Shown here: in pieces, positions 1 through 64,000 of the stretch
Layout of the letters: each line of letters opens with the position of its first letter
Numbering within the stretch: position 1 is the first letter of the stretch
DNA from: a virus
Reading direction: 5' to 3' (one strand)
Length of the DNA stretch: 64,000 nucleotides
IMG/VR virus record: IMGVR_UViG_3300023110_000034
Location: 1 to 64,000 of that record
Made by a program: the position numbers and the translations under genes
Notes under the pieces: model-generated
The model's input: the letters and a program-made list of their open reading frames with translations, nothing else
What the model was told of the DNA's origin: nothing
Database searches by the model: none

Positions 1-81
1 TCCTTGTGTTTTACCCACTTCCAGTTCATATTGATTGAAAGTATCAATCAAAAATCCATTGATCTCCGTGTTATTAATCAT
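1..81 (-). CDS. Start of a replication protein, possibly primase-helicase (runs off window)
   Basis: Only the first 27 codons lie in the window, starting with the ATG complement at 79-81 and running off the left edge. The visible residues begin MINNTEINGFLIDTFNQYEL. An opening of the form 'INGF-hydrophobic-D-x-[FY]-NQ' is one I associate from memory with the N-terminus of primase-helicase proteins of Bacteroidota phages, just before a zinc-binding segment. The zinc segment is outside the window, so this is inference. It is the last visible gene of the leftward replication block, directly after the SSB-like gene, which suits a replisome component. It could equally be an unrelated small protein. 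Confidence 0.35.
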   Translation of the reverse strand, partial: MINNTEINGFLIDTFNQYELEVGKTQG

Positions 82-142
82 TTAATCTTCTATCAAATTT
101 TCATTGTCATTATCATTGCTTACAGCAACATCGTAATCATCA

Positions 143-463
143 TCAAAATGGTAAATCATCTTCTTGTGCGATTGATTGCGCTTGTGTTGATGCAGCTTGT
201 GGTGTTTGACCATCACGAGGTGGTGGCGATGGAAATTCACCATTAGTCCATACAACTTGGGCATTACCAAGATATGTTTTTTCCATTTTAGCTTCACGCT
301 CTTCTTTAGATTGTGATACTATTACTGGACCTTGATTACCAAATTGATCAACTTCATCATTTACTGTTATAGTAATTGGTAAGTATTTACCTTTCTTACC
401 TTCAATAATTTTATCTTTAGGTATTGCTGAAAGATTAATACTTGTTTTAATTATACCAGCCAT
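143..463 (-). CDS. SSB-like single-stranded DNA-binding protein
   Basis: This 106-residue protein ends in QEDDLPF. An acidic tail finishing in D-D-hydrophobic-P-F is the signature by which bacterial SSB proteins recruit partner enzymes. Before it is a proline/glutamine-rich linker (about residues 78-100), as in SSB. The N-terminal 75 residues are predicted-beta and could be a small OB fold, but this is shorter than the usual SSB fold of about 110 residues and I do not see the classical SSB aromatic pattern. It sits beside an exonuclease and an ERF annealing protein, the standard company of a phage SSB. It would coat single strands during replication and recombination. The tail is strong evidence for the role; the fold itself is inferred. 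Confidence 0.7.
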   Translation of the reverse strand: MAGIIKTSINLSAIPKDKIIEGKKGKYLPITITVNDEVDQFGNQGPVIVSQSKEEREAKMEKTYLGNAQVVWTNGEFPSPPPRDGQTPQAASTQAQSIAQEDDLPF

Positions 464-464
464 A

Positions 465-632
465 TTAATATGTGCTTAAGGTGTTAAACATTCTGCGTAA
501 CTGATCTTTATTTGCACCAGTTACACGGCGTAGGTTATCTACGGCTTTTACATGGGAATGACCATTATAGAAATTATTTTCACTTGTGGTAATTCCAGTT
601 ACGTTGCATGTTCTTTTTCTAGTTCGTGCCAT
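465..632 (-). CDS. Small basic protein between SSB and exonuclease genes
   Basis: A 55-residue open frame starts MARTRKRTCNVTG and fills the space between the exonuclease and SSB-like genes, with one base between its stop and the SSB start. It is basic, has a single cysteine and is predicted mostly helical in its second half (DNLRRVTGANKDQLRRMFN). The tight fit, same strand and A-rich leader support a real gene. I do not recognise the family; a small DNA-binding accessory protein is possible from its charge and place only. Confidence 0.55.
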   Translation of the reverse strand: MARTRKRTCNVTGITTSENNFYNGHSHVKAVDNLRRVTGANKDQLRRMFNTLSTY

Positions 633-652
633 AATAATAAAATTTAAGTTAA

Positions 653-1396
653 TTAAAGTGTTTTTTGTACAAAGTACTGTGATGGATCGAACCCATCAGT
701 CTTATAGAATAAATCGTACACTTCTGTTGCTTTCTTTACTTTTTCATAACCTGATTCATAGAATCTGTCTGAACAATCAAAGATACCAATTTGGTGTGTA
801 GTTTTATCTATAGCAATAAACAAAAAATCATAATCAAATATTCTCCTATATATATAGGCTTGACTGTCGTAATTATAGCGGTAGGCACTGCTTTTAAATC
901 GGTTTAAATCACCTGTAGTTTTCAAATCAATGATTAATTTTTCATCATGATTAACTATATCAGCTTTACCCTTCCACCAATTACCTTCTAATTCAATTAT
1001 TCCAGGTACTTCGTATTCAATCTGTGATTTATTATTTGAACCTAGAATAAATTCTTTACAGATCTTATTAGTTAAGACCTTTTCTCGCATTAATTCAATC
1101 TGATCAACTTCATGCTGTAATAAGCATAACTCACCTTCAGAAATTTCTTTATATTTCTTTGTACTCCTAGTGGTTGCTTCAATCACTTTATACTTTTCCA
1201 GTTTATCTGGTTCAAGTATTGCAGTGTGAAAATAACCTCCGACTAAAAAAGCTGGATTAGGTTTTGAAGGTTGCTTAAAGTCAAGCGGATTGTTTAATAA
1301 TACGGATATGTCTGAATTGCTTAAATACTGTTTACCAAATTCACCATAGTAATCTGCATCATTTCTAAGCTTTTGTATTACTTGTTCTGACTTCAT
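653..1396 (-). CDS. RecE/exonuclease VIII-like PD-(D/E)XK exonuclease
   Basis: A 247-residue nuclease of the RecB/RecE type. Visible features are G-x-x-F-H57-T-A-x-L-E-P, the metal-binding core GKAD146-I-V with I-I-D157-L-K159-T-T, and the downstream helix Y-D-S-Q179-A-Y that matches the 'QxxxY' motif. The family degrades one strand of a DNA duplex to leave 3' overhangs for a partner annealing protein. The adjacent ERF gene, overlapping by 32 bases, supplies that partner, so the pair forms a phage recombination system comparable to RecE-RecT or lambda Exo-Beta. At about 250 residues it is typical of the compact phage forms that lack the long N-terminal extension of E. coli RecE. Confidence 0.85.
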   Translation of the reverse strand: MKSEQVIQKLRNDADYYGEFGKQYLSNSDISVLLNNPLDFKQPSKPNPAFLVGGYFHTAILEPDKLEKYKVIEATTRSTKKYKEISEGELCLLQHEVDQIELMREKVLTNKICKEFILGSNNKSQIEYEVPGIIELEGNWWKGKADIVNHDEKLIIDLKTTGDLNRFKSSAYRYNYDSQAYIYRRIFDYDFLFIAIDKTTHQIGIFDCSDRFYESGYEKVKKATEVYDLFYKTDGFDPSQYFVQKTL

Positions 1397-1922
1397 ACGA
1401 TTTTAATTCAGACTTGTCTTCAATAGACACGTCGTATTTACTTACTATTGTTGTTACGCTTCCGCCAGATTGAATATAGCTTAATGCTTTACTCCAGTTG
1501 TCTGACCCCTTTAATAATTTAGGCTTTGATTGTTTACCGTGAGTATTAGTCGCATCAGCGTCTGCAGTATCATCAATTAGTAATAGATTGCCAAGTGCAT
1601 ACTTTTTACCATAAGAAGATGCAGATCCAAATTGCTGAGGAACTTGCATACCCTTTTGGTTAAAGTCTACACCAACAACAGCCGAGGATTCAATAAAATT
1701 TGCACCATCAGCATCAAATATAGATGCAACAGATTCAATTATACCGTCACCAAGGTATTTCTCATTAACAGTAAAGTATACTTTATACTTTTTGTTAAAT
1801 GGTTTAAGTGCTTCGAGAATGTCTTCGGCAGATCTGAAATTGTACTTGCCGAATGAATTGTACCGCGATTTTTTTGCCTTAAACTCTTGTTGAATTAAAC
1901 TTAATTTTTCGTGGATATTCAT
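1365..1922 (-). CDS. erf: ERF-family single-strand annealing protein
   Basis: This 185-residue protein shows the ERF family pattern. An N-terminal helix (MNIHEKLSLIQQEFKAKK) is followed by a conserved 'fGKYNFRSAEDILEALKP' segment, a beta-rich core, and the diagnostic G-S-A-S-S-Y-G-K-K-Y-A-L-G-N-L-L-L-I-D-D near residues 100-120 with the acidic D-T-A-D-A-D-A after it. ERF proteins (P22 Erf is the type member) anneal complementary single strands, often to circularise or repair phage genomes. It acts with the exonuclease encoded just downstream. The C-terminal region after residue 130 is less conserved, as usual for the family. Gene order exonuclease/annealase/SSB is classical. Confidence 0.88.
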   Translation of the reverse strand: MNIHEKLSLIQQEFKAKKSRYNSFGKYNFRSAEDILEALKPFNKKYKVYFTVNEKYLGDGIIESVASIFDADGANFIESSAVVGVDFNQKGMQVPQQFGSASSYGKKYALGNLLLIDDTADADATNTHGKQSKPKLLKGSDNWSKALSYIQSGGSVTTIVSKYDVSIEDKSELKSYEVRTSNTKA

Positions 1923-1957
1923 AATTAAACTTGATTTTAATAATATTTTTACGTAAC

Positions 1958-2689
1958 TTATAGAAAATCAACCACTTGCGCAGGATCTACATTATCTATT
2001 AATTTATTAATTGCGTCACGCTTTATCTGCGAAATTCGCACATAAGCCGCGGTTCCATCAATCTTCAATTTATCAGCTATTTCTTTAGCTGACATTTTAT
2101 CACAATCTAAACCGTAGCTCATTCTAAGCACATCGTATTCTTTTATATTAAGGTGTGCTTCCATTATACTTAATAGATATTTATTCATAATATCTATGTT
2201 GTACTCTTTTGTTTTGTCTTCAACTTGAACAAATTTATCTACATCATCATCAATACTAGAAAATATACTATTAAAAAATACTTCAATAGTTCTTTTTTCT
2301 TGCTCAGAATTTTTACGCATATCATTTAATTTATGCTCAGGTATTCTGATATTACCTCTGTTAATATCAATAGCTCTGCGTATTGCACCCTTAATGCGTT
2401 TAGATAGAAATGATTTTAGTGTTCTTTCAGGTTCTGTTGAATCTGTTATAACATCCCAATCAATTTTATCTACTGCATGTATTAATCCTATTGCACCCTC
2501 TTGAATTAGATCATTTATAGTTAACACACCAGATGCTTGCTGTGTTGTGGAAAATTTCCTTGCTATATTTTCAACTAATTCCATGTTTTCTACTATAATT
2601 TTTTCTCTATCATCAGAAATATCTCTTAACAATGTTCTGTCAAGGTCATGCTTGTATCGTACATAATTTTGTACATTATATTTCTTCAT
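1958..2689 (-). CDS. RNA polymerase sigma factor (sigma-70 family)
   Basis: A 243-residue sigma factor. Region 2 is visible as E-N-M-E-L-V-E-N-I-A-R-K-F followed by I-N-D-L-I-Q-E-G-A-I-G-L-I-H-A-V-D-K (about residues 55-80), the core-polymerase-binding and -10-recognition part. A second block, S-F-L-S-K-R-I-K-G-A-I-R-R-A, matches the end of region 2 and start of region 3. The C-terminal helix-turn-helix, M-S-A-K-E-I-A-D-K-L then A-Y-V-R-I-S-Q-I-K-R-D-A, is region 4, which would read the -35 box. It presumably redirects host RNA polymerase to phage promoters. The repeated element upstream of several early genes here is one candidate target; late promoters are the other. It overlaps the next gene by 14 bases. 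Confidence 0.87.
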   Translation of the reverse strand: MKKYNVQNYVRYKHDLDRTLLRDISDDREKIIVENMELVENIARKFSTTQQASGVLTINDLIQEGAIGLIHAVDKIDWDVITDSTEPERTLKSFLSKRIKGAIRRAIDINRGNIRIPEHKLNDMRKNSEQEKRTIEVFFNSIFSSIDDDVDKFVQVEDKTKEYNIDIMNKYLLSIMEAHLNIKEYDVLRMSYGLDCDKMSAKEIADKLKIDGTAAYVRISQIKRDAINKLIDNVDPAQVVDFL

Positions 2690-3293
2690 TTAGTAAAAGT
2701 TTTTCTTGTCTTATCTCATTTGTTATGTTTCTATATATCGTTCTGGTTGATACATTTAAAGCCTTAGCTATATTTGATATTGTGATTTTTTTATTGTTAT
2801 CGTGAATATACAACATTGTTTCGTAAATATCATCAGGTTCGGCTAATTTTTTTTTGCCAATGAGTTTTCCGACTATACTTAACTTCTGTGAAGTATCTAA
2901 TCCAGTAACTTCTTTGAATATGATTTTACGCATTTTATTTTTAGGTGGTGCGTCTAAATCACTTTCAAATACTTCTTGTACTAAATTTTGTATTGAAGCT
3001 TTACTAAGCGTAATGGTTGCAAAACCATTTTCTTTATCAGCAATAAATTCAGCTAATTCTGTAATCTGATCGTATTCTAATCTAGGATTAAGATACCATA
3101 GAACGAGCATGTGCCATTTAAATGACTTATAAGACGTTATTTTAGCCTTACTTCTAAATAACTCGTAACACTCGTACGTACCACTCTCATAAAAGTCACC
3201 CCAGCTGTATGATTCAGAAGGGGTGTCAGTAATTGGTCCGCGTCGATATACGATGCGTCTTCGATGAAAATAGTCGAGTTTTCTATGCGACAT
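2676..3293 (-). CDS. Putative transcriptional regulator with C-terminal helix-turn-helix
   Basis: A 205-residue protein whose last 50 residues form a clear helix-turn-helix: I-T-I-S-N-I-A-K-A-L-N-V-S-T-R-T-I-Y-R-N-I, resembling resolvase-like or sigma region-4-like DNA readers. The first 35 residues are very basic and aromatic (RKLDYFHRRRIVYRR); the middle is helical with no motif I recognise. The gene overlaps the sigma factor and is transcribed ahead of it, so the two may act together. A phage transcription regulator or sigma accessory factor is a reasonable inference; a replication-initiation role cannot be excluded. Confidence 0.6.
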   Translation of the reverse strand: MSHRKLDYFHRRRIVYRRGPITDTPSESYSWGDFYESGTYECYELFRSKAKITSYKSFKWHMLVLWYLNPRLEYDQITELAEFIADKENGFATITLSKASIQNLVQEVFESDLDAPPKNKMRKIIFKEVTGLDTSQKLSIVGKLIGKKKLAEPDDIYETMLYIHDNNKKITISNIAKALNVSTRTIYRNITNEIRQEKLLLNEEI

Positions 3294-3314
3294 TAGCCTG
3301 CTACTTATTTAATT

Positions 3315-3419
3315 TTATTTGCTATCGTCACACTCTGGTCCGATGATTTCATAAAGGATTTCTAAATCTTCTAGTTCGGCTGGTGTGATGTGGTTTAATT
3401 GGTCTTTTGTTGCTCCCAT
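3315..3419 (-). CDS. Tiny acidic protein, 34 residues
   Basis: The frame starts MGATKDQLNHITPAELEDLE and ends in an acidic CDDSK tail. It fills the gap between two leftward genes, and its start overlaps the stop of the 67-residue gene upstream by one base, the packing used throughout this strand. Predicted as one acidic helix. No family recognised. Confidence 0.45.
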   Translation of the reverse strand: MGATKDQLNHITPAELEDLEILYEIIGPECDDSK

Positions 3420-3622
3420 TATAATAATAATAGTTTTAAATACTTTTGGTGTTGTTTCATGCGTTTTGATATTGATTGTATCTCTTTTACTTTAGCATTA
3501 AGCTCTTTTCCTTTAAGTTCATCAATATCTTTCACTTTTTTAGTCATGCATTTATGCATATGAAAAATGTGATCTCTTACAAAATTAACGTGTTTAGTCT
3601 TTTTTGTCTTTAATTTTATCAT
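3419..3622 (-). CDS. Small lysine-rich protein, 67 residues
   Basis: Very basic (about a quarter lysine), with predicted coiled helices through M-T-K-K-V-K-D-I-D-E-L-K-G-K-E-L-N-A-K-V-K-E-I. It has no membrane segment and no motif I know. It lies in a run of small leftward genes and shares bases with both neighbours. A nucleic-acid-binding or host-takeover role would be guesswork. Confidence 0.5.
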   Translation of the reverse strand: MIKLKTKKTKHVNFVRDHIFHMHKCMTKKVKDIDELKGKELNAKVKEIQSISKRMKQHQKYLKLLLL

Positions 3623-3710
3623 AATTTTTCTTTTTAGTTAAACTTTTGATCGTCTCTGATATGTTTCTATAATTAGAAGCCATCAGGTGTTTATACAATT
3701 TATGACTCAT
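3594..3710 (-). CDS. Tiny basic protein, 38 residues
   Basis: The frame begins MSHKLYKHLMASNYRNISET and ends in a lysine-rich tail (KKKNYDKIKDKKD). It overlaps the next gene by 29 bases and starts one base after the previous stop. The long overlap lowers confidence; the start context is A/T-rich like its neighbours. Function unknown. Confidence 0.4.
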   Translation of the reverse strand: MSHKLYKHLMASNYRNISETIKSLTKKKNYDKIKDKKD

Positions 3711-3711
3711 A

Positions 3712-3864
3712 TTAAAATATTGTTGTAATATCTATTATTGCCTCTGGATGGTAATATTTAAGTATGTCTTCAATTGTTTTTTCTGCAACGTGTATAGCAA
3801 CTTTATTGTTAATCAGGTACTTATGCGTACCAAAGCGAGGGCAATTAATTATCAGTTCATCCAT
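3712..3864 (-). CDS. Small unknown protein, 50 residues
   Basis: The frame starts MDELIINCPRFGTHKYLINN and has an alternating hydrophobic pattern that suggests a small beta-alpha fold. Its short opening 'hydrophobic-N-C-P-x-F-G-x-H' phrase could be a metal or nucleotide-binding turn, but only one cysteine and two to three histidines are present. It packs exactly between neighbours, with a one-base start/stop overlap upstream. Confidence 0.5.
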   Translation of the reverse strand: MDELIINCPRFGTHKYLINNKVAIHVAEKTIEDILKYYHPEAIIDITTIF

Positions 3865-4142
3865 TACAATCCTCTTAATTTTAATTTTATCTGTCTTATT
3901 TTGTTTTTAATTATATCAGCTTTTTCATATTGTTCTTCGCCTACATATCTATTCTCAAGTTCATATAATCTTTCTAATTCATAATGAAAAAACTCTGATT
4001 CAGATACAGATGATGAATTGCCAAACTCATCATATATAACATACTGGTGTTTTGTTTCATTATTTTCTTGTGATTGCTTATCAATTAACTTTTCAAAAAT
4101 TAATTGAGCAATACGTTCTATTTCTCCGTCTGTTAAAGCCAT
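3864..4142 (-). CDS. Unknown protein with UVR-like helical hairpin at C-terminus
   Basis: The 92 residues begin with a short amphipathic helix (MALTDGEIERIAQLIFEKL). They end with E-L-E-R-L-Y-E-L-E-N-R-Y-V-G-E-E-Q-Y-E-K-A-D-I-I-K-N-K-I, a pattern like the UVR coiled hairpin of UvrB/UvrC (L-x3-M-x2-A-x2-L-x-FE-x-A-x2-R-D-x-I). UVR hairpins mediate protein-protein contacts. The likeness is by eye and partial. It could be an adaptor in replication or early takeover. Confidence 0.55.
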   Translation of the reverse strand: MALTDGEIERIAQLIFEKLIDKQSQENNETKHQYVIYDEFGNSSSVSESEFFHYELERLYELENRYVGEEQYEKADIIKNKIRQIKLKLRGL

Positions 4143-4143
4143 A

Positions 4144-4326
4144 CTATCTATTTATTAGATCCATTATTTCTTGTTTTATATTTACAATTTCTTCAGCAGC
4201 TTCAACTATTTGATCAATAGTACAGGCTTGATCCATACTTAATGATCTATTGTCATACAACCCGCCGTTAAAATTGTGTACAAACCTCCAAAGAGATTCA
4301 GCTGCTTCTAATGAATTATCACGCAT
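4144..4326 (-). CDS. Small acidic helical protein, 60 residues
   Basis: The 60-residue frame (MRDNSLEAAESLWRFVHNFN...) is acidic, with a C-terminal helix rich in I, E and A. It overlaps the upstream KTSC gene by 8 bases and lies two bases from the gene downstream. No family recognised. Confidence 0.5.
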   Translation of the reverse strand: MRDNSLEAAESLWRFVHNFNGGLYDNRSLSMDQACTIDQIVEAAEEIVNIKQEIMDLINR

Positions 4327-4543
4327 TTGAAAAATTATATTGTTTTAAAATATGTTTATGTATGAACTTACCAATTGATTCAGCATATTTCATAGATAGA
4401 AATTTATCTAATGGTACATTAAAATAATCATACTTTCTACCATTTACAAATGTAAGGCGTAGTTTGTTTAATTTATAATCATATTTAGCTTTTTTAATAG
4501 CCATTGAATTTACTTGTAATGTTTCTTTATTTAATTTAATCAT
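4319..4543 (-). CDS. KTSC-domain protein
   Basis: The 74 residues match the small KTSC domain: V-N-S-x-A-I-K-K-A-x-Y-D near the start, L-x-L-x-F-x-N-G-R-x-Y-x-Y-x-x-V-P in the middle, and A-E-S-I-G-K-F-I-H-K-H-I-L at the end. KTSC domains occur alone in phages and fused to lysyl-tRNA synthetase and other proteins. Their function is not firmly established; a nucleic-acid-binding role has been suggested. It lies next to the DnaA-like gene. Identification of the domain is good; its role here is open. Confidence 0.75.
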   Translation of the reverse strand: MIKLNKETLQVNSMAIKKAKYDYKLNKLRLTFVNGRKYDYFNVPLDKFLSMKYAESIGKFIHKHILKQYNFSNA

Positions 4544-4546
4544 AAT

Positions 4547-4951
4547 TTATTTAATTAAAAATTTATTTATTTTAGTTTCTAAAGCTTCAATTCTATTTAA
4601 TACTTGATCAAATGTCATATCAGCATATTCTTCACGGCCCGGTTTAATATAATAAATATCAAGGTGTTTGGCTATGCTATCATATACGTCATGCATATAT
4701 GGGTCATAACGAGCCTCAATATCAAATCTTTTAAGGCCATTAATTACGGTCGCATGATCACGATTAACAAGTCTACCTATTTTAGATAAGCTTGCATACC
4801 TGCAGTATTTTCTAGCTAATTTAAAATATATAAAGCGTGCTTGTGACATTTCACGTGTACGATCTTTAATTGATATATCTTCAAGATCTAATTCTTTTTG
4901 TACCATACGCAAGACTTTTTCAGGTCTAGCAATCTTTTCTTTTGTTTCCAT
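4547..4951 (-). CDS. Stand-alone DnaA domain IV (DnaA-box-binding) protein
   Basis: A 134-residue protein whose residues 10-78 read as the C-terminal DNA-binding domain of DnaA. The visible signature is R-x-M-S-Q-A-R-F-I-x-F-x-L-A-R-K-Y then S-L-S-K-I-G-R-L-V-N-R64-D65-H66-A-T-V-I, equivalent to the DnaA signature '...GRDHxTV'. There is no AAA+ ATPase domain, so it cannot assemble an initiation complex alone. It could bind DnaA-box-like sites (TTATCCACA-type) at the phage origin, block host initiation, or act as a transcription regulator. A predicted coiled coil (residues 110-134) may dimerise it. The TTATCC core inside the repeated upstream element in this region is a possible target (inference). 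Confidence 0.85.
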   Translation of the reverse strand: METKEKIARPEKVLRMVQKELDLEDISIKDRTREMSQARFIYFKLARKYCRYASLSKIGRLVNRDHATVINGLKRFDIEARYDPYMHDVYDSIAKHLDIYYIKPGREEYADMTFDQVLNRIEALETKINKFLIK

Positions 4952-4953
4952 AT

Positions 4954-5166
4954 TTAATAAGGTTTGTAAGTTGATTTATAAATTGAATTGTGAGTAAATT
5001 TAGTTTTATGTACTTTTTTACCGCTGAATATGATTTCACGATTGCGTGAATAATCTTCATCAGTAAATGGTTTGCAATAGCCGTGTATAGCAGTTTCAGC
5101 TTTCCATTTAGCAGCATTGCGTTTCTTTTTGTTTTCTACGTATTGTTTTAATTCTTTAATTGTCAT
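4954..5166 (-). CDS. Small basic unknown protein, 70 residues
   Basis: A basic 70-residue protein starting MTIKELKQYVENKKKRNAAK, with a lysine/tyrosine-rich C-terminus. An alternative frame of 63 codons on the same strand (4926-5117) is less protein-like and overlaps the next gene, so this frame is preferred. The ATG overlaps the stop of the upstream gene. Not recognised. Confidence 0.55.
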   Translation of the reverse strand: MTIKELKQYVENKKKRNAAKWKAETAIHGYCKPFTDEDYSRNREIIFSGKKVHKTKFTHNSIYKSTYKPY

Positions 5167-5303
5167 TAGTATAAAGGTTTAGTATATTCAGGTTCAGTTT
5201 GCCAGTGTTCCATTAAATGTTCACCGGTTGAGTTATCTATATAATATGTTTCAGTACCTATTGTTATAAATACTGAATTTTCAGATCGTACATCTATAAT
5301 CAT
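5166..5303 (-). CDS. Tiny unknown protein, 45 residues
   Basis: The frame starts MIIDVRSENSVFITIGTETY; two beta-strand-like stretches are followed by an acidic tail. It overlaps the downstream start by one base and the upstream stop by four bases, which supports translational coupling. Function unknown. Confidence 0.5.
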   Translation of the reverse strand: MIIDVRSENSVFITIGTETYYIDNSTGEHLMEHWQTEPEYTKPLY

Positions 5304-5542
5304 TTTGTTAATTGTTTAGCCATATATGTTGCATATGGGGTTGTTGTTTTCATTGGTTCAATAAGTTCAGCCATGCGTAGCCATACCCTTAGGTTGCTAA
5401 TGTCACCCATAACTAATTTATAGGATAACTCAGGCCAAGCCGCATTGTGTCTGTTACGGAAATGAGTACGTAAATTTAATCTATAATGTGCTATTTTAGA
5501 TATTAGCTTTGCCTCAATTCGATCGTCAATTGGATTTGTCAT
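5300..5542 (-). CDS. Small unknown protein downstream of the structured RNA
   Basis: An 80-residue helical, basic protein (MTNPIDDRIEAKLISKIAHY...) with no motif I know. Its start codon lies about 25 bases after the structured RNA at 5566-5880, if that element is read leftward, so the RNA would be its 5' leader. It is the first gene of a string of overlapping small genes running to the DnaA-like gene, and a leader RNA could therefore control several of them. Function unknown. Confidence 0.55.
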   Translation of the reverse strand: MTNPIDDRIEAKLISKIAHYRLNLRTHFRNRHNAAWPELSYKLVMGDISNLRVWLRMAELIEPMKTTTPYATYMAKQLTK

Positions 5543-5565
5543 AGGTATTTGATTTAAAATTAATA

Positions 5566-5880
5566 ATATTGCCAGCTTTATTCGGCGCTGGCTACCTAGC
5601 CTTCTTAACCGTTCCGGCTACGTCTGCCCAAGAGGGCATTGACAAACACACATAAAATGTGGTACAGAGGAGGAGGTACATGACCCTCGCTTCAACTCGA
5701 GTATCTATTTACCCGTCGGTAATCCTCTGTAGCTTTTAATATTTTTATGATGGCGTCCCTTGTGCGGGTTCTTCAGGTAGCTAATCCTTATCCTCACCGA
5801 AGCCAACGGGGTAGAGGACCATCATAAATGTTATGCTTCTCTGGACAATGCCTTGCCACGCGGTTCTCATAACATTTTTG
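5566..5880. ncRNA. Candidate structured RNA, about 315 nt, no coding frame
   Basis: No convincing gene lies here, and the stretch is visibly richer in G+C than its flanks. Long perfect inverted repeats stand out: GCCAGC 5571-5576 with 5587-5592; TGCCC 5625-5629 with 5634-5638; CACAT 5649-5653 with 5657-5661; a 9-bp stem 5663-5671 with 5723-5731; a 10-bp stem 5744-5753 with 5819-5828; and AATGTTATG 5827-5835 with 5868-5876. Smaller hairpins sit inside the big stems, for example TTACC/GGTAA near 5709-5722. Read rightward, the last hairpin is followed by five T, like a terminator. Read leftward, with the neighbouring genes, it becomes a long leader of the gene at 5300-5542. It is not a tRNA, and I see no RNase P or tmRNA signature. 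The class is unknown to me. Confidence 0.7.
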
Positions 5881-6027
5881 TTATAGTTGTTGGTTAAGTA
5901 TGTAGTTTATAACTTGACTTGGTGTACCAGTCATTGTGCGTTCTTCGTCGTATAGATCTTTGAACGTTAAACTATAAAACTTTGGCTTGTGTATAGCAAA
6001 CTGTGTGTTAAATTTATTACCAGCCAT
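5881..6027 (-). CDS. Tiny unknown protein, 48 residues
   Basis: The frame starts MAGNKFNTQFAIHKPKFYSL and ends N-Y-I-L-N-Q-Q-L. Its stop codon abuts the T-run side of the structured RNA, and its start lies two bases from the next gene's stop. Mixed beta and helix are predicted. No family recognised. Confidence 0.5.
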   Translation of the reverse strand: MAGNKFNTQFAIHKPKFYSLTFKDLYDEERTMTGTPSQVINYILNQQL

Positions 6028-6028
6028 A

Positions 6029-6259
6029 TTATTTAGTTTGTGTTGTTATAATTTCTTTTTCGTTTTCAAGCTTATTAATTACGCTATGTAATTTTACTGT
6101 GATATAGTCTACAATATCTTGTACATCAAAGCCGTCATTCCATACAGTTGGTACAAACTTTTCAAGATAGTATCTTGTGTCCCAATCAGCATTAGTTAAT
6201 TTTTCAATGCGATCAATTTTGTTTTGTAAGTCTAAATAATTTTCTAATTGTGTGTTCAT
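6029..6259 (-). CDS. Small acidic unknown protein, 76 residues
   Basis: Mostly helical and acidic (MNTQLENYLDLQNKIDRIEK...), with a central aromatic stretch (DTRYYLEKFVPTVWNDGFDV). It is the first gene downstream of the promoter-like element at 6293-6325, whose TATTATC end lies about 34 bases before its ATG. This arrangement suggests its own transcription start. Function unknown. Confidence 0.55.
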   Translation of the reverse strand: MNTQLENYLDLQNKIDRIEKLTNADWDTRYYLEKFVPTVWNDGFDVQDIVDYITVKLHSVINKLENEKEIITTQTK

Positions 6260-6292
6260 AATATTTAATTTTAATTGTTTGTTATTCGTTAT

Positions 6293-6325
6293 TATTATCT
6301 GTTATGCTTCGTGTTTACTTTGTAA
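6293..6325 (-). promoter_or_regulatory. Promoter-like repeat copy 1 (upstream of 6029-6259)
   Basis: On the plus strand: TATTATCT, eight variable bases, TCGTGTTTA, three bases, TGTAA. Read leftward this is TTACA, N3, TAAACACGA, N8, then an A/T-rich ATAATA, placed just before a small gene. It overlaps the last codons of the gene at 6302-6625. It is one of six copies with identical spacing. Confidence 0.6.
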
Positions 6326-6625
6326 TTCTTCTTCAAGATAGTTTTCAACTTCATACTCTGGTAAGTATTGTTCAAGATCGCTTACATATACGATAGCATC
6401 TTCGTCCAAATCTTTAATGCGTTCAATAATATCATCAAATGGTGGTTGATAATAATAAACATCCATATCCCATTGCATATGTATATGGTCATTAGTCATA
6501 ACGTGTACGTCATAGCTGTCTGCAGTCATATACTCACTAATTTGTAAATCTGCACTTGGTGTATAGTCTTCTGTAAATTTAGCTATGTTTAAAGCTTTTG
6601 CTAGTTGTGTGTAAATATTTGTCAT
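6302..6625 (-). CDS. Acidic unknown early protein, 107 residues
   Basis: A strongly acidic protein, with clusters such as D-L-D-E-D and E-V-E-N-Y-L-E-E-E-L, and a methionine/histidine-rich middle (V-H-V-M-T-N-D-H-I-H-M-Q-W-D-M-D-V). Highly acidic small phage proteins sometimes mimic DNA, but no homology supports that here. A promoter-like element for the next gene is embedded in its 3' end. Its ATG overlaps the stop of the 59-residue gene upstream in the ATGA manner. Confidence 0.6.
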   Translation of the reverse strand: MTNIYTQLAKALNIAKFTEDYTPSADLQISEYMTADSYDVHVMTNDHIHMQWDMDVYYYQPPFDDIIERIKDLDEDAIVYVSDLEQYLPEYEVENYLEEELQSKHEA

Positions 6626-6801
6626 TTTGTTACTCTTTTAATTAATGTAAATAATATTTGTTGTTTAACTTTTAATTCTAATTCGTTAAAGTCATCGCCT
6701 TCAAGTTCTTCTTCGTCAAGTTGCCAGTGTATTGTATTGTCAATGTATTCGTCAATAACTTCGATACAGTGATCAGCCATTTGTTGTACTATTGTGTTCA
6801 T
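6622..6801 (-). CDS. Small acidic protein, 59 residues
   Basis: The frame starts MNTIVQQMADHCIEVIDEYI, contains an E/D-rich middle (Q-L-D-E-E-E-L-E-G-D-D) and ends in a basic helix. It overlaps by four bases at both ends, typical of this operon. Function unknown. Confidence 0.55.
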   Translation of the reverse strand: MNTIVQQMADHCIEVIDEYIDNTIHWQLDEEELEGDDFNELELKVKQQILFTLIKRVTK

Positions 6802-6998
6802 GCTATTTCAAGATTAAGTTGTTGTGCTACGTAGTTGATATGTTTCGACGTCGTTGGACTGTGCGACCCGACGCCGGGAACATACCAATTCACCAAATGA
6901 AGTTTGTTATCTTTTATTTGTGCAACAACAGTGTCATAAGAATAAATATCGTTGCCAACCATTTTTAAGTTTTGTTTGTATCTGTCAAATGTTTTCAT
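6798..6998 (-). CDS. Small conserved phage-type protein with TTSKHINYVA motif
   Basis: The 66 residues include D-I-Y-S-Y-D-T-V-V-A-Q-I and, at the C-terminus, T-T-S-K-H-I-N-Y-V-A-Q-Q-L. I recall this combination from small proteins of marine cyanophages and other phages, of unknown function. A few residues between the two motifs (V-P-G-V-G-S-H-S-P) look like an insertion, and the DNA there (about 6845-6885) is locally GC-rich. The gene follows the promoter-like copy at 7025-7057, whose near end is about 27 bases from its ATG. Confidence 0.6.
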   Translation of the reverse strand: MKTFDRYKQNLKMVGNDIYSYDTVVAQIKDNKLHLVNWYVPGVGSHSPTTSKHINYVAQQLNLEIA

Positions 6999-7013
6999 AA
7001 TTGTGTTTGTTTG

Positions 7014-7250
7014 TTATTTGTTAGTATTATCCGTTTGTTGTCGTATTAACTCTGTAATTTGTTTTTCAGTTTCTTTAATATTATATGACTGAAAGACTAT
7101 ACCACCACCGTAACTTTTTGTGTGGTATTTACGGCCACCGATTTTGTTTGCCAAGTGTATAGCATTTTGATAGTCGTCTGCAATATTTAAAAAATGCACT
7201 ACATATCTTGGATTGCCATATGTGTCGTTTTTAATTCTTGTAAATTCCAT
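7014..7250 (-). CDS. Small conserved phage-type protein (GGRKYHTKSYGGGIVFQSYN)
   Basis: A 78-residue protein with the pattern T-R-I-K-N-D-x-x-G-N-P-R-Y-V-x-H-F-L-N and, later, G-G-R-K-x-H-x-K-x-Y-G-G-G-I-V-F-Q-S-Y-N. I associate this with a small uncharacterised family in phages and bacteria. The glycine-rich turn and conserved basic residues look like a compact beta fold. Its 3' end contains the promoter-like copy for the next gene. Function unknown. Confidence 0.65.
   Translation of the reverse strand: MEFTRIKNDTYGNPRYVVHFLNIADDYQNAIHLANKIGGRKYHTKSYGGGIVFQSYNIKETEKQITELIRQQTDNTNK
7025..7057 (-). promoter_or_regulatory. Promoter-like repeat copy 2 (upstream of 6798-6998)
   Basis: Plus-strand reading: TATTATCC, eight bases, TCGTATTAA, three bases, TGTAA. 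Same spacing as the other copies. It lies within the last codons of 7014-7250 and about 27 bases ahead of the next start codon. Confidence 0.6.
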
Positions 7251-7342
7251 TATGATAATTCAGTTAAAATTAATGTTACACCGGTTAAGAACAGACCTAA
7301 TAGAAAGCCTGTGTCGAGGTTTTGTAGTTCAAATAGTTCCAT
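7250..7342 (-). CDS. Tiny single-pass membrane peptide, 30 residues
   Basis: The frame MELFELQNLDTGFLLGLFLT continues with a hydrophobic G-V-T-L-I-L and ends E-L-S. It predicts one short membrane helix with acidic ends. It overlaps the next gene by one base. Such peptides are easily missed; a role in the host membrane is possible but unsupported. Confidence 0.45.
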   Translation of the reverse strand: MELFELQNLDTGFLLGLFLTGVTLILTELS

Positions 7343-7346
7343 AATA

Positions 7347-7493
7347 TTATAATTTTATTTCGTCTTCTGGTTTGTATTCGTGTTTGTTTCTAGGTGGTGT
7401 TGGGTTCAGTGTTGGAGGAGAATATTTATATCCAAGTATTGGATTGATTCCGTGATTCCAAAAATCCCAAGGCATTTCTTTTTTAGTATCCAT
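7347..7493 (-). CDS. Small proline-rich protein, 48 residues
   Basis: The start chosen is the internal ATG at 7493 (MDTKKEMPWDFWNHGINPIL). A longer 68-codon reading from 7553 would overlap the upstream gene by 71 bases. The chosen start overlaps it by 11. The C-terminal half is proline-rich and basic/acidic (S-P-P-T-L-N-P-T-P-P). Function unknown. Confidence 0.5.
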   Translation of the reverse strand: MDTKKEMPWDFWNHGINPILGYKYSPPTLNPTPPRNKHEYKPEDEIKL

Positions 7494-7671
7494 ATTTAGT
7501 ATAATGTTTAATTGTTTCAGCTGATGCTTTATTGAATTGGTGTACTCGTTCACGATACTTTGGATCGGTACAATATTTTCTCATTGCTCGGGATTCTGTA
7601 CATTCACCCCAGCGACGTTCAAAGTCGTCAACTTGTTTTAGTTTTGCTTTTAGTTGTGCTTCTGTTTTCAT
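7483..7671 (-). CDS. Small basic unknown protein, 62 residues
   Basis: A basic helical protein (MKTEAQLKAKLKQVDDFERR...) with two cysteines. The phrase R-A-M-R-K-Y-C-T-D-P-K-Y-R-E-R-V-H-Q-F-N is not one I can place. Overlaps neighbours slightly on both sides. Confidence 0.5.
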   Translation of the reverse strand: MKTEAQLKAKLKQVDDFERRWGECTESRAMRKYCTDPKYRERVHQFNKASAETIKHYTKYGY

Positions 7672-7781
7672 TTTAATGTCATTGTTATTAGCTCAAATTC
7701 ATCGTTTGTTATTGTACCTTCCATTAAGGCTAGAAATTCTTTTGAGACGTCTCGTCCTGTGTATTTGTTTATTATTGTCAT
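7668..7781 (-). CDS. Tiny unknown protein, 37 residues
   Basis: The frame starts MTIINKYTGRDVSKEFLALM and overlaps the downstream start by four bases. It lies one base from the upstream stop. Supported by packing only. Confidence 0.45.
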   Translation of the reverse strand: MTIINKYTGRDVSKEFLALMEGTITNDEFELITMTLK

Positions 7782-7782
7782 A

Positions 7783-7923
7783 TTAGTTATTTATTAAATA
7801 TTCTTTTGTTTCATCATAGCTCAGTGGCCAATCGTAGTATTTGTATATTCTGTAAATCTTTTCTTCTGTTGGTAGGTCAAGCGTGTTAACCCAGTCCATT
7901 AAATTTGTGTGTGATGTGTTCAT
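7783..7923 (-). CDS. Tiny unknown protein, 46 residues
   Basis: The frame starts MNTSHTNLMDWVNTLDLPTE and has an aromatic middle (I-Y-R-I-Y-K-Y-Y-D-W-P-L-S-Y-D-E). It overlaps the upstream gene's stop by four bases. Function unknown. Confidence 0.5.
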   Translation of the reverse strand: MNTSHTNLMDWVNTLDLPTEEKIYRIYKYYDWPLSYDETKEYLINN

Positions 7924-8111
7924 ATTATATAATCTTTTTTAATTTTTTTTATTAATTCAAATCGTTGGTCAAGTAACTGTTGGTGTATAGCAAGCAATTG
8001 CTCTTGTTGGTCTAGTGATAATCCTAAGCCTTGTATTTTTAGGTCTTGTATCATATCTAGTTTACCATTTATTTCGTGTAGCCTTGTTATTTGATTTTCT
8101 TGTGTTATCAT
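7920..8111 (-). CDS. Small coiled-coil protein, 63 residues
   Basis: Nearly all helix, with heptad-like leucine/isoleucine spacing (I-T-R-L-H-E-I-N-G-K-L-D-M-I-Q-D-L-K) and a glutamine-rich second helix. Probably a two-helix coiled coil. Starts and ends overlap neighbouring genes by four bases. Confidence 0.55.
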   Translation of the reverse strand: MITQENQITRLHEINGKLDMIQDLKIQGLGLSLDQQEQLLAIHQQLLDQRFELIKKIKKDYII

Positions 8112-8299
8112 AGTCCTACAAATTTATTTATTATTTCTAATTCTGTTTTATATTCTTTTTCTTGGTCAGGGCTGAGATTATATAATCTATCAACATTATT
8201 TTTTGTTTTAACATAGTCAACTAATGTGAAGTATATTTTATCAATTTGTTGTTGTGTTAATTCTACTTTTGTGTATGTGTCTACTAAATGTTGTTTCAT
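8108..8299 (-). CDS. Small helical unknown protein, 63 residues
   Basis: The ATG at 8299 (MKQHLVDTYTKVELTQQQID) is preferred over the one at 8320. The promoter-like copy at 8324-8356 ends so close that transcription would be expected to start near or after 8320. The protein is helical with no motif known to me. Confidence 0.5.
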   Translation of the reverse strand: MKQHLVDTYTKVELTQQQIDKIYFTLVDYVKTKNNVDRLYNLSPDQEKEYKTELEIINKFVGL

Positions 8300-8323
8300 T
8301 GTGTTTGTTTTTATGTTCATTTA

Positions 8324-8356
8324 TATTATCCGTTTGTGATCGTATTAAGCTTGTAG
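8324..8356 (-). promoter_or_regulatory. Promoter-like repeat copy 3 (upstream of 8108-8299)
   Basis: Plus-strand reading: TATTATCC, eight bases, TCGTATTAA, then GCTTGTAG. The right part overlaps the last codons of 8345-8533, as copies 1 and 2 overlap the gene before them. Confidence 0.6.
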
Positions 8357-8533
8357 TTTGACATGAGAGTAATATACTTTTGTTGTGTCTATGTAGTCGT
8401 ACAGTGGTCGACGTGAGAATGTTACTCTGGTTGTACTCTTCATTGGTCGTACATAGTTAGCCATAAGGTCTTGAGTACGTTTGTTTTGTCTCTCAATTTT
8501 CTTTTTCAATTTGTTGTATGCTTCAGTAGTCAT
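8345..8533 (-). CDS. Small basic unknown protein, 62 residues
   Basis: Very basic (MTTEAYNKLKKKIERQNKRT...), with a predicted N-terminal helix and a beta-like C-terminus. A weak, degenerate resemblance to the repeated upstream element lies near 8555-8590 but lacks the TATTATCC core, so I do not call a promoter. Function unknown. Confidence 0.5.
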   Translation of the reverse strand: MTTEAYNKLKKKIERQNKRTQDLMANYVRPMKSTTRVTFSRRPLYDYIDTTKVYYSHVKLQA

Positions 8534-8601
8534 AAGGTGTGTGTTTTATTTGTTAATGTTTTATTGTTTACTGGTATTAAACTAAGCCTTTGTGTGTGTT
8601 T

Positions 8602-8772
8602 TTACCATTTTTCAATAGGATTTTCAGTTATATTTTCAAATTTAGTTAACAATTTATCAATTTTAGCTTTAGCTTGTGGACTGAATCGATCGAAGTCAGG
8701 GTTGTTGATGAGGTCTTCGAGTGCCATCCAAATTATTTCAGTTTCAAAGGGAGTAAGTTGTGTAGTTACCAT
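8602..8772 (-). CDS. Small unknown protein, 56 residues
   Basis: The frame starts MVTTQLTPFETEIIWMALED and is helical throughout, with the phrase N-N-P-D-F-D-R-F-S-P-Q-A-K-A-K-I-D-K-L. It is preceded, at about 27 bases, by promoter-like copy 4 (8799-8831). Function unknown. Confidence 0.55.
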   Translation of the reverse strand: MVTTQLTPFETEIIWMALEDLINNPDFDRFSPQAKAKIDKLLTKFENITENPIEKW

Positions 8773-8798
8773 GTGTTTGTATTTTTAATGTTCTTATA

Positions 8799-8831
8799 TA
8801 TTATCCAATTGAGATCGTGTTTAGTTTGTAA
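8799..8831 (-). promoter_or_regulatory. Promoter-like repeat copy 4 (upstream of 8602-8772)
   Basis: Plus-strand reading: TATTATCC, eight bases, TCGTGTTTA, three bases, TGTAA. It fits between two small genes, ending exactly where the stop codon of 8832-8948 begins. Confidence 0.6.
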
Positions 8832-8948
8832 TTATTCTTGATCCCACCACTCATTATTGTAATAGTTTACAACATCTTGATTTGTACAAAGATTGTTATT
8901 AATTAACTCTTTAATTTGTTTTGTGGTAAGGTTGTCAAAGTTGTACAT
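8832..8948 (-). CDS. Tiny unknown protein, 38 residues, first gene of the leftward module
   Basis: The frame starts MYNFDNLTTKQIKELINNNL and ends with an acidic aromatic tail (N-N-E-W-W-D-Q-E). As the first gene leftward of the divergent region, behind copies 5 and 6 of the repeated element, it is likely to be among the earliest transcribed. Function unknown. Confidence 0.55.
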   Translation of the reverse strand: MYNFDNLTTKQIKELINNNLCTNQDVVNYYNNEWWDQE

Positions 8949-8973
8949 TGTATTTGTTTTTTTGTTACATATA

Positions 8974-9006
8974 TATTATCCAAATTGGTTCGTGTTAACT
9001 TTGTAA
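8974..9006 (-). promoter_or_regulatory. Promoter-like repeat copy 5 (upstream of 8832-8948)
   Basis: Plus-strand reading: TATTATCC, eight bases, TCGTGTTAA, three bases, TGTAA. About 26 bases separate its near end from the ATG at 8948. This copy matches the consensus best. Confidence 0.62.
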
Positions 9007-9052
9007 AAACTAAAATATTAATATTGTAAAATGTACGATCAGAGCCTAACTA

Positions 9053-9085
9053 TATTATCCAAAATAGTTCGTATTTACCACGTAA
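9053..9085 (-). promoter_or_regulatory. Promoter-like repeat copy 6, in the divergent region
   Basis: Plus-strand reading: TATTATCC, eight bases, TCGTATTTA, three bases, CGTAA. No gene starts directly behind it; copy 5 lies 47 bases further left. It may be a tandem promoter for the leftward operon or a regulator site. Confidence 0.55.
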
Positions 9086-9175
9086 AACCTCAACATTAAA
9101 AGCTAAAAACATAACTGCTTGGCACTGAGCGCGTTGGGGGCTGGGGTAAAATAATTGGTTTTAGTTAAAGGGCTG

Positions 9176-9258
9176 GTTACCAGATAGTTACGTGTAATAC
9201 GTTACCTCTAATTATCTAACAAAAAATTTAGGTTACCTACCGGGGTGCATTTGTTACC
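9176..9258 (+). repeat. Four direct GTTACC repeats (iteron-like)
   Basis: GTTACC occurs at 9176-9181, 9201-9206, 9232-9237 and 9253-9258, at intervals of 25, 31 and 21 bases. Two copies carry an extra 5' G. The clustering in the only long non-coding gap suggests sites for a regulator or replication protein. The spacing is irregular, so chance is not excluded. Confidence 0.4.
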
Positions 9259-9268
9259 GCAAGAAAGT

Positions 9269-9296
9269 GTGACAATAGGTACTTAATATATATAAT
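9269..9296 (+). promoter_or_regulatory. Possible rightward promoter for the radical SAM gene
   Basis: GTGACA at 9269-9274 and TATAAT at 9291-9296 are 16 bases apart, a sigma-70-like arrangement, 75 bases before the ATG at 9371. Bacteroidota housekeeping promoters usually look different (TTTG and TAnnTTTG), so this is tentative. Confidence 0.3.
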
Positions 9297-9370
9297 GTAG
9301 GGGGCTAACGTCGCACTGTGTGTCAGATTTAAAATAAGCATGTAATAGTATATATGTTAATTAAATTCAT

Positions 9371-10297
9371 ATGGAGGTATCACAGATACGTTATGCGCAA
9401 ATAGACCCTAATGGTTTATGCAATGCAGGATGTTGGTTTTGTCCTGTAGCGTATATAGGTAATCCGAAGGAATCAATTAATCAAATGGAACCATCAGATT
9501 TCCGCAATATAATACAACAAATAGATTATTACAAAGGAGATATTGTTTCACCTGAATTTAATGGTATATATACATCCCATTATAATGAAGCATTGTTATA
9601 TAGGTATTTTGAAGAAATGCTAGAAACATTGCGTGAATTTAGTCTAGGGATGGTTGTATTAACTAATGGTACAACATTAACGCCGGATAAAGTGGATATA
9701 ATAAATAAATATCCAGATGTAATATGGGGAGTATGTGTAAATGCGCCAATATGGTCAGATGCAGAGTTATTTGCAAAACGCACTAATATGAACCAAAGCA
9801 TATTTGAACGTTTAAAAATGAATGTGTCGTATGCTTATACCAATCTTAAAAATAAAAATTTATTATCTATACAGATTAATGGGCATGATCATGAGTCAGG
9901 GGCACTTAAAGGTCCTAAGTTTCCAGACATATCAGATACAGAATTAGATGAACAGGTAGCTATTGCTAAAGAAATGTTTCCAAATACTAATGTATTTAAA
10001 CAACCGCACCTTATAGATAGGGCCGGCCTTATAGACGATTATATAAGTTCATCGCCTTTTGTGCATAAAGATAAAAAAGTTGTTGGGTGTATGGGCAAAA
10101 GAGATACGGAATGGATACATGTAAATGCAAACTCTGAATTATTCCTATGCTGCAATGATTATCATATGGAACATAAATATGCTAATCTTAAAGAAACAAC
10201 ATTAAAAAATGCTTGGGGCAGTATAAAACATAAAGAAGTATTACAACATGCTTGGGGTACAATATGCAATTCTTGTACTTCTGCTATATATGAATAA
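9371..10297 (+). CDS. Radical SAM enzyme with SPASM-like C-terminal domain
   Basis: A 308-residue protein. C17-x3-C21-x2-C24 near the N-terminus (N-G-L-C-N-A-G-C-W-F-C) is the radical SAM iron-sulfur motif, which binds S-adenosylmethionine and makes a 5'-deoxyadenosyl radical. The C-terminal part has C240, C260-C261-N-D, a following N-L-K-E and C299-x2-C302, the layout of SPASM domains that hold one or two further clusters and often modify peptides or complex substrates. It is the first rightward gene after the divergent region, alone between 423 and 134 bases of non-coding DNA, and so is probably separately controlled. No obvious precursor peptide lies beside it. Phage-borne radical SAM/SPASM proteins exist in environmental data, but their substrates are mostly unknown. 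The fold call is firm; the reaction is unknown. Confidence 0.85.
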   Translation: MEVSQIRYAQIDPNGLCNAGCWFCPVAYIGNPKESINQMEPSDFRNIIQQIDYYKGDIVSPEFNGIYTSHYNEALLYRYFEEMLETLREFSLGMVVLTNGTTLTPDKVDIINKYPDVIWGVCVNAPIWSDAELFAKRTNMNQSIFERLKMNVSYAYTNLKNKNLLSIQINGHDHESGALKGPKFPDISDTELDEQVAIAKEMFPNTNVFKQPHLIDRAGLIDDYISSSPFVHKDKKVVGCMGKRDTEWIHVNANSELFLCCNDYHMEHKYANLKETTLKNAWGSIKHKEVLQHAWGTICNSCTSAIYE

Positions 10298-10431
10298 TTA
10301 AAAACGAAGTACTTTTGGCACAGCATCTATATAATAAAATGCAGGAACTTAAATATAATAGATAAAACGTGATATAACAGATTATAACACATGCATGTTA
10401 AACATATTGATTAATCATTAAAAAAACTATT

Positions 10432-10932
10432 ATGGGATCACCATTTAAAATGAATCCAAAGACACCTTTAATGAAGGCGTTGGTTGGAAAACAAAAGAAC
10501 TTACCTGAGCACCTAAAGCAGGCAATACTAGATGCACCTGCTAAAATGGATAAAGGTAAAAAGAAAGGTACTAAAAAAGATGACTTCCGCTATGAGTCTG
10601 ATATGCCAGAAGTAATTGGTACTGCATATAGAAAAGCAGGTACTGAAAGAGTCACTGAGTATAAGAAAGGTGGTAAAACTATGAAAAAAGGTGATACCTA
10701 CGAAAGAGGCGGGTTCCAAACACCAAAGAAAGTAGTTGACACTGGACGCGATGCATCGGGTAGAAAGAAAGCTGGTGAAACAGGTAAAGTAACTGTGGAG
10801 GTTAAAAAAGGTGATATTAGATTTTCTACCGGTAAGAAAACTAAAAAGAAAACCGGTGCAGGTAAATCACCTGCTAAAATGTATGGTAAGTCACCTGCTA
10901 AAATGAAAGGCGTTAAAGGTCTTAAAAAATAA
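10432..10932 (+). CDS. Lysine-rich SPAK-repeat protein, possibly DNA- or head-associated
   Basis: The 166 residues are extremely basic, with runs such as K-G-K-K-K-G-T-K-K and repeated S-P-A-K-M / G-K-S-P-A-K-M-x-G units near the C-terminus (about residues 144-160). S-P-A-K-type repeats recall the tails of linker histones and histone-like bacterial proteins, which bind DNA loosely. From memory, similar SPAKM-rich proteins are widespread in marine phage genomes, without a proven role. It overlaps the next, arginine-rich gene (stop/start TAATG). A DNA-condensing or packaged role is inference from composition. Confidence 0.6.
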   Translation: MGSPFKMNPKTPLMKALVGKQKNLPEHLKQAILDAPAKMDKGKKKGTKKDDFRYESDMPEVIGTAYRKAGTERVTEYKKGGKTMKKGDTYERGGFQTPKKVVDTGRDASGRKKAGETGKVTVEVKKGDIRFSTGKKTKKKTGAGKSPAKMYGKSPAKMKGVKGLKK

Positions 10933-11168
10933 TGCAAAAGCTTTCTCCTGAAGCGCGGCGTCGTAAGAAGGTCCGAGACAAGGCCGTTGCAATGAGCCCT
11001 CGGCGCCGTGCCATGAAAGCGGAAAACCAACGTAAGCGTAGAGCCGCTAAAAAGAATGGTAAGAATATAGACGGTATGGACTACGATCATACCACATCGT
11101 CCTTTGTATCTGCAAAAAGAAACCGCTCTGGTTTCGGCAAGGGCACTAAAATCAACAATACTAAATAA
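10932..11168 (+). CDS. Arginine/lysine-rich small protein in a GC-rich patch
   Basis: The 78 residues are packed with arginine and lysine (A-R-R-R-K-K-V-R-D-K, S-P-R-R-R-A-M-K, Q-R-K-R-R-A-A-K-K). The DNA of its first half is clearly more GC-rich than the surroundings, because CGN arginine codons are used here while neighbours use AGA. It is coupled by one-base overlaps to the genes on each side. Such protamine-like composition suggests nucleic-acid binding, perhaps as a packaged protein. No homolog recognised. Confidence 0.55.
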   Translation: MQKLSPEARRRKKVRDKAVAMSPRRRAMKAENQRKRRAAKKNGKNIDGMDYDHTTSSFVSAKRNRSGFGKGTKINNTK

Positions 11169-14100
11169 TGGCTGACACTAAAATAAAAGCAGGGCAGTTC
11201 TTTGGCGTAGTAGGTCACGGAACAGATGGTTATTTCCTAATGACAAATGCAGATGGCAGTATGTCATGGTCACAGGCATCTACAGGACCATCAGTTACAT
11301 CTGTTGATTATCCAGGAGATGACACCGCTGCAGATCCTGCAGGAGGACAAACAGTAGTATTAACTGGTACAAACTTTGGAAGCAGTATGACGGTTAGTAT
11401 TGGTGGTACAACCGCACCTTCTGTTGCACACGACTCTAGTACGCAACTTACAATTACAACCCCTGCTAAAGCTGCTGGTGATTATGATATTGTTGTAACT
11501 AATACTGTAACTGGTGCATCTGGTACATTTGTAAATGGTATATCATATAACGGTATTCCAACATGGACAACTCCTGCTGGTTCTTTAGGTATATTTGAAT
11601 CTGAAACAACTATATCAACTATAACACTACAGGCTACAGAACCTGATGGTGGGACAATTACTTTTAATATAACCAATGGAGCATTGCCAACGGGGCTGTC
11701 CTTGACAGGTGCAAATATTGACGGTACTACAACTGCTGAATCATCTACAACATTATACAGCTTTACTATTGAAGCTATTGATGATGAAAATCAATCTACT
11801 CCAAGAAACTTCTCTATTACAGTTAATGCTTCTGAATTAACTCCATCTGAAAACTTTACAATAAATACCTATACAGGTAATGGTTCAACACAAAGCATAG
11901 AAGGTAAGATTGGTACTGCTGCTGCTTTTAATGGGAGTAGTAGTTATATATCTTTAGATTTAGATAGTTACTTTAATACTTGGGGCGATTTATCATATTC
12001 TCTTTGGTTTAATACAACCAATACAAATTATCAAAGATTTATAACAGCATTCAATTCCTCTAATTATTTAGGAAATGCGGGATTGCTTGGAACAGGAGCT
12101 GTAAATAACAACACAAGAGTTGGCGGAACTGATTATTATGGAAACGGAACTACAACAGGTCTAAATGATGGAAATTGGCATCATTTTGCTTGGGTATTAG
12201 ACAATACAAGCCATACTGTTAAAATGTATGTTGATGGAAGTTTAGAGGCTACCACAGATTATGGCTCAACACAAAGTGGTTCTTTTTCTTTAACTAATGG
12301 CGCTCTTCTTGGAATTGCACAAGATTTATCTTCTAATAGTTTCAATGGTAAAATAGACCAAGTAAGAATCTTTGACAAAGCATTATCATTAAATGAAGTA
12401 ACAACACTATACGGTGAACCAAGTAATCTATCTACTGCATCTACAACTGATATTTTTGGTGACGGCTCTGGGGTTGCTTTATATGAATTTGAAGAAGGAG
12501 CAAAAGACACTGGGGGTATATCTGGATATATTGGAAATGGTGGTACATTTAATGGGTTACAAACATCTTCTGCTTCTTATGTAGATATATCTTCTTCAAC
12601 CACTTCTACTACCTCAACTGTTTCTTTTTGGATGAACACCACTATAAAAGATTCTAATACTGGCACTATGCTTGATGCAGGCGGAGGAAGTTCAGCAAAT
12701 ACAGGTTTTTCTATTGTAAGAACACCTACAAATGGTTATTTATCAGTTAATTTTACACACGGAACACCAGGTCAGAATCAAGCATTTACAGGGACAACTG
12801 ATATTTGTGATGGTACTTGGCATCATATATCTTTAGTTATGGAGTCTGACAATACCTTTATTTGTTATTTAGATGGTGTATCTCATTTATCAGGAACAAG
12901 AACGTATTGGACAAGTGGAGACACTCATAATTTATCAAATAATAGATTTGGTACAAATGCAGGTAGTCTTGGTGCATCTTCTTATGAAGGTAAAATAGAC
13001 CAAGTAAGAATATTTAATAAAGCCCTATCATCAAGTGAAGTAACAACCTTATACGGAGAAACATCAGCATCAGCTACAAAATCAACTAAAGATATATTTG
13101 ATGATGGTAGTGGTGTTGCGTTGTATGAATTAGAGGGGAATGCTAATGATACAGTTAGAGCGATAGACAGCGGACAGAGTGCTGTTTTTAATGGGACCAC
13201 TTCAATTTTTAATTTTCCTAATACTGCTTATGGAGCCTCAACAACTGTTTTTACAGTTTCAGGGTGGTTTAAACATACATCAACTGCGAATAATAGAGAG
13301 GATATTTATTTTGGTAACGGAGCAACAGTTGGAGGTAATACAGGTTATGCTCTTTTTACAGATTATAGTTCAGGCAATATAGCTTTGTCTTTTAGAGATA
13401 CAGACCAATCTCAAGTATTTTACACTTCTTCTTCAAGCATAAAAGATGGTAGTTGGTATCATTTATGTTTAACTTATAATAATGGCGCTTATGTTGTTTA
13501 TTTAAACGGAGCATCTATATTAAATGGTACTTCGCCTGATTTTATAAATAATCAAACCCCTACTCACGCTACGTATATTGGGAATAGATATGGTAATACA
13601 GGTTCAGGTGCAAGTATAATAGGGGCGGTAGACCAAGTAAGAATATACTCTTCAGCATTAAGTAGTTCAGATGTAACTAACCTATACAACGAATCAAGCG
13701 TACCAACAACAAACCTTATTGCCCACTATAAATTAGATGGTAACGCTAATGATGAAACAGGAAGCTACAACGGAACTGCAACATCAATAACATATTCAGA
13801 TCCTGCAGAATACCCAACATATGACGGCACAGCAACAAATGTATCCTACGCTTATGACGGAACACCTACAAATGTAAGTTTTGTAGGAACTTCATTCCAA
13901 CCGGATTTGGTTTGGATAAAGTCAAGAAGTGATTCAGACCATCACGTTCTTTTAGATTCAATAAGAGGTGGCACAAATCCACTTATGCCAAGTGGTACAT
14001 CCGCTGAAATAGCAGATACAGATTATATACAATCTTTTGATTCTAATGGTTTTACGGTAAGAGTCGATACTCAAAGATTCGATTTTTCTCACAATGAAAG

Positions 14101-14806
14101 TGGTGACCCATTAGTCGCTTGGTGTTGGAAAGCAGGGGGAACTGTTTCCGCTAACAACAATACTGATGGTAGTATAACGTCAACAGTTAGTGCAAATACT
14201 GATGCGGGGTTTAGTATTGCTACTTACACAGGTAATAATACGCAAAATGCTACTGTCGGACACGGACTTGGAATTGAACAAAAAATGGTAATTATTAAAA
14301 GAACAGATGCTGCTAATTCGTGGTGGGTACCTTTACCAATATTAGGTTCTAATAAATTTATGGAACTTAATACAACGGCTGCTGCTACAACCGATAGTCA
14401 ATATCAATATACTCAAACGTCTGATGTTTTTAAATTTACAAGTTCATCCCAATCAGCACAATACAACGCTTCAGGGGGAAGTTATGTAATGTATTCTTTT
14501 GCAGACATTGATGGGTATCAGAAGGTGGGGAGTTATACAGGGAATGGTTCAAGTGCTAAAACTGTATATACAACATTTGAACCAAGATGGATAATGATTA
14601 AAAGAACAGATTCAACAGGGGATTGGTATATATATGACCAACTTAGAGATGGTACAAACGATAGGCAATTATATGCAAATTTATCAGACCAAGAAAGTAC
14701 AACAAGTGATGTAATTACATACAATTCAGATGGTTTTACTATTGCTGCATCAGGCTCAGGAGTAAACGCATCAGGAGGAACTTACATATATTTAGCAATA
14801 GCATAA
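11168..14806 (+). CDS. Large LamG-domain adhesin / tail fiber
   Basis: A 1212-residue modular surface protein. In order: a short N-terminal anchor (1-35); an IPT/TIG-like Ig domain (about 38-125, with V-V-L-T-G-T-N-F-G-S-S-M-T-V-S-I-G-G); a cadherin/Ig-like domain (126-218); three LamG/concanavalin-A-like lectin domains (about 228-840), each ending in a K-I/V-D-Q-V-R-I-F/Y-x-x-A-L-S phrase; and a C-terminal beta-rich region with P-D-L-V-W-I-K-S-R and V-A-W-C-W-K-A-G-G motifs seen in many phage fibers. LamG domains bind glycans, so this is likely a receptor-binding fiber. It shares the LamG and C-terminal modules with 26651-29908. It lies apart from the main fiber block, separated by the chaperonin and lysis genes. 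Confidence 0.8.
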   Translation: MADTKIKAGQFFGVVGHGTDGYFLMTNADGSMSWSQASTGPSVTSVDYPGDDTAADPAGGQTVVLTGTNFGSSMTVSIGGTTAPSVAHDSSTQLTITTPAKAAGDYDIVVTNTVTGASGTFVNGISYNGIPTWTTPAGSLGIFESETTISTITLQATEPDGGTITFNITNGALPTGLSLTGANIDGTTTAESSTTLYSFTIEAIDDENQSTPRNFSITVNASELTPSENFTINTYTGNGSTQSIEGKIGTAAAFNGSSSYISLDLDSYFNTWGDLSYSLWFNTTNTNYQRFITAFNSSNYLGNAGLLGTGAVNNNTRVGGTDYYGNGTTTGLNDGNWHHFAWVLDNTSHTVKMYVDGSLEATTDYGSTQSGSFSLTNGALLGIAQDLSSNSFNGKIDQVRIFDKALSLNEVTTLYGEPSNLSTASTTDIFGDGSGVALYEFEEGAKDTGGISGYIGNGGTFNGLQTSSASYVDISSSTTSTTSTVSFWMNTTIKDSNTGTMLDAGGGSSANTGFSIVRTPTNGYLSVNFTHGTPGQNQAFTGTTDICDGTWHHISLVMESDNTFICYLDGVSHLSGTRTYWTSGDTHNLSNNRFGTNAGSLGASSYEGKIDQVRIFNKALSSSEVTTLYGETSASATKSTKDIFDDGSGVALYELEGNANDTVRAIDSGQSAVFNGTTSIFNFPNTAYGASTTVFTVSGWFKHTSTANNREDIYFGNGATVGGNTGYALFTDYSSGNIALSFRDTDQSQVFYTSSSSIKDGSWYHLCLTYNNGAYVVYLNGASILNGTSPDFINNQTPTHATYIGNRYGNTGSGASIIGAVDQVRIYSSALSSSDVTNLYNESSVPTTNLIAHYKLDGNANDETGSYNGTATSITYSDPAEYPTYDGTATNVSYAYDGTPTNVSFVGTSFQPDLVWIKSRSDSDHHVLLDSIRGGTNPLMPSGTSAEIADTDYIQSFDSNGFTVRVDTQRFDFSHNESGDPLVAWCWKAGGTVSANNNTDGSITSTVSANTDAGFSIATYTGNNTQNATVGHGLGIEQKMVIIKRTDAANSWWVPLPILGSNKFMELNTTAAATTDSQYQYTQTSDVFKFTSSSQSAQYNASGGSYVMYSFADIDGYQKVGSYTGNGSSAKTVYTTFEPRWIMIKRTDSTGDWYIYDQLRDGTNDRQLYANLSDQESTTSDVITYNSDGFTIAASGSGVNASGGTYIYLAIA

Positions 14807-14843
14807 ACAATGGAACAATTGAAGATATATATAATTAAATAAA

Positions 14844-15101
14844 ATGGAAATAAATCAAATATTAGAGGGGTGGGGTAATTTAGTTAAAGACAAATTAAAT
14901 CTTTTACACCCACCTATTAAAGCAGTTGCTGAAATGCGGTTGCAGCATTGTCATAAATGCCCTATAAGAAAAAACAATATATGTGATCCAAACAGTACGA
15001 TCACTCATATAACAACTAAAAAACCAGTTAAAGGCTGCGGGTGTAATATAGCAGCCAAAACATTAGCTATGCAAGCGCAATGCCCAGCCGGTAAATGGTA
15101 A
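14844..15101 (+). CDS. Small cysteine-rich protein, likely zinc or cluster binding
   Basis: The 85 residues carry a C-terminal half with C-H-K-C-P-I-R, N-N-I-C-D, G-C-G-C and A-Q-C-P-A-G-K-W: seven cysteines plus histidines, arranged as zinc knuckles or possibly a cluster site. The pattern 'HCHKCPIRxxNxC...GCGCxIxAKTxxxxxxCPxGKW' is one I recall from small proteins of Bacteroidota phages, usually unannotated. A structural metal site is likely. Role unknown. Confidence 0.65.
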   Translation: MEINQILEGWGNLVKDKLNLLHPPIKAVAEMRLQHCHKCPIRKNNICDPNSTITHITTKKPVKGCGCNIAAKTLAMQAQCPAGKW

Positions 15102-15163
15102 CCAAAATATGTAATATAACATATAACCAATTAATTATTTATTAACCTAAAAACCAAAAACCT

Positions 15164-15457
15164 ATGACTTATTTTTATTACAAGTCTAATACATGGACAA
15201 ACGATGAAAACAACCAGATTCCAAAAGAAACCTTAGACGTATGGAAAAGCTGCATTGAAAAAAAGAATTGGAGAATAACGCAGTTACATAACGGTTATTA
15301 CCAAGCAGAATTAAAAGATTTAAACGGCGAATGGAAAGGTATAACACGTAGAGAATCTATCAAAGGAGCTGAAAAAGCTATTGATGCATCTATTGAACAT
15401 TATACACAAAAGCTGAAATTAGCTGAAGGACCTGTGGTCGTAAAAACTTTTGAATAA
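15164..15457 (+). CDS. Unknown 97-residue protein upstream of groEL
   Basis: A small mixed protein (MTYFYYKSNTWTNDENNQIP...) with a beta-rich middle (W-R-I-T-Q-L-H-N-G-Y-Y-Q-A-E-L-K) and an acidic C-terminal helix. The compact 'TQLxNGYYQxE' sheet resembles small phage proteins of unknown function. It lies 20 bases before groEL and may be cotranscribed with it. Confidence 0.6.
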   Translation: MTYFYYKSNTWTNDENNQIPKETLDVWKSCIEKKNWRITQLHNGYYQAELKDLNGEWKGITRRESIKGAEKAIDASIEHYTQKLKLAEGPVVVKTFE

Positions 15458-15477
15458 AATATACTAAATTTAATTTA

Positions 15478-17043
15478 ATGGAATTTAATAATCCGAGTGA
15501 AATTGTTAAAGATTTAAACTTTGGCGATGACGCTCAAAACAAAATAATGGCTGGAGTTGAAAAGCTCGCTGAAGCTGTTTCATCAACTCTAGGAGCATCG
15601 GGTAAATGTGTTATATATGAAGACGCACTTGGTAAACCGATTGTAACAAAAGACGGAGTGACTGTTGCGAATAGTGTGGTGCTTATGGATCCAGTTGAGA
15701 ACATAGGCGCGACCCTCGTTAAAGAGGCAGCACAAAAAACAGTAAAGGAAGCGGGTGATGGTACTACAACTAGTACCGTCCTCGCACACTCCATTTTAAA
15801 AGAATATGTAGCTTCTAAAAAATCTGATTTAAGAAAAATTAAAGAAGATATAATTGAAGCAAGTTCTAAAGTAATTAAATATTTAGAAAGTAGCTCAATC
15901 CCGGTTAAGGACTCGATGCTAGAGCATGTAGCTAATATTTCTACAAACAATGATGTAATATTAGGTAAATTAATTGCTGATGCGTATAACAAAGTGGGTA
16001 AAGATGGCGTGGTCCTTATGGAAGAGTCTGATACTGATGAAACGTTTATAGATATTATAGATGGTGTTCAGTTTGACAGTGGTTTAAAATCACAGCATTT
16101 AATTACAGATAAAGAAAAAAATAAAGCAGAACTTGAAAAACCGTTAATATTATTAGTTGATTCTGAAATTTCAACTATTAGAAAGATACAAGCGGTATTG
16201 GAATATGCTATAAAAAATAAAAGATCAATACTTATTATTGGTAATCTTTCACCTCAAGTGCAATCTGCACTTATAATGAATAAGGTTAAAGGTAATATTA
16301 AAGTAAACTTTATTGATCCACCTGGTTTTTCTAACTTAAGAAGAGATATGCTAGATGACTTAGCCGCACTTACGGGTGCTACAGTCATTTCAGAGGAGTT
16401 AGGAGACGATTTAGATTTAATTAATGAATCAGTACTAGGTGAAGCACAAAAGTCCGTTACGGATGATAATAACACTGTTATAACTATTGAAGAGTTAACT
16501 AAAGAAGTTAAAGATAGAATAGATGTTATTGAAAAGCAATTAAAGGAAGAAAAAAATCCTTATTTGCTTAAAAAGCTTGAACAGCGTAAAGCAATGCTTT
16601 CTGGTTCAGTCGGAATGTTATATGTAGGCGCTGATTCTAAAATAGCACTTAAAGAAAAAAAAGATAGGGTTGAAGATGCTATTTATGCTGTAAAAGCAGC
16701 ATTAAAAGATGGTATTGTACCTGGTGCTGGTGTGGCTTTGCACAATGCGGCTGATAACATAGCTACAAACAACAGTGATGGTTATAACATACTGTTTAAC
16801 GCTATTAAAGCACCTTATAAGAAAATTCTTGATAATGCTGGAATTCCTTATGAAACTGTTGTAAAAAAAGGTAGAGGAATTAATGTAATTAGCGGGAAAA
16901 CTGTTAATCTTGTAAAAGAAGGTATAATTGATCCTGTGCTGGTTACAAAAACTGCTTTAAGAAATGCAGTATCTGTAGCAACAACAATTATGTCAGCGGA
17001 CTGTATAATTTCTAATGTAAGAGAAGGATCATGCGGGCTGTAA
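15478..17043 (+). CDS. groEL: Phage-encoded GroEL (Hsp60) chaperonin
   Basis: A 521-residue group I chaperonin, slightly shorter than the 548 of E. coli. Equatorial ATP-site residues are present: K-D59-G-V-T, G-D94-G-T-T-T-S, and the later V-E-D-A-I-Y-A-V-K-A-A-L...G-I-V-P-G-A-G-V-A-L, containing the hydrolytic Asp equivalent. The apical domain is recognisable but divergent. The C-terminal Gly-Gly-Met tail is missing; the protein ends in a serine/cysteine-containing stretch. It forms barrel-like rings that fold proteins with ATP and a GroES lid. The phage GroES starts 13 bases before its stop, so the pair is coupled. Phages with their own GroEL are uncommon and likely use it for large virion proteins. 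ATPase residues suggest an active enzyme. Confidence 0.95.
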   Translation: MEFNNPSEIVKDLNFGDDAQNKIMAGVEKLAEAVSSTLGASGKCVIYEDALGKPIVTKDGVTVANSVVLMDPVENIGATLVKEAAQKTVKEAGDGTTTSTVLAHSILKEYVASKKSDLRKIKEDIIEASSKVIKYLESSSIPVKDSMLEHVANISTNNDVILGKLIADAYNKVGKDGVVLMEESDTDETFIDIIDGVQFDSGLKSQHLITDKEKNKAELEKPLILLVDSEISTIRKIQAVLEYAIKNKRSILIIGNLSPQVQSALIMNKVKGNIKVNFIDPPGFSNLRRDMLDDLAALTGATVISEELGDDLDLINESVLGEAQKSVTDDNNTVITIEELTKEVKDRIDVIEKQLKEEKNPYLLKKLEQRKAMLSGSVGMLYVGADSKIALKEKKDRVEDAIYAVKAALKDGIVPGAGVALHNAADNIATNNSDGYNILFNAIKAPYKKILDNAGIPYETVVKKGRGINVISGKTVNLVKEGIIDPVLVTKTALRNAVSVATTIMSADCIISNVREGSCGL

Positions 17044-17291
17044 ATAAATTTATTATAATTAAATCAATTAAGGAAGAAGTTAAACCAAACGAATCAGGTT
17101 TAATCCTTACAGAAAAACATCAAGATGACATACGATATAGAAAAGCTGAAGTACGTTCTGTTGGTAATTATGTTGAAGGAATTGCTCCAGGGGATAACAT
17201 ATATTACGACAGACATGCTGGTTACGGTATAGACTTTGATGGTGAATACCTACAAGTCATAAAAGAACAAGATGTTGTTGTAGTATTATGA
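17031..17291 (+). CDS. groES: Phage-encoded GroES co-chaperonin
   Basis: The 86-residue protein matches GroES: an N-terminal strand (N-K-F-I-I-I-K-S-I-K), a mobile-loop region with S-G-L-I-L-T-E, then A-E-V-R-S-V-G, A-P-G-D-N-I-Y-Y-D and a final strand E-Y-L-Q-V-I-K-E-Q-D-V-V-V-V-L. GroES caps GroEL rings. The hydrophobic mobile loop (G-L-I-L) that contacts GroEL is retained. The start overlaps the groEL end by 13 bases and its stop overlaps the next start (ATGA), giving a coupled set. Confidence 0.9.
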   Translation: MRAVNKFIIIKSIKEEVKPNESGLILTEKHQDDIRYRKAEVRSVGNYVEGIAPGDNIYYDRHAGYGIDFDGEYLQVIKEQDVVVVL

Positions 17292-17728
17292 GGCTAGAGT
17301 CTGATGATATTAGAAGACTTGGTCTTTTTAAATATTATAGATTAGTTAGGAAGTGGGCTTGTAAAACATATAAGCTAACTGATGGTGATCTTGAATTATT
17401 AATACATTTTGATTGTCTTGGTCGTTTTACACGTGATGATTACATAAAAGGTACATATATACATTCTTGGGATAAACATCGCTGGGAACGATTACGTAAA
17501 AATGGTTGGATAGATATATATATTAAAAGAAATCATACTACTGTTAAATATAACGTATATAAGGTTTCAACAAAGTGTAAGCATCTAATATCAAGAATCT
17601 ACAGAATATTATTAGGCCAAGAAGACTTACCTACAACACATAGAAATGTGTTTAATAAAAACAGAAGCTATAGCGATAAAGTATTTAATGCCGCTATAGA
17701 AGATATGCACAAAGACAAAGAACGATAA
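17288..17728 (+). CDS. Putative winged-helix protein downstream of groES
   Basis: The 146-residue basic protein has a helix-rich first half (S-D-D-I-R-R-L-G-L-F-K-Y-Y-R-L-V-R-K-W) and a segment W-E-R-L-R-K-N-G-W-I-D-I-Y-I-K-R-N then V-K-Y-N-V-Y-K-V-S. That reads like the recognition helix and wing of a MarR-type winged helix ('RLxxxGWIxxxxxxxxxxxxYxLT'). The last 40 residues (D-L-P-T-T-H-R-N-V...) resemble tails I recall from Bacteroidota phage proteins of this kind. DNA binding is likely; the target is unknown. Confidence 0.6.
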   Translation: MRLESDDIRRLGLFKYYRLVRKWACKTYKLTDGDLELLIHFDCLGRFTRDDYIKGTYIHSWDKHRWERLRKNGWIDIYIKRNHTTVKYNVYKVSTKCKHLISRIYRILLGQEDLPTTHRNVFNKNRSYSDKVFNAAIEDMHKDKER

Positions 17729-18051
17729 TGGGTTATAAAATGAAAAGCGATATGATGTCGCTAATACACGAAAGCAAACCTTCACTAAAAGAGAATTTAG
17801 CACCTGGTGTGCACGGTGTAACATTAGATGATGGCACTATCGTTATTAATAAAAAACTTTCACCTGTACAACAAAAAGTAGCTGAATCACACGAACGTAT
17901 TCACAGAGAACAAATACTTCGTAAAGATTTAAGTTATGATGATGACTATGTATATTGGAAAGGAAGAAAGTATCCTAGAAAAGGAATGAAAGAAGGGTTT
18001 CCTAAATTAGAATGGGAAGCTGAAGCATATAGAAGACAAACAAAAAAATAA
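17728..18051 (+). CDS. Small HExxH protein, possible metalloprotease-like
   Basis: The 107 residues contain H55-E56-R-I-H59, the zinc-binding HExxH motif of gluzincin/metzincin peptidases, within a helix (Q-Q-K-V-A-E-S-H-E-R-I-H-R-E-Q). A glutamate-rich helix near the C-terminus (L-E-W-E-A-E-A-Y) could supply the third ligand, as in minigluzincins. The protein is much smaller than most peptidases. The start may be the ATG five codons in (MKSDMMSL). It sits between the chaperonin set and the lysis genes. Function is unknown; proteolysis is inferred from the motif. Confidence 0.6.
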   Translation: MGYKMKSDMMSLIHESKPSLKENLAPGVHGVTLDDGTIVINKKLSPVQQKVAESHERIHREQILRKDLSYDDDYVYWKGRKYPRKGMKEGFPKLEWEAEAYRRQTKK

Positions 18052-18056
18052 ACACA

Positions 18057-18191
18057 ATGGATTTACCTATCACTAAAAAAGTACACGCTCAAAAAAAAGC
18101 TGCAACACCCGTATGCCCAAGTTGTATGAAACCAATCGGAAGCTGTGGATGTGCAATGCGTGGCAATAAAAAAATACAGAGAAGCAATTAA
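18057..18191 (+). CDS. Tiny zinc-ribbon-like protein, 44 residues
   Basis: The frame starts MDLPITKKVHAQKKAATPVC and continues P-S-C-M-K-P-I-G-S-C-G-C-A-M-R. Its four cysteines, as C20-x2-C23 and C30-x-C32, could bind one zinc. It fits exactly between neighbours with an A/T-rich leader. Similar tiny zinc proteins are easily overlooked. Confidence 0.55.
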   Translation: MDLPITKKVHAQKKAATPVCPSCMKPIGSCGCAMRGNKKIQRSN

Positions 18192-18217
18192 GCTAATCAA
18201 CAATTTAATTTAATATA

Positions 18218-18682
18218 ATGAAAATAAGTGACCACATAAGTATGAAAGAAGCGCTGCGTTCTAATACAGCACAGCGTTTAGGTATTAACAATATGCCAGA
18301 CAATGAAACACTTGTTACAATGCAGGTAACTGCTCAGCATATTTTTGAACCTTTAAGAAATCACTTTAACGAACCTATTTATATATCATCATTTTATCGT
18401 TCACCAGAACTTAATAAAGCAATTGGTGGATCTACAAACTCGCAACACTGTAAAGGTGAAGCGATTGATATTGATGATGTGTATAGCAAAGCTTCAAACG
18501 CAGACTTTTTTAATTATATTAAAGACAAGTTAGAATTTGATCAGCTTATATGGGAATTTGGTGATGATGAAAATCCTGCTTGGGTTCACGTTAGTTATAA
18601 CTTAGGTAAAAACAGAATGCGTATACTTAAGGCTATAAAAGAAAACGGTAGAACAAAATACATAGACATTACAAATGAGTGA
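18218..18682 (+). CDS. Peptidase M15-family endolysin
   Basis: A 154-residue zinc peptidase of the M15 (D-Ala-D-Ala carboxypeptidase / VanY-like) family. Visible: I-S-S-F-Y-R-S-P-E-L-N-K-A-I-G-G then S-Q-H77-C-K-G-E-A-I-D84-I-D, and W-V-H124-V-S-Y; H77, D84 and H124 are the expected zinc ligands, and the glutamate in the L-I-W-E-F-G segment is a candidate catalytic base. It cleaves peptide cross-links of peptidoglycan to release progeny. It is followed by small membrane proteins that could be holins. No signal peptide is visible, so export would depend on a holin. Confidence 0.88.
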   Translation: MKISDHISMKEALRSNTAQRLGINNMPDNETLVTMQVTAQHIFEPLRNHFNEPIYISSFYRSPELNKAIGGSTNSQHCKGEAIDIDDVYSKASNADFFNYIKDKLEFDQLIWEFGDDENPAWVHVSYNLGKNRMRILKAIKENGRTKYIDITNE

Positions 18683-19007
18683 TCCAATTACTTCAAGAGT
18701 GCAGAAAGCACCTTTATTTAAAAAAGCAAAACCACCAGCTCCTTCTAAAAAGAAGAGTTTAGGTTATTATAACGAAGCCAACCCAACAGGTACAGGTGCG
18801 GCTGCAGGTGGCGGTATGTCTAAAAAAGGTGTTGCAAAATACCGAAAAGATAATCCAGGGAGTAAACTAAAAACAGCAGTAACAACTCCGCCTAGTAAAT
18901 TAAAACCAGGAAGTAAAGCTGCTAAAAGAAGAAAATCATTTTGTGCACGATCTAAAAGCTGGACTTCAGAAAGAGGTAGAGCTGCGCGTAGAAGATGGAA
19001 TTGTTAA
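18675..19007 (+). CDS. Basic conserved phage protein (RRKSFCARSKSW family)
   Basis: The 110 residues begin with proline/lysine-rich sequence. They then show G-G-G-M-S-K-K-G-V-A-K-Y-R-K-D-N-P-G-S-K-L-K-T-A-V-T, S-K-L-K-P-G-S-K-A-A-K-R-R-K-S-F-C-A-R-S and a basic tail. I recall this highly conserved block, especially 'RRKSFCAR', from small proteins of cyanophages and other marine phages. Their function is unknown; they may be virion-associated nucleic-acid-binding proteins. It overlaps the endolysin gene by eight bases. The related short genes at 56567-57009 carry a similar cysteine-containing basic style. Confidence 0.7.
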   Translation: MSDPITSRVQKAPLFKKAKPPAPSKKKSLGYYNEANPTGTGAAAGGGMSKKGVAKYRKDNPGSKLKTAVTTPPSKLKPGSKAAKRRKSFCARSKSWTSERGRAARRRWNC

Positions 19008-19022
19008 TTTAAATTTTATATT

Positions 19023-19304
19023 ATGAACACTATTACTATTATCTTAACTGTTATTGCGGTTTTATCAATTTTACTTAATTTTTATTTAATTTATCTGTAT
19101 ACAGGTAAAATTAAAGATAGTGACAGAGATTTAATTGCAGACTCTGCAGAAGAAGCAGCAGCTGAAATTAAAGAAAGAGCACAAAGAGTTGTGCAGGAAA
19201 TGCAAGACGTAGGAGCTGCGGTAAAAGAAGTTGGGAATCAATTAGGAGATATTCCTAAAGCAGTAGCCGGTAAACCAAGAACTGGTAGAAAGCCTAAATC
19301 ATAA
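19023..19304 (+). CDS. Single-pass membrane protein with coiled coil (holin or spanin candidate)
   Basis: The 93 residues start with a hydrophobic segment (about 3-27, I-T-I-I-L-T-V-I-A-V-L-S-I-L-L-N-F-Y-L-I-Y-L). A charged helical region with coiled-coil character follows (A-E-E-A-A-A-E-I-K-E-R-A-Q-R-V-V-Q-E-M), then a basic proline-containing tail. One N-terminal membrane anchor plus a periplasmic or cytoplasmic coil fits an i-spanin or a regulator of lysis. It overlaps the holin-like gene by one base. No lipobox partner was seen nearby. Confidence 0.6.
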   Translation: MNTITIILTVIAVLSILLNFYLIYLYTGKIKDSDRDLIADSAEEAAAEIKERAQRVVQEMQDVGAAVKEVGNQLGDIPKAVAGKPRTGRKPKS

Positions 19305-19720
19305 TGGCAGAAAAAAAGAAATTCAAAGACACAGGTGTCGGAAAGTTTCTTTTAGAAAAAATTCCAGATGTTGTTGGTGCTATAGCTGGTGATACGCCTG
19401 TTGGTTCAGTAATACAGGCCATCATTGGCGGTAGTGATATGTCAGATGAAGACAAAGCTATTGCTTTAAAAAAGCTTGAAATTGAAAGAGCTGAAATAGA
19501 TGGTGTAACCCGCAGATGGGTTGCTGATGCTCGTTCTGGAAATTGGTTAGCTTCTAATGTTCGCCCACTTATTCTTGTATTTCTAACTATTTCATATGTC
19601 ATTGGATGGTATATGAATTATTCATTAGATAATATAACATCATTATTGACAATCGTAATTGGAGGCTATTTTGGGTCTCGTGGTGCGGAAAAAATATTTG
19701 GTAATAAAATGCATAAATAA
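19304..19720 (+). CDS. Holin of the 3TM (GTA-type) style
   Basis: The 138 residues have a soluble N-terminal half. It is followed by R-R-W-V-A-D-A-R-S-G-N-W-L-A-S-N-V-R-P-L-I-L-V-F-L-T-I, a second hydrophobic stretch, and the ending G-G-Y-F-G-S-R-G-A-E-K. 'RWxADxxSxxWLxxNxRPxxL' followed by two membrane segments and 'GYFGSRGxEK' is the pattern of the 3TM holin family found in gene transfer agents and many phages. It would form membrane lesions that let the M15 endolysin reach the wall. Position in the lysis block supports this. Confidence 0.8.
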   Translation: MAEKKKFKDTGVGKFLLEKIPDVVGAIAGDTPVGSVIQAIIGGSDMSDEDKAIALKKLEIERAEIDGVTRRWVADARSGNWLASNVRPLILVFLTISYVIGWYMNYSLDNITSLLTIVIGGYFGSRGAEKIFGNKMHK

Positions 19721-20055
19721 TGGCAAGAATATCCACGTATATAAAAGACAGTAACTTATCTGCTCAGGATAAAGTAATCGGTACTGATTATGATAACGAT
19801 AATGCAACGGCAAACTTTCCTTTAAATGCTATAGGTGAGTTTGTTCGTACTTATTTAGGTGGACTAACCTATACATTTAACCAAGATACACCTAGTATAA
19901 CTTGGTCTATTAACCATGCTTTAGAAAGGCATCCATCGGTTACAATAGTAGATTCTTCAGGTAATCATATAATGGGTGAAACATTTTACAACGATTCAAA
20001 CAATATAACACTAACATTTTCTGCACCATTTGCAGGAGTAGCATATCTAAACTAA
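19720..20055 (+). CDS. Small fiber-associated beta protein
   Basis: A 111-residue protein starting MARISTYIKDSNLSAQDKVI. The ending I-T-W-S-I-N-H-A-L-E-R-H-P-S-V-T-I-V-D-S-S-G-N ... L-T-F-S-A-P-F-A-G-V-A-Y-L-N is a beta-sandwich unit I recall at the C-termini of marine phage fiber proteins. The first gene of the second fiber block, it probably forms a short fiber or fiber base. Its C-terminal motif is echoed in the end of 20062-21177. Confidence 0.65.
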   Translation: MARISTYIKDSNLSAQDKVIGTDYDNDNATANFPLNAIGEFVRTYLGGLTYTFNQDTPSITWSINHALERHPSVTIVDSSGNHIMGETFYNDSNNITLTFSAPFAGVAYLN

Positions 20056-20061
20056 CAAAAA

Positions 20062-21177
20062 ATGGCATTGAATTTTTTAAATAACATTGATTTAAATAAA
20101 AATCAAGTTCAAAACGGAGTAATCCACGTATTGGCTGCTGCTCCTTTAAATCCTGTTGAAGGACAAATTTATTATAACTCCACAGATAAAAGATTATACT
20201 TTTACGATGCAACCAACTGGATTGACGCATCTGGAGATATTAAAAGTGTTACTACAACAACTTCTAATCAAGTAACAATAACTGATCCAACAGGTCCAAA
20301 TCCATCATTAGCTATTGTAACTGCAGCAGTAACAGCAGGCGGAACCGCACTTGCAACTGGCGATCAAATTGCGACTTACGTTACAAATGGTATTGGTAAT
20401 ATTTCATTCACTGTCCAAGGTACTACAAATGAAATTGAAGTAACAAATGGAACTGTAGGTGATGGCGATACTGTAACAATTGGATTACCTAATGATATTA
20501 CTATTGGTAATGACCTTACTGTAACAAATGATTTAGATGTTGATGGTAGCGTTACACTTGGTACAACAACAGCTGATACAGTTAATATTGCTGGTAGTAC
20601 AGTAATTGGTGGTGATTTAACAGTACAAGGTACAACCACTACTGTAAATTCCAATACAGTTAACATTGGCGATAGTATTATTACTTTAAACTCAGATGAG
20701 ACTGGTTCGCCATCACAAGACGGTGGAATTGAAATTGAAAGGGGTACTGCAGCAAATAGAAGCCTAATATGGGATGAAAGTGCTGGGGAATGGACTATTC
20801 AGCAATCATCAGGTAATTACGAAAGAATTGCAACATATGCAGATTCTGTTGAAGATGTAACTGTACAAGAAGGTACGGGAGGCGGTGTGACGGTAACAGA
20901 AACACTATCTGGTACAGATAATAGAATTAAAACATATGATCTTGAATTAGACATAACAAACTTTACTCATAAAGCATCGATTGGTGATGGATCTAGTTTA
21001 AGTTATGATGTTACACACAACTTTGGTACTAGAGACGTTATTGTACAACTTTATGATACATCATCATACGATACTGTTTATGCGGATGTAGTTAGAACAG
21101 ACACAACAAAAGTAACTATCACATTTGCTACTGCACCTACTACAAACGATATTAGAGTGCTTATTACAAAACTATAA
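20062..21177 (+). CDS. Tail fiber protein with repeated beta strands
   Basis: The 371 residues begin M-A-L-N-F-L-N-N-I-D-L-N-K-N-Q-V, an N-terminal phrase common in marine phage fibers. A triple-helix-like repetitive region follows (I-T-I-G-N-D-L-T-V-T-N-D-L-D-V-D-G-S-V-T-L-G), with the frequent block G-D-L-T-V-Q-G-T-T-T-T-V-N-S-N-T-V-N-I-G-D and N-R-S-L-I-W-D-E-S. The C-terminal 80 residues form a separate beta unit (H-N-F-G-T-R-D-V-I-V-Q-L-Y-D). Such proteins make the shaft of tail fibers. The receptor specificity is unknown. Confidence 0.75.
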   Translation: MALNFLNNIDLNKNQVQNGVIHVLAAAPLNPVEGQIYYNSTDKRLYFYDATNWIDASGDIKSVTTTTSNQVTITDPTGPNPSLAIVTAAVTAGGTALATGDQIATYVTNGIGNISFTVQGTTNEIEVTNGTVGDGDTVTIGLPNDITIGNDLTVTNDLDVDGSVTLGTTTADTVNIAGSTVIGGDLTVQGTTTTVNSNTVNIGDSIITLNSDETGSPSQDGGIEIERGTAANRSLIWDESAGEWTIQQSSGNYERIATYADSVEDVTVQEGTGGGVTVTETLSGTDNRIKTYDLELDITNFTHKASIGDGSSLSYDVTHNFGTRDVIVQLYDTSSYDTVYADVVRTDTTKVTITFATAPTTNDIRVLITKL

Positions 21178-21185
21178 TATAAATT

Positions 21186-24086
21186 ATGGCTAATCGTTTC
21201 TTAAATAATATAAGAATAAACGATGAGTATACACTGCCCGCACAGGACGGTACTGCTGATCAGGTAATAGCAACAGATGGTGCTGGTAATTTAAGCTTTG
21301 TTGATGCTGCTGTTGCTACTGCGGACTCTAATCTTGTATATTACAATGTAAAAAACTCTTCTGGATCTACAATCATTAAAGGAAAAGCAGTAAGAGCTGT
21401 TGGTACAGATGGAAATTCTGGGCACATTCTTATTGATGAAATGGTTGCTGATGGTTCTGTAGAGTCAAAATACTTTATTGGAGTATTAGAAACAGACCTT
21501 GACAATGGAGATATTGGTAGAGTTATTCATTTAGGTGAAATTGACCAGTTCAATACATTAGGGCAGAATGGTGAAACTTGGAGTGATGGGGATGTACTAT
21601 GGCTTGACCCATCAAATCCAGGTGATTATACTTTAACAGAGCCTAATGGTCCTAATTACAAAATAGCTGCTGCAATAGTTTTAAATGCGGCAACAAACGG
21701 TAAAATACAAGTTCGTGTACAAGCTAATGAAGGGGTTCATGATCTGCATGATGTAAAACTAGGTACATTAGGTACAGGGGATTTACTTATATATGATACA
21801 ACGCTACAGGTTTGGGAAAATAGTGGCGATAATACTACAGCAGCTCAATTACCTTCAGGAACTACAGCAGAAAGACCAACAGGTGTTGCTGGTATGTTCA
21901 GATTCAATTCAGATGACTCACAGTTTGAAGGATATGACGGAACACAGTGGGGTGCTATCGCAGGATCAGGTGGTGGTAGTGGAGGAGAGCTCTTAATAGA
22001 AAGAGACGTATTTACTGCTACTGCAAACCAAACAGCATTTACAATATCATCTGAAATAACTGCATCGAGTAATACACAAGTGTATATTGATGGGGTGTAC
22101 CAAGCTAAAAGCAATTACACAACAAGCGGATCAACAATAACATTTTCAACAGGGGTTCCAGCAGGAGCTGAAGTTGAAGTTGTACATTTTATTTCCGTAT
22201 TATCAAAAGTTTATACAGATACGTTTACTGGGGACGCTTCTACAGTCAATTTCACGGCTTCTAAGGACGTTACAGACGAAAACGTTACACAAGTATACAT
22301 AGACGGAGTTTATCAGTCTAAAGACAACTATACGACTTCTGGGACAACTATCACTTTTTCCACCGCACCTCCAAGTGGTAGTGCAATAGAGGTCGTACAT
22401 TTTACAGCAGCTGAATATTCAACATTGAATAGTAATCAGTTTACTGGGACAGGATCACAAACAGATTTCACTTTAACACAAGGCGTTACGGTTGATAATT
22501 CTTTTGTGTTTATTCAAGGGGTGTATCAAGAAAAAGATACATACTCTATAAGTGGAACAACATTAACTTTCACTTCAGCACCACTTAGTGGTTATAGTAT
22601 TGAAGTTATTACAGTAGGTTCAGTATCTATATTTAATGACACTCTTTATGTAGACAACTTTAACGGAACAGGATCACAAGTTGATTATACACTTTCAACA
22701 AGTCCTGCTAGTGAAAATGCTATTGATGTTTACATTAATGGATTGTATCAGCAAAAAGATACATTCAGTTTATCTGGAAGTACATTAACATTTTCTGCAG
22801 CTCCTCCAAACGGTTCAACTATAGAGGTTAAATCAACAGGAGGATTAAATAATGTTGTTTCTTCAGGGGCATCGGTAACATTAGATGCAACACCTAAAAC
22901 AGCAGATTTTACTGCTGCCACAAACAAAATACATTTAGTAGATACAACCTCTGCGGAAATTACAGTTACATTACCGTCTTCTCCAAGTGAAGGAGATGAA
23001 GTTGGAATTATTGATTATAGTTCTAATGCAGGAACAAATAATATTACAGTTACATCAAATGATGATATTCAAAACTCTGCTGATGATAAAGTTATTAATT
23101 ACGATAATGGTGCTGTAAATCTTATGTACACAGGAGCTACAAAAGGTTGGCTTGTAAAGTCAGCAGCTAATGAAACTGCTTCAGCTTTAAATCCAGGTGC
23201 AATAACAGTTGATTATCTGGTAGTTGCTGGTGGAGCTGGTGGAGGTGGTATTTTTGGAGGTGGTGGAGGAGCTGGTGGTTTACGAACATCTTATGGTGGT
23301 ACTACTGGTGGGGGCGGAAGTTCTGAAACATCTTTATTATTAGAAAGTGAAACAAATTACACAGTTACAGTTGGATCTGGAGGTACTGGAGGCAATACAA
23401 GTAATTGGAATCCAACAGAGGGGAGTGATTCTACATTTGCAACTATAACATCAACTGGTGGTGGTGGCGGAGGTTTTGATAATATTGATAATGCTGTATC
23501 TGGTGGCTCTGGTGGTGGAGGTTCAAGGTCAACTTCTAACCAAGGTGCAGCTGCTGTAACTTCACCTGTAGTGCAAGGATACGCTGGGGGAGATGGTGGT
23601 GGAGATAATGATGGTGGAGGAGGCGGAGGAGCTGGTGCTGTAGGAGCAAATGCATCCTCTTCTACAACTGGAGCAAGCGGTGGAGATGGATTAGCTAATA
23701 GTATAACAGGATCATCAGTAACTTACGCTGGTGGTGGAGCTGGTGGTAAAGCAATTTTTGCATCTACAACTGTTTTTGCTGGTAGTGGTGGTTCTGGTGG
23801 TGGTGGTAATGGTGCTGCTGGTAGTAGTAACACTTCTATACAATCAACTGATGGATCACCAAATACTGGTGGCGGCGGCGGTGGAGGTGGCTGGAATAAC
23901 TCGCCTACAAACACAAGCGCTGGCGGAGATGGCGGCTCTGGAGTTGTAATAATCCGCTATCCAAATGCCTACACAATAACAGAAACTACATCACCAAATG
24001 TACTAACATTTACAACTGCTACAGATGGTAGCGACAAAGTAACAACATTCACGGCTGGAACAAACGGAACTATACAATTTAGTTAA
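21186..24086 (+). CDS. Large tail fiber with four tandem repeats and glycine-rich tip
   Basis: The 966 residues comprise an N-terminal fiber-base domain (1-260) and four tandem beta units of about 70 residues (about 275-555). Each unit contains V-Y/F-I-D/Q-G-V-Y-Q-x-K-x-x-Y-x-x-S-G-x-T-I/L-T-F. A strand-rich domain follows (S-P-S-E-G-D-E-V-G-I-I-D-Y), then a long glycine-rich tip of about 260 residues starting V-D-Y-L-V-V-A-G-G. The tip is paralogous to that of 24089-25381. Glycine-rich tips of this style form polyglycine-like sandwiches in some receptor-binding adhesins, and are known to vary among phages. Confidence 0.75.
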   Translation: MANRFLNNIRINDEYTLPAQDGTADQVIATDGAGNLSFVDAAVATADSNLVYYNVKNSSGSTIIKGKAVRAVGTDGNSGHILIDEMVADGSVESKYFIGVLETDLDNGDIGRVIHLGEIDQFNTLGQNGETWSDGDVLWLDPSNPGDYTLTEPNGPNYKIAAAIVLNAATNGKIQVRVQANEGVHDLHDVKLGTLGTGDLLIYDTTLQVWENSGDNTTAAQLPSGTTAERPTGVAGMFRFNSDDSQFEGYDGTQWGAIAGSGGGSGGELLIERDVFTATANQTAFTISSEITASSNTQVYIDGVYQAKSNYTTSGSTITFSTGVPAGAEVEVVHFISVLSKVYTDTFTGDASTVNFTASKDVTDENVTQVYIDGVYQSKDNYTTSGTTITFSTAPPSGSAIEVVHFTAAEYSTLNSNQFTGTGSQTDFTLTQGVTVDNSFVFIQGVYQEKDTYSISGTTLTFTSAPLSGYSIEVITVGSVSIFNDTLYVDNFNGTGSQVDYTLSTSPASENAIDVYINGLYQQKDTFSLSGSTLTFSAAPPNGSTIEVKSTGGLNNVVSSGASVTLDATPKTADFTAATNKIHLVDTTSAEITVTLPSSPSEGDEVGIIDYSSNAGTNNITVTSNDDIQNSADDKVINYDNGAVNLMYTGATKGWLVKSAANETASALNPGAITVDYLVVAGGAGGGGIFGGGGGAGGLRTSYGGTTGGGGSSETSLLLESETNYTVTVGSGGTGGNTSNWNPTEGSDSTFATITSTGGGGGGFDNIDNAVSGGSGGGGSRSTSNQGAAAVTSPVVQGYAGGDGGGDNDGGGGGGAGAVGANASSSTTGASGGDGLANSITGSSVTYAGGGAGGKAIFASTTVFAGSGGSGGGGNGAAGSSNTSIQSTDGSPNTGGGGGGGGWNNSPTNTSAGGDGGSGVVIIRYPNAYTITETTSPNVLTFTTATDGSDKVTTFTAGTNGTIQFS

Positions 24087-24088
24087 CT

Positions 24089-25381
24089 ATGGCATTAACA
24101 AAACTTATAACAGATTTAATTGACGGTTCTTTAGGAACAGACTGGCAAGCTACTCCAAAAACAGCAGACTTTACGGCCGTTGCTGGGGAAGGTTATTTTG
24201 TTGATACTACAAGTACTGCAATTACAGTTACGCTTCCAAGCAGTCCAACTGCTGGGGATGAGGTTTCTATAGTTGATTACGCTGGTACTGCTGATACTAA
24301 CAATATCACAATAACATCGAGTGATAATATTAATGGTGTATCTGATGATGTTTCAATAGCTTACCAAAGAGGCGGAGTATCTATGGTTTATGTAGATGCT
24401 ACTCAAGGCTGGATAGCTTATAATGCCACTAATGAAACTGCTACTGCTTTAGTACCAAGTACAATAACAGTTGATTATTTAGTAGTCGCTGGAGGCGGAG
24501 GTGGTGGAGGAAATGAAGGTGCAGGGGGAGGTGCTGGAGGTTTAAGAACATCGTATGGCTCAATAACTGGTGGAGGAGGTAGTGCTGAAACATCTTTATC
24601 TTTATTATTATCTACAAATTATACTGTAACAGTTGGACCTGGGGGGAATGGTAATGATTATAGTCCTTGGACAAAAGGATATAATGGTTCTAATTCTGTA
24701 TTTTCAACAATAACATCAAGTGGTGGTGGAGGTGGAGGAACTGGAATTTCATCACCATACCTCAAAACTGGTAATGACGGAGGTTCTGGGGGTGGAGAAT
24801 CTCGTGGACTTGCAACTGCGACTGGACAAGCGGTTACAACCCCAGTTGTTCAAGGTTATAGAGGTGGATTTTCTGCTCCTACTAATGGTGATTCATCTGG
24901 AGGAGGAGGTGGAGCAGGTGGCGCTGGTGTTGATCAAACTGGAAGCACTACTGGAGGTACAAACGGCGGAGTCGGATTAGCTGTTAATATTTTGAGTGCA
25001 TCAAATGCTACAACTGCATCAGTAGGTGAGGTATCTGGTTCTGATGTTTACTTTGCTGGTGGTGGTGGAGGTGGTAGCTATGGATCAGTAGCCGTAGGCA
25101 CTGGAGGTTTAGGTGGTGGCGCTGATGGAGAAAACACAGGGGTTGGTTTCAATGCTACAGGAAATACTGGAGGCGGCGGTGGCGGTGGTGGCGGCAGTAA
25201 CGCTGATTCAACAAGAGTTGGAGGTAATGGAGGCTCTGGAGTTGTGATTTTACGTTATCCAAGTGCTTATACGATAACAGAAACAACCTCGCCAACTGTA
25301 CTAACATTTAATACCTATACAGAGGGTAGTGATAAAGTAACAGTATTCACAGCTGGAGATGGAACTATACAATTTAGCTAA
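24089..25381 (+). CDS. Glycine-rich tail fiber tip protein, paralog of the preceding gene
   Basis: The 430 residues contain nearly the same C-terminal architecture as 21186-24086: T-P-K-T-A-D-F-T-A, S-P-T-A-G-D-E-V-S-I-V-D-Y, V-D-Y-L-V-V-A-G-G-G, then a glycine-rich field and the ending V-V-I-L-R-Y-P...T-E-T-T-S-P. It lacks the N-terminal base and tandem repeats. It is most simply a duplication of the neighbour's tip with its own start. It could be an alternative tip or an attachable adhesin; an adhesin like those of T4-type phages is a possible comparison (inference). Confidence 0.72.
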   Translation: MALTKLITDLIDGSLGTDWQATPKTADFTAVAGEGYFVDTTSTAITVTLPSSPTAGDEVSIVDYAGTADTNNITITSSDNINGVSDDVSIAYQRGGVSMVYVDATQGWIAYNATNETATALVPSTITVDYLVVAGGGGGGGNEGAGGGAGGLRTSYGSITGGGGSAETSLSLLLSTNYTVTVGPGGNGNDYSPWTKGYNGSNSVFSTITSSGGGGGGTGISSPYLKTGNDGGSGGGESRGLATATGQAVTTPVVQGYRGGFSAPTNGDSSGGGGGAGGAGVDQTGSTTGGTNGGVGLAVNILSASNATTASVGEVSGSDVYFAGGGGGGSYGSVAVGTGGLGGGADGENTGVGFNATGNTGGGGGGGGGSNADSTRVGGNGGSGVVILRYPSAYTITETTSPTVLTFNTYTEGSDKVTVFTAGDGTIQFS

Positions 25382-25407
25382 TATGGTAAAAATTAATAAT
25401 AAATAAA

Positions 25408-25806
25408 ATGGCACACTACGCATTACTAAACTATCAAAACATAGTTACTAAAGTTTGCACAGGCAAAAATGAGGATGAAACCGATACTAATATCGAAATA
25501 GTCTATCAAAATATGTTTGGACAATTATGTAAGCGCACCTCTTATAATACCAGAGGCGGAGTACATTATGATCCTGTAACAAATGAGCCAAGTGCTGACC
25601 AGTCAAAAGCATTTAGAAAAAACTATGCAGGAATAGGATATACATACGATGAATCTCGTGATGCTTTTATCCCTCCAAAACCATTTGATAGCTGGATACT
25701 AAATGAAGACAGCTGTTTATGGGAAGCTCCTGTAGCTATGCCAGATGATGGACAGCAATACTCTTGGAATGAAGAAACAACAAGTTGGGATTTAATAACA
25801 GAATAA
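25408..25806 (+). CDS. Conserved marine-phage structural-region protein, 132 residues
   Basis: The protein starts MAHYALLNYQNIVTKVCTGK. It has a conserved pattern: C-K-R-T-S-Y-N-T-R-G-G-V-H-Y, R-K-N-Y-A-G-I-G-Y-T-Y-D-x-x-R-D-A-F-I-P-P-K-P-F-x-S-W-I-L-N-E-D-S-C-L-W-E-A-P-V and a tryptophan-containing end. I know this combination from cyanophage genomes, where it occurs near tail-fiber genes without established function. Location among fibers supports a tail-associated role. Confidence 0.7.
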   Translation: MAHYALLNYQNIVTKVCTGKNEDETDTNIEIVYQNMFGQLCKRTSYNTRGGVHYDPVTNEPSADQSKAFRKNYAGIGYTYDESRDAFIPPKPFDSWILNEDSCLWEAPVAMPDDGQQYSWNEETTSWDLITE

Positions 25807-25816
25807 ATAAATAATT

Positions 25817-26164
25817 ATGGCTTTAACTAAAGTAACATCAGCAGTATTAAATGACGATGCTGTATCATATGATAAACTTGGGGCTGAGTTTACAACTGCT
25901 GCGGTTATCTCTGCAAGTGATGTAGACTTTAGTTCTGCTGCGGTATTCACTAAAACATTATCAGATAATACTAATTTAACCTTTTCAAACGTAGAAACAG
26001 GGATGGTAAAGGATTTAGTAATAACAGGAAACTTTCCTCTACAACTTCCTGTTTCAGTTAAGACAATCACAGGAACGTATGATGGGACAGTATCAAACCT
26101 AATTCAAATAGTATCAACTAATGGTGCAACAGAACAATGGGCATCAATATCTCAAGAAGCATAA
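25817..26164 (+). CDS. Short fiber-like protein, 115 residues
   Basis: Starts M-A-L-T-K-V-T-S-A-V-L-N-D-D-A-V, a common opening of marine phage fiber proteins. It continues as a small beta fold ending in W-A-S-I-S-Q-E-A. It sits between two fiber-linked genes. Probably a short fiber or trimerisation element; family not assigned. Confidence 0.62.
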   Translation: MALTKVTSAVLNDDAVSYDKLGAEFTTAAVISASDVDFSSAAVFTKTLSDNTNLTFSNVETGMVKDLVITGNFPLQLPVSVKTITGTYDGTVSNLIQIVSTNGATEQWASISQEA

Positions 26165-26166
26165 TT

Positions 26167-26649
26167 ATGGGAAAGAAAGCAATAAATAAAAACGGTATAA
26201 TAAAAGTTTACGAAGGAGTACCTAAAACTTTATATTCGTCAACAGGAACTTATTTAAATGCCCCTGCAATGACAGAAGGGCAATTAAGAGAGGCAGGATT
26301 GTTTGACGTTGTTATGCCTGATGGTTATGATTCAAGAATCCACGATTTAGGGCAAATATATTTTGATAGCGCCAATACACGATTTACTTACGACAAATCA
26401 AATAAAACTTGGTCGCAAAGTTTAAATGAACTTAAAGAACAAAAAATAGCTAACTTAAAATCATCAGCTAATTCTAAACTTGCCGAAACTGATTGGTATT
26501 ACATAAGACTTACAGCATTGGGCACAGCAGTTCCACAACAAATTATAGATGATAGAGCGGCAATAATTGAAACTGTATCTACAAAAGAAGCTGAAATTAA
26601 CGCTAAAACAACAAAAGCATCAGTTGTAACTTACGACATAAGCTTATAA
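26167..26649 (+). CDS. Putative tail fiber assembly-type protein
   Basis: The ATG at 26167 is preferred to one at 26137, which lies inside the previous gene. The 160-residue protein has a C-terminal helical region: L-K-E-Q-K-I-A-N-L-K-S-S-A-N-S-K-L-A-E-T-D-W-Y-Y-I-R-L. The form 'A-x-x-K-L-x-x-T-D-W-Y-x-I-R' is shared by many phage proteins located just after fiber genes, some called fiber assembly or chaperone-like. It lies directly before a LamG fiber. The role is inferred from position and motif. Confidence 0.6.
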   Translation: MGKKAINKNGIIKVYEGVPKTLYSSTGTYLNAPAMTEGQLREAGLFDVVMPDGYDSRIHDLGQIYFDSANTRFTYDKSNKTWSQSLNELKEQKIANLKSSANSKLAETDWYYIRLTALGTAVPQQIIDDRAAIIETVSTKEAEINAKTTKASVVTYDISL

Positions 26650-26650
26650 T

Positions 26651-29600
26651 ATGATTGGTAAAAAATTAATAAATACAGGAGGTGCAGCAGAAGCAGCTTT
26701 TCTTCCATCACAACATTTTGAAACTGTAACCTATACAGGGAATGGTAGTACTCAATCTGTAGGTGGGTTTATAAATAGAGGTGCGGTATTTAATGGGAGT
26801 AGTTCAAGTTTAGATATAGAATCTTTAGATTTAATACAAAATCAAATTGAATCGTTTTCTTTTTGGTTTAGAGGCAAGTTTGTTTTTGGTTTTTATGACC
26901 CAAGTTCTGCGAGTACTTCAGATAGAAGAAGATGGTTTATAGACAATACCACAACAGGAAGTATAAAAATACAGGTTAATAATGACCAATATAATTATGA
27001 GCAGACAGGGATAACAGAAGATTCAGATTGGCATCATTTGGCAGTTGTAAGTGATGGTAAAATTTACCTTGATGGTACACAATTAACTAACACTTTTAAT
27101 ACTTCTTATTGGATTACAGATGGTACTAATGGTACGCAAAGAGACACTATAAGAATAGGTACTTCAGATTTTATAGGTGCTGCTAATGAAGGTTACTCAG
27201 CAGGTTCTTATGACCAAATACGTTTATTTAACAAAGCATTATCCTCTGATGAAGTAACTACTCTATATGGGGAAACTGCTGCAAGTACATCTAAATCTGT
27301 AACAGATATATTTGACGATAATTCAGGTGTTGCTTTATACCAATTAGATGGTAATGCTAATGATACAGGTGGAGTAAGTGGTAAGTTTGGAAGTGCTGCT
27401 ATATTTAATGGGAGTAGTAGTGTTATAGAATCAACTTCTTTAAATTATGCTGCTTTACCAACTAATACTGCTTGGGCTGTAAGTTGTTGGATAAACAACA
27501 GTGATAACACAATAACAAGTGCTCCTATATCATTAATGGGCGGTATTAATGGGTGGGGGTTATTTTTACAATCAGGTACTGTGCAATTAGCTACCGATGG
27601 CAGTACACCTACAGCAACAACAGGAGCATTTGCTACACTTGCTAATAACACTTGGATGCACGTTGTTTTAAGTTATGATGGTTCAGGAACTACAACTCTT
27701 TATTATGATGGAAGTTTTGGTGCTACAGTTTCTTTTACGTTTTCAGCTATAACAAGCGGTAACTTGAAAATTGGTAAAGCTCCGTATTGGAGTTATTTTA
27801 AAGGCAAAATAGACCAAATAAGAATATACGATACAGCATTAAGTAGTTCAGATGTAACTAACTTATACAATGAATCAAGTGTGCCTACAACAAATCTTGT
27901 TGCCCATTATAAATTTGATGGAGATGCAAGAGATGAGCAACAACTATATGATGGAACAGCTACTAACGTAGTCTATGCTTATGATGGTACTGCTACAAAC
28001 GTAACTTATCAAGAGGCTACAAAATTCCAACCTGATTTGGTTTGGATAAAGGAAAGAACAACTGCTGAGGGGCATAGATTGTACGATTCGATAAGAGGCG
28101 CAACTAAACATCTTAATTCTGAAAATACAAGTGCTGAAGCAACAAATACAGCGGGATTAGCATCTTTTGATTCAAATGGTTTTAGTGTTGGTAGTTATGC
28201 TCCTGTAAATACCAATGCTGAAGATTACGTTGCTTGGTGTTGGAAAGCAGGAGGGGATGATGTATTAAATGAAGAAGGAAGTATAGACAGCCAAGTTAGC
28301 GCAAATCAAGATGCAGGGTTTAGTATTGTTAGTTATACAGGTAATGGAAGTGCAGGGGCAACAGTAGGTCACGGATTATCTTCAGCTCCTGAAATGGTAT
28401 TTTTTAAAAATAGGACTGATACTGAAAATTGGGATGGTCAAATATTTGGTACTATTAGAATGGGTCTAAATTCAACAGAAGCTGATCAAGGAAATAATCT
28501 TGTTACATTTGGTTCTACTGTTATGAATTTAACTACATCTAATAGAAATAATGGTTCAGGAGATAATATGATTGCCTACTGCTTCCATTCAGTAGATGGA
28601 TATTCTAAAGTAGGGTCTTATATAGGAGATGGAAATGAATCAGGAAATCATATTGTAACAGGATTTGAGCCACAATTTGTAATCATTAAGGCAACAGAAA
28701 ACGTATCTGATTGGATAATATTTGATACTGAAAGAGATTCTGTAAATCCAACAACAAAACTTTTATATGCAAATTCAAGTAGTGCAGAGCAAGATGGTAT
28801 AACAGATAGAAGCCCTGACCTTTATATTGAAGTAACTTCTAATGGGTTTCAAATTAAAGGACTGAATAATGATATAAATGTAAATGGTGAAAAATTCATC
28901 TACCTTGCTATAGCAGCAGACCCTGATGTAACACAACCAGTTGTAGAGAATAGCTTTGACGTTGTTACTTATACAGGGAATGGTGGTACTCAAAGTATTG
29001 ATACAGACTTTAAGCCTGATTTGGTTTGGATAAAATGTCGTGATGCAGCAAGAGATAATCGGCTTGTAGATTCAGTAAGAGGAGTGGGATTAGCATTAAT
29101 AAGCGACCAAACTGCAACAGAACAAAGTGAATCAACAGGATTAACATCTTTTGATTCAAATGGATTTTCACTTGGAAGTTCAGGCGGATATAATAATAAT
29201 ACAGAAAATTTTGTTGCTTGGTGTTGGAAAGCGGGCGACCACGATGACAACCTACCACAGATAAACACAGAGGGTACTATAGATAGTGTTGTTAGTGTGA
29301 ATGCTGCTGCTGGGTTTAGTATTGTGAAAGCAAATTCAAGCTCTTCTAATACTGATACAGTAGGTCACGGACTTTCTTCTGCTCCTGAAATGATTATTAG
29401 AAAACGACTTGATGGTACAAGCGGATGGTTAGTTTTAGTGGATATTAATGGAACTTATTATGAATTATTTTTAAATAGTAGTACTGCTGCAACCTCAGCT
29501 TCATCTTTTGCTACAAGTACTACCATTGAAACAAGAAGTGGTACTTCAGGAAATGAATATATATGGTACTGCTTCCACAGCGTGGATTCCTATCAGAAGG

Positions 29601-29908
29601 TGGGGAGTTATACAGGAACAGGAGCGACAGGAAACGTCATAAATGTTGGATTTAAACCACGATTTATTTTATTAAAAAATACAAGTAGCGGAACAAATGG
29701 CGATGGATGGTTTATGTTTGATACTACAAGGTCAGGTTCAGACGTTATAGACGTAAATCTACAAGCTCATATTTCTGATGCAGAATCAGGTCCATATTCT
29801 TATACTATTACAGTTTCAAGCACAGGGTTTGAGCCTACAGGAAGTTTTGCAAACTTTACAGGAACAAATGCATCAGGAAATACATACATCTATTTAGCAA
29901 TAGCATAA
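26651..29908 (+). CDS. Large LamG-domain fiber/adhesin, paralog of 11168-14806
   Basis: The 1085 residues hold two LamG/concanavalin-A-like domains (about 20-415), ending in phrases K-I-D-Q-I-R-I-Y-D-T-A-L-S-S-S-D-V-T-N-L-Y-N-E-S-S-V-P-T-T-N. Two copies of a beta-rich C-terminal module follow (about 425-755 and 765-1085), each with P-D-L-V-W-I-K, F-D-S-N-G-F-S and V-A-W-C-W-K-A-G. DNA near 27840-27930 closely matches 13660-13740 in the other fiber. The protein is likely to bind surface glycans. Two long related adhesins suggest host-range flexibility. Confidence 0.8.
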   Translation: MIGKKLINTGGAAEAAFLPSQHFETVTYTGNGSTQSVGGFINRGAVFNGSSSSLDIESLDLIQNQIESFSFWFRGKFVFGFYDPSSASTSDRRRWFIDNTTTGSIKIQVNNDQYNYEQTGITEDSDWHHLAVVSDGKIYLDGTQLTNTFNTSYWITDGTNGTQRDTIRIGTSDFIGAANEGYSAGSYDQIRLFNKALSSDEVTTLYGETAASTSKSVTDIFDDNSGVALYQLDGNANDTGGVSGKFGSAAIFNGSSSVIESTSLNYAALPTNTAWAVSCWINNSDNTITSAPISLMGGINGWGLFLQSGTVQLATDGSTPTATTGAFATLANNTWMHVVLSYDGSGTTTLYYDGSFGATVSFTFSAITSGNLKIGKAPYWSYFKGKIDQIRIYDTALSSSDVTNLYNESSVPTTNLVAHYKFDGDARDEQQLYDGTATNVVYAYDGTATNVTYQEATKFQPDLVWIKERTTAEGHRLYDSIRGATKHLNSENTSAEATNTAGLASFDSNGFSVGSYAPVNTNAEDYVAWCWKAGGDDVLNEEGSIDSQVSANQDAGFSIVSYTGNGSAGATVGHGLSSAPEMVFFKNRTDTENWDGQIFGTIRMGLNSTEADQGNNLVTFGSTVMNLTTSNRNNGSGDNMIAYCFHSVDGYSKVGSYIGDGNESGNHIVTGFEPQFVIIKATENVSDWIIFDTERDSVNPTTKLLYANSSSAEQDGITDRSPDLYIEVTSNGFQIKGLNNDINVNGEKFIYLAIAADPDVTQPVVENSFDVVTYTGNGGTQSIDTDFKPDLVWIKCRDAARDNRLVDSVRGVGLALISDQTATEQSESTGLTSFDSNGFSLGSSGGYNNNTENFVAWCWKAGDHDDNLPQINTEGTIDSVVSVNAAAGFSIVKANSSSSNTDTVGHGLSSAPEMIIRKRLDGTSGWLVLVDINGTYYELFLNSSTAATSASSFATSTTIETRSGTSGNEYIWYCFHSVDSYQKVGSYTGTGATGNVINVGFKPRFILLKNTSSGTNGDGWFMFDTTRSGSDVIDVNLQAHISDAESGPYSYTITVSSTGFEPTGSFANFTGTNASGNTYIYLAIA

Positions 29909-29934
29909 ACAATAGAAAATTAAATAAAATAAAA

Positions 29935-30153
29935 ATGAATTTAATACGAAAAATATCAATTGGTCGTGATTATAAAAACGACGCAATGCATTATAGTATT
30001 GGACAAGAAGTATTTGGAGGCCATATAATATCTGAAATACTTGAAGAAGAAGAAGGATACGTAATATATATAAAGAAAAAAGACGAAATATTGCCATGGA
30101 AACATTTTAATAAGAATATGGCAGTATCAATTGAATTTAATTTAGAATATTAA
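29935..30153 (+). CDS. Conserved small protein upstream of the packaging genes
   Basis: The 72-residue protein (M-N-L-I-R-K-I-S-I-G-R-D-Y-K-N-D-A-M-H-Y-S-I-G-Q) has a compact beta pattern, with I-Y-I-K-K-K-D-E-I-L-P-W-K-H-F-N and an acidic end. I recall 'LIRKISIGxDYKxDAMHYxxGQ' in small proteins beside terminase genes of Bacteroidota phages, without a known role. It ends in TAATG with the next gene. Confidence 0.6.
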   Translation: MNLIRKISIGRDYKNDAMHYSIGQEVFGGHIISEILEEEEGYVIYIKKKDEILPWKHFNKNMAVSIEFNLEY

Positions 30154-30752
30154 TGAAACATACACATGCTTATATTGTTGAACCAATTAACGGCAGATAC
30201 AATAATAAGAAAAATGTTGAAAACCAAGAATTAATATTAAATACATCAATAGAAGATCATAAGTTTGTGAATAGATCTGGTATTATAATTGAAACACCAG
30301 TTATTAAAGACGAATATGATTTACAAATAGGTGATGAAGTAATCATTCATCATAATGTATTTAGAAGATATTACGATATTCGAGGTAACGAAAAAAACAG
30401 TAGAAATTATTTTGAAGAAAACAAATACTTTTGTTTTACTGATCAAATATTTTTATATAAAAGAAGTGGCAAATGGTACACGCCGCCAGGTTTTTGCTTT
30501 GTAAAGCCAATTAAAAGTCTAAATAGTCTTTCAGATGATAAAGAAGAACCGCTTACGGGTGTTTTAAAGCACATAGGACGCGATTTAAAGGACTTTGGTT
30601 TACAAAACAATGATTTAATAGGGTTTACGCCAAATAGTGAATATGAGTTTGTTATAGAAGGCGAACGATTATATAGAGTACCGCTTAATTCAATTTCAAT
30701 TAAATATGAACGCAAAGGAACTGAAGTCGAATATAATACAAGCTGGGTATAA
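30153..30752 (+). CDS. Possible tandem GroES-like beta-barrel protein next to terminase
   Basis: The 199 residues look like two GroES-like barrels in a row. The first half has A-Y-I-V-E-P-I-N-G, then S-G-I-I-I-E-T-P, L-Q-I-G-D-E-V-I-I-H-H-N-V-F and a closing strand near C-F-T-D-Q-I-F-L-Y-K. The second has F-C-F-V-K-P-I-K, L-T-G-V-L-K-H-I-G, L-Q-N-N-D-L-I-G-F-T and the closing strand L-Y-R-V-P-L-N-S-I-S-I. Both follow the GroES order of strand, loop, 'G-x-hydrophobic', 'GD/ND-x-I', final strand. A canonical GroES is also encoded at 17031. Function is unknown: a specialised lid or a head-assembly factor are options. Overlaps the next gene by 47 bases. Confidence 0.5.
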   Translation: MKHTHAYIVEPINGRYNNKKNVENQELILNTSIEDHKFVNRSGIIIETPVIKDEYDLQIGDEVIIHHNVFRRYYDIRGNEKNSRNYFEENKYFCFTDQIFLYKRSGKWYTPPGFCFVKPIKSLNSLSDDKEEPLTGVLKHIGRDLKDFGLQNNDLIGFTPNSEYEFVIEGERLYRVPLNSISIKYERKGTEVEYNTSWV

Positions 30753-30981
30753 AGCAGTACACGAGCTTATACGGGTAGCAGAGGAAGAAATAATTGTAGA
30801 AGGTGGTGATGATGAACTTGCTGCTGATAGATTAAAGAACGCTGCTGCTACTAAAAAACTTGCAATATTCGATGCTTTCGAAATTCTTACACGCATAGAA
30901 GCCGAAAAGAATTTAATGGAAGATAAACCCATTGAAAAGAAAGAAGCGTTTGGTGGATTTGCTGAAAGAAGATCTAGGTAA
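30706..30981 (+). CDS. Candidate small terminase subunit or packaging accessory
   Basis: The 91 residues are mostly helical (M-N-A-K-E-L-K-S-N-I-I-Q-A-G-Y-K-A-V-H-E-L-I-R) with D-D-E-L-A-A-D-R-L-K-N-A-A-A-T-K-K-L-A-I-F-D-A-F-E-I-L and a basic end. It lies directly before terL with a one-base overlap, the usual position of the small subunit that recognises phage DNA. It is shorter than most TerS proteins and has no visible helix-turn-helix, so the call rests on position. Confidence 0.5.
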   Translation: MNAKELKSNIIQAGYKAVHELIRVAEEEIIVEGGDDELAADRLKNAAATKKLAIFDAFEILTRIEAEKNLMEDKPIEKKEAFGGFAERRSR

Positions 30982-33188
30982 TGTACGAACAGACATTAGT
31001 TAAAACCGTAACACCAGTTAAGTCTAACGTAATCAAAAGATTAAATAGATATAACAAATGGGAATACGGATATAATAAAGAACACGATATTGTTGTTATC
31101 AGTAAGAATGGTAAGATTGGCGAGATAATTGAAATTCAAGGGCTGTGTATAGCATTACCGCCTCAGCCAAAAGAAGTTGAAAACAATAATAACAGATGGA
31201 CTACACATGAGTTTCCTAAGGAGCTTAAAAACGTAAAAAGTATATTTGATTGGGAAACATATCCGGATTCTTTTAAAAACAAATGGTATGCATATATTGA
31301 TAGAGAATTTACCAAACGCGAAGAAGGTTATTGGTTCATTAACAAAGGTATCCCTACTTTTATTACTGGTTCTCATTATATGTACTTGCAGCACACCAAA
31401 ATTGATGTTGGGAAGCCAGACTATAGGGAAGCAAACAGATTATTCTTCATATTCTGGGAAGCATGCAAGGCAGATAAAAGATGCTATGGAATGTGCTACC
31501 TTAAGAACAGACGTTCTGGATTTAGCTTTATGGCCTCATCAGAGACTGTTAACCAGGCTACAATTACATCAGATGCCAGATTTGGAATATTATCTAAGTC
31601 CGGTAGCGATGCAAAGAAAATGTTCACAGATAAAGTGGTACCAATATCAGTCAATTATCCGTTCTTTTTCAAACCAATACAAGACGGAATGGACAGACCA
31701 AAGTCAGAGCTTGCATACAGGGTACCAGCATCCAAACTCACTAAAAAGTCGATTACAGAAACGAGTGAAAAGCAAATACTTGAGGGGCTCGATACAACGA
31801 TAGACTGGAAGAATACAGGTGATAACAGTTATGATGGTGAGAAGCTCAAGTTATTAGTACATGATGAATCAGGTAAATGGGAAAAACCTGATAACATATT
31901 AAATAACTGGAGAGTAACAAAAACTACGCTGCGTTTAGGTAGTAGAATTATAGGAAAGTGTATGATGGGATCAACATCCAATGCATTAGAAAAAGGTGGT
32001 GATAACTTCAAAAAGCTTTATTATGACTCAGACGTTACAAGACGAAATAAAAATGGACAGACTAGCTCGGGATTATATAGTTTGTTCATACCTATGGAAT
32101 GGAACTACGAAGGATACATTGATTCTTTTGGATACCCTGTCTTTGATACTCCAGAAGAACCCGTCCTTGGAAATGATGAAGACTATATCGATACCGGAGT
32201 CATAGACTTTTGGGAAAATGAAGTTGATGGTTTAAAACATGACAGTGACGGTTTAAATGAATATTATCGTCAATTCCCTCGTACTGAAGAGCATGCGTTT
32301 AGGGATGAAGCTAAAAATAGTATATTTAATTTAAGCAAAATATATGAACAGATTGATTTTAATGAAAGTGCTACAAGAGATGGTTTGGTCACTAAGGGAT
32401 CGTTTTCGTGGGAAAATGGAATAAAGGATACAAAAGTTATATTCTCACCTAATCCTAATGGCAGGTTTTTAGTTAGCTGGGTACCGTCTAAGAATCTGCA
32501 AAACAATGTAATAGTAAAGAATGGCGCAAAGTATCCGGGTAATGAGCACGTTGGCGCTTTTGGTTGTGACTCATATGATATATCTGGAACAACAGATGGT
32601 GTTGGGTCTAAAGGTTCACTTCACGGATTAACTAAGTTTAGCATGGAAGATGCACCACCTAATACATTTTTTTTAGAATATGTAGCAAGGCCACAAACCG
32701 CGGAAATATTTTTTGAAGATGTACTTATGGCATTAGTATTTTACGGAATGCCGATATTAGCAGAAAATAACAAACCTAGATTGCTATATCATTTGAAACG
32801 AAGAGGTTATAGAGGATTTTCAATGAATAGACCTGACAAAATTTGGAATAAATTATCTGTAACTGAAAAAGAAATTGGCGGAATACCCAATACATCTGAA
32901 GACATAAAACAAGCTCACGCTGCCGCTATTGAAACATATATAGATAAATATGTTGGTTATAATGAAGAGGGTAGTGGTAATATTTATTTTAATAGAACAT
33001 TAAATGATTGGGCAAGGTTTGATATAAATAAAAGAACAAAGTATGACGCAACTATTAGCTCTGGGCTCGCTATCATGGCTTGCAATAGGCATTTATATCA
33101 TCCGAAACCAAAGCATGAAAAACAATCATTAGGAATACAAATAAAAAGATTTAACAATAAAGGAATGCATTCGCAAATAATTAAATAG
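30981..33188 (+). CDS. terL: Large terminase subunit (TerL)
   Basis: This 735-residue packaging motor has a P-loop-like segment N-R177-R-S-G-F-S182, a deviant Walker A with no canonical GKT/S. Its Walker B is K-L-L-V-H-D295-E296-S-G-K. The C-terminal RNase-H-like nuclease starts at A-F-G-C-D530-S-Y-D533. The order T-G-S-H-Y-M-Y-L...Y-R-E-A-N-R-L-F-F-I-F-W-E-A before the P-loop resembles terminases of crAss-like and related Bacteroidota podoviruses, from memory. It translocates DNA into the prohead with ATP and cuts it. Upstream and downstream neighbours (small-subunit candidate and portal) confirm the packaging context. Confidence 0.9.
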   Translation: MYEQTLVKTVTPVKSNVIKRLNRYNKWEYGYNKEHDIVVISKNGKIGEIIEIQGLCIALPPQPKEVENNNNRWTTHEFPKELKNVKSIFDWETYPDSFKNKWYAYIDREFTKREEGYWFINKGIPTFITGSHYMYLQHTKIDVGKPDYREANRLFFIFWEACKADKRCYGMCYLKNRRSGFSFMASSETVNQATITSDARFGILSKSGSDAKKMFTDKVVPISVNYPFFFKPIQDGMDRPKSELAYRVPASKLTKKSITETSEKQILEGLDTTIDWKNTGDNSYDGEKLKLLVHDESGKWEKPDNILNNWRVTKTTLRLGSRIIGKCMMGSTSNALEKGGDNFKKLYYDSDVTRRNKNGQTSSGLYSLFIPMEWNYEGYIDSFGYPVFDTPEEPVLGNDEDYIDTGVIDFWENEVDGLKHDSDGLNEYYRQFPRTEEHAFRDEAKNSIFNLSKIYEQIDFNESATRDGLVTKGSFSWENGIKDTKVIFSPNPNGRFLVSWVPSKNLQNNVIVKNGAKYPGNEHVGAFGCDSYDISGTTDGVGSKGSLHGLTKFSMEDAPPNTFFLEYVARPQTAEIFFEDVLMALVFYGMPILAENNKPRLLYHLKRRGYRGFSMNRPDKIWNKLSVTEKEIGGIPNTSEDIKQAHAAAIETYIDKYVGYNEEGSGNIYFNRTLNDWARFDINKRTKYDATISSGLAIMACNRHLYHPKPKHEKQSLGIQIKRFNNKGMHSQIIK

Positions 33189-33189
33189 C

Positions 33190-35613
33190 ATGGCTGAAAC
33201 AATTTTAAAAAGTTCATTTCCAAGTCAAATAGCAAGCGATGCTGAAAAGGCTAGTTTAGATTACGGATTAGAAGTAGCTCGTGCTATTGAACATGAATGG
33301 TTCAAAAGAGACTCAGGCGCTACTAGATTCTATTCTAATAGAGATGAATACCATAGACTCAGACTATATGCAAGAGGTGAGCAGTCTGTAAAAAAATATA
33401 AAGATGAATTATCTATTAACGGTGATTTGTCTTATCTTAATTTAGATTGGAAACCTGTACCTATCATACCAAAATTTGTAGACATCGTTGTAAACGGTAT
33501 GTCAGATAGATTATATGATGTTAAAGCTTTTTCACAAGATCCATCTTCTGTTGAGCAAAGAACAAAATATGTTGAGTCTATTATGACAGATATGCAAACA
33601 AGGGCAATATCTGATCAAATACAAGAACAACTTGGGATTAATGTTTATAATAATGATCCTGAAAAATTACCAGAGTCTGAAGAGGAACTATCATTACATA
33701 TGCAGCTTGAATACAAACAAGCAATTGAAATAGCTCAAGAACAAGCTATTAATTCTGTAATGAATGCAAATAATTATGATTTACTACAAAGAAGAGTAAA
33801 TTATGATTTAACTGTTATTGGTATTGGTTGTGTTAAAAATGAATTTAATAAGTCTGAAGGTATTAAACTTAAGTATGTTGATCCTGCGGATATTGTTTAT
33901 TCATATACGTATTCACCTTATTTTGATGATATATATTATATAGGTGAAGTTAAAAGCGTGACAATCAATGAGTTAAAGCAACAGTTTCCTGAATTAACTA
34001 ATGAAGATTTAGAAAACCTAACTAAACAAGGTGTACAGACGCCAGCTTCTCATAATAGATTTATTAATGAAGATAGTGTTTTAGATGCAAATACTATTCA
34101 AGTTTTATATTTTAATTATAAGACTTACAATAATGAAGTATTTAAAATAAAGAAAACAGCTTCTGGTGCTGATAAAGCAATTCCTAAAAACGATCAGTTT
34201 AATCCTCCAAAAGATGATAGATCAAGATTTGCAAAAGAATCAAGATCAATTGAAGTGGTTTATGATGGTGCATTTGTTTTAGGTACTAAAAAAATGCTTA
34301 AATGGGAAATTGCAAAAAATATGGTAAGACCAAAAAGCGATACTACAAAAGTAATGCTTAATTACCATGTTGTTGCTCCTAGAATATATAAAGGTCGTAT
34401 TGAATCTCTTGTAAGCCGTATAACTGGTTTTGCAGATATGATTCAATTAACGCATTTAAAGCTACAACAAGTATTATCAAGAATGATACCTGATGGAGTT
34501 TATTTAGATGCTGATGGATTGGCTGAAATTGATTTAGGTAATGGAACAAATTATAATCCGCAAGAAGCATTGAATATGTTCTTCCAAACGGGTTCTGTTA
34601 TTGGTAGATCAATGACTCAGGACGGCGATTTAAATCCAGGTAAAGTACCAATCCAAGAATTAACATCTAATGGCGGTAATAATAAAATAAGTTCACTTAT
34701 AAGCACTTATAATTATTATTTACAAATGATCCGTGACGTAACAGGCTTAAATGAAGCAAGAGATGGTTCTATGCCAGATAAAAACGCACTGGTCGGTGTA
34801 CAAAAGCTTGCAGCAGCAAATTCAAATACTGCTACACGTCATATATTACAATCAAGCTTATACCTAACTGCTAAAACAGCTGAAGCAATAAGCTTAAGAA
34901 TATCAGATGTATTAGAATTTTCACCAACAAGAGATGCATTTATTTCAAGCATTGGAAGATTTAATGTTGGCACATTAGAAGATATTAAAAATATGCATTT
35001 GCATGATTTTGGTATTTACATTGAATTGTCACCAGATGAAGAAGAAAAAGGAATGCTTGAAAACAATATACAACAAGCACTCGCAAAAGACCAAATATAT
35101 CTTGAAGATGCAATTGATATTAGAGAAATAAAAAATATCAAGCTTGCTAATCAATTATTAAAAGTACGTAGAAGAAAGAAACTACAGCAAGATCAAGAAT
35201 CTCAACAACGTAATATTCAAGCACAAGCAAACGCTAATTCACAGAATACACAAGTTGCTGCGCAAATGGAAATTCAAAAGAATGAAGCTATTACAAATCA
35301 AAAAGCACAACTCATTCAAATTGAAAATGATCTTGAAATGCAAAAAATGCAACAAGAAAAAGAACTTAAGAAAGAACTTATGAAATATGAGTTTGATCTT
35401 AATATGGCTCTTAAGGATAGAGAAAATGAAGTGATTGACAAGAAAGAAAAGTATAAAGAGGATCGTAAAGATGAAAGAACTCGTATACAAGCATCACAAC
35501 AATCTAAACTTATAGAGCAAAGAAAAGATAGAAAAGGTGAACAAGAATTTGAATCTGCAGGAAATGATACAATGGGTAGCGGATTTAATTTAGAAATGTT
35601 CGAACCTAGATAA
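33190..35613 (+). CDS. Portal protein
   Basis: The 807-residue protein directly follows terL. Its central region (I-P-K-F-V-D-I-V-V-N-G-M-S-D-R-L-Y near residue 95, later R-V-N-Y-D-L-T-V-I-G-I-G, and T-G-L-N-E-A-R-D-G-S-M-P) matches the portal pattern of crAss-like/podovirus type. A glutamine/lysine-rich coiled coil makes the last 150 residues (E-M-Q-K-M-Q-Q-E-K-E-L-K-K). The dodecameric portal forms the DNA entry vertex and binds the terminase. The long coiled C-terminus would form the barrel extending into the capsid. Confidence 0.87.
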   Translation: MAETILKSSFPSQIASDAEKASLDYGLEVARAIEHEWFKRDSGATRFYSNRDEYHRLRLYARGEQSVKKYKDELSINGDLSYLNLDWKPVPIIPKFVDIVVNGMSDRLYDVKAFSQDPSSVEQRTKYVESIMTDMQTRAISDQIQEQLGINVYNNDPEKLPESEEELSLHMQLEYKQAIEIAQEQAINSVMNANNYDLLQRRVNYDLTVIGIGCVKNEFNKSEGIKLKYVDPADIVYSYTYSPYFDDIYYIGEVKSVTINELKQQFPELTNEDLENLTKQGVQTPASHNRFINEDSVLDANTIQVLYFNYKTYNNEVFKIKKTASGADKAIPKNDQFNPPKDDRSRFAKESRSIEVVYDGAFVLGTKKMLKWEIAKNMVRPKSDTTKVMLNYHVVAPRIYKGRIESLVSRITGFADMIQLTHLKLQQVLSRMIPDGVYLDADGLAEIDLGNGTNYNPQEALNMFFQTGSVIGRSMTQDGDLNPGKVPIQELTSNGGNNKISSLISTYNYYLQMIRDVTGLNEARDGSMPDKNALVGVQKLAAANSNTATRHILQSSLYLTAKTAEAISLRISDVLEFSPTRDAFISSIGRFNVGTLEDIKNMHLHDFGIYIELSPDEEEKGMLENNIQQALAKDQIYLEDAIDIREIKNIKLANQLLKVRRRKKLQQDQESQQRNIQAQANANSQNTQVAAQMEIQKNEAITNQKAQLIQIENDLEMQKMQQEKELKKELMKYEFDLNMALKDRENEVIDKKEKYKEDRKDERTRIQASQQSKLIEQRKDRKGEQEFESAGNDTMGSGFNLEMFEPR

Positions 35614-35645
35614 TTTTTATTTAACCAATTTTATATTATTTTATT

Positions 35646-36890
35646 ATGGCTGAAGAAGCAAACAGTGTTGAAGAGACTGTACAAGAAACAGTTGAACAAC
35701 AAGTAGAAGAACAACCGCAAGCGGAAGTTCAAACAGAAGAGAAACCTAATAATGTTACTGTTGATGATGATGGTACCATTAAAATAGATTTAAGACAACA
35801 ACCTCAAACAGAAGAAACAGATGCCGTTCAAGAGCAAGAAACAACAAGCGTGGATGTGGGCGAACGAACCGGAGATAGCGCGAAAGTGGACCAAGAAGTA
35901 CGGTCCGATAACAATGAAAGTGCAGCAGAAGAGCAAGTGCTCGAGCTCGTACAGGATGAAGAAACGGTAGAACAAGAAGCAACATTAGCGGATAAAATAA
36001 AAGATATTCCTAATAAGCTTAAAGAACAAGAGGAAGATGTAAATAATAATCAAGAAACCAATCAGTTACCAGAAAACATTGACAAGTTAGTCAAATTTAT
36101 GGAAGAGACTGGTGGTACACTTGAAGATTATGTGAATCTTAATAAAGATTATGATAGTATGGATGATATGCAATTATTGCGTGAATACTATCAACAAACA
36201 AAACCGCATTTATCAAACGATGAAATTGATTTCTTAATTGAAGACAATTTTTCATATGACGAAGAAGTTGATGAAGAGCGAGATATAAAAAGAAAAAAAT
36301 TACTATTTAAAGAATCAATTGCTGAAGCTAAATCAAATCTTTCTAATCTGAAGAACCAATATTACGATGACCTTAAGTTAAGCTCAAAGTTAACTCCAGA
36401 ACAAAAAGAAGCGGTTCAGTTTTACAACGATTATAAAGTTGAACAAGAATCAACACAGAAATTGCGCGAACAGCAACGAAACATTTTTGAACAACAAACT
36501 AATAATTTATTTTCAAATGAATTCAAAGGTTTTGAATACAAAGTTGGAAATAATAAATATAGGTTTAATGTAAAAGATGTTGATAGTGTTAAATCATCTC
36601 AATCGGATATAAACACATTGGTTAGCAAGTTTGTTAACGAAAACAATGAATTATCTGATGCAGCTGGTTATCATAAAGCACTATTTACCGCAATGAATTC
36701 AGATGCTATTGCAAATCATTTTTATGAGCAAGGTAGAGCAGATGCTATTAAAGAGTCTATGGCTAAATCTAAAAATGTAGATATGGCTCCTCGCCAAGGT
36801 CATGAAGCGGTTACAACAGATTCTGGATTTAAAATCCGTGCAGTTAGTGGTGATGACAGTTCTAAATTACGAGTTAAAATTAGACAATAA
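35646..36890 (+). CDS. Probable head scaffold protein
   Basis: The 414 residues have a low-complexity acidic, glutamine-rich N-terminal third, then a helical charged middle (R-D-I-K-R-K-K-L-L-F-K-E-S-I-A-E-A-K) and a basic ending (K-L-R-V-K-I-R-Q). This composition and its place between portal and major capsid are those of a phage scaffolding protein, which guides capsid assembly and then leaves. A patch near 35845-35960 is more GC-rich than its surroundings, perhaps a recombination scar or codon drift. Confidence 0.78.
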   Translation: MAEEANSVEETVQETVEQQVEEQPQAEVQTEEKPNNVTVDDDGTIKIDLRQQPQTEETDAVQEQETTSVDVGERTGDSAKVDQEVRSDNNESAAEEQVLELVQDEETVEQEATLADKIKDIPNKLKEQEEDVNNNQETNQLPENIDKLVKFMEETGGTLEDYVNLNKDYDSMDDMQLLREYYQQTKPHLSNDEIDFLIEDNFSYDEEVDEERDIKRKKLLFKESIAEAKSNLSNLKNQYYDDLKLSSKLTPEQKEAVQFYNDYKVEQESTQKLREQQRNIFEQQTNNLFSNEFKGFEYKVGNNKYRFNVKDVDSVKSSQSDINTLVSKFVNENNELSDAAGYHKALFTAMNSDAIANHFYEQGRADAIKESMAKSKNVDMAPRQGHEAVTTDSGFKIRAVSGDDSSKLRVKIRQ

Positions 36891-36910
36891 TAATTAAAAA
36901 ATAATTTAAA

Positions 36911-38353
36911 ATGGGATTATTTGGAACAGGTGGATCGTTTCCTGCTGGGTTAACACCTTCACCTACTAAAACACTTTTCTCAGGTAACTACCTGACTTTT
37001 GATTCTGCCTCTGGAGGTGGAACATTTGCACAACAATTTTTACCAGACGTATACGAAAAGGAAGTTGAGCGTTACGGAAATCGCTCTGTTTCTTCTTTCT
37101 TACGCATGGTAGGAGCTGAAATTCCTTCTGCTTCAGATCAAGTTATCTGGTCAGAACAAGGAAGATTACACATCGCATATGATGCTGCTGCGGCAAACAC
37201 TGCAACTAATGTTATTACAGAAGCTGGACACGCTGTACGCGCCGGTCAAACCGTAGCTATTAGCGAAGGTCTTGTAACTGTAAAAGCTGTAGTTACTGCT
37301 GTTACTGATGACACATTTACTGTTGCTCCTTATGCTGAGCAAGATCTTGACGCTGCTGGTTTATCTACTGGTACTGCTGTAGCTGTTAAAGTATTTGTTT
37401 ATGGTTCAGAATTTGCTAAAGGTTCTGCTGGAATGACTGGATCAATTGATGCTGGTTTCCAACAGTTTAGCAATTCACCAATCATTATCAAAGATAAATA
37501 TTCTATTTCTGGTTCTGATACTGCTCAAATCGGATGGGTTGAAGTTACTACTGAAAACGGTGCTTCTGGATACCTATGGTATTTGAAATCAGAGCATGAA
37601 ACAAGACTTCGTTTTGAAGATTATCTTGAAATGTCAATGGTTGAAGGTGAATTAGCTGCTACTACTGGTAATGGTTCTGAAGCTGCTGATCAAGGATATA
37701 AAGGTACTGAAGGTCTTTTTGCTGCTATTGAAAGCCGTGGAAACATCTATCAAAACTTTAATTCTGGTGAAGCCACTTTAAGCAATGCTGGAGCAGATAG
37801 AACTGCACTTCAAGACTTTGATGAAATTCTTAAGAATCTTGACAAGCAAGGAGCTATTGAAGAAAACATGCTTTTCTTAAACAGAGCTACCGCACTTGCT
37901 TTTGATGATATGCTAGGAGCTGTAAATGCTCACTATAACGGTGGTACTTCTTACGGAGTATTCAACAACAGTGAGGATATGGCGCTTAACCTAGGATTCA
38001 GCGGTTTCCGCAGAGGATCTTACGACTTCTACAAAACTGACTGGAAATACTTAAATGATGCTGCTACACGTGGTCTTACTGAAGATATTGATGGTGTACT
38101 TGTACCTGCTGGTACTTCAACTGTATACGATCAGCAACTAGGTAAGAACATTAAGCGTCCTTTCTTACACGTACGTTATAGAGCTTCTGAAGCTGATGAT
38201 AGAAAAATGAAATCTTGGATCACTGGATCTGTAGGTGGAGTTTATACTTCTGACGTTGATGAGATGAATGTACACTTCTTGTCTGAAAGATGTTTATGTG
38301 TTCAAGGAGCAAACAACTTTGTATTATTCAAGTCTGTTACTCAAGGAGCATAA
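36911..38353 (+). CDS. Major capsid protein
   Basis: The 480 residues read as an HK97-fold major capsid protein of the Bacteroidota podovirus type: F-L-P-D-V-Y-E-K-E-V-E-R-Y-G-N-R-S-V near residues 45-62, S-D-Q-V-I-W-S-E-Q-G-R-L-H near 76-88, and the late conserved P-F-L-H-V-R-Y-R-A-S-E-A. Codons here are smoother and favour GCT/GGT, as in highly expressed genes. A clean terminator follows within ten bases, allowing high-level transcription of the capsid segment. Identification is by motif, length and order. Confidence 0.9.
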   Translation: MGLFGTGGSFPAGLTPSPTKTLFSGNYLTFDSASGGGTFAQQFLPDVYEKEVERYGNRSVSSFLRMVGAEIPSASDQVIWSEQGRLHIAYDAAAANTATNVITEAGHAVRAGQTVAISEGLVTVKAVVTAVTDDTFTVAPYAEQDLDAAGLSTGTAVAVKVFVYGSEFAKGSAGMTGSIDAGFQQFSNSPIIIKDKYSISGSDTAQIGWVEVTTENGASGYLWYLKSEHETRLRFEDYLEMSMVEGELAATTGNGSEAADQGYKGTEGLFAAIESRGNIYQNFNSGEATLSNAGADRTALQDFDEILKNLDKQGAIEENMLFLNRATALAFDDMLGAVNAHYNGGTSYGVFNNSEDMALNLGFSGFRRGSYDFYKTDWKYLNDAATRGLTEDIDGVLVPAGTSTVYDQQLGKNIKRPFLHVRYRASEADDRKMKSWITGSVGGVYTSDVDEMNVHFLSERCLCVQGANNFVLFKSVTQGA

Positions 38354-38361
38354 TTAATAAT

Positions 38362-38404
38362 GTAAGAAATGGGGCGCTTTAGGGCGTCCCTGCTCTTACT
38401 TTTT
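38362..38404 (+). terminator. Intrinsic terminator after major capsid gene
   Basis: GTAAGA (38362-38367) pairs with TCTTAC (38394-38399). Inside it, GGGGCGC pairs with GCGTCCC (one G-T wobble) around a short loop, and five T follow (38400-38404). It lies nine bases after the capsid stop. Confidence 0.9.
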
Positions 38405-38426
38405 ATCAATTTTATTATATTATATT

Positions 38427-39257
38427 ATGGCAAAGAAAAAAGAGTCTATGGAGGTTTTAGAAACACCCGTAGCGGAAGCGGTTCAAACTGCATCACAACC
38501 AAAAACTCCTATTAAACCTAAAAATGAATGGGAATTAAAAGATAGGACTTATATTTTATTAGGTAATAAAGCACCAATTACATATACCCTAGCTTCAAGA
38601 CATCACAGTAGAAATCCATTAATGTGGTGGGACGAAGAAAAAGGTATGAGCCGAGAATTAAGATATGCTTCTAATCAAAATTCACCTTTTAAAGATGAAC
38701 AAGATGGTTTTTCTACATTAAAGCATATTGTATTTAGAAATGGTTCTTTATTTGTGCCAAAATCAGATCAAGCTTTACAGAAGCTATTATCTCTGTATCA
38801 CCCACAAAGAAATTTAACTTATTATGAGGTTGATGCGATTGCTGAAGCAAAAGATGATTTAGAAGATCTTGAACTTGAAATTACAGCACTTAACTTAGCT
38901 AAAGATTTAGATATTGATCATTCTGAAGCGGTATTAAGAGTTGAGCAAGGTTCAGCTGTATCTAAAATGACATCTTCAGAAATTAGAAGAGATATATTAT
39001 TATTTGCAAAACGTAATCCAGCTACATTTATTGCACTTGTTGAAGACGATAATGTACAATTAAGAAACTTTGCTATTAAAGCGGTTGAAGCTGGTATTAT
39101 TAGCCTTTCTGGTGATCAAAGATCATTCCACTGGGGAAGTAATAATAAAAAGTTAATGTCAGTACCTTTTGACGAAAATCCATATTCTGCATTTGCAGCA
39201 TATTTAAAAACAGACGAAGGTGTTGAGGTTTATAAATCAATAGAAAAGAAAATTTAA
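38427..39257 (+). CDS. Head-associated structural protein of unknown role
   Basis: The 276 residues start basic and continue W-E-L-K-D-R-T-Y-I-L-L-G-N-K-A-P-I-T-Y-T-L-A-S-R-H-H-S-R-N-P-L-M-W-W-D, a pattern I recall in the protein after the capsid gene of Bacteroidota phages. The middle has acidic helices (E-A-K-D-D-L-E-D-L-E-L-E-I). A hairpin terminator follows it. It might be a minor capsid or decoration protein; no function is proven. Confidence 0.65.
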   Translation: MAKKKESMEVLETPVAEAVQTASQPKTPIKPKNEWELKDRTYILLGNKAPITYTLASRHHSRNPLMWWDEEKGMSRELRYASNQNSPFKDEQDGFSTLKHIVFRNGSLFVPKSDQALQKLLSLYHPQRNLTYYEVDAIAEAKDDLEDLELEITALNLAKDLDIDHSEAVLRVEQGSAVSKMTSSEIRRDILLFAKRNPATFIALVEDDNVQLRNFAIKAVEAGIISLSGDQRSFHWGSNNKKLMSVPFDENPYSAFAAYLKTDEGVEVYKSIEKKI

Positions 39258-39271
39258 ATAAACCACTGTAG

Positions 39272-39300
39272 TGATAGGGTCGCTTCGGTGGCCCTTATCA
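39272..39300 (+). terminator. Hairpin with UUCG tetraloop after 38427-39257
   Basis: TGATA-GGGTCGC pairs with GTGGCCC-TTATCA around a C(UUCG)G loop, with one bulge and two G-T pairs. The following bases (TTATAATA) are only weakly T-rich, so it could be a weak terminator or an RNA-stabilising stem. Confidence 0.7.
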
Positions 39301-39316
39301 TTATAATACAAGATAC

Positions 39317-40015
39317 ATGATTAGTATAGATACAGTATATCAAAGAGTACTTGCCATACTTAATAAAGAGCAAAGGGGATATATTACACCGCAAGAATTT
39401 AATTTGAAAGCCAATCAGGCACAGTTAGAAATATTTGAACAATATTTTTATGACCTGCAACAATTTAAAAGAATGCGTGATAATAATACAGAGTATTCTA
39501 ACATGGTCAAGCTTATTGATGAGAAAATAAGTAAGTTTAAAAAATCTGGTACTATGACTTTTAGTTCTGGATCATTTTTAATGCCAAGTGATTTACATAA
39601 ATTAGGTACTGTTATATATAATAATACTGAAATTGAAAGAGTTGATGCTAAAGAAGTTTTATACTTAAACGCATCACCGCTTGCTGCTCCAACTGCAACA
39701 CATCCAATATATACTGAAAATATTGATAATACAAGTGAAGATTGGGGAGTTAAAATTTATCCTACATCAATTATATCAGGAGTTACTTGTACATATGTAC
39801 GTAGACCTGCACAAGTTGAATGGAGTTATGTAGAAGTTGACAATACACCTTTATATAATGCAAATAATAGTGTTGACTTTGAATTACACGAATCAGACGA
39901 ATCAAGTTTGGTTATAAAAATATTATCTTATTCTGGTATTATAGTAAGAGAACCAGAAATTACTAATACAGCAGAAGCCAAAGAGAATAAAACTTTAACA
40001 CAAGAAAAATCATAA
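39317..40015 (+). CDS. Head-tail connector/adaptor protein
   Basis: The 232 residues (M-I-S-I-D-T-V-Y-Q-R-V-L-A-I-L-N-K-E-Q-R-G-Y-I-T-P-Q-E-F-N) have 'YITPxEFNxxAxxAQLEIFExYFxDL'. I recall this phrase from the first connector-ring gene of crAss-like and flavobacterial podoviruses. The C-terminal half is beta-rich. It probably forms a ring below the portal. Confidence 0.72.
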   Translation: MISIDTVYQRVLAILNKEQRGYITPQEFNLKANQAQLEIFEQYFYDLQQFKRMRDNNTEYSNMVKLIDEKISKFKKSGTMTFSSGSFLMPSDLHKLGTVIYNNTEIERVDAKEVLYLNASPLAAPTATHPIYTENIDNTSEDWGVKIYPTSIISGVTCTYVRRPAQVEWSYVEVDNTPLYNANNSVDFELHESDESSLVIKILSYSGIIVREPEITNTAEAKENKTLTQEKS

Positions 40016-40018
40016 TAG

Positions 40019-40909
40019 ATGGCTTTATTTACACAAACACATGAACAATATTATGATGGTGACAATTATGGTAACTATCAATACACAGCTTTAAATGATG
40101 TTATCAATAACTTTATCATTTCCTATGTAGGGGATGATAAAATTATTAATACAGTAAAGCGAAGTGAAGTTGCATACCATGCTAGAAGAACATTACAAGA
40201 ACTTAGCTATGATACATTGCGTTCAATTAAATCGCAAGAGCTTGAAGTTCCACCGTCATTGTCTATTGTGTTGCCACATGATTATGTAAACTACACACAT
40301 ATCTCTTGGGTTGACGATGCTGGTATTGAACAAGTCGTTTTACCAAATAGAATTACTAGTTCACCTACAGCCCCATTACAAGATGAAGATTATAATTATC
40401 TTTATGATCAAGATGGTAATCTATTATTAGCAAATAAATCAGTAACTGAAACAAGATTTCAAGATGGTACAGCTTATGATAATAGTTTATCAGATGTAAG
40501 CACAGACTTTTTAGAAGAAGGTTACGGATATAATGTTGATTATGGAAAGCGTTATGGAATAAATCCTGAAGTGACTACAAAGAATGGTGCTTTTGTAATA
40601 AACTACAATAAAGGTATTATATCTTTTTCAGGTGATTTTGCAGGTAGAATTATTACATTAAAATATATATCTGACAGTGTTGCCACAGATGAAGAAATGA
40701 AAATTCATAAATTAGCTGAAGAAGCTATGTATAAAAGCATAGCCTATGCTATTATGTCTGTAAAGCAAGGTATTCCTGAATATCAAGTTCAAAGAATACG
40801 CAAAGAAAAAATTGCTGCAACAAGAAAAGCTAAATTAAGATTAAGTAATATCAAGCTTAAAGAAATTTCGCAAATTATGCGAATTAAGTCTAAGCAAATA
40901 AAACACTAA
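40019..40909 (+). CDS. Second head-tail connector / tail ring protein
   Basis: The 296 residues open with a beta-rich segment. A helical segment A-Y-H-A-R-R-T-L-Q-E-L-S-Y-D-T-L-R-S-I-K-S-Q-E-L-E-V-P-P-S-L-S-I-V-L-P-H-D-Y-V follows, typical of a tail-ring (gp11-like) adaptor in this virus group. The basic C-terminal helix (L-R-L-S-N-I-K-L-K-E-I) is lysine-rich. It sits between connector 1 and the stabilisation protein. Confidence 0.72.
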   Translation: MALFTQTHEQYYDGDNYGNYQYTALNDVINNFIISYVGDDKIINTVKRSEVAYHARRTLQELSYDTLRSIKSQELEVPPSLSIVLPHDYVNYTHISWVDDAGIEQVVLPNRITSSPTAPLQDEDYNYLYDQDGNLLLANKSVTETRFQDGTAYDNSLSDVSTDFLEEGYGYNVDYGKRYGINPEVTTKNGAFVINYNKGIISFSGDFAGRIITLKYISDSVATDEEMKIHKLAEEAMYKSIAYAIMSVKQGIPEYQVQRIRKEKIAATRKAKLRLSNIKLKEISQIMRIKSKQIKH

Positions 40910-40915
40910 GGTATT

Positions 40916-43900
40916 ATGCCAGAAATTAAGCATGTATTTACCTCAGGTCGAATGAATAAAGACCTGGATGAAAGAGCTATACCTAATAACGAGTATAGAG
41001 ATGCTTTAAATGTTCAGGTATCAACTTCTGATGGAAGTGATGTTGGTGCATTACAGAATATATCTGGTAATCAGCAAATATCATTATTAACTGAAGAAGG
41101 GGCAAAAGTAATAGGCTCAGTAAGAGATACTGAAAATAATAGAATATATTGGTTTGTAGCTAGTAATGCTAAAAGTTTAATTGTTGAATATAATGAAGAA
41201 ACTAATTTAGCTTACCCTGTATTAGTTGACGTACACAATATTTTAAAGTTTAGTGAAAACTATTTAATTACTGGCGCTAATATAATTGATGGTTTATTGT
41301 TTTTTACAGATAATCAAACTGAGCCTAAAAAAATAAACATAGAAAAGTTTAAAGCTGGGACACCTAATTTTAATGATCATTCACAATTATATAATAGACG
41401 TTTTGCTGAAGCTGATATTACTGTTATAAAGAAAAAACCAAATAATGCACCTAAAATTGTACTTTATGATACAGTAGGTAGTGATAATATACAATCAAGT
41501 ACATTTTTTAATTTTTCAAAAAATAATGGGGCTGATCCAGTAGAAGTTGGGGAGTCATATACAGTTAACTTGTTAAATTCTAATTTAGACTGGAATATTG
41601 GCGATATATTAGTTTTTGAATATGAGCAAAACTCAGGTCAATTTAGTACAAACTGGGATCCCATAAAAATAAAAGGATTAATTACTTCATATAATAAAGG
41701 AACTACAGTAACTGTTGAAATTGTAACAGCCACTGATAATTTTGCAAATGAGGCAGCCCAATATAGTATAACTATTGAACAGCCAAACCCTTTATTTGAA
41801 TTAAAATTTCCAAGATTTGCATATAGATGGAAATATGAAGATGGTGAATACTCTGTGTTTTCACCTTTTTCAGAAGTAGCATTTTTACCAGGTGAAATAA
41901 AATACAACGCCAAAGATGGGTATAATGAAGGAATGCTCAATACTGTTAGAAAAATAAATTTATATTCTTTTGATACTCCTCCTGATAATGTTGAAGAAGT
42001 AGAGATATTATATAAAGAATCAAATAATAATAACATATATACTATTGAATCTTTAAAAAAAGAAGATTTAAATAGTTACGATATTAAGTCTGAAATTATA
42101 TATAAAGTAGTTGAAAATAATCAATTGCTTAGAGCATGGGATAATGTGCCTAAAAAAGCAAAAGCACAAGAAATTACAGCAAATAGATTAATGTTTGGTA
42201 ATTATACTCAAGGGTATAATATAGAAACAGAGCCAAATATTTCTGTTAAAATTAAATCAAAAAATGATTCTGGTGCTTCTGTAAAATCTGACCGTACATA
42301 TCAAATAGGTACAGTATTTGAGGATATATATGGTAGACAATCACCTGTTATTGCAAATCAATCTGGTGTTATTAAGTTAGACAGAGCGGCTTCAGATAAA
42401 AAAAATAGTATTACAGTTACTGGTATTGACACACCCCCTAGCTGGGCATCAAAGTTTAAATACTATGTAAAAGAAACATCTGCTCCATACTATAATGTAT
42501 TAGTAGATAAATATTATAGAAACAAAGAAGAGCCAAATTCTATATGGTTTTCTTTGCCTTCATCAGAACGTAATAAAGTTACAGAAGATACTTATTTAAT
42601 ATTAAAGAAACAGCATGGCGCGGATATTGCGGTAGATGATACTACAACAAAATATAAAATATTAGATATTGATAATGAAGCACCTAATTTTTTAACAGAT
42701 AAATTTAAAAATAAAGGGCAAATTAAATTAACTAGTATCACTACTAATTTAATATCTAACTCTAGTTTACTGCAAGCTAATATAGAACCAAATGAAACAT
42801 TAGAAGCTACATTAGCCGCGGGGTCTAAAATAAAATTAGTAAATTCAAGCGGGACTAAAAGCGATATTTATACTGTATCAAACGTAACTTTTGATGATAC
42901 TAATAATGATGATAAATCTGATACAATTTCTTTAACTATAAATGAAGTATTTAATGAAAGTGATATAAATGTTTTTGGTTCTGAAACAAGTTATAATATT
43001 GTTTTTGGTGAAATTGAAACCAAAGTTTCTCCAGAATTTAAAAATAGATTTTTTATAAAATTACGTATTGATTCTTTATTAAAAGAAAATATTATAGGGG
43101 TTGAATCTATTAAAACAGAAAATCAAAGTGAACATACAATTGTTGCTGGGATGACATTAATAGGTGATACATATACAAATATAAACCCAGATTGTACGGG
43201 GAGAAGAACAGACGAAAATTCTGGTTATTATTGGCCCGGTCCTGGAGATCCAAGCGTTACACCAATACAAGTAGGAAGTAATAAAATTTATATTAGAAGA
43301 ACAGGGCAAGAATTTAAAGATAAAAATAGTGTTTTTGATGATAACAAATTAAAAATAGGAAAAAGTTCTTTTAAATTTTCAGAGGCATTAGATACTATAG
43401 ACGCAAAAATTAGATTTGAGGACGATCCAAATTTAGAAACATATACTATAAAATCATCTACTAGAACTGATGGTTATCATTTTAGAGGCAGAGAAGAGGA
43501 AAGAATATGTAATTATTATGTTCAATGGGAAATAACACTTGATAAAAATATTGATTTTACAGCTAATACAACTTCTCAAAATAAAAGAATATATTTTTTA
43601 GAAAGTAATTTTAATGAAGAAGAAAATCAGTTATCTGTAAATTCACCAATAATATTTGAAACAGAACCGGAAGAGGTTGCTGATTTAGATTTATATTATG
43701 AAACTGAAGAGTCTTATGATATTGGACAATGGTTTTATGAAAAAGAATTAAGATGGTTTAATTGTTTTTCTTTTGGTAATGGTGTTGAATCTGATAGAAT
43801 ACGTGATGATTTTAATGGCATTACTATGGGCAAAGGGGTTCGTGTTAGCTCTGTAATTGCAGAACAGTTTAAAGAGGAACAAAAGAAAAATACTATTATA

Positions 43901-44935
43901 TTTTCGGGTATATATAACAGTATAAATGGTATAAATCAAACTAATCAGTTTAATCAAGCTGAAGCTATAACAAAAGATATTAATCCAGAATATGGATCAA
44001 TACAGAAGCTGCATGCTAGAGAGGGTGATTTAATTGCTTTGACTGAAGATAAAGTTTTAGGTATATCAGCTGGGAAAGATGTTTTATTTAATGCCGATGG
44101 AAACCCCAACTTAATATCTTCTACAAATGTATTAGGCTACGTAAGACCTTACGCTGGAAATTTTGGTATATCTAAAAATCCAGAGTCATTTGCTGAATAT
44201 GGTAATAGATTCTATTTTACTGACAAAGCTAGAAATGCTGTATTAAGATTTTCAGGAGGTATAGGAGGAGGTGATGGATTAACAGTCATATCTAATTATG
44301 GTATGTCTGATTATTTCAAAGATTTATTATCCTCAAATTCCGGTGCGTTTATTGGTAGCTTTGATGAAGATCTTGGTACATATAATATATCAATAGCGGA
44401 TCAAACTGTTGGCTTTGACGAAATGGTAAAAGGTTGGACTTCAAGATATAGCTATATACCAGAAAATGGTATTAGTTTAAATGCTAAATATTATACATTT
44501 AAAAATGGTAATTTATGGCTTCATAATGTAGAGAGCCGATCAAAAAATAATTTTTACAATATTCAATATTCATCTAAAGTTACTTTCTTTTTTAATGAAG
44601 ATTCATCAGTTATTAAAAAGTTTAAAACTTTAGGTTATGAAGGAGATAGTAATTGGGTAGCTAATTATATAAAAACAAATTTACAAGATGGTTCAGTAAC
44701 AAAATTTATTGATAAAGAAGGTAAGTTTTTTAATTATATAAAAGGTGATAAAACTTATTTAGATATTCCAGGCAGAGAAGATAATTGGGATAGTAAACAA
44801 TTTTCAAGTCAAGGAATTGGTAATGTAACTACATTAGCAGGTGATACAACAATAACAGAGGTAAGAATGGATGTTTATATAGTTGGAACAGTAGTAGAAT
44901 GGAAGGGTGATACATATGAATGTGTACAAACATAA
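40916..44935 (+). CDS. Tail stabilisation/hub protein, 1339 residues
   Basis: The N-terminus reads F-T-S-G-R-M-N-K-D-L-D-E-R-A-I-P-N-N-E-Y-R-D-A-L-N-V-Q-V-S-T-S-D-G-S-D-V-G-A. This is close to the conserved start of the large stabilisation protein of crAss-like and other marine podoviruses, which forms part of the tail tube and anchors fibers. The rest is rich in beta strands and propeller-like repeats. The C-terminus ends W-K-G-D-T-Y-E-C-V-Q-T, and the appendage protein at 45962 has E-W-L-G-D-T-Y-E-C-C. That may be a shared attachment or folding motif. Confidence 0.8.
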   Translation: MPEIKHVFTSGRMNKDLDERAIPNNEYRDALNVQVSTSDGSDVGALQNISGNQQISLLTEEGAKVIGSVRDTENNRIYWFVASNAKSLIVEYNEETNLAYPVLVDVHNILKFSENYLITGANIIDGLLFFTDNQTEPKKINIEKFKAGTPNFNDHSQLYNRRFAEADITVIKKKPNNAPKIVLYDTVGSDNIQSSTFFNFSKNNGADPVEVGESYTVNLLNSNLDWNIGDILVFEYEQNSGQFSTNWDPIKIKGLITSYNKGTTVTVEIVTATDNFANEAAQYSITIEQPNPLFELKFPRFAYRWKYEDGEYSVFSPFSEVAFLPGEIKYNAKDGYNEGMLNTVRKINLYSFDTPPDNVEEVEILYKESNNNNIYTIESLKKEDLNSYDIKSEIIYKVVENNQLLRAWDNVPKKAKAQEITANRLMFGNYTQGYNIETEPNISVKIKSKNDSGASVKSDRTYQIGTVFEDIYGRQSPVIANQSGVIKLDRAASDKKNSITVTGIDTPPSWASKFKYYVKETSAPYYNVLVDKYYRNKEEPNSIWFSLPSSERNKVTEDTYLILKKQHGADIAVDDTTTKYKILDIDNEAPNFLTDKFKNKGQIKLTSITTNLISNSSLLQANIEPNETLEATLAAGSKIKLVNSSGTKSDIYTVSNVTFDDTNNDDKSDTISLTINEVFNESDINVFGSETSYNIVFGEIETKVSPEFKNRFFIKLRIDSLLKENIIGVESIKTENQSEHTIVAGMTLIGDTYTNINPDCTGRRTDENSGYYWPGPGDPSVTPIQVGSNKIYIRRTGQEFKDKNSVFDDNKLKIGKSSFKFSEALDTIDAKIRFEDDPNLETYTIKSSTRTDGYHFRGREEERICNYYVQWEITLDKNIDFTANTTSQNKRIYFLESNFNEEENQLSVNSPIIFETEPEEVADLDLYYETEESYDIGQWFYEKELRWFNCFSFGNGVESDRIRDDFNGITMGKGVRVSSVIAEQFKEEQKKNTIIFSGIYNSINGINQTNQFNQAEAITKDINPEYGSIQKLHAREGDLIALTEDKVLGISAGKDVLFNADGNPNLISSTNVLGYVRPYAGNFGISKNPESFAEYGNRFYFTDKARNAVLRFSGGIGGGDGLTVISNYGMSDYFKDLLSSNSGAFIGSFDEDLGTYNISIADQTVGFDEMVKGWTSRYSYIPENGISLNAKYYTFKNGNLWLHNVESRSKNNFYNIQYSSKVTFFFNEDSSVIKKFKTLGYEGDSNWVANYIKTNLQDGSVTKFIDKEGKFFNYIKGDKTYLDIPGREDNWDSKQFSSQGIGNVTTLAGDTTITEVRMDVYIVGTVVEWKGDTYECVQT

Positions 44936-44947
44936 TTAAAAAATAAA

Positions 44948-45952
44948 ATGGCAAATTCAGGTTATAAAAATTGGTTAACACTTAAAAAATACATAAACGG
45001 TGTAGCTACAGATGAAACAAAAACGAATGCATCTAGTGATCCAGACTATATTGCACCGGTTTTAGATGAAACAACATGCCCCACAACTTCTAATAGTTGT
45101 CCTACCTTAAGTACAGCTATATCTAATGTAGCTGCTAATGCAGGGGCTGTAGACCAAACTATAAATTTAAATAACCACTTTAGTGATTTGGATGGTGATA
45201 CTTTAACATACACTGCGGTATCATCAAGTACTAATATTGTAACTACTTCTATAGCATCGAATATATTAACACTTTCTTTTTCAGAAACAGGGGGGAGCTC
45301 TACAATAACAGTTACTGCATCAGATGGCACGTGTAGTGCTGAAGGAACTTTTAGCGTTACAGTAACAGAAGTTTCTACGGCTTGTGTTACTGGGTTAACA
45401 GCTTTACTTGGCGTATTTAGTGGGAGTACTTCTGATATTGCTTGTACTCCAACTTTAAACACAGCTACTTTTCTTATTTTTGGGGATGGCACTAGTATAA
45501 CAAATTCAACAAACTTTTATTCAGCTGTTGATGGTTGTACAACATTACCAGCGGGTTTTTATGCACAAGCAGATCCATCAGATCCAACCACATTAACAAA
45601 TTGGGTTCAAGTAAATTCTTCCGGAGTTAAAATTGATAGTGGGTTATGTGATACTTCAGTACCTGCCCCAGCACCCGAACCAACACCTTATACTGGTTTA
45701 ACTAGATGCGATAACAATACAGTTACTTGGTATACAAACTACGAAGTGAATTTTAATGATGGAACAAGAGGTCCTGCAGGAAGTGGTAATACTTTTTTTA
45801 GTGCTGGTTTAGTATGTTATATTACTAGTGGAACAATATATGATATATCAGGTAAAACATTTATAGATGGAACTGCCGCAAGACCAGGGCAAAGTGATGA
45901 CTGTGATTGTGATTGTTATGGCATGAATTGTGGGTCAACTCCTCTTTATTAA
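44948..45952 (+). CDS. Tail appendage protein with cadherin/Ig-like domain
   Basis: The 334 residues contain L-N-N-H-F-S-D-L-D-G-D-T-L-T-Y-T-A and S-D-G-T-C-S-A-E-G-T-F-S-V-T-V-T, a cadherin/Ig-like fold (about residues 55-145). A beta-rich part follows, then a cysteine-rich tail (D-D-C-D-C-D-C-Y-G-M-N-C). Many paired cysteines suggest disulfides in an exposed protein. It lies just after the stabilisation protein and is probably a tail appendage. Confidence 0.65.
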   Translation: MANSGYKNWLTLKKYINGVATDETKTNASSDPDYIAPVLDETTCPTTSNSCPTLSTAISNVAANAGAVDQTINLNNHFSDLDGDTLTYTAVSSSTNIVTTSIASNILTLSFSETGGSSTITVTASDGTCSAEGTFSVTVTEVSTACVTGLTALLGVFSGSTSDIACTPTLNTATFLIFGDGTSITNSTNFYSAVDGCTTLPAGFYAQADPSDPTTLTNWVQVNSSGVKIDSGLCDTSVPAPAPEPTPYTGLTRCDNNTVTWYTNYEVNFNDGTRGPAGSGNTFFSAGLVCYITSGTIYDISGKTFIDGTAARPGQSDDCDCDCYGMNCGSTPLY

Positions 45953-45961
45953 TAATAAAAA

Positions 45962-47428
45962 ATGGCTTTAATAAATTTTAATTCTTCAGTTTGTAATTAT
46001 ACAACTTCAGCAAAAGTAATTGCTGCTGCACCTGGCTCTATAGCAACAAATACCTATGAATATGTTGATTTAGAAATGGTACCAGACAGTGGATACTATT
46101 TAGATGCAACAGAGTTTACGTATTTATCAAATGATTATGTAGACTACGTTACATTTATGGCTGATGGAAATAATTTAAAAGCTAGAGTTTATTTAAAAGA
46201 TTTTACTTGGCCATCAGAAAGAACTGATTTAGAAGTTCCTATATCAGGTTGTGCAAGTGTATTAATTACTACAACAACTACAACAACCACAATAGCCCCT
46301 ACCACTACAACTACAACTGCTATTGCTTGTCCTGCAATATCTGGATATTTTATAAATAAAAGTATTATTGAATTGCGTGGTGAAACAAGGATATTTAAAG
46401 TGTATGGACAACAAGGTGCTGAGTTTTCATATACTGTAGTAGATAATGGCAATGGTATTTCATTAGATACAGGAACGGAAACAATTCCATATTCAGGTTT
46501 TGTTAATATAGAAATTGTAGTTCCATTAGTATCAGCAGCAAGGGTACTTGATGTAACTATTACAACTGCACAATCTTGTACATTACAATTACAAACACAG
46601 CCTGCAACATTTAAATTATACCAAGGTATCGACGAAGAATGGCTAGGGGATACTTATGAATGTTGTGAAGCGGCGGGGGTATTACAAAGCACAAATTGTG
46701 TTGGATATGATTTATATGGTACATATACTGATGGGCAGTGTGGCACTACAAATAGTTTAATTGAAACTAATTCTGCTACTTGTGGATATGTACCGCCAAC
46801 AACAACTACCACTACATCCGGTACTACAACAACAACAACTGCAGCTCCTTGTACTGACTGTGCGGGAGATATTAGCTCAATATCAGACTTTTCAGCAGCT
46901 GTTGGCGGAACTACAGGAACTATAAATGTTACCGGAACTAATATTTCACCATCTTCTGTATATACTTGGGATCCAAACTTAGTTACTGTTAGCTTGAGTG
47001 GAAGTACATTAACTTGGACTACAAATAGTAGTAATAATTGCGGAACAGCCCATGTAAGAGTATTTGCTAGTAATACTGCTGGAGGAAATTGTTGTACCGA
47101 GGCAGAAGATTTCTATATTACTGTAACTGGTTGCACAGGGACAACTACTACTACAACAGGTACTACTACTACTACAACAAGTACTACTACCACAACAACA
47201 ACAACTACTACAACGACTACTATTGCTCCTCAAGAGTGCTATCAATATTATATTGGTGCTGATGGAGGCGAGCCAGTAACTTTCACTTATACCCCATGTG
47301 GAAGTCAATCGTCAACAAGCGTTACATTACCAAATGGACAGAATCAAACAATATGTGCAGTTGTAAATTCAGTTACAATGAATCCAAGTTCAGGAACTAT
47401 TGGTTCTCCAACAAATACTTGTACTTAA
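45962..47428 (+). CDS. Threonine-rich (mucin-like) tail appendage
   Basis: The 488 residues alternate beta domains with three near-pure threonine linkers (about residues 102-120, 279-296 and 392-422), such as T8-I-A-P-T6. These are separated by globular segments with many cysteines. The W-L-G-D-T-Y-E-C-C phrase near residue 225 echoes the end of the stabilisation protein. Threonine runs encoded by ACT/ACA/ACC repeats can slip, changing linker length. Mucin-like stretches are typical O-glycosylation acceptors, and the next gene encodes a glycosyltransferase. Appendage or adhesin role is inferred. Confidence 0.7.
   Translation: MALINFNSSVCNYTTSAKVIAAAPGSIATNTYEYVDLEMVPDSGYYLDATEFTYLSNDYVDYVTFMADGNNLKARVYLKDFTWPSERTDLEVPISGCASVLITTTTTTTTIAPTTTTTTAIACPAISGYFINKSIIELRGETRIFKVYGQQGAEFSYTVVDNGNGISLDTGTETIPYSGFVNIEIVVPLVSAARVLDVTITTAQSCTLQLQTQPATFKLYQGIDEEWLGDTYECCEAAGVLQSTNCVGYDLYGTYTDGQCGTTNSLIETNSATCGYVPPTTTTTTSGTTTTTTAAPCTDCAGDISSISDFSAAVGGTTGTINVTGTNISPSSVYTWDPNLVTVSLSGSTLTWTTNSSNNCGTAHVRVFASNTAGGNCCTEAEDFYITVTGCTGTTTTTTGTTTTTTSTTTTTTTTTTTTTIAPQECYQYYIGADGGEPVTFTYTPCGSQSSTSVTLPNGQNQTICAVVNSVTMNPSSGTIGSPTNTCT
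46267..47226 (+). repeat. Three ACN (threonine-codon) microsatellite tracts
   Basis: Tracts of ACT/ACA/ACC triplets lie near 46267-46320, 46798-46850 and 47140-47226 within the appendage gene. The mixed synonymous codons slow slippage, but expansion or contraction by whole codons would keep the frame and alter linker length. Confidence 0.7.
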
Positions 47429-47439
47429 AATTAAATTAA

Positions 47440-48345
47440 ATGAAATATATATGTGCCCAACCTGCTACTCAATATTTTGGGTGGCAGATTGATGTATTAA
47501 TAAATAGTCTTATATCTAATGGTGTATTTCAGCAAGATATTCATGTAGTAAATGCAATACACGGAGAAATAAGTCCATATTTTAATAAATTAAAAGATAA
47601 ATATCCTTATGTATTGTTTGAATTTTATGATGATACAAGAAATTATAAAGAATATATACCATCAATAAAACAGCATTTACTATATAAACATTATAATAAA
47701 TATAGTTATTTAGAAAACGAAACTATATTACTATTAGATGCGGATGTTGCTTTTATAAGACCAATTGATTTTAGTGCATTATTAAATGATGATATATGGT
47801 ATTTAAGTGATACTAATAGTTATTTAAATTATGACTATATAAAATCAAAAGGTGATGATGTATTAATTACAATGCTAGAAATAGCTAATATTGATGAGCA
47901 ATTAGTTAAAAATAATAATAAAAACTCAGGAGGAGCACAGTATTTAATTAAAAATATTAATAAAGAATATTGGAGCGAAGTAGTTGAATTATCTCATAAA
48001 TTATACCAATCTATTAGTAAACTTAATGAAGAAAAAGTGAAAGCTGACCCAAGCCATCATCCTTTGCAAATTTGGACTGCTGAAATGTGGGCATTATTAT
48101 GGGTTGCTTGGAAGTGCGGTATTGAAACAAAAATATCACCTTTAATGAATTTTTGTTGGGCAACTGACTCTATATTTAAATGGGATAAAGATGCCATATA
48201 TCATAATGCTGGTGTTACAGCAGAAATGGATCATTTATTTTTTAAAGGCAAATATATTGATAATATACCCACAAAAAATATTGAAGTTAGCAATAAGCAT
48301 TGTTCTTATAATTACTATCAATTAGTAAAACAAGTGGTAGCTTAA
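47440..48345 (+). CDS. GT-A-type glycosyltransferase-like protein within the tail module
   Basis: The 301 residues have an N-terminal Rossmann-like half ending in E-T-I-L-L-L-D100-A-D102-V-A-F-I-R-P, the DxD motif that binds the metal and sugar-nucleotide in GT-A glycosyltransferases. N-S-G-G-A-Q-Y-L and a late H-N-A-G-V-T segment also suit this fold. No membrane segment is visible. It begins 11 bases after the threonine-rich appendage gene, so virion-protein glycosylation is an attractive reading; modification of host surface sugars is an alternative. The fold call is good; donor and acceptor are unknown. Confidence 0.7.
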   Translation: MKYICAQPATQYFGWQIDVLINSLISNGVFQQDIHVVNAIHGEISPYFNKLKDKYPYVLFEFYDDTRNYKEYIPSIKQHLLYKHYNKYSYLENETILLLDADVAFIRPIDFSALLNDDIWYLSDTNSYLNYDYIKSKGDDVLITMLEIANIDEQLVKNNNKNSGGAQYLIKNINKEYWSEVVELSHKLYQSISKLNEEKVKADPSHHPLQIWTAEMWALLWVAWKCGIETKISPLMNFCWATDSIFKWDKDAIYHNAGVTAEMDHLFFKGKYIDNIPTKNIEVSNKHCSYNYYQLVKQVVA

Positions 48346-48375
48346 CAACTTAATAAACATCGTAATAATAATAGC

Positions 48376-48702
48376 ATGGATAGTATAACTTTAACATTTC
48401 CTAAAGACTTAAACGTATCGTTACAAAAAAGTGTAGGTGATATTGTTTATTTTTTAGATGATGAAGGTGAAAAAAGACGTATTGGTATTTGTACTGATAT
48501 ATCTGATAAAACTATTACGTGTAGTATAGAAGCTTGGCGTAAAAGACCAAGTGCTGGAAACTATATATTTTTCGGTAAAGAAAACATTATAAATTCATCT
48601 GGGCTGGTAGGTTACTATGCTGAAGTTGAAATGGAAAACACAAGTACAACAAAGAAAGAACTCTTTGCTGTAAATTCAGAAATATTTTTAAGTAGTAATT
48701 AA
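48376..48702 (+). CDS. Small unknown protein in tail module, 108 residues
   Basis: Starts M-D-S-I-T-L-T-F-P-K-D-L-N-V-S-L-Q-K-S-V-G-D-I-V-Y-F, a beta-barrel-like pattern. It continues with R-I-G-I-C-T-D-I-S-D-K-T-I-T-C-S-I-E and G-N-Y-I-F-F-G-K-E. The small all-beta design is common in tail accessory proteins of this virus group. Function is not known. Confidence 0.6.
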   Translation: MDSITLTFPKDLNVSLQKSVGDIVYFLDDEGEKRRIGICTDISDKTITCSIEAWRKRPSAGNYIFFGKENIINSSGLVGYYAEVEMENTSTTKKELFAVNSEIFLSSN

Positions 48703-48704
48703 TT

Positions 48705-49343
48705 ATGAGTTTTGGAAAAACATTAGGCGCGGCAGCTAAGTCTGATCCAGGATCTTTTGGACAAGTAGCGCAGGGTTTAACGCAGCTTGGTACTTCATTA
48801 ATTGGGGGAAAAGCTAGAAAAAAAGAGCAAAAAGCAGCGGGACAAGAATTAGGGCAGCGAAAGCAGGCATATGAAAGTTTTCAATTTGTTAATCCATATG
48901 CCAATATGGAAAATACATATGAGGATTTAACCGTAAATCAACAGGCTGCACAATTCCAATTACAACAGGGGCAACAGGCATTAGCTTCTACGATGGCTAG
49001 TGCACAGCAAGCTGCGGGATCCTCAGGAATAGCTTCTCTTGCTCAAGTATTAGCCCAACAACAACAAGCAAATATTCAACAAGCAACAGTTTCTTTAGCC
49101 GCTCAAGAGCAGGCAAATCAAATAGCTAAAGCGCAAGCGGCTGAGTCTATACAAAAAATGGGAGCTGAAGGGCAAGCAATGAAACAGGAATTTGAACTTG
49201 GTAGAACTGAAACTTTATTTGATATGGCTTCGCAAAGAAAATTAAGAGCTGATGAAGCTAGAGCTCAGGCTACTCAAGATTTAATTGGAGGTGTTGCTAA
49301 TGTTGCTGTGGGGGCAGGTAGAATAGCGGCAGCAGGCGCTTAA
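48705..49343 (+). CDS. Internal virion protein (small, alanine/glutamine-rich)
   Basis: The 212 residues are almost entirely alanine, glutamine and glycine helices (A-S-A-Q-Q-A-A-G-S-S-G-I-A-S-L-A-Q-V-L-A-Q-Q-Q-Q). N- and C-terminal glycine-rich hydrophobic stretches (G-G-V-A-N-V-A-V-G-A-G-R-I-A-A-A-G) could insert in a membrane. This matches the first small ejection protein of T7-like and related podoviruses (gp14 role), which forms a pore for DNA. It lies just before two larger internal proteins, as expected. Confidence 0.68.
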   Translation: MSFGKTLGAAAKSDPGSFGQVAQGLTQLGTSLIGGKARKKEQKAAGQELGQRKQAYESFQFVNPYANMENTYEDLTVNQQAAQFQLQQGQQALASTMASAQQAAGSSGIASLAQVLAQQQQANIQQATVSLAAQEQANQIAKAQAAESIQKMGAEGQAMKQEFELGRTETLFDMASQRKLRADEARAQATQDLIGGVANVAVGAGRIAAAGA

Positions 49344-49362
49344 TAAAATTAAAAATTATACA

Positions 49363-50784
49363 ATGGCAAGTAGATATTATAATCCAAGATTAGCTTCAAT
49401 AGCAGGGGCGGCGCAAGGGAAACCTTATGTATCTGCTAAACCTCAAATAGATGAAGCTTTTAATAAACTATATCGTTCTTTAGATATTAAAAGAGCTGAG
49501 CAAATAAAAAAACAAAAAGAAATTGATAGCCAAGTTTCTCGTATTAAATACGATAGTGACAAATGGCTATTGAGCCAACAACAAAAAAAAGGAAATATTC
49601 CTGAAAAACACAAAGCTGGCTTTTTATTAAGTGTGGGAAGTGAACTAAAAAAACTTTTTAAAGATTCTAATGACCCAAAGCTTCTTGCTGAAGAAAGCCA
49701 AAGAATTAAAATGAATGCAATTTCACAGCTTAATTCAATAGGTGATTCGTATGATAAAATAAATAATGCCATAGCCCCTAATGCTTTATTAATTAAAGAA
49801 AATAAATATGATAAAGATTTATTAACAGAAGAAGCTTTAGACATTAATGCTAAATTACAAAATGGCGATTGGGTACCTAAAATAACAGAAAATGGGTATG
49901 AACAAATTAAGCTTGGAGGAAGTGATGAATTTGTATCAACAGAAGAAATTCTTAAAAAAGCAGCATTAATACCTGATCAATCTGAGTTACATTCAACTAT
50001 AACTAAAAATATGATTGACGCTGCGGAAGAATTTGAAAAATCTGATTATCCCATTGACGTTTTTAAGTCAAAAATAAATAATGAAATATTATCTGGGCCA
50101 TTAGATTATAAAACAGCTTTATCCTTAGCTGGCAAGATTGGCCTAGGAGGTCAAGAAAATATTGATTTAAAAAGATTAGCTTTAGCGTCTAGCGATGAAA
50201 ACGATTATGTTTATGAAGATTATGAATTTAATGAAAAAGGTGAATTTGTGAAAACAGGTAAGGTAATATCTGGAGAAGCTGGATTAATAGAAAGAGTAAA
50301 AGATTATTATAGAAATGCTGCTGCACAATACGCAAGTCAATTTGAAAGTAACAGAATTGAAAAAGAAACAATAAGCACTACAAAAAGCAAAGATAGTACA
50401 GTTGAAAATATAGCAACCGCGGGGATAGAAGACATTGAAAAAGCTTTAACTGATTTTAATTTTTCAATATTAAATGGAAAAACTATAAACGGTAGAAAGG
50501 TAGAAAATACAGAAATTAAAAACGGTAAGCTAATAATAAATTATGTTGCTAGAACCACCAGCGAAGGCCAACAAATTGCCGAGAGTGAACCAATTGATTT
50601 AAATGATCAAATGGCAATTAAAAATTTAACAGGGGAGTATTTAAAAAGTATTTATGGAAGCGATAAAACAATAGACCAAGCTATATTATCACTTAGAAAT
50701 AAAGAAATAAAAACTATAGAAAAAGCTGCTCAAGAAAAATCTATATTATTTCCCTCACCTACAACAAAACCTCAATTACCTTAA
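49363..50784 (+). CDS. Internal virion protein, middle member
   Basis: The 473 residues (M-A-S-R-Y-Y-N-P-R-L-A-S-I-A-G-A...) form long charged helices with coiled-coil character. Lysine/glutamate are abundant, and there is no enzymatic motif I recognise. It occupies the gp15-like slot between the small and the very large internal protein. A periplasm-spanning DNA ejection role is inferred from order and composition. Confidence 0.6.
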   Translation: MASRYYNPRLASIAGAAQGKPYVSAKPQIDEAFNKLYRSLDIKRAEQIKKQKEIDSQVSRIKYDSDKWLLSQQQKKGNIPEKHKAGFLLSVGSELKKLFKDSNDPKLLAEESQRIKMNAISQLNSIGDSYDKINNAIAPNALLIKENKYDKDLLTEEALDINAKLQNGDWVPKITENGYEQIKLGGSDEFVSTEEILKKAALIPDQSELHSTITKNMIDAAEEFEKSDYPIDVFKSKINNEILSGPLDYKTALSLAGKIGLGGQENIDLKRLALASSDENDYVYEDYEFNEKGEFVKTGKVISGEAGLIERVKDYYRNAAAQYASQFESNRIEKETISTTKSKDSTVENIATAGIEDIEKALTDFNFSILNGKTINGRKVENTEIKNGKLIINYVARTTSEGQQIAESEPIDLNDQMAIKNLTGEYLKSIYGSDKTIDQAILSLRNKEIKTIEKAAQEKSILFPSPTTKPQLP

Positions 50785-50795
50785 ATTAAATATAC

Positions 50796-53700
50796 ATGGA
50801 AGAATTATTTGAATTTGAAGGCCAAGAATACACGTTAGCTGAAGTTCAAAAAGCAGCTGAGGCTAAATCATTAAATATAGATGATTATATAAAAGAATAT
50901 AATATTTCTCGTAAGCCGGGAAAGACAACTCCCACAACACCGGGTGCGGTTGTGGAGGAAACTGCAGCACCCCAAATAAAAAATTTGGAATTCAAATCGG
51001 CAACTTCTTTGCCGGAATATCCTGGAGCAAAGCTTGAATATATAAACCCATTAATTGATCCTGAAGTTGATAAATTTGAAATAATTAAAAATAGATATTT
51101 TATTAATACAGCTGACCAATTAAAAGGAGCAGAAGCTTTAGAAAAAGAAAGAGCACAAAAGGAATATATAGAAAAATTACCTTTTCATTTTAAACAGTCA
51201 AGAGTTAAAAAAGAAGAAAGAGCTGCTTATGATAAATGGAAAGAAACAGGAGAGATTGATGAATCATTATTACCACAACAAGAAATAGCCACTATAAATC
51301 CTGAAACATTAAAACCATATACTGGTCTTGAAATAGTTGAAAATGTTATTGATAATTTCAAACCTTCAATGTTAATGCAATGGAAAGGTATAAAATTTGG
51401 AGCTATTGATTGGGCTAAAAATGTGTTTGGAAAAGATGTTGCTGATTTTTTATTTGCTTATGATCCGGAATTAGTAGATTCTAAAATAATAAAACAAGAA
51501 GATAAATATTTTTATGAAAAACCCTCTGGTGAATTAGAACAAATTGGAGGAAGAGCAAATAAAAAACAAATTGAAGTATTAGAAGATTATATAAAATTAC
51601 AAAATACTTTAGAATATGCAGGTAGTATTACTGAAGGATTTGCAAAAGGCGATGTAGCTACAACGGTTGGAGGTATGGCTAATGCCGTTAGTGGGGCTAT
51701 ACAAACAATAGTTCCAGCACTGGTAACAAGGGGTGCATCACTTTATCCACAAGTTGCCGGTACTATGATTGCTGATTTTAATTTAGAAAAAGCAAATACA
51801 TTATATAAAAATGATCCAAATGCTATTGAAAAATTAATTAAAAATAATCAAACTGAATTTTCTATTCCTATGGCTGCAGCTGCTTTGTCAGCTTCTTTTG
51901 AATATATTGGTTTTAAAGGTATTACAAAAGCATTACAAGCAAACAAAGGAGTGGCTGCAAATACTTTAAAATTATTATGGGCAACAGGAACAGAAGGAGC
52001 CACCGGATGGGGGCAATTTTTAGTTGAAGACGTAAATCAATCATTAGCTAAAGGTAATTCTTTAGAAGATGCTTTAGCTTTGGCCGCAACAAAAGCTTTT
52101 TCACAAGAAGCATTAGAATCAACTTTACAAGAAGCTTTTGGGGGATTTGGTATTACTATAGGAGGTAAGGCTTTAAAATCTTTATCAAATGTTAGAGCAG
52201 CTACTTATCAAGATTATGAAAAAGATATTGATCAGCTTTATAAAATTAGATTAAAAATAAAAGAAACATCTGATGAAGATGTTTTAAATGCTTTAAATGA
52301 AAAAGCTAAGTCTATAGAAAAAAAAATAGAATCATCAATAATACAAGCAAACTCTATATTTAGTTTTGGCTCTGAAAAAGATTTAAATGAAATTAATTCA
52401 TTATCAGAATTAAGAGATAAACAGGTAAAAAGAGTTAATGAATTAAACAATAAAAGAAACAAAGGAGAAATTTCTGAAGAAGATTATTTACTTGTTTATG
52501 AAACATATAAACAAACATTTATTGATGCTAAAAATAGAATTAATGGTGTTGTAGAAAAAATTTCTGAAAACGCAAATAAAACTGCTCAAGAGGTTGAAAA
52601 AATATATCAACAAAAAGGCGTTGATGGGGAAGCTGATATATTAAATCTTTATAAGCCAATGGCAGAAAAAATGGCTAATAAATATAGAAATGTACCTGGT
52701 TTTGACAAACAATTACTTGCAGATGAAATATTAACCGGAAAGAGAGGTATATTCGATTTAATAAGGTCATATAAAGCTGAAGACAACCCAGGTGTTACAC
52801 TTCCAATGTATGTAAATAAATTTGCCCAGCGTAGGGCAATTGAAGCAGCTCAACGTATATTAAAAACAGATTTTGAGTTAGATGTTACTGAAGCTAAAGG
52901 TGTTACAGATACTACTACAGCAGAAACTCAAGTTGAAGCAAAAGAACAAGCAAAACAAGAAATTAAAACTGAGCTTGCTAAAGACTTAAATTTATCAGAA
53001 GATACACAAAATAAAATAGTATCTGCCGTAGAAAAAACTTTAGGAACTAAATTACCTCCAGTAACTGATAAAAAATTTAAACAAGCTTTAACTACTGGGT
53101 TTAGAAATGAATTAACAAATACCTTTAAGTCTATTTTTGGGCGTACTGCCGCATATGAACAATTTCTTAGAGATAATTTTGAAAAAATATATCCAGCAAT
53201 TCCCCAAGAAACTATAAACCGTAATTTTAAAGAATTTAATGAACCAGTATTAGATCCTAAGACCGGTAAACAATTAAGAGAGCGTACAGCTGAAGGTAAA
53301 AAAGTATTTAAAAAACGGGATATAAGTAAAGCTGAATTTATAAAATATTTTTTAGATGCTCCTGGAAATGTTAAAGGTGCACGTAAAACTTCATTAGCAA
53401 AAGTATTAGCTGACGAGATAGGGCTAGACAATGTATTAACATCGTTGTCTAAACCTGAAGTTGTTGAAAAATTTAAAGCTATTCAAGAAATACAAGGGCA
53501 AGAAGTTCCAAGTAATTTTATTGAAATTATATCTGAAAAAATTGATAGAGCTATAAAAAACTTAGAAGCCTATCAAAAATCAAATGCTTTTAGAAGTTCT
53601 ACTGGTATTCCAGAAATAATAATTAATTCTACTATTGTATTTGCTAAAGCATTAAAAGCTGGTATTAATGCTGGAAAAACTTTTATTGACGCTTTAAATG

Positions 53701-56570
53701 ATGCAATTAAAAAGTTTAAAAAAAGTTTATCAAAAAAATACAATGAACAGGAACTTGATATTGCAGAAGAAGTAATCAGATCTGAAGTAACAGAAGAAAA
53801 TATTCCAGATTTTTTAAATTTAGCTGAAATTATTGAAAATAATATTGCTAAAAAAAGAGGAGAAGCTTATGAAAATGAAATTTTAAAAGCTTTAAAAAAA
53901 TCAAATATTAAAAATTTAAAAGTTTTAACTAAAGAATCAATAGGTTCCGATAGAACAAAAGCTGATATATCTATAGAATATAATGGCAAAAAAGTAGATA
54001 TAGAAGCTAAATTGAATGCTAATGCGCAATATGGCAGTATAAGTTTAAGAATAAACGATAATACTCTTAGTGTAAAAACATCATTTGAAAAAGAATTATT
54101 ATCATTAGCAAAAGAAAAAAACGAGGCTATTGAAGCTTATAAAAATAGGGCTTTAGAATTAGGGGCTACAATTACTGGCTCAAATTTAAAGGCGGATAAA
54201 AAAGTTCATGAACAACTTAAAAAAGAAGGTTTACAGGCAAAATTACAAGGTTCAATTAATGTTTCTGCAGATATAATTTCTGAATTTTATAATAATAAAG
54301 GAGTTTATTATATACAAATTGGTGAAGCTGGATTATTTCATTTAGGAAAGGATATATTAAACTTAGGAACAACTAAATTTGAGGGAAATGCTGAAGTAGC
54401 ATTAAGAATAAGAAGAAGTGGTACTGGTTTAAATACATTAACTTTTATTCCAAAATTAACTAAATGGAATCAAATTTCTAATAGAACTATAGACACTGAA
54501 TCAGGAATACAAGAAGTTTTTAAAGAAAAAGTTTCTTCAAATTCATTAGATAAAGACTTTAATAAAATATTAGAGCAATCTAAAGGTATTAAATTTACAA
54601 AAGAATTTTCGCCTGTTGAAGCTAGAATTTTAGGTAAAGGCAAAGGACGTAATAAATTTTTTATTCCCTACTCTGCTGATGATTTTGTTGGTTTGCTATA
54701 CGCAACTTTAGCTAAAGGTAAAATTGGTGACCAACAAATGGAATGGTATCAAGAAAATTTACTTAGACCATTTTCTCGCGGTATACAACAATACGAAGCG
54801 GCAAAGCAAAAAGCTCTTCGTGACTGGCAGATTCTTAAAAAAGAAGCAAAGAAAAATGTGCCTGGTGGATTAACAAAAAAGAATACAACAGGATTAACAA
54901 ACCAAGATGCTGTTCGTATTTATATTTGGAATCAACAAGGTATGGAAATACCTGATTCAGAAGGAAGTAAAGCGCTTATTAATGAAAATATAAAAATTGT
55001 AAGAAAAAACAAAGAGCTTAAAGCATTTGCTGAAAGGCTAATAGCTTTACAACCAGAAGGTTATCCAGAGCCATCTAAAAACTGGGATTCAGGCGACATT
55101 ACTACAGACATTGTATCATATATAAACGGCGTTAAAAGAAGTGAATTTTTAACGGGATGGAAAGACAATGTTGATATTATATTTTCTGATAGAAATAAAG
55201 AAAAGCTGAGAGCCTTGTACGGAGACAGATATGTTGAAGCTTTAGACGATATTCTTCAGCGTATGCGTACTGGTACAAATAGAAAATTTGGCACAAGCAG
55301 AATTGAACAACAATTTATGGATTGGACTAATAATTCTGTGGGTGCTATTATGTTCTTTAATGCAAGATCTGCTGTGCTACAAACATTATCTGCCGTTAAC
55401 TTTATAAACTTTACGGACAATAATCCACTTAACGCAGCATTAGCATTAGGTAACCAACCACAATATTGGAAAGATTTTGCTACATTATTTAATTCAGATT
55501 TTCTTAAACAAAGAAGATCTGGTTTACAGACCGATGTAAATGCTGATGAAATTGCAAGAGCGGCTAAAGGTGCTGAAAATACAGCAAGAGCGGCACTAAG
55601 TGCAATACTTAAATTTGGATTTACACCAACGCAAATAGCAGATAGTTTTGCAATTGCTTCTGGTGGTGCTACATTTTATAGAAATAGAATTAATAAATAC
55701 AAGAAAGAAGGGTTATCACAGCAAGAAGCTGAACAGAAAGCATTTACTGATTTTCAAGAGATTGCGGAAGAAACACAACAGTCTGCAAGACCCGATAGAA
55801 TATCATCACAGCAAGCAAGCTCATTAGGGCGCCTTATATTAGCTTTTGGCAATACTCCTATGCAATATGCTCGTTTAACTAAAAAAGCTGGATTAGATTT
55901 AATTAATGGGCGTGGTGATTGGAAGACAAATATAAGTAAGATTATGTATTATAGCGTAATACAGAATATTATATTCTCTGCATTACAACAAGGATTGTTT
56001 GCCTTATTATTTGACGATGAAGATGATGATAAAGAAAAATCAAGATTATTTAGAATAGGTAATAGTAGTATTGACACATTGTTACGTGGTGCTGGTGTTT
56101 ATGGTGCTGCGGCTGCTACTGTTAAAAACATGATCCTTGAAATAATAGACCAGCAAAAAAGCGGTAGACCTGATTATACTGAAGTTGTAATTTCAGCTAC
56201 TGCAATATCACCTCCAATTAACTCTAAATTAAGAAAATTAAATTCAGCTGGTAAAACATTTACATATAAGCAATCTAAAGAAAAAGTATTTACTGAAGGC
56301 TTTAGTTTAGAAAATCCTGCATTTTTAGCTGGCGGCCAAATAATTTCTGCAGCAACAAACTTACCTGCTGATAGAGTTGTTTTAAAAGCTGATCATATTA
56401 AAACTGCTATGCAACCTGAAACAGAATTGTGGCAAGCAATAGCATTATCGCTTGGTTGGAGCGAATGGGATTTAAATATGATTGAAAAGCAAACTAAAAA
56501 AGAAAGTAATTTAAAGATAAAACCTTTTAAAAATAAAGGATTTAAAACTAAAAAATTTAAAACAGAATGA
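50796..56570 (+). CDS. Giant internal virion protein (1924 residues) with nuclease-like domain
   Basis: The N-terminus F-E-F-E-G-Q-E-Y-T-L-A-E-V-Q-K-A-A-E-A-K is one I recall from giant virion proteins of Bacteroidota phages. Long helical regions follow, with a hydrophobic stretch near 280-310 (V-S-G-A-I-Q-T-I-V-P-A-L-V-T). Residues about 1014-1075 read R-G-E-A-Y-E-N-E-I-L-K-A-L then K-A-D1056-I-S-I-E-Y and V-D1068-I-E1070-A-K1072, a plausible PD-(D/E)XK endonuclease core. The C-terminal 550 residues contain many conserved-looking helices and a terminal lysine-rich tail. The protein is probably ejected with the DNA; the nuclease may attack host DNA or aid entry. Confidence 0.65.
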   Translation: MEELFEFEGQEYTLAEVQKAAEAKSLNIDDYIKEYNISRKPGKTTPTTPGAVVEETAAPQIKNLEFKSATSLPEYPGAKLEYINPLIDPEVDKFEIIKNRYFINTADQLKGAEALEKERAQKEYIEKLPFHFKQSRVKKEERAAYDKWKETGEIDESLLPQQEIATINPETLKPYTGLEIVENVIDNFKPSMLMQWKGIKFGAIDWAKNVFGKDVADFLFAYDPELVDSKIIKQEDKYFYEKPSGELEQIGGRANKKQIEVLEDYIKLQNTLEYAGSITEGFAKGDVATTVGGMANAVSGAIQTIVPALVTRGASLYPQVAGTMIADFNLEKANTLYKNDPNAIEKLIKNNQTEFSIPMAAAALSASFEYIGFKGITKALQANKGVAANTLKLLWATGTEGATGWGQFLVEDVNQSLAKGNSLEDALALAATKAFSQEALESTLQEAFGGFGITIGGKALKSLSNVRAATYQDYEKDIDQLYKIRLKIKETSDEDVLNALNEKAKSIEKKIESSIIQANSIFSFGSEKDLNEINSLSELRDKQVKRVNELNNKRNKGEISEEDYLLVYETYKQTFIDAKNRINGVVEKISENANKTAQEVEKIYQQKGVDGEADILNLYKPMAEKMANKYRNVPGFDKQLLADEILTGKRGIFDLIRSYKAEDNPGVTLPMYVNKFAQRRAIEAAQRILKTDFELDVTEAKGVTDTTTAETQVEAKEQAKQEIKTELAKDLNLSEDTQNKIVSAVEKTLGTKLPPVTDKKFKQALTTGFRNELTNTFKSIFGRTAAYEQFLRDNFEKIYPAIPQETINRNFKEFNEPVLDPKTGKQLRERTAEGKKVFKKRDISKAEFIKYFLDAPGNVKGARKTSLAKVLADEIGLDNVLTSLSKPEVVEKFKAIQEIQGQEVPSNFIEIISEKIDRAIKNLEAYQKSNAFRSSTGIPEIIINSTIVFAKALKAGINAGKTFIDALNDAIKKFKKSLSKKYNEQELDIAEEVIRSEVTEENIPDFLNLAEIIENNIAKKRGEAYENEILKALKKSNIKNLKVLTKESIGSDRTKADISIEYNGKKVDIEAKLNANAQYGSISLRINDNTLSVKTSFEKELLSLAKEKNEAIEAYKNRALELGATITGSNLKADKKVHEQLKKEGLQAKLQGSINVSADIISEFYNNKGVYYIQIGEAGLFHLGKDILNLGTTKFEGNAEVALRIRRSGTGLNTLTFIPKLTKWNQISNRTIDTESGIQEVFKEKVSSNSLDKDFNKILEQSKGIKFTKEFSPVEARILGKGKGRNKFFIPYSADDFVGLLYATLAKGKIGDQQMEWYQENLLRPFSRGIQQYEAAKQKALRDWQILKKEAKKNVPGGLTKKNTTGLTNQDAVRIYIWNQQGMEIPDSEGSKALINENIKIVRKNKELKAFAERLIALQPEGYPEPSKNWDSGDITTDIVSYINGVKRSEFLTGWKDNVDIIFSDRNKEKLRALYGDRYVEALDDILQRMRTGTNRKFGTSRIEQQFMDWTNNSVGAIMFFNARSAVLQTLSAVNFINFTDNNPLNAALALGNQPQYWKDFATLFNSDFLKQRRSGLQTDVNADEIARAAKGAENTARAALSAILKFGFTPTQIADSFAIASGGATFYRNRINKYKKEGLSQQEAEQKAFTDFQEIAEETQQSARPDRISSQQASSLGRLILAFGNTPMQYARLTKKAGLDLINGRGDWKTNISKIMYYSVIQNIIFSALQQGLFALLFDDEDDDKEKSRLFRIGNSSIDTLLRGAGVYGAAAATVKNMILEIIDQQKSGRPDYTEVVISATAISPPINSKLRKLNSAGKTFTYKQSKEKVFTEGFSLENPAFLAGGQIISAATNLPADRVVLKADHIKTAMQPETELWQAIALSLGWSEWDLNMIEKQTKKESNLKIKPFKNKGFKTKKFKTE

Positions 56571-56722
56571 AATATAACCCAATAACAGCAAAAACATCTA
56601 CACCTTTAGCATTAAAGGATGCATGTTATCGTAAAGCAAAAGCAAAGTATAGAGTATTTCCATCTGCTTATGCGTCGGGTTATATTGCTAAATGCCGTAA
56701 GAAAGGCGGAAAATTAGGATAA
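56567..56722 (+). CDS. Small basic conserved phage protein (DACYRKxKAxY type), 51 residues
   Basis: The frame M-K-Y-N-P-I-T-A-K-T starts at an ATGA overlap with the giant gene. It contains L-K-D-A-C-Y-R-K-A-K-A-K-Y-R-V-F-P-S-A-Y-A-S-G-Y-I-A-K-C-R-K-K-G, a phrase I recall in small basic proteins of many aquatic phages. Two cysteines and many lysines are kept. It is coupled to the following gene of similar style. Role unknown. Confidence 0.65.
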   Translation: MKYNPITAKTSTPLALKDACYRKAKAKYRVFPSAYASGYIAKCRKKGGKLG

Positions 56723-57009
56723 TGGCTGTACGTAAAACTAAAAAAGGAGCATCGCTTAGACGTTGGTTTAAAGAGGAATGGACTGATGTTAAAACTGGTA
56801 AGCCGTGTGGTCGAAGTGAAGGAGAAAGCAGAGGTACACCTTACTGCCGTCCTAAAAAAAGAATATCAAGTGATACACCAAAAACAGCAAGCGAAATGTC
56901 AGTTGCTGAAAAAAGAAAAAAAATTAACGAAAAAAATAGATTAGGGCAACCGCCGGGTAAACCAAAAAGAGTAAGTCCTGTAACAATGAAAAGTTCTTGT
57001 AAATATTAA
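56722..57009 (+). CDS. Small basic conserved phage protein (RRWFKEEWxDVKTGKPCGR type)
   Basis: The 95 residues contain S-L-R-R-W-F-K-E-E-W-T-D-V-K-T-G-K-P-C-G-R-S-E-G-E and Y-C-R-P-K-K-R-I-S-S-D-T-P-K-T. I recall this block from marine phages, sometimes in the same protein as the DACYRK block above. Here the two are split into neighbouring genes. Probably virion-linked or nucleic-acid-binding; function unknown. Confidence 0.65.
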   Translation: MAVRKTKKGASLRRWFKEEWTDVKTGKPCGRSEGESRGTPYCRPKKRISSDTPKTASEMSVAEKRKKINEKNRLGQPPGKPKRVSPVTMKSSCKY

Positions 57010-57010
57010 A

Positions 57011-57178
57011 ATGGAAGATTTGAAAATATATGGCATAAGCATCTCGGCATTAACCGGAGTATCTATAGGTGAAATCAATCCAATATTATCTACTTTAGTT
57101 TTAACAGCAACACTTGTATATACTGTTATACAAATAATAGAAAAACTAAAAAATAAAAATAATGGAAAATCCGTTTAA
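57011..57178 (+). CDS. Small membrane protein, 55 residues (holin-like)
   Basis: The frame M-E-D-L-K-I-Y-G-I-S-I-S-A-L-T-G-V-S-I-G then shows I-L-S-T-L-V-L-T-A-T-L-V-Y-T-V-I-Q-I-I-E-K-L-K. That predicts one strong and one weak membrane segment and a basic tail. It overlaps the next gene by 17 bases. Size and charge fit a small holin or a lysis regulator, separate from the main lysis block. Confidence 0.55.
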   Translation: MEDLKIYGISISALTGVSIGEINPILSTLVLTATLVYTVIQIIEKLKNKNNGKSV

Positions 57179-57527
57179 AAATAAAGAATTACGTGGTTAT
57201 ATAGGAGCAGCAACAGTATTTATCCTAGTTATGGGATTATTATTGTTTTTAGCTTTTTATGAAATACCCGAAACAAATAATGATATATTTAAAGTAATTG
57301 TAGGTATGCTTGTTGGATCTTTATCTGTAGTTATATATACATTCATAGGTAAGAATCCTGAAGAACTTGAGTCTCTTAAGGGTAAAAATGAATCTTTAGA
57401 AACACAAGTAGCACAAATAGTAGATGAAAAAGATAAACTTGAAAAAATGTTAAGAGATTATCAATCCGAAGTTATTGATAAATTAGCATTATCAGGTGAT
57501 AACTTTGAATATAAAACTAAAAAGTAA
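57162..57527 (+). CDS. Two-pass membrane protein with coiled coil
   Basis: The 121 residues have membrane segments at about 12-33 and 42-63. A coiled coil follows (E-S-L-K-G-K-N-E-S-L-E-T-Q-V-A-Q-I-V-D-E-K-D-K-L). It lies between two other small membrane proteins at the end of the late region, consistent with lysis or host-envelope functions. Not assigned to a family. Confidence 0.55.
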   Translation: MENPFKNKELRGYIGAATVFILVMGLLLFLAFYEIPETNNDIFKVIVGMLVGSLSVVIYTFIGKNPEELESLKGKNESLETQVAQIVDEKDKLEKMLRDYQSEVIDKLALSGDNFEYKTKK

Positions 57528-57820
57528 TGGCAAGGGTTGATCTTAATGGCGATGGAAAAGCGGATATTAGTATTAGCTTGCCACAAATTATTACCGTATT
57601 AGCAATGTTTGCTTCTATAGTCGGGTCATATTATACTCTTAATGCAAGAGTAGAAGCAGTTGAATTGTCTGCTAAAAAATTAAAAGAAAACGAACAAAAG
57701 TATACTTGGCCTAATCAAAGAAAAACAGAAGAAGAAGTAAAAGCCCTTGGAGCTGAAATGAGGGCATTTATGAAAGATATAGAATATCTTAGAAGAGATA
57801 TTGATAGTAAAAAAAGATAA
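57527..57820 (+). CDS. Single-pass membrane protein with DxNGDGKADI motif
   Basis: The 97 residues begin D-L-N-G-D-G-K-A-D-I-S-I-S-L-P-Q, resembling a short calcium-binding (EF-hand/dockerin-like) loop. One membrane helix follows (about 19-41) and then a charged coil. It is the last rightward gene before the bidirectional terminator. The loop-plus-anchor combination resembles small proteins I have seen in phage genomes of this type, of unknown role; a spanin-like function is possible. Confidence 0.55.
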   Translation: MARVDLNGDGKADISISLPQIITVLAMFASIVGSYYTLNARVEAVELSAKKLKENEQKYTWPNQRKTEEEVKALGAEMRAFMKDIEYLRRDIDSKKR

Positions 57821-57825
57821 TAAAA

Positions 57826-57848
57826 AAGGGGCCGCAAAGCCCCTTAAT
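57826..57848. terminator. Bidirectional terminator between convergent genes
   Basis: AAGGGGC (57826-57832) pairs with GCCCCTT (57839-57845) around CGCAAA. A-rich sequence on the left and a T-run starting at 57848 make it work in both directions, ending the rightward late operon and the leftward nrdA operon. Confidence 0.92.
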
Positions 57849-57851
57849 TTT

Positions 57852-59606
57852 TTATCCATCACAACTTAAGCAGTCAGGATCCATTGCGCTGGCAGCAATA
57901 TCACCTCTTAATACTGACTCGGTCCTCATATAATATAAAGTCTTTATACCACGTTTCCATGCTTCTAAATGAACTTGATTAATCCATTTAGGTTCTGCAA
58001 CAGATGGGAATGCTAAGTTTAATGATACTGATTGATCTATATAATCTTGACGTATACCTGCTTGATTAACTAATTCTAGTTGGTTTATTTCCTTAAATGT
58101 TTTAAATACATTCTTTACAGATTCCCCTTCCTCTTGATTCAATCTTCCTCCGTGATCGTAAAACCATCCATCGAGTTTTTTAATTCCCTGAACGGATCCA
58201 CCGTCTTTAAGAATTTTATCCCAAGTTTCTTTAGTATCAATTCCAACTTTTCTAAGTACTTTTTTAAGCTCATTGTTTTTTCTTATAAATGTTCCCTTAG
58301 CACTTTGTTCCGTAAATACATTGGCAGCCCAAGGCTCAATTCCAGGAGATACGTTACCGCTAAGCTTACTATTAGAGACTGTAGGGGCCACAGACCGAAG
58401 ATGAGTGTTACGCATACCAGTACCAACACACCAGAGTGGCTCCCCATATACCTCTGCAAGCTTTCTCGATGCTCTTTCAGACTCAATTTTAATTTTACTA
58501 AAAATTTCACGTGTTTTAAATTGTGCTAATAATCCTTCAAATGCAATACCATTTTGCTGTAATAATGTATGCCATCCTAATACGCCTAATCCTAAAGCTC
58601 TGCCTTTTTCAGCTGATCTTACAGAATTATCAAAGCCTTTCATCCCCTTAGCTTTCTGAATAAACTCTTCAAGTACACCATCTAAAAACCATATAGAATC
58701 ATATACAAGATCTGTATTCTTCCATTCATCATACTTAGCTAAGTTTAGAGATGATAAACAACATACAAAACTATGTGACTCATCTGTATGCAATGTAATC
58801 TCACTACATATATTTGTCATATGGACTTTGAGCCCATTTGATTTATACGCAGTTGGATTTGCCTTGTTTGTATTTCCCTTAAAGAGGATATAAGGCTCTC
58901 CAGTTGCTTTACGCTTTTGTAATAGTTTTCCCCATTTTTGTCGAGCTTCTTTATCTCCTTGTTCAAGTCTTCGCATAAACTTGTCACCGACCACAGCACA
59001 CTGGTGTAGGTTAAGGGATTGTCTATTAACATCTCCTTTTGGTTCGCGGATCTCCAACCACTCTTCAAAGTCGGGGTGATCAATATTGATATTAACTGAC
59101 GCAGCTCCTCTGCGGACAGCTCCTTGATTAGTGGCAAGTATAGTTGAATCGTAGATTTTGCAAAACGGGACCACTCCATCAGATGTTCCATTACCTGTAA
59201 TTTTAGAACCAGCGGGTCTGATCATATTAACTCCTATACCAACACCGCCGCCATGCTTAGCTAAGAGCATCATTTCTAAATTCTTATTACCTATTTCGTA
59301 AATACTATCACCAACATCAATACCAAAGCATGAGATAGGTAAACCTCTGTCTGTACCTGTATTAGAAAGCACAGGTGAGGCCAAACACAACCAACCATCC
59401 CATATATATTGAAAAAACTTTTCGGCTAGTTCTGGCTTATATAAACGCCTTGCAACAGTGTTAGCCACACGTTTATAAGCATCCTTAGGTGTTTCACCTA
59501 TCATTAGATAGCCTCCACCTATAGTTTTCTTGTATACATCAGTATCACCCCATACTGGATAGTCCTCACCTTTTACCCAATCGTTATTCCACTGCTGTAC
59601 CTTCAT
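57852..59606 (-). CDS. nrdA: Ribonucleotide reductase class I alpha subunit (NrdA)
   Basis: The 584-residue catalytic subunit converts ribonucleoside diphosphates to deoxy forms. Seen: the redox cysteine in I-S-C93-F; the radical triad N265-I-C267-S-E269 in T-N-I-C-S-E-I; the second redox cysteine in V-C-C-L-S-S-L-N-L; the radical-relay pair K-T-L-Y558-Y559; and a C-terminal C579-L-S-C582 that can pass electrons to the active site. The N-terminal ATP-cone of E. coli NrdA is absent, so the enzyme may escape dATP feedback inhibition, helpful for a phage. NrdB is encoded upstream in the same operon, separated by two small genes. Confidence 0.94.
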   Translation of the reverse strand: MKVQQWNNDWVKGEDYPVWGDTDVYKKTIGGGYLMIGETPKDAYKRVANTVARRLYKPELAEKFFQYIWDGWLCLASPVLSNTGTDRGLPISCFGIDVGDSIYEIGNKNLEMMLLAKHGGGVGIGVNMIRPAGSKITGNGTSDGVVPFCKIYDSTILATNQGAVRRGAASVNINIDHPDFEEWLEIREPKGDVNRQSLNLHQCAVVGDKFMRRLEQGDKEARQKWGKLLQKRKATGEPYILFKGNTNKANPTAYKSNGLKVHMTNICSEITLHTDESHSFVCCLSSLNLAKYDEWKNTDLVYDSIWFLDGVLEEFIQKAKGMKGFDNSVRSAEKGRALGLGVLGWHTLLQQNGIAFEGLLAQFKTREIFSKIKIESERASRKLAEVYGEPLWCVGTGMRNTHLRSVAPTVSNSKLSGNVSPGIEPWAANVFTEQSAKGTFIRKNNELKKVLRKVGIDTKETWDKILKDGGSVQGIKKLDGWFYDHGGRLNQEEGESVKNVFKTFKEINQLELVNQAGIRQDYIDQSVSLNLAFPSVAEPKWINQVHLEAWKRGIKTLYYMRTESVLRGDIAASAMDPDCLSCDG

Positions 59607-59793
59607 TTTTATTTTCTTTTAAATCTTTTGCTAATTTTTCTATTGCTTTTTCGTAATCAGGAAATTTCTTTAAAAGGCTCATCGTCCCAATAGATAAATC
59701 TCTGAGATTCGTCATTTCTTGACTCATTTGTTGTACTAGTGAACCCAGAGTCTCTATTCTGTTCCACATTTCTATTAGTTTGCTTTCTTTCAT
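59584..59793 (-). CDS. Small coiled-coil protein between nrdB and nrdA
   Basis: The 69 residues (M-K-E-S-K-L-I-E-M-W-N-R-I-E-T-L-G-S-L-V-Q-Q-M) are helical with heptad-like leucines and end in an acidic tail. It overlaps nrdA by 23 bases and touches the gene upstream by one base. Its lodging inside the ribonucleotide reductase operon may be fortuitous. No family recognised. Confidence 0.5.
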   Translation of the reverse strand: MKESKLIEMWNRIETLGSLVQQMSQEMTNLRDLSIGTMSLLKKFPDYEKAIEKLAKDLKENKNEGTAVE

Positions 59794-60143
59794 TATGCAT
59801 TATATAAATAAATTAAATACCCAATTGTTACGTTTAAATTAACCGCTACTAAATTCCATTGCTTAGCTACAAATACTTGCATTATAGATAATATACCACC
59901 TATAACATAAGTTACTGCGCCTAGATTACTATAATTTAATATATGAGGTGACATCATTATAAATGCGGTACCCATATATCCTAATCTATTTGCTAATCTT
60001 TCAACAGCAGTTAACTTTCTATCTTGTACTAATACCCTTAAAAATCTTTGTTTAAAACGGTATTCACATTTTTTGCATGTACGTTTTCCATATCTAAACT
60101 TATTAGTTGATTTTTCTTTATGGCATTTATTACATTTTCTCAT
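59793..60143 (-). CDS. Zinc-ribbon membrane protein in the nrd operon
   Basis: Starting from the ATG at 60143, which overlaps the nrdB stop (TAATG), the 116 residues begin C-N-K-C-H-K-E-K then C-K-K-C-E-Y-R, a C-x2-C...C-x2-C zinc ribbon. A basic stretch and two to three hydrophobic segments follow (about 50-110). The 'MRKCxKCxxEKxxxxFxxGKxxCKxC' opening recalls HNH-associated zinc ribbons of phages, but no nuclease follows here. Function unknown. Confidence 0.6.
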   Translation of the reverse strand: MRKCNKCHKEKSTNKFRYGKRTCKKCEYRFKQRFLRVLVQDRKLTAVERLANRLGYMGTAFIMMSPHILNYSNLGAVTYVIGGILSIMQVFVAKQWNLVAVNLNVTIGYLIYLYNA

Positions 60144-61111
60144 TACCAAATATCTTCAAAATCTTCTCCCTCGTTTGCTTTGGAATAATCAGTCGGGCGA
60201 ATAGCAAAAAAATCAGTATGAGTATGCCCCCCGGTAAGATGATAGAACCAGTCAAGATTTTCTGCTCCTTTTTCGTTAAACGCAAAGTATTGCCCGAGGT
60301 CCAAGTAACCAAGTTCTTGTAATTTTTCATTGAGACGTTTTCTAATGAATTGTTTGAGATCGTAGGATTTAAGGTTTTCAATATCTCCTTGTTCAAACAT
60401 TTTGTCGATATATTTTTCTTCTGCTTCAAGCATTGCTTCTGCTGCTTTAATAACATCTTCTCTACAATCTTCTAATAAATTTGGTATTTCTTCACACATA
60501 TGTCTAAACAATTGACAACCCATTTTACTATGCAGTGATTCATCACGTACACTCCATTTCATTTGTTGTCCTATTCCTTTGAGCAAATTACGTAATTGGA
60601 AGCTATAAAGAACAGCAAAAGCAGAATAGAGACTAACTCCTTCTGCGAATGCACTAAATACTGCAAGGCTTTTTGCAATTCCAATGGGGTTATTTCCATC
60701 ATAACTAACTAAATTATCAAAGCGTTCCATTGTTGCTTCATCTTGCAAAAACGCTTCAAAGTTTTCTAATCCTAATGTTTCATTTAAATAACTATAAGCT
60801 ACAGCGTGTATTGTTTCTTGTGATCCAAACATCATAGCCATTTGCTGTATCTCATGCTTTGGAAACCATGATACAACTTTTTGCGTCCAGTAGTCAGATA
60901 CTGCACACTCTGTTTGCGCAAAACCCAATAAGATATTTCCAACCAAGTTTTTTTCTGAGGCTGTAAGCTTTTCGTTCCAATCCTTGACGTCACCTGACAT
61001 CGGGATCTCGGTATGTAACCAGAATGCTTGAGCTTGTTTAAGCCATCCCTCAGTATAGTATTCTGGATACTCAAATGGTTTGTACGGTATTCTTTCATCA
61101 AATAATCCCAT
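60143..61111 (-). CDS. nrdB: Ribonucleotide reductase class I beta subunit (NrdB)
   Basis: The 322-residue radical-generating subunit. Di-iron ligands are visible: E68 in F-A-Q-T-E, E99 and H102 in S-Q-E-T-I-H, E157 in F-A-E-G-V, and E191/H194 in R-D-E-S-L-H. Tyr106, four residues after H102, matches the radical tyrosine of E. coli Y122. Together with NrdA it makes deoxynucleotides for phage DNA. Genes are leftward with one-base overlaps, so expression is coupled. Confidence 0.94.
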   Translation of the reverse strand: MGLFDERIPYKPFEYPEYYTEGWLKQAQAFWLHTEIPMSGDVKDWNEKLTASEKNLVGNILLGFAQTECAVSDYWTQKVVSWFPKHEIQQMAMMFGSQETIHAVAYSYLNETLGLENFEAFLQDEATMERFDNLVSYDGNNPIGIAKSLAVFSAFAEGVSLYSAFAVLYSFQLRNLLKGIGQQMKWSVRDESLHSKMGCQLFRHMCEEIPNLLEDCREDVIKAAEAMLEAEEKYIDKMFEQGDIENLKSYDLKQFIRKRLNEKLQELGYLDLGQYFAFNEKGAENLDWFYHLTGGHTHTDFFAIRPTDYSKANEGEDFEDIW

Positions 61112-61112
61112 A

Positions 61113-61256
61113 TTAATTTTTTTCTATTTCTAAACAAATATCTATAAATGGTAAATATAATACATGCTGCACATAATCTTGCTCAACATACGATCTAATT
61201 CCTAACAAAATACCAGGATACAAACCAATACTAAGTGCCCAGTTTGGTATATTCAT
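61113..61256 (-). CDS. Tiny conserved phage protein, 47 residues (MNIPNWALSIGLYPGIL)
   Basis: The frame M-N-I-P-N-W-A-L-S-I-G-L-Y-P-G-I-L-L-G-I-R-S-Y continues V-L-Y-L-P-F-I-D-I-C-L-E-I. I recall this opening from small proteins near ribonucleotide reductase genes of Bacteroidota phages. Mostly hydrophobic with conserved prolines. It lies one base from nrdB. Role unknown. Confidence 0.6.
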   Translation of the reverse strand: MNIPNWALSIGLYPGILLGIRSYVEQDYVQHVLYLPFIDICLEIEKN

Positions 61257-61387
61257 CTTCCTTGTGATCTATAAGGTTTAACATAATTTTTAGAAGACTT
61301 CAAATTAGATGTTTTACTTTTTGCATGAACACCCGGTCTTCTTACTTTTGTTTTTTTAAAGTAATTTCCACTTATTATTTTAGCCAT
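61253..61387 (-). CDS. Tiny basic conserved phage protein, 44 residues (RPGVHAKSKTS)
   Basis: The frame M-A-K-I-I-S-G-N-Y-F-K-K-T-K-V-R-R-P-G-V-H-A-K-S-K-T-S-N-L-K ends K-P-Y-R-S-Q-G-R. 'RRPGVHAKxKTSxxKxSKxYxKxYRGQGR' is a phrase I remember in tiny phage proteins. Overlaps by four bases with the next gene and eight with the previous. Highly basic; unknown role. Confidence 0.6.
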   Translation of the reverse strand: MAKIISGNYFKKTKVRRPGVHAKSKTSNLKSSKNYVKPYRSQGR

Positions 61388-61553
61388 AACATTTAATGTT
61401 GTATTTATCTTGTATCTCAACTAATTCTCTATACTTTATATAACCTCTATTAGTTATTGACCACTTAATCCATTTTTCTATTTGGCGCTCAGCATATTTA
61501 ATCCTAGCTATTTTTTTTGCTTGCTCAGGATGAGTTCTATTGTTCTGTCGCAT
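61380..61553 (-). CDS. Small basic unknown protein, 57 residues
   Basis: The frame starts M-R-Q-N-N-R-T-H-P-E-Q-A-K-K-I-A-R-I-K-Y and ends Y-N-I-K-C-Y-G. It overlaps the nuclease gene by 46 bases, more than usual here, but no later start is available. Two helices rich in lysine and tryptophan are predicted. Function unknown. Confidence 0.45.
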   Translation of the reverse strand: MRQNNRTHPEQAKKIARIKYAERQIEKWIKWSITNRGYIKYRELVEIQDKYNIKCYG

Positions 61554-61981
61554 TCTTTTTGATTTTGTGGTTTATATAAAGTATATTCTGGAAATTGTTC
61601 AGTAACTAATCTTTTGAATAATTTCCACCTGATAGGGAAAGATTCGTTAGGCCTTCCTTTGGTTTCAATTATGAAATCTTTACCAATAAAATCTGGAGTA
61701 TATTTAATGGGTAATATTCTTTTACTACCCCTATTGACATACTCACCTTTGCCATTGGCTTGCCTTTCATAAGATTCGTTTTCAAAGTGAAAACCATTTA
61801 TTAAAACGAATGTTTCCCCCTCATACTTGGCTCTAATTTTAGCTTTTTTTAAAGCTGTATACATATATCTTTCTAATCCTGATGCAAAGTTATGCCCATC
61901 ATAACTAATCTTTTTTGCTCTTACAGGACCTTTCTTTTTACTCTTTCTTCGCATCTCTAATATAACATTCTTCAATCTCAT
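61508..61981 (-). CDS. PD-(D/E)XK endonuclease (resolvase-like)
   Basis: The 157 residues carry a small nuclease core: S-G-L-E37-R-Y-M-Y helix, I-K-Y-T-P-D97-F, F-I-I-E106-T-K108-G. This E...PDF...ExKG order is typical of compact phage restriction-endonuclease-like proteins, including T7 endonuclease I-like and DUF1064-type enzymes that cut branched DNA. An internal ATG at 61954 would shorten the overlap with the upstream gene. Likely roles: resolving recombination intermediates or breaking host DNA for nucleotide reuse. Confidence 0.78.
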   Translation of the reverse strand: MRLKNVILEMRRKSKKKGPVRAKKISYDGHNFASGLERYMYTALKKAKIRAKYEGETFVLINGFHFENESYERQANGKGEYVNRGSKRILPIKYTPDFIGKDFIIETKGRPNESFPIRWKLFKRLVTEQFPEYTLYKPQNQKECDRTIELILSKQKK

Positions 61982-62165
61982 CTCTTAATACCATACGAGC
62001 TTTCTCAAGATAGTTAACAGCATCCATTAATTCTTCTTGTAAATGCTGTAACCAAGTATCAAGTGGTTGATCATCATCTGCTAAAGTTACACCATACTTT
62101 TTAAAGCCAACATCAGATCTTGATTGAATTTTATTTATAACTTGTTTTATTATTTGATCTCTCAT
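61938..62165 (-). CDS. Small MazG-like / dNTP pyrophosphohydrolase-type protein
   Basis: The 75 residues (M-R-D-Q-I-I-K-Q-V...) show R-S-D-V-G-F-K-K-Y-G-V-T-L-A then W-L-Q-H-L-Q-E-E-L-M-D-A-V-N-Y-L-E-K. The E-E-x-x-D-A helix is the metal-binding helix of the all-alpha NTP pyrophosphatase group. I recall 'HLQEELMDAVNYLEK' in many small phage proteins. It may hydrolyse a nucleotide or act as a partner. Lies between the GIY-YIG/MazG gene and the nuclease. Confidence 0.65.
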   Translation of the reverse strand: MRDQIIKQVINKIQSRSDVGFKKYGVTLADDDQPLDTWLQHLQEELMDAVNYLEKARMVLRDEIEECYIRDAKKE

Positions 62166-62926
62166 TATAATGTTGTTTTTACAAATGTACCATTTTTCAT
62201 TTCACCAGTTCTAGTAGATATTTCATCATAAGCAGACTGAATACAACTTTCAATGTCGGTACCTGCAAGGTGGGCGAGATTAGTAAGAACAACAACACAA
62301 TCACCAATAGCGTCAATAATATCTGGTTGGCTGTCTTTAAGTATCCCTTGCGATAATTCTCCTGATTCTTCATATAATTTAATTAATTGTGTCTTAACAT
62401 CTCCTTTATCATAGATGCCACGCTCGTTTGCCCAGTCTCTAATGAGTCCAAATATGTTTTCTTTGTTGTACGTTGGTTTTGCCATAAAAGCCTCATAAAA
62501 GGCTTTATTATAAATATAAGAACGTTGGTCATTATACATTGATACTTTAGAATTTTTAACTATCCATTTAATTGTGTCTTTGTTTATTTCAAATACACCT
62601 AATGAAGTCTTCCATTTACTTTCAATATTTTCTTTAAGAAACTTTTTTAATTTCTTTTTTTCAACAGGAAAAGTGGTTGTTTGTTCTGTAATGTTTATAT
62701 CCATTTCTCTATTTGATTTAAATAAATTTTTGTATAATGTTCTATCAATCTTATACCCATAAGACTTTTGAAGTTCTATTTCCTTCTCGGATATATAACT
62801 TATATCTTCAGAAGAATCAAGAACTTCATATTCATCAGGCTTATAGCCCTGCACCAGCGTAACTCTATTATTTAGATTACGTGTTACACCTATTTTTTTA
62901 CCTGGAATATGATAAATATAAAACAT
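62165..62926 (-). CDS. GIY-YIG-like plus MazG-like fusion protein
   Basis: A 253-residue fusion. The N-terminus M-F-Y-I-Y-H-I-P-G-K-K-I-G-V-T-R-N-L-N-N-R is a plausible, degenerate GIY-YIG endonuclease core, with the Y-I-Y strand, the K-I-G turn and the following arginine. The C-terminus (about 170-245) has Y-E-E-S-G-E-L-S-Q-G and D-I-I-D-A-I-G-D-C-V-V-V-L, the two metal-binding helices of MazG (E-x2-E...D-x3-D). MazG enzymes hydrolyse nucleoside triphosphates and can lower ppGpp or clean dNTP pools. The two domains together suggest DNA cleavage coupled with nucleotide handling. I have seen this fusion style in marine Bacteroidota phages. The GIY-YIG half is less certain. Confidence 0.7.
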   Translation of the reverse strand: MFYIYHIPGKKIGVTRNLNNRVTLVQGYKPDEYEVLDSSEDISYISEKEIELQKSYGYKIDRTLYKNLFKSNREMDINITEQTTTFPVEKKKLKKFLKENIESKWKTSLGVFEINKDTIKWIVKNSKVSMYNDQRSYIYNKAFYEAFMAKPTYNKENIFGLIRDWANERGIYDKGDVKTQLIKLYEESGELSQGILKDSQPDIIDAIGDCVVVLTNLAHLAGTDIESCIQSAYDEISTRTGEMKNGTFVKTTL

Positions 62927-62927
62927 A

Positions 62928-63347
62928 TTATTCGTATAGTTTGTTATACTTAGCTACAACGTATATTGATTCTTTATTTTCTGCAACTCCAAATCCAATA
63001 TTTGTTGCTCCTGGATAAATTATTTGATTAAAAGTACTCCAATCATCTGGATCTATAATCCAATTTAAAGTAGCTTCTAATAAAACATCTTTATTATTAT
63101 TTACAGCATACATTCTATTAATATAAAATATGTTTTCTCCGTAATTATCTGTGCTTACAGTGAATGTATCTGTTTCTGCTAAATATTCAGCCCAAGCTTG
63201 TGCTTCTAAAGCTAAGTTGTCATTATATGATAATAAAGGTGCATCGTAATAACTTCTAACTGTGTTTTGAAATTGTAATGCATTATCATAATACGTTTGC
63301 CCTATAGCGAATATAGGAAATAGTAATGTAAATATAAATTTTTTCAT
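62928..63347 (-). CDS. Secreted CAP/SCP-domain protein
   Basis: The start at 63347 is chosen because it begins a good signal peptide (M-K-K-F-I-F-T-L-L-F-P-I-F-A-I-G-Q). An in-frame start at 63467 would add 40 residues and overlap thyA. The mature part has N-T-V-R-S-Y-Y-D-A-P-L-L-S-Y, L-A-L-E-A-Q-A-W-A-E-Y-L, Y-G-E-N-I-F and the final I-Y-V-V-A-K-Y, matching the CAP (SCP/PR-1) fold. CAP proteins are secreted and may bind lipids, metals or act as proteases. A phage gene coding for an exported CAP protein is unusual; surface modification or superinfection exclusion are guesses. Confidence 0.65.
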   Translation of the reverse strand: MKKFIFTLLFPIFAIGQTYYDNALQFQNTVRSYYDAPLLSYNDNLALEAQAWAEYLAETDTFTVSTDNYGENIFYINRMYAVNNNKDVLLEATLNWIIDPDDWSTFNQIIYPGATNIGFGVAENKESIYVVAKYNKLYE

Positions 63348-63435
63348 GTTTTTATTTTTTATTTGTTCAATTATTTTTTTACTTTCTTTTGATAACCATT
63401 TGCCTGGATAATTATTTTTAATAAACCATAATTCA

Positions 63436-64000
63436 TCAGACTGCGAGTGGGGCTTTGATTTTTTCATGAGGATTATAATTATTTAATTTAAACATATTTT
63501 TTGATGGTATAAAAACAAAATTATTAGCACCCTCTTGTACGGTCAATCCAAATGACACATCAACAGTCGGTAATTTTTTTGGTTCCCTGGCTAATTGTAT
63601 ACTAGCTTGATCTAAATGATTATTATATAAATGACAATCACCAAGTTGTCCTATTAGTTGACCTGGTTTATAACCATTTCCTTTAGCTAACATTAACAAA
63701 AGTAAACCATACATAGCTATATCATAAGGTAAACCTAAAAATATATCAACAGATCTTTGTTGCCACATAAGATCCATTACACCATCATTTATATAGACTT
63801 GAAAACCATAATGACAAGGAGGCAATGCCATATCATCGAAATCAGCAGGGTTCCAAGCATTAACCATAAGTCTGCGCGAAGATGGATTTCTTTTGATGTC
63901 AAGTAATAAACGTAAAAGCTGGTCACTCCCATTGAAATTTCTCCACTGCCAACCGTATACCTTGCCAAGAGTTCCATCAGTCCTTCCTGAGGCTTCATAG
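63436..64000 (-). CDS. thyA: Thymidylate synthase ThyA, 3' part (runs off window)
   Basis: The reading continues without a stop to the right edge; the first 143 codons from an internal methionine are only part of it. Seen in order from the edge: V-Y-G-W-Q-W-R-N-F-N-G, D-I-K-R-N-P-S-S-R-R (the phosphate-binding arginine pair), M-V-N-A-W-N-P, the catalytic cysteine in L-P-P-C-H-Y-G-F-Q-V-Y, Q-R-S-V-D-I-F-L-G-L-P-Y-D and Q-L-G-D-C-H-L-Y. ThyA makes dTMP from dUMP using methylene-tetrahydrofolate. Only the N-terminal part of the protein lies outside. It belongs to the same leftward nucleotide operon as nrdA/nrdB. Confidence 0.93.
   Translation of the reverse strand, partial: YEASGRTDGTLGKVYGWQWRNFNGSDQLLRLLLDIKRNPSSRRLMVNAWNPADFDDMALPPCHYGFQVYINDGVMDLMWQQRSVDIFLGLPYDIAMYGLLLLMLAKGNGYKPGQLIGQLGDCHLYNNHLDQASIQLAREPKKLPTVDVSFGLTVQEGANNFVFIPSKNMFKLNNYNPHEKIKAPLAV

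Follow-up and report, generated by a model that had tools for sequence, protein, structure and literature searches.

Shuffled small RNA modules in an early-gene slot of a phage related to flavobacterial podoviruses

Phages are already known for a few large mystery RNAs and for many tRNAs. GOLLD and ROOL are structured RNAs of phages and prophages that often lie near tRNA islands, have no known protein partner and are of unknown function; many GOLLD RNAs are longer than 800 nt (PMC12286853). Both are single large RNAs, whereas the locus described here holds several independent, shuffled RNAs of 55–130 nt that have no match in Rfam. Tandem small RNA genes are also a feature of phage tRNA arrays, including those of related phages (16 tRNAs in the part of the phi38:1 genome covered and 15 in Maribacter phage Panino), and four of the 14 slots compared here end in a genuine tRNA-Met(CAU). 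Modules A–D of the array, however, lack both a T-arm and an anticodon, and neither ARAGORN nor Rfam identifies them as tRNAs. Cyanophages carry cis-regulatory and small RNAs (wcaG, manA, glnA, and abiF; PMC9964418). These are likewise small, structured and from marine phages, but they belong to Rfam families, none of which matches here. No description of arrays of this kind was found in the open-access literature, and their novelty, judged against that literature, is provisional.

A noncoding gap and its modules

The window analyzed is the whole 64,000-nt stretch at positions 1 to 64,000 of IMG/VR record IMGVR_UViG_3300023110_000034. Its capsid and portal proteins match those of Flavobacterium elemo, Cellulophaga, and Maribacter phages, so the host is probably a flavobacterium. 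On sequence comparison, the phage groups with flavobacterial podoviruses (Flavobacterium elemo and Cellulophaga phi38:1, the latter filed under Pervagoviridae). Positions 5543–5880 form a noncoding gap between two small minus-strand genes. It is part of the early/replication operon, in which the DnaA-domain, sigma, Erf, and exonuclease genes are farther downstream. A gene for a radical SAM/SPASM protein (9371–10297, plus strand) is located at the start of the rightward operon. The features of the gap and its flanks, in the order of leftward reading, are as follows.

5881..6027, minus strand: upstream flanking gene, 48 aa, the usual 5' neighbor of the slot
5823..5880, minus strand: module D, stem ATGTTATG/CATAACAT with 12/13-bp arms closing a loop of ~32 nt; first in the array
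5744..5828, minus strand: module A, closing stem TTTATGATGG/CCATCATAAA of 8–10 bp, a perfect 10-bp stem
5662..5732, minus strand: module B, three-way junction, with covariation and a covariance model
5643..5652, minus strand: spacer UGUGUGUUUG, single copy, just 5' of module C
5570..5638, minus strand: module C, GCCCUCUUGGGC with AGCC/GGCU and GCCAGC/GCUGGC hairpins; last before the next gene
5300..5542, minus strand: downstream flanking gene, 80 aa, the starting query for relatives

The first-pass annotation had described 5566–5880 as one large, unrecognized structured RNA with raised G+C and no coding frame. The composition is as described: no ORF of at least 40 aa overlaps the stretch, and its G+C content is 47% compared to about 31% nearby, a level reached by 0.2% of 315-nt windows in positions 1–9000 and by 1.1% in the whole window. 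Both long stems that had been singled out exist and are perfect (9 bp at 5663–5671/5723–5731 and 10 bp at 5744–5753/5819–5828). In addition, there is a 12/13-bp arm pair at 5823–5835/5868–5880 and a GCCAGC/GCTGGC pairing at 5571–5576/5587–5592. The proposed excess of stems over chance was borne out for long stems, with three perfect stems of at least 9 bp observed and 0.04 expected (0 of 500 dinucleotide shuffles had as many), and three of at least 8 bp where 0.19 were expected (500 dinucleotide shuffles). It did not extend to stems of 5–6 bp, which were near chance in dinucleotide shuffles (19 vs 14 and 4 vs 3.5), so the long stems alone count as evidence. Folding energy of the whole stretch was moderately low on both strands (z −1.8 plus, z −2.4 minus) and by itself would not have been convincing; values for single modules were also moderately low (z −1.9 to −3.0, minus strand).

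The Rfam search that the annotation had proposed was run over the window with Rfam 15 and returned no match above curated cut-offs, including the riboswitch, ribozyme, and CRISPR families. The CRISPR result bears on RNA anti-CRISPRs (Racr), which mimic a CRISPR repeat of the host. At E-values up to 10 nothing relevant was recovered; the best hits were GibS/FopS-like and were rejected as A/T-rich chance matches. The GOLLD and ROOL models were unmatched at both the gathering score and E up to 10. Searches of the window for tRNAs (Rfam RF00005, and ARAGORN for an anticodon with a T-arm) and for tmRNA (ARAGORN) were empty, and the 80-aa product of 5300–5542 had no match in PHROGs.

Shuffled modules in a shared slot

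Relatives were collected from IMG/VR using the 80-aa downstream gene (six contigs), a sigma-factor alignment (80 loci), and a second sigma query (25 further loci). The closest 13 contigs and the window were used as a comparison set of 14 slots. The same intergenic slot holds differing sets of 55–130-nt stem-closed modules in these 14 contigs. Module order was taken from blastn matches and from reading of the sequences. All relatives that carry modules of the window are metagenome contigs, and Rfam matches in the relatives were to tRNA only. The arrays are given below 5' to 3' on the gene strand, where "spacer" denotes a single UGUGUGUUUG or a variant.

Window: D, A, B, spacer, C
L032: D, A, spacer, G, B
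L017: D', A, B, spacer, G
L028: A, spacer, E, B
L025: A, B, spacer, hairpin
L019: A, spacer, C, T
L018: spacer, E, F, T
L020: spacer, E, F, G
L021: spacer, G, F, T
L022: spacer, G, x, F, T
L026: spacer, H, G, tRNA-Met
L023: spacer, H, I, tRNA-Met
L024 and L027: spacer, H, I, J, tRNA-Met

The unit of the locus is the module rather than the 315-nt stretch. Because relatives carry the modules in other orders and contexts, with other neighbors, and because B also occurs alone in unrelated phages, the reading as one large RNA is rejected. The spacer UGUGUGUUUG has its sole exact copy within the window in this array. Of the 14 arrays, 8 have exactly one exact copy and the others have a variant; its architectural place is constant (by eye in L025). 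It is a candidate processing or promoter element, though not a standard promoter, since the Bacteroidetes housekeeping promoter TTTG-N-TAnnTTTG occurs at chance-level frequency and is absent near the array.

Module B, with its sister family F, has compensatory changes beyond shuffle controls and is in this sense a structured RNA, as the annotation had proposed for the stretch. It is a three-way junction with a P1 of 9 bp (5663–5671/5723–5731), a P2 hairpin with a GACG loop, and a P3 hairpin with a GUMAUGNN loop. The covariation check among related marine phage contigs, also proposed earlier, was positive for this module. An alignment of B and F contains eight pairs changed on both sides and has a covariation score of 0.451 compared to 0.262 in shuffles; none of 500 shuffles reached this score, and sliding the partner destroyed the signal. 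The B subfamily with one copy from an unrelated phage has six double-changed pairs and 99.2% of cells paired (0 of 500 shuffles). These shuffle counts are not probabilities, because the nine (B and F) and six (B) sequences are few and related. The strongest single point for B is a set of adjacent P1 compensations in L124, where A-U is replaced by G-C beside a G-C replaced by C-G.

A covariance model (R1) scored the window copy at 91.8 bits, a copy that belongs to the model's own sequences. In 1.69 Mb, R1 recovered the nine slot members that form its training set and nothing further above noise. It also identified five stand-alone copies of B in L124–L129, which are outside the training set. 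The primase of these contigs is closest to those of Lillamyvirus-type Flavobacterium siphophages, not podoviruses, and in this siphovirus-like flavophage lineage the closing stem of B is altered yet still paired. B is single copy in every record that contains it, and blastn found neither module B nor a direct match to the whole region in isolated phages. The loops and junctions (GACG, GUMAUG, and AG.U.AA) are the most conserved part of B and F. The junction of B contains the palindrome ACTCGAGT, which is 8 nt in B (ACUCGAGU or UCUCGAGA) and 6 nt in F (ACUAGU). Three sequences show compensation at the outer pair of this palindrome, which could be either a hairpin of two pairs or a contact between dimers. 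Just downstream of B in L124–L129 is another stem-closed element (TTTGGTTT...GAGGGGTGA...TCACTCCTC...AAACCAAA) with a loop complementary to the upstream AGGGAACA.

Homology and position, with limited sequence support, suggest that D, A, and C are units like B. Module D has a copy in L032 with 97% identity over 63 nt, and L017 has a shorter version that keeps the stem with a G-C to A-T change (sequence of L006); these three examples weakly suggest a folded unit. Six nucleotides (5823–5828) are common to the outer 3' arm of D and the outer arm of A. Module A has a conserved core with the hairpin TCCTC...GAGGA and homologs in L017, L019 (5' half only), L025, L028, and L032. Its RNAalifold consensus contains three pairs changed on both sides; the closing stem is plausible and the inner fold tentative. 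A hand-drawn fold of A with a pseudoknot had no covariation either way and was rejected. Module C has a fold z of −2.97 on the minus strand, and the sole other copy found in IMG/VR is in L019. Cassette G of the relatives covaries under both shuffle and slide controls; hits of the G pattern in viral contigs L011 and L012 were chance matches in unrelated sequence.

Between phages, modules were more similar than the genes beside them. The L019 copy of module C matches it at all positions over 75 nt (100%), compared to 83%–87% identity for adjoining genes, and in L025 A (99% over 80 nt) and B (92%) exceed an adjoining gene at 71%. These values are most simply read as exchange between phages, and strong purifying selection could have contributed.

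In both phage lineages the modules point the same way as the genes that flank them, and they are co-oriented with the tRNA genes of the slot; the array was therefore assigned to the leftward strand, from which it is probably transcribed. Counts of G-U pairs versus A-C mismatches on the gene strand, 8:1 in cassette G and 6:2 in module A, favor this strand as well. The count in the B and F alignment (14:12) is uninformative on strand, as the F rows are misaligned in P1. A plus-strand reading is compatible with folding energy, but gene co-orientation speaks against it.

tRNA-like RNAs in related phages

Some relatives have tRNA-like RNAs without an anticodon arm in the slot. A total of 38 such RNAs (T cassettes) were identified in related phages and none in the window; examples are L018:3972–4058, L055:5145–5219, and L088:5364–5441, with 35 more. 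They have a 7-bp acceptor (GGGNGUG or GGACGUG), a stem-less D loop, and a T-arm. G3-U70 is present in 33 of 38 and A73 in 36 of 38, and pair 4-69 occurs as C-G, A-U, U-A, and G-C. The T cassettes are possible alanine acceptors. In all of these elements (acceptor, D loop, T-arm, G3-U70, and A73) they resemble the tRNA-like domain of tmRNA, but they have no tag reading frame, and exchangeable hairpins stand where the anticodon arm would be. The replacement hairpin recurs in another T RNA for 17 of 38 cassettes and outside the listed T copies for 20 of 38, the latter being an upper figure since a few outside cases (e.g., L052 and L104) are themselves T RNAs that filtering had collapsed as duplicates or overlooked. 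These exchangeable hairpins support a picture of swappable RNA domains. A search of genome contigs with the T-cassette pattern produced seven matches, of which five are chance and two (L130 and L131) look genuine. The latter are Aliivibrio MAG contigs and are probably flavophage contigs mis-binned into a Vibrionaceae MAG.

Other tRNA-like RNAs were observed. Minimal 47-nt forms at L033:381–427, L085:5456–5502, and L110:6054–6100 consist of an acceptor, CUACGGUACUAA, and a T-arm, and show compensatory acceptor changes. Further examples of 44–49 nt are located at L036:1225–1269, L038:20–63, L047:1736–1784, and L107:2435–2478. A second family (L056, L068, L074, L075, L079, L083, L092, L104, and L110), mostly with an AACUAGG acceptor, has a T-arm preceded by a hairpin, for example CUACCGACGGGUAU, whose CCGACGGG loop resembles P2 of B. 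The domain GGGGAGGCGATGTAACTTCGTTCAGAAGCGAGCCCACAGTGAA was found both free and within a larger scaffold (L024, L027, where it is just 5' of tRNA-Met, and L049:8100–8200), an occurrence that appears to be RNA domain grafting.

Possible role of the array

We favor, at a probability of roughly 55%, an array of small trans-acting RNA cassettes that are released from an early transcript and swapped between phages, building on cassettes that are shuffled and, for B, covary and occur in two phage lineages. Four cassettes (5' D-A-B-spacer-C 3') would be read leftward in a flavobacterial podovirus, within its early/replication transcript. Every cassette would fold independently inside its closing stem and move between phages as a unit, with the closing stem free to change sequence while paired and the core loops fixed. 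The cassettes would then be cut out of the polycistronic transcript to act in trans, each through a core that binds a conserved component of the host. Their most likely purpose would be counter-defense or translation takeover, as RNA effectors that are decoys or inhibitors of host defense or of the translation/tRNA machinery. Trans-acting RNAs with a conserved target in the host would fit the conservation of the loops, the closing stems that vary yet pair, the single copy number, and the recurrence in unrelated phages whose hosts are similar. Mobility and changing context likewise suggest small RNAs that act in trans.

The strongest rival, which we consider unlikely, is that the modules serve the processing or stability of a polycistronic early mRNA, where they would only need to be cut or to block RNases, and that their inner sequence hardly matters. 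Such hairpin punctuation would resemble tRNA punctuation in mitochondria. The modules do sit between co-directed genes, with one spacer motif per array and closing stems that vary yet stay paired, and slots of relatives often end in tRNAs or tRNA-like RNAs with the T-arm and acceptor abutting the next start codon. A mere hairpin, however, has no need of the loop and junction conservation in B and F, and B is single copy and present in unrelated phages.

A cis-regulatory, riboswitch-like leader of 5300–5542 is improbable, although the array is directly upstream of this gene and on the correct strand. Several different modules occur in a row, and their order and number between B and the gene vary. 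The downstream feature differs among the window, L017, L025, L028, L032, and L124, and B in L124–L129 precedes yet another gene. Other genes follow these modules in L025 and L032, which argues against cis control of one gene and contradicts the earlier annotation of a leader specific to 5300–5542. It is similarly improbable that the modules are small self-cleaving ribozymes of an unrecognized class that would cut the transcript into pieces. Such ribozymes would be in keeping with the size of the modules (55–90 nt), with the unpaired residues conserved at their junctions, and with their place in a transcript of several RNAs, but there was no Rfam ribozyme match even at E up to 10 and no nameable conserved cleavage site. 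A DNA-level element, such as a hairpin replication origin or integron attC-like recombination sites, is the least probable: a DnaA-C domain gene (4547–4951) is about 0.6 kb downstream and the cassettes shuffle, but tRNA genes occupy the same slot, cassette G and module A have more G-U than A-C on one strand, no integrase was present among the proteins scanned, and B is located elsewhere in another phage type.

A broader and more tentative possibility is a hypervariable flavophage locus of combinable RNA effectors, swapped as cassettes in an arms race that phage and host would wage through RNA. The effector domains would be stem-closed and either free or grafted onto scaffolds, for example, an anticodon-less alanine-type tRNA mimic. 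If true, the locus would be to RNA what anti-defense islands are to proteins. Many small, unrelated, conserved RNA folds that are mixed and matched would point to a class of RNA-based host takeover or counter-defense missed by protein-centered annotation, and at least one fold (module B) is common to unrelated phage types. These ideas are testable, as related isolates have laboratory hosts (phi38:1 and elemo) and the structure of B is backed by covariation.

Unannotated RNAs were also observed in these two isolates. Phage elemo (L138, MT497078.1) has a stem-closed RNA (GGCAGAAT...ATTCTGTC) beside tRNA-Met at ~20240–20560 on the minus strand. In phi38:1 (L123), a tRNA-like sequence with a middle part of ~115 nt extends from 20678 onward on the minus strand, directly upstream of the gene for RtcB (tRNA splicing ligase).

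Follow-up and report, generated by a model that had tools for sequence, protein, structure and literature searches.

The window analysed here comprises 64,000 nucleotides of a viral genome (positions 1 to 64,000 of IMG/VR record IMGVR_UViG_3300023110_000034). Its leftward region of small genes carries six copies of a spaced element, which the first-pass annotation had placed at 6293, 7025, 8324, 8799, 8974 and 9053; all six are present with 0 mismatches to the pattern given there. When up to 3 mismatches were allowed, these remained the only matches in the window, while 100 shuffled sequences averaged 0.04 matches and never had more than 1. With a weight matrix, the six copies scored 28.8-45.9 bits and nothing else on either strand scored above 8 bits. 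The functional strand is the minus strand, on which the element reads YTACRnnnTWAAYACGA-N8-RGATAATA or, written with an N9 spacer, TTACAAAC-TWAAYACGA-N9-GATAATA. It is a rigid bipartite site in which block 1, TTACAAACTWAAYACGA, lies at -38 to -22, followed by nine variable bases and by block 2, GATAATA, at -12 to -6. Conservation does not stop at GATAATA but extends into AT-rich sequence, where a purine lies six bases on.

Five of the copies precede a small gene on the same strand, with the ATG 24-33 nt from the edge of the element and 19-28 nt from the predicted transcription start (+1). The first (6287..6325; GATAAT at 6299-6294; predicted +1 at G6287) has a leader of 28 nt to the ATG at 6259 of a 76-aa gene (6029..6259). 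The second (7019..7057; GATAAT at 7031-7026) lies within the 3' end of ORF 7014-7250, and its predicted +1 at A7019 is 21 nt from the ATG at 6998 of a 66-aa gene (6798..6998). The third (8318..8356) runs into the stop of ORF 8345-8533, which precedes it, and has its predicted +1 at G8318, 19 nt from the ATG at 8299. The mechanically called ORF start at 8320 falls within this promoter; the 63-aa gene that it leads (8108..8299) likely starts at 8299, and we moved its start accordingly. The fourth (8793..8831; predicted +1 at G8793) lies just downstream of the stop of the 38-aa gene before it and has a 21-nt leader to the ATG at 8772 of a 56-aa gene (8602..8772). The fifth (8968..9006; predicted +1 at G8968; leader 20 nt to the ATG at 8948) leads the 38-aa gene (8832..8948) together with the sixth (9047..9085; predicted +1 at A9047), which has the weakest score, 28.8 bits, and no ORF of its own. 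The sixth is a tandem copy 79 bp upstream of the fifth, and tandem pairs 77-80 bp apart recur in related viruses. The suggestion that the elements serve individual tiny genes held for five of six copies; every copy stands at the head of a mini-operon, which comprises one to several genes.

Hundreds of copies of the element in the same form are spread over a large set of related viruses. Among 80 viral contigs with a gene for a relative of the phage sigma factor described below, the core was found 163 times in the sense orientation, 0 times in antisense and 0 times in a reversed control. A spacer test with the weight matrix returned 364 sense matches at N9 and 0 at either N8 or N10. An ORF start lay within 60 nt of 84% of 683 unique copies compared to 32% of random positions. 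Overlap with the end of the preceding gene, which had been noted for several copies in the window, proved to be general: 459 of the 683 copies overlap the end of the preceding open frame, and the stop of that frame is often the TAA inside TAAAyACGA or gaTAAta. An ATG occurs exactly at core position 30 in 111 of the 683 copies (16%), versus 0, 1 and 6 at positions 27, 29 and 31, and 106 of these 111 ATGs open a frame of at least 30 codons. This peak pins +1 to core position 30, as expected of leaderless mRNAs, and hence puts GATAAT at -12 to -7. The predicted start is a purine, followed either by an ATG directly at +1 or by an A-rich leader of ~20 nt.

The strand, the placement before small ORFs, the fixed spacing, the leaderless starts that fix +1 and the recurrence in dozens of related phages strongly support a promoter; position and strand are fixed relative to the genes and a start site can be deduced. 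From its sequence context, we regard the element as a promoter. Fixed spacing alone would fit any protein site, and the copies split the region into cassettes, as might be seen with an operator, recombination site or processing signal repeated before genes. Such a role is highly implausible, given that the strand is always that of the downstream gene, that the element has a -10-like hexamer, a purine at +1 and an ATG at +1 in 16% of copies, and that its conserved core is not palindromic. We found no description of the motif in a literature search that covered few of the subscription journals, and no transcription data for this marine Bacteroidota phage group.

Further downstream in the same direction lies the candidate reader, a 243-aa phage sigma-70-family factor (1958..2689, minus strand) with Pfam Sigma70_r2 and r4 matches and assignment to PHROG 351. 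Its residues 25-237 matched PDB profiles of sigma factors including A. aeolicus FliA, and an AlphaFold2 model places its helices in sigma2/3/4 order. The phage thus encodes a sigma-70-family factor of its own, as the class of phage sigma-dependent promoters demands. Immediately upstream of and overlapping the sigma gene is the gene for a 205-aa helix-turn-helix (HTH) protein (2676..3293, minus strand; HTH_11 at residues 163-190), a candidate co-activator or regulator, which precedes sigma in 74 of 80 loci, usually as its direct neighbour. Its predicted structure has a C-terminal HTH like those of TetR/MntR-type proteins; only the C-terminal 60 residues align with HTH regulators (Z ≤6.5), and Foldseek gave no match in the PDB with E <0.3. 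No close relative of either protein was found in cultured phages. Among the proteins scanned, which represent part of the ORFs, neither a polymerase-like DxDxD context nor a PHROG or Pfam polymerase was detected. A likeness of the element to the T7 promoter (TAATACGA) was rejected, as the spacing to +1 is wrong and no such enzyme turned up among the scanned proteins.

The HTH-sigma operon and the early/late divide are both marked by a second element, a palindrome of 50 bp. One copy (3285..3333, minus strand) overlaps the operon's start codon, and the other (9267..9316, plus strand) is in the control region between the divergent early and late genes, 54 bp ahead of the first gene read rightward. 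The notion that the upstream block of the promoter resembles a palindrome arm was discarded; the best alignment falls in the natural register, but with p 0.20-0.26. Rfam had no match in the window, and no tRNA was found.

The motif was present in 45 of 48 sigma-bearing contigs, always on a single strand; a few contigs that encode sigma (L148, L162) have no recognisable copy, which counts against the phage sigma as reader, though their early region is short or cut. Conversely, of 48 motif-bearing contigs, 35 have sigma, among them every one of 60 kb or more. The 13 others all break off within 43-3972 bp past the last element, in the part expected to hold sigma, so no motif-bearing contig that reaches far enough lacks the phage sigma. 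Neither sigma nor a motif match within 1 mismatch occurs in six structural relatives that are cultured or complete. The motif thus occurs with sigma and is absent without it, but within one phage lineage, so that these are not independent events and the co-occurrence could reflect shared ancestry. Partial Mantel tests and column covariation of the motif against the sigma, HTH, ERF and PDDEXK proteins gave signals that are not specific. Overall, the co-occurrence appears to favour a phage-encoded factor as the reader.

The element could instead be a strong early promoter read straight after infection by host polymerase carrying either the primary or an alternative host sigma, in which case the phage sigma would serve other promoters, e.g. 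ones at the palindromes that precede the HTH-sigma operon and the late genes. We consider this possible but doubtful. It would suit elements that head a region of tiny variable genes with a tandem pair at its front. The earlier claim that the element differs from both the sigma-70 and the Bacteroidota patterns stands for TAnnTTTG; the -10 hexamer GATAAT, however, is only one base from TATAAT, which fits a host reader. When the host TAnnTTTG box was set at -12 to -5 of the 683 copies, 668 matched 2 of the 6 fixed positions and none more than 3, and the element is not among the six motif classes derived from transcription start sites of F. psychrophilum (PMC9723704). Bacteroidota primary sigma promoters (TTG / TAnnTTTG) share with the element an A at -11, a T at -7 and A-rich leaders lacking a Shine-Dalgarno sequence, whereas they have T, T and T where the element has its fixed G-12, A-8 and A-6, and the element adds an upstream block. 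The absence of any spacing tolerance is also unlike a primary sigma. Related phages of the same host family that lack sigma do not use the element and are enriched in host-type sites instead (11 vs 3.4 expected), while the sigma-bearing group is not enriched, although these numbers are small. An E. coli-type sigma-70 scan was uninformative (55 sites vs 64 expected).

A covariance-model search of 397 Flavobacteriaceae genomes detected a chromosomal copy in only 2, leaving ~395 with no match, which speaks against a host reader. Chromosomal copies scoring 30-38 bits lie before ORFs in G100 (contig 2, near 160149), G102, G098 and a Polaribacter bin, all without the phage sigma, which speaks for one. 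A general host regulon was rejected for Flavobacteriaceae, where matches to the pattern at 2 mismatches were about as frequent as in the control. A host family of small secreted genes was likewise rejected as an explanation for the host copies, the motif being on only some members; relatives of that host gene were not found in cultured phages. Near-perfect copies before host genes on chromosomes lacking the phage sigma, rare as they are, count against specificity supplied by the phage.

Phage sigmas with several promoters of one class are known from phiEco32 (gp36) and 7-11 (gp47), and such promoters lie upstream of the sigma gene, giving feedback (PMC8948821, PMC4331800). Our phage has in common with these a sigma-70-family factor of its own for host core polymerase and a sigma gene downstream of such promoters. 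Their promoters are middle/late and single-element (tAATGTAtA or GTAAtg-16-aCTA), whereas the element has a 17-bp block, N9 and GATAATA and belongs to Bacteroidota phages, where it precedes small genes on the early side. Genes headed by the element seem to be early, but these known phage sigmas act on middle and late genes, a point against the phage sigma as reader. The sigma-28 promoter consensus also has a GATAA core in its -10, and most of the phage sigma aligns with A. aeolicus FliA. However, the logo of 308 unique sites lacks the sigma-28 combination of a GCCGATAA -10 and a TAAA -35, having neither a conserved GCC before GATAA nor an in-register TAAA at -35.

T4 middle promoters, in which a MotA box (TGCTT core) of ~9-10 bp lies 12 ± 1 bp from the -10 (PMC2988021), resemble the element in combining a conserved block near -30 with a -10 hexamer. 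By analogy, a phage activator, the HTH or another early protein, could bind -38 to -22 and recruit host sigma-A holoenzyme to the -10 with the phage sigma uninvolved. The 17-bp block exceeds the usual reach of sigma region 4 and drifts between lineages while GATAATA stays fixed (L178, L199), and the highest partial Mantel value belonged to the HTH protein. We nevertheless judge this mechanism very unlikely. The element differs from the MotA box in sequence, in block length and in its rigid N9, a spacing stricter than that of MotA; its -10 differs from the host box at -12, -8, -6 and -5; and the palindrome at the HTH start is a more obvious HTH site, to whose arm the block bears no significant similarity. 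No MotA or AsiA relative was identified among the subset of proteins scanned against family libraries.

Judging from the sequence comparisons, the element is probably read by host core RNA polymerase with specificity encoded by the phage, namely its sigma, perhaps together with the adjacent HTH protein. The phage sigma would melt the -10 (GATAAT), and recognition of the upstream block, which is unusually long, would fall to its region 4, by itself or jointly with the HTH protein. The elements point towards the sigma gene, which is read in the same direction downstream of them, and would therefore also feed back on sigma supply. The first sigma molecules would have to be made from a promoter that the host reads, which could be at the palindrome ahead of the HTH gene, or else be delivered with the virion. 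Copies scattered over the variable small-gene region would give each gene or mini-operon its own start. A more specific version, rather unlikely in our view, is a two-part system in which sigma and its operon partner HTH each read one block, forming a promoter class of their own across a large uncultured marine Bacteroidota phage lineage, which a few hosts would have copied onto chromosomal genes that fire only on infection by such a phage.

For marine Bacteroidota phages of a widespread uncultured group, these results provide a promoter class whose start is predicted at single-base resolution; the early gene sets of these phages thereby become annotatable and are tied to a specific sigma/HTH pair. 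In addition, they point to a phage sigma whose apparent use for small early-side genes is open to experimental test. Should that sigma turn out to suffice, so rigid a promoter may serve as an orthogonal expression signal.

The spaced promoter-like element described in the first-pass annotation has exactly six matches in the window, at positions 6293, 7025, 8324, 8799, 8974 and 9053, against a mean of 0.04 in 100 dinucleotide shuffles. No further match was found in the window at up to three mismatches, and no additional copy in the remaining part of the source record, a linear viral sequence of 66,302 bases of which the window covers most. In its minus-strand form, which is that of the genes, the element reads YTACRnnnTWAAYACGA-N8-RGATAATA. 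Five copies face genes with leaders of 19-28 nt; the sixth, at 9053, stands in tandem with 8974, 79 bp upstream of it.

Related genomes were represented by 80 viral contigs encoding a relative of the phage sigma, a sigma-70-family factor (1958-2689, minus strand). These gave 163 occurrences of the core TWAAYACGA-N9-GATAAT on the sigma-gene strand, none on the opposite strand and none for a reversed control. A site logo lengthened the motif, giving TTACAAAC-TWAAYACGA-N9-GATAATATAAAT with a purine after it. When both blocks were scored independently at all spacings from 2 to 23, N9 gave 364 sense matches, with few at other spacings, none at N8 or N10, and none antisense. In whole contigs, copies within one mismatch were present in 45 of 48 sigma-bearing records and confined to one strand per record. 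Of 368 copies, 352 are upstream of sigma, mostly by 2-9 kb, and a minority lie 0.8-2.8 kb downstream. Tandem pairs 77-80 bp apart also occur in relatives. Lineage variants of the promoter were seen in loci L178 (TTACAAACAAAATA...) and L199 (TTCGAATTATAATACGA...), where the upstream block has drifted and GATAATA is unchanged at the same distance. Three contigs first found by motif (L033, L064 and L116) carry copies on both strands, with an oppositely facing promoter copy close to the first.

ATG codons were counted by distance from the element in 683 unique copies. An ATG falls at core position 30 in 111 copies, 106 of them open for at least 30 codons, while positions 27, 29 and 31 have 0, 1 and 6. 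The 198 ATGs at position 28 belong to the AAATG of the consensus, and just 24 of them are the first open start. Another group of starts, more widely spread, has its maximum about 20 nt beyond position 30. The simplest reading is that transcription would start at core position 30 and that about one-sixth of copies would give leaderless mRNAs; GATAAT would then fall at -12 to -7, the usual place of a sigma-70-family -10 element. A start lies within 60 nt of 84% of copies and 32% of random positions. An open frame ends in or beside the element in 459 of 683 copies, the commonest stop being a TAA inside it. The element is almost certainly a promoter.

The first-pass annotation had allowed reading by either the phage sigma or host polymerase. 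In Flavobacterium psychrophilum, 5'-end mapping placed TAnnTTTG at -12 to -5 and found three other classes, sigma-54, TAnnTTGY and an ECF type (PMC9723704). None of the 683 copies exceeds 3 of the 6 fixed TAnnTTTG positions, which upholds the claimed difference from the usual Bacteroidota pattern and argues against a host reader. With phage-like contigs and weak hits left aside, a scan by a sequence-only covariance model gave clear copies on the chromosome in 2 of 397 Flavobacteriaceae genomes. Near-perfect copies precede chromosomal genes in genomes G100 (two), G102 and G098 (two) and in a Polaribacter bin, hosts in which the phage sigma is absent; the genes behind them mostly encode secreted proteins, about 120 aa long and with no Pfam family. 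Such copies are beyond chance, yet too rare for a common host regulon, and they make the strongest case for reading by some host holoenzyme, unless those genes respond to infection. Bacterial chromosomes with near-perfect promoter copies are L255, L256, L257, L258, L259, L260 and L272. Some of the genes behind the copies in G100, G102 and Polaribacter look truncated shortly past the signal peptide.

Phage-encoded specificity is favored by the presence of sigma in 35 of 48 motif-bearing contigs, including all of at least 60 kb; the 13 without it all end 43-3972 bp past the last element. Neither sigma nor the motif within one mismatch was found in six cultured or complete relatives sharing capsid or portal (Maribacter phage Panino, elemoE, phi38:1, Calle_1, phi18:3 and the Manatee Spring contig). 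Host-type sites (TTG-N18..22-TAnnTTTG) numbered 11 against 3.4 expected in early regions of four sigma-less relatives, which are thus enriched in them; early regions from seven phages of the present group had 1 against 2.3 expected and show no enrichment, all small numbers. No phage RNA polymerase was seen among the proteins scanned. A 205-aa HTH protein gene precedes sigma in 74 of 80 loci, often overlapping it. Since this gene is almost always there and the upstream block is 17 bp long, it is plausible that sigma and an HTH activator jointly supply specificity. When variants of the motif were compared with sigma, HTH, ERF and PDDEXK proteins for covariation, the signals obtained were unspecific. 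Counting in the alternative of an activator alone, promoter specificity is likely to be phage-encoded. The sigma gene occurs twice, far apart, in each of the contigs G054 and G070 (of L013 and L060); the two copies may be terminal repeats, mixed assemblies or true paralogues.

The start of the HTH gene and the divergent region 9086-9370 share a long palindrome (TGTGACRATAGCCTnTTAA..AGTAACAGGCTAATGTCACA). At 3285-3333 this conserved 50-bp sequence (TGTGACRATAGCC...GGCTAATGTCACA) extends over the start codon of the HTH-sigma operon, and at 9267-9316 it lies at the early/late divide. Of 81 sequences, 63 carry it, 111 copies in all, their arms 23-27 apart; a reversed control had none. The palindrome is at the start codon of 60 of 74 HTH genes, and most of the rest sit where early and late genes part, upstream of the early region. 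It likely serves the HTH-sigma operon and the rightward genes as operator or promoter. The first rightward gene encodes a radical SAM/SPASM protein (9371-10297), of which no relative was found in the 80 sigma-bearing loci. The early operon includes a small protein whose HTH domain is that of the DnaA C-terminus (Bac_DnaA_C; 4547-4951) and a 338-nt non-coding gap (5543-5880, minus strand). This gap is a candidate structured RNA: it folds more stably than its shuffles (z -2.2), five relatives share parts of it at 81-99% conservation, and Rfam gave no match. The phage also encodes a GroEL (15478-17043). In a virion protein (40916-44935) the C-terminal domain is of the crAss-type muzzle kind, which suggests kinship with crAss-like tail machinery.

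One point against a phage reader is that the sigma gene sits downstream of elements that the phage sigma would read. In phiEco32-like phages, sigma downstream of its own promoters can mean positive feedback (PMC8948821, PMC4331800), and such a cycle must have another starter. Promoters of phage sigma factors are already known; what is new here is the sequence, its rigidity, the host phylum and the gene class.
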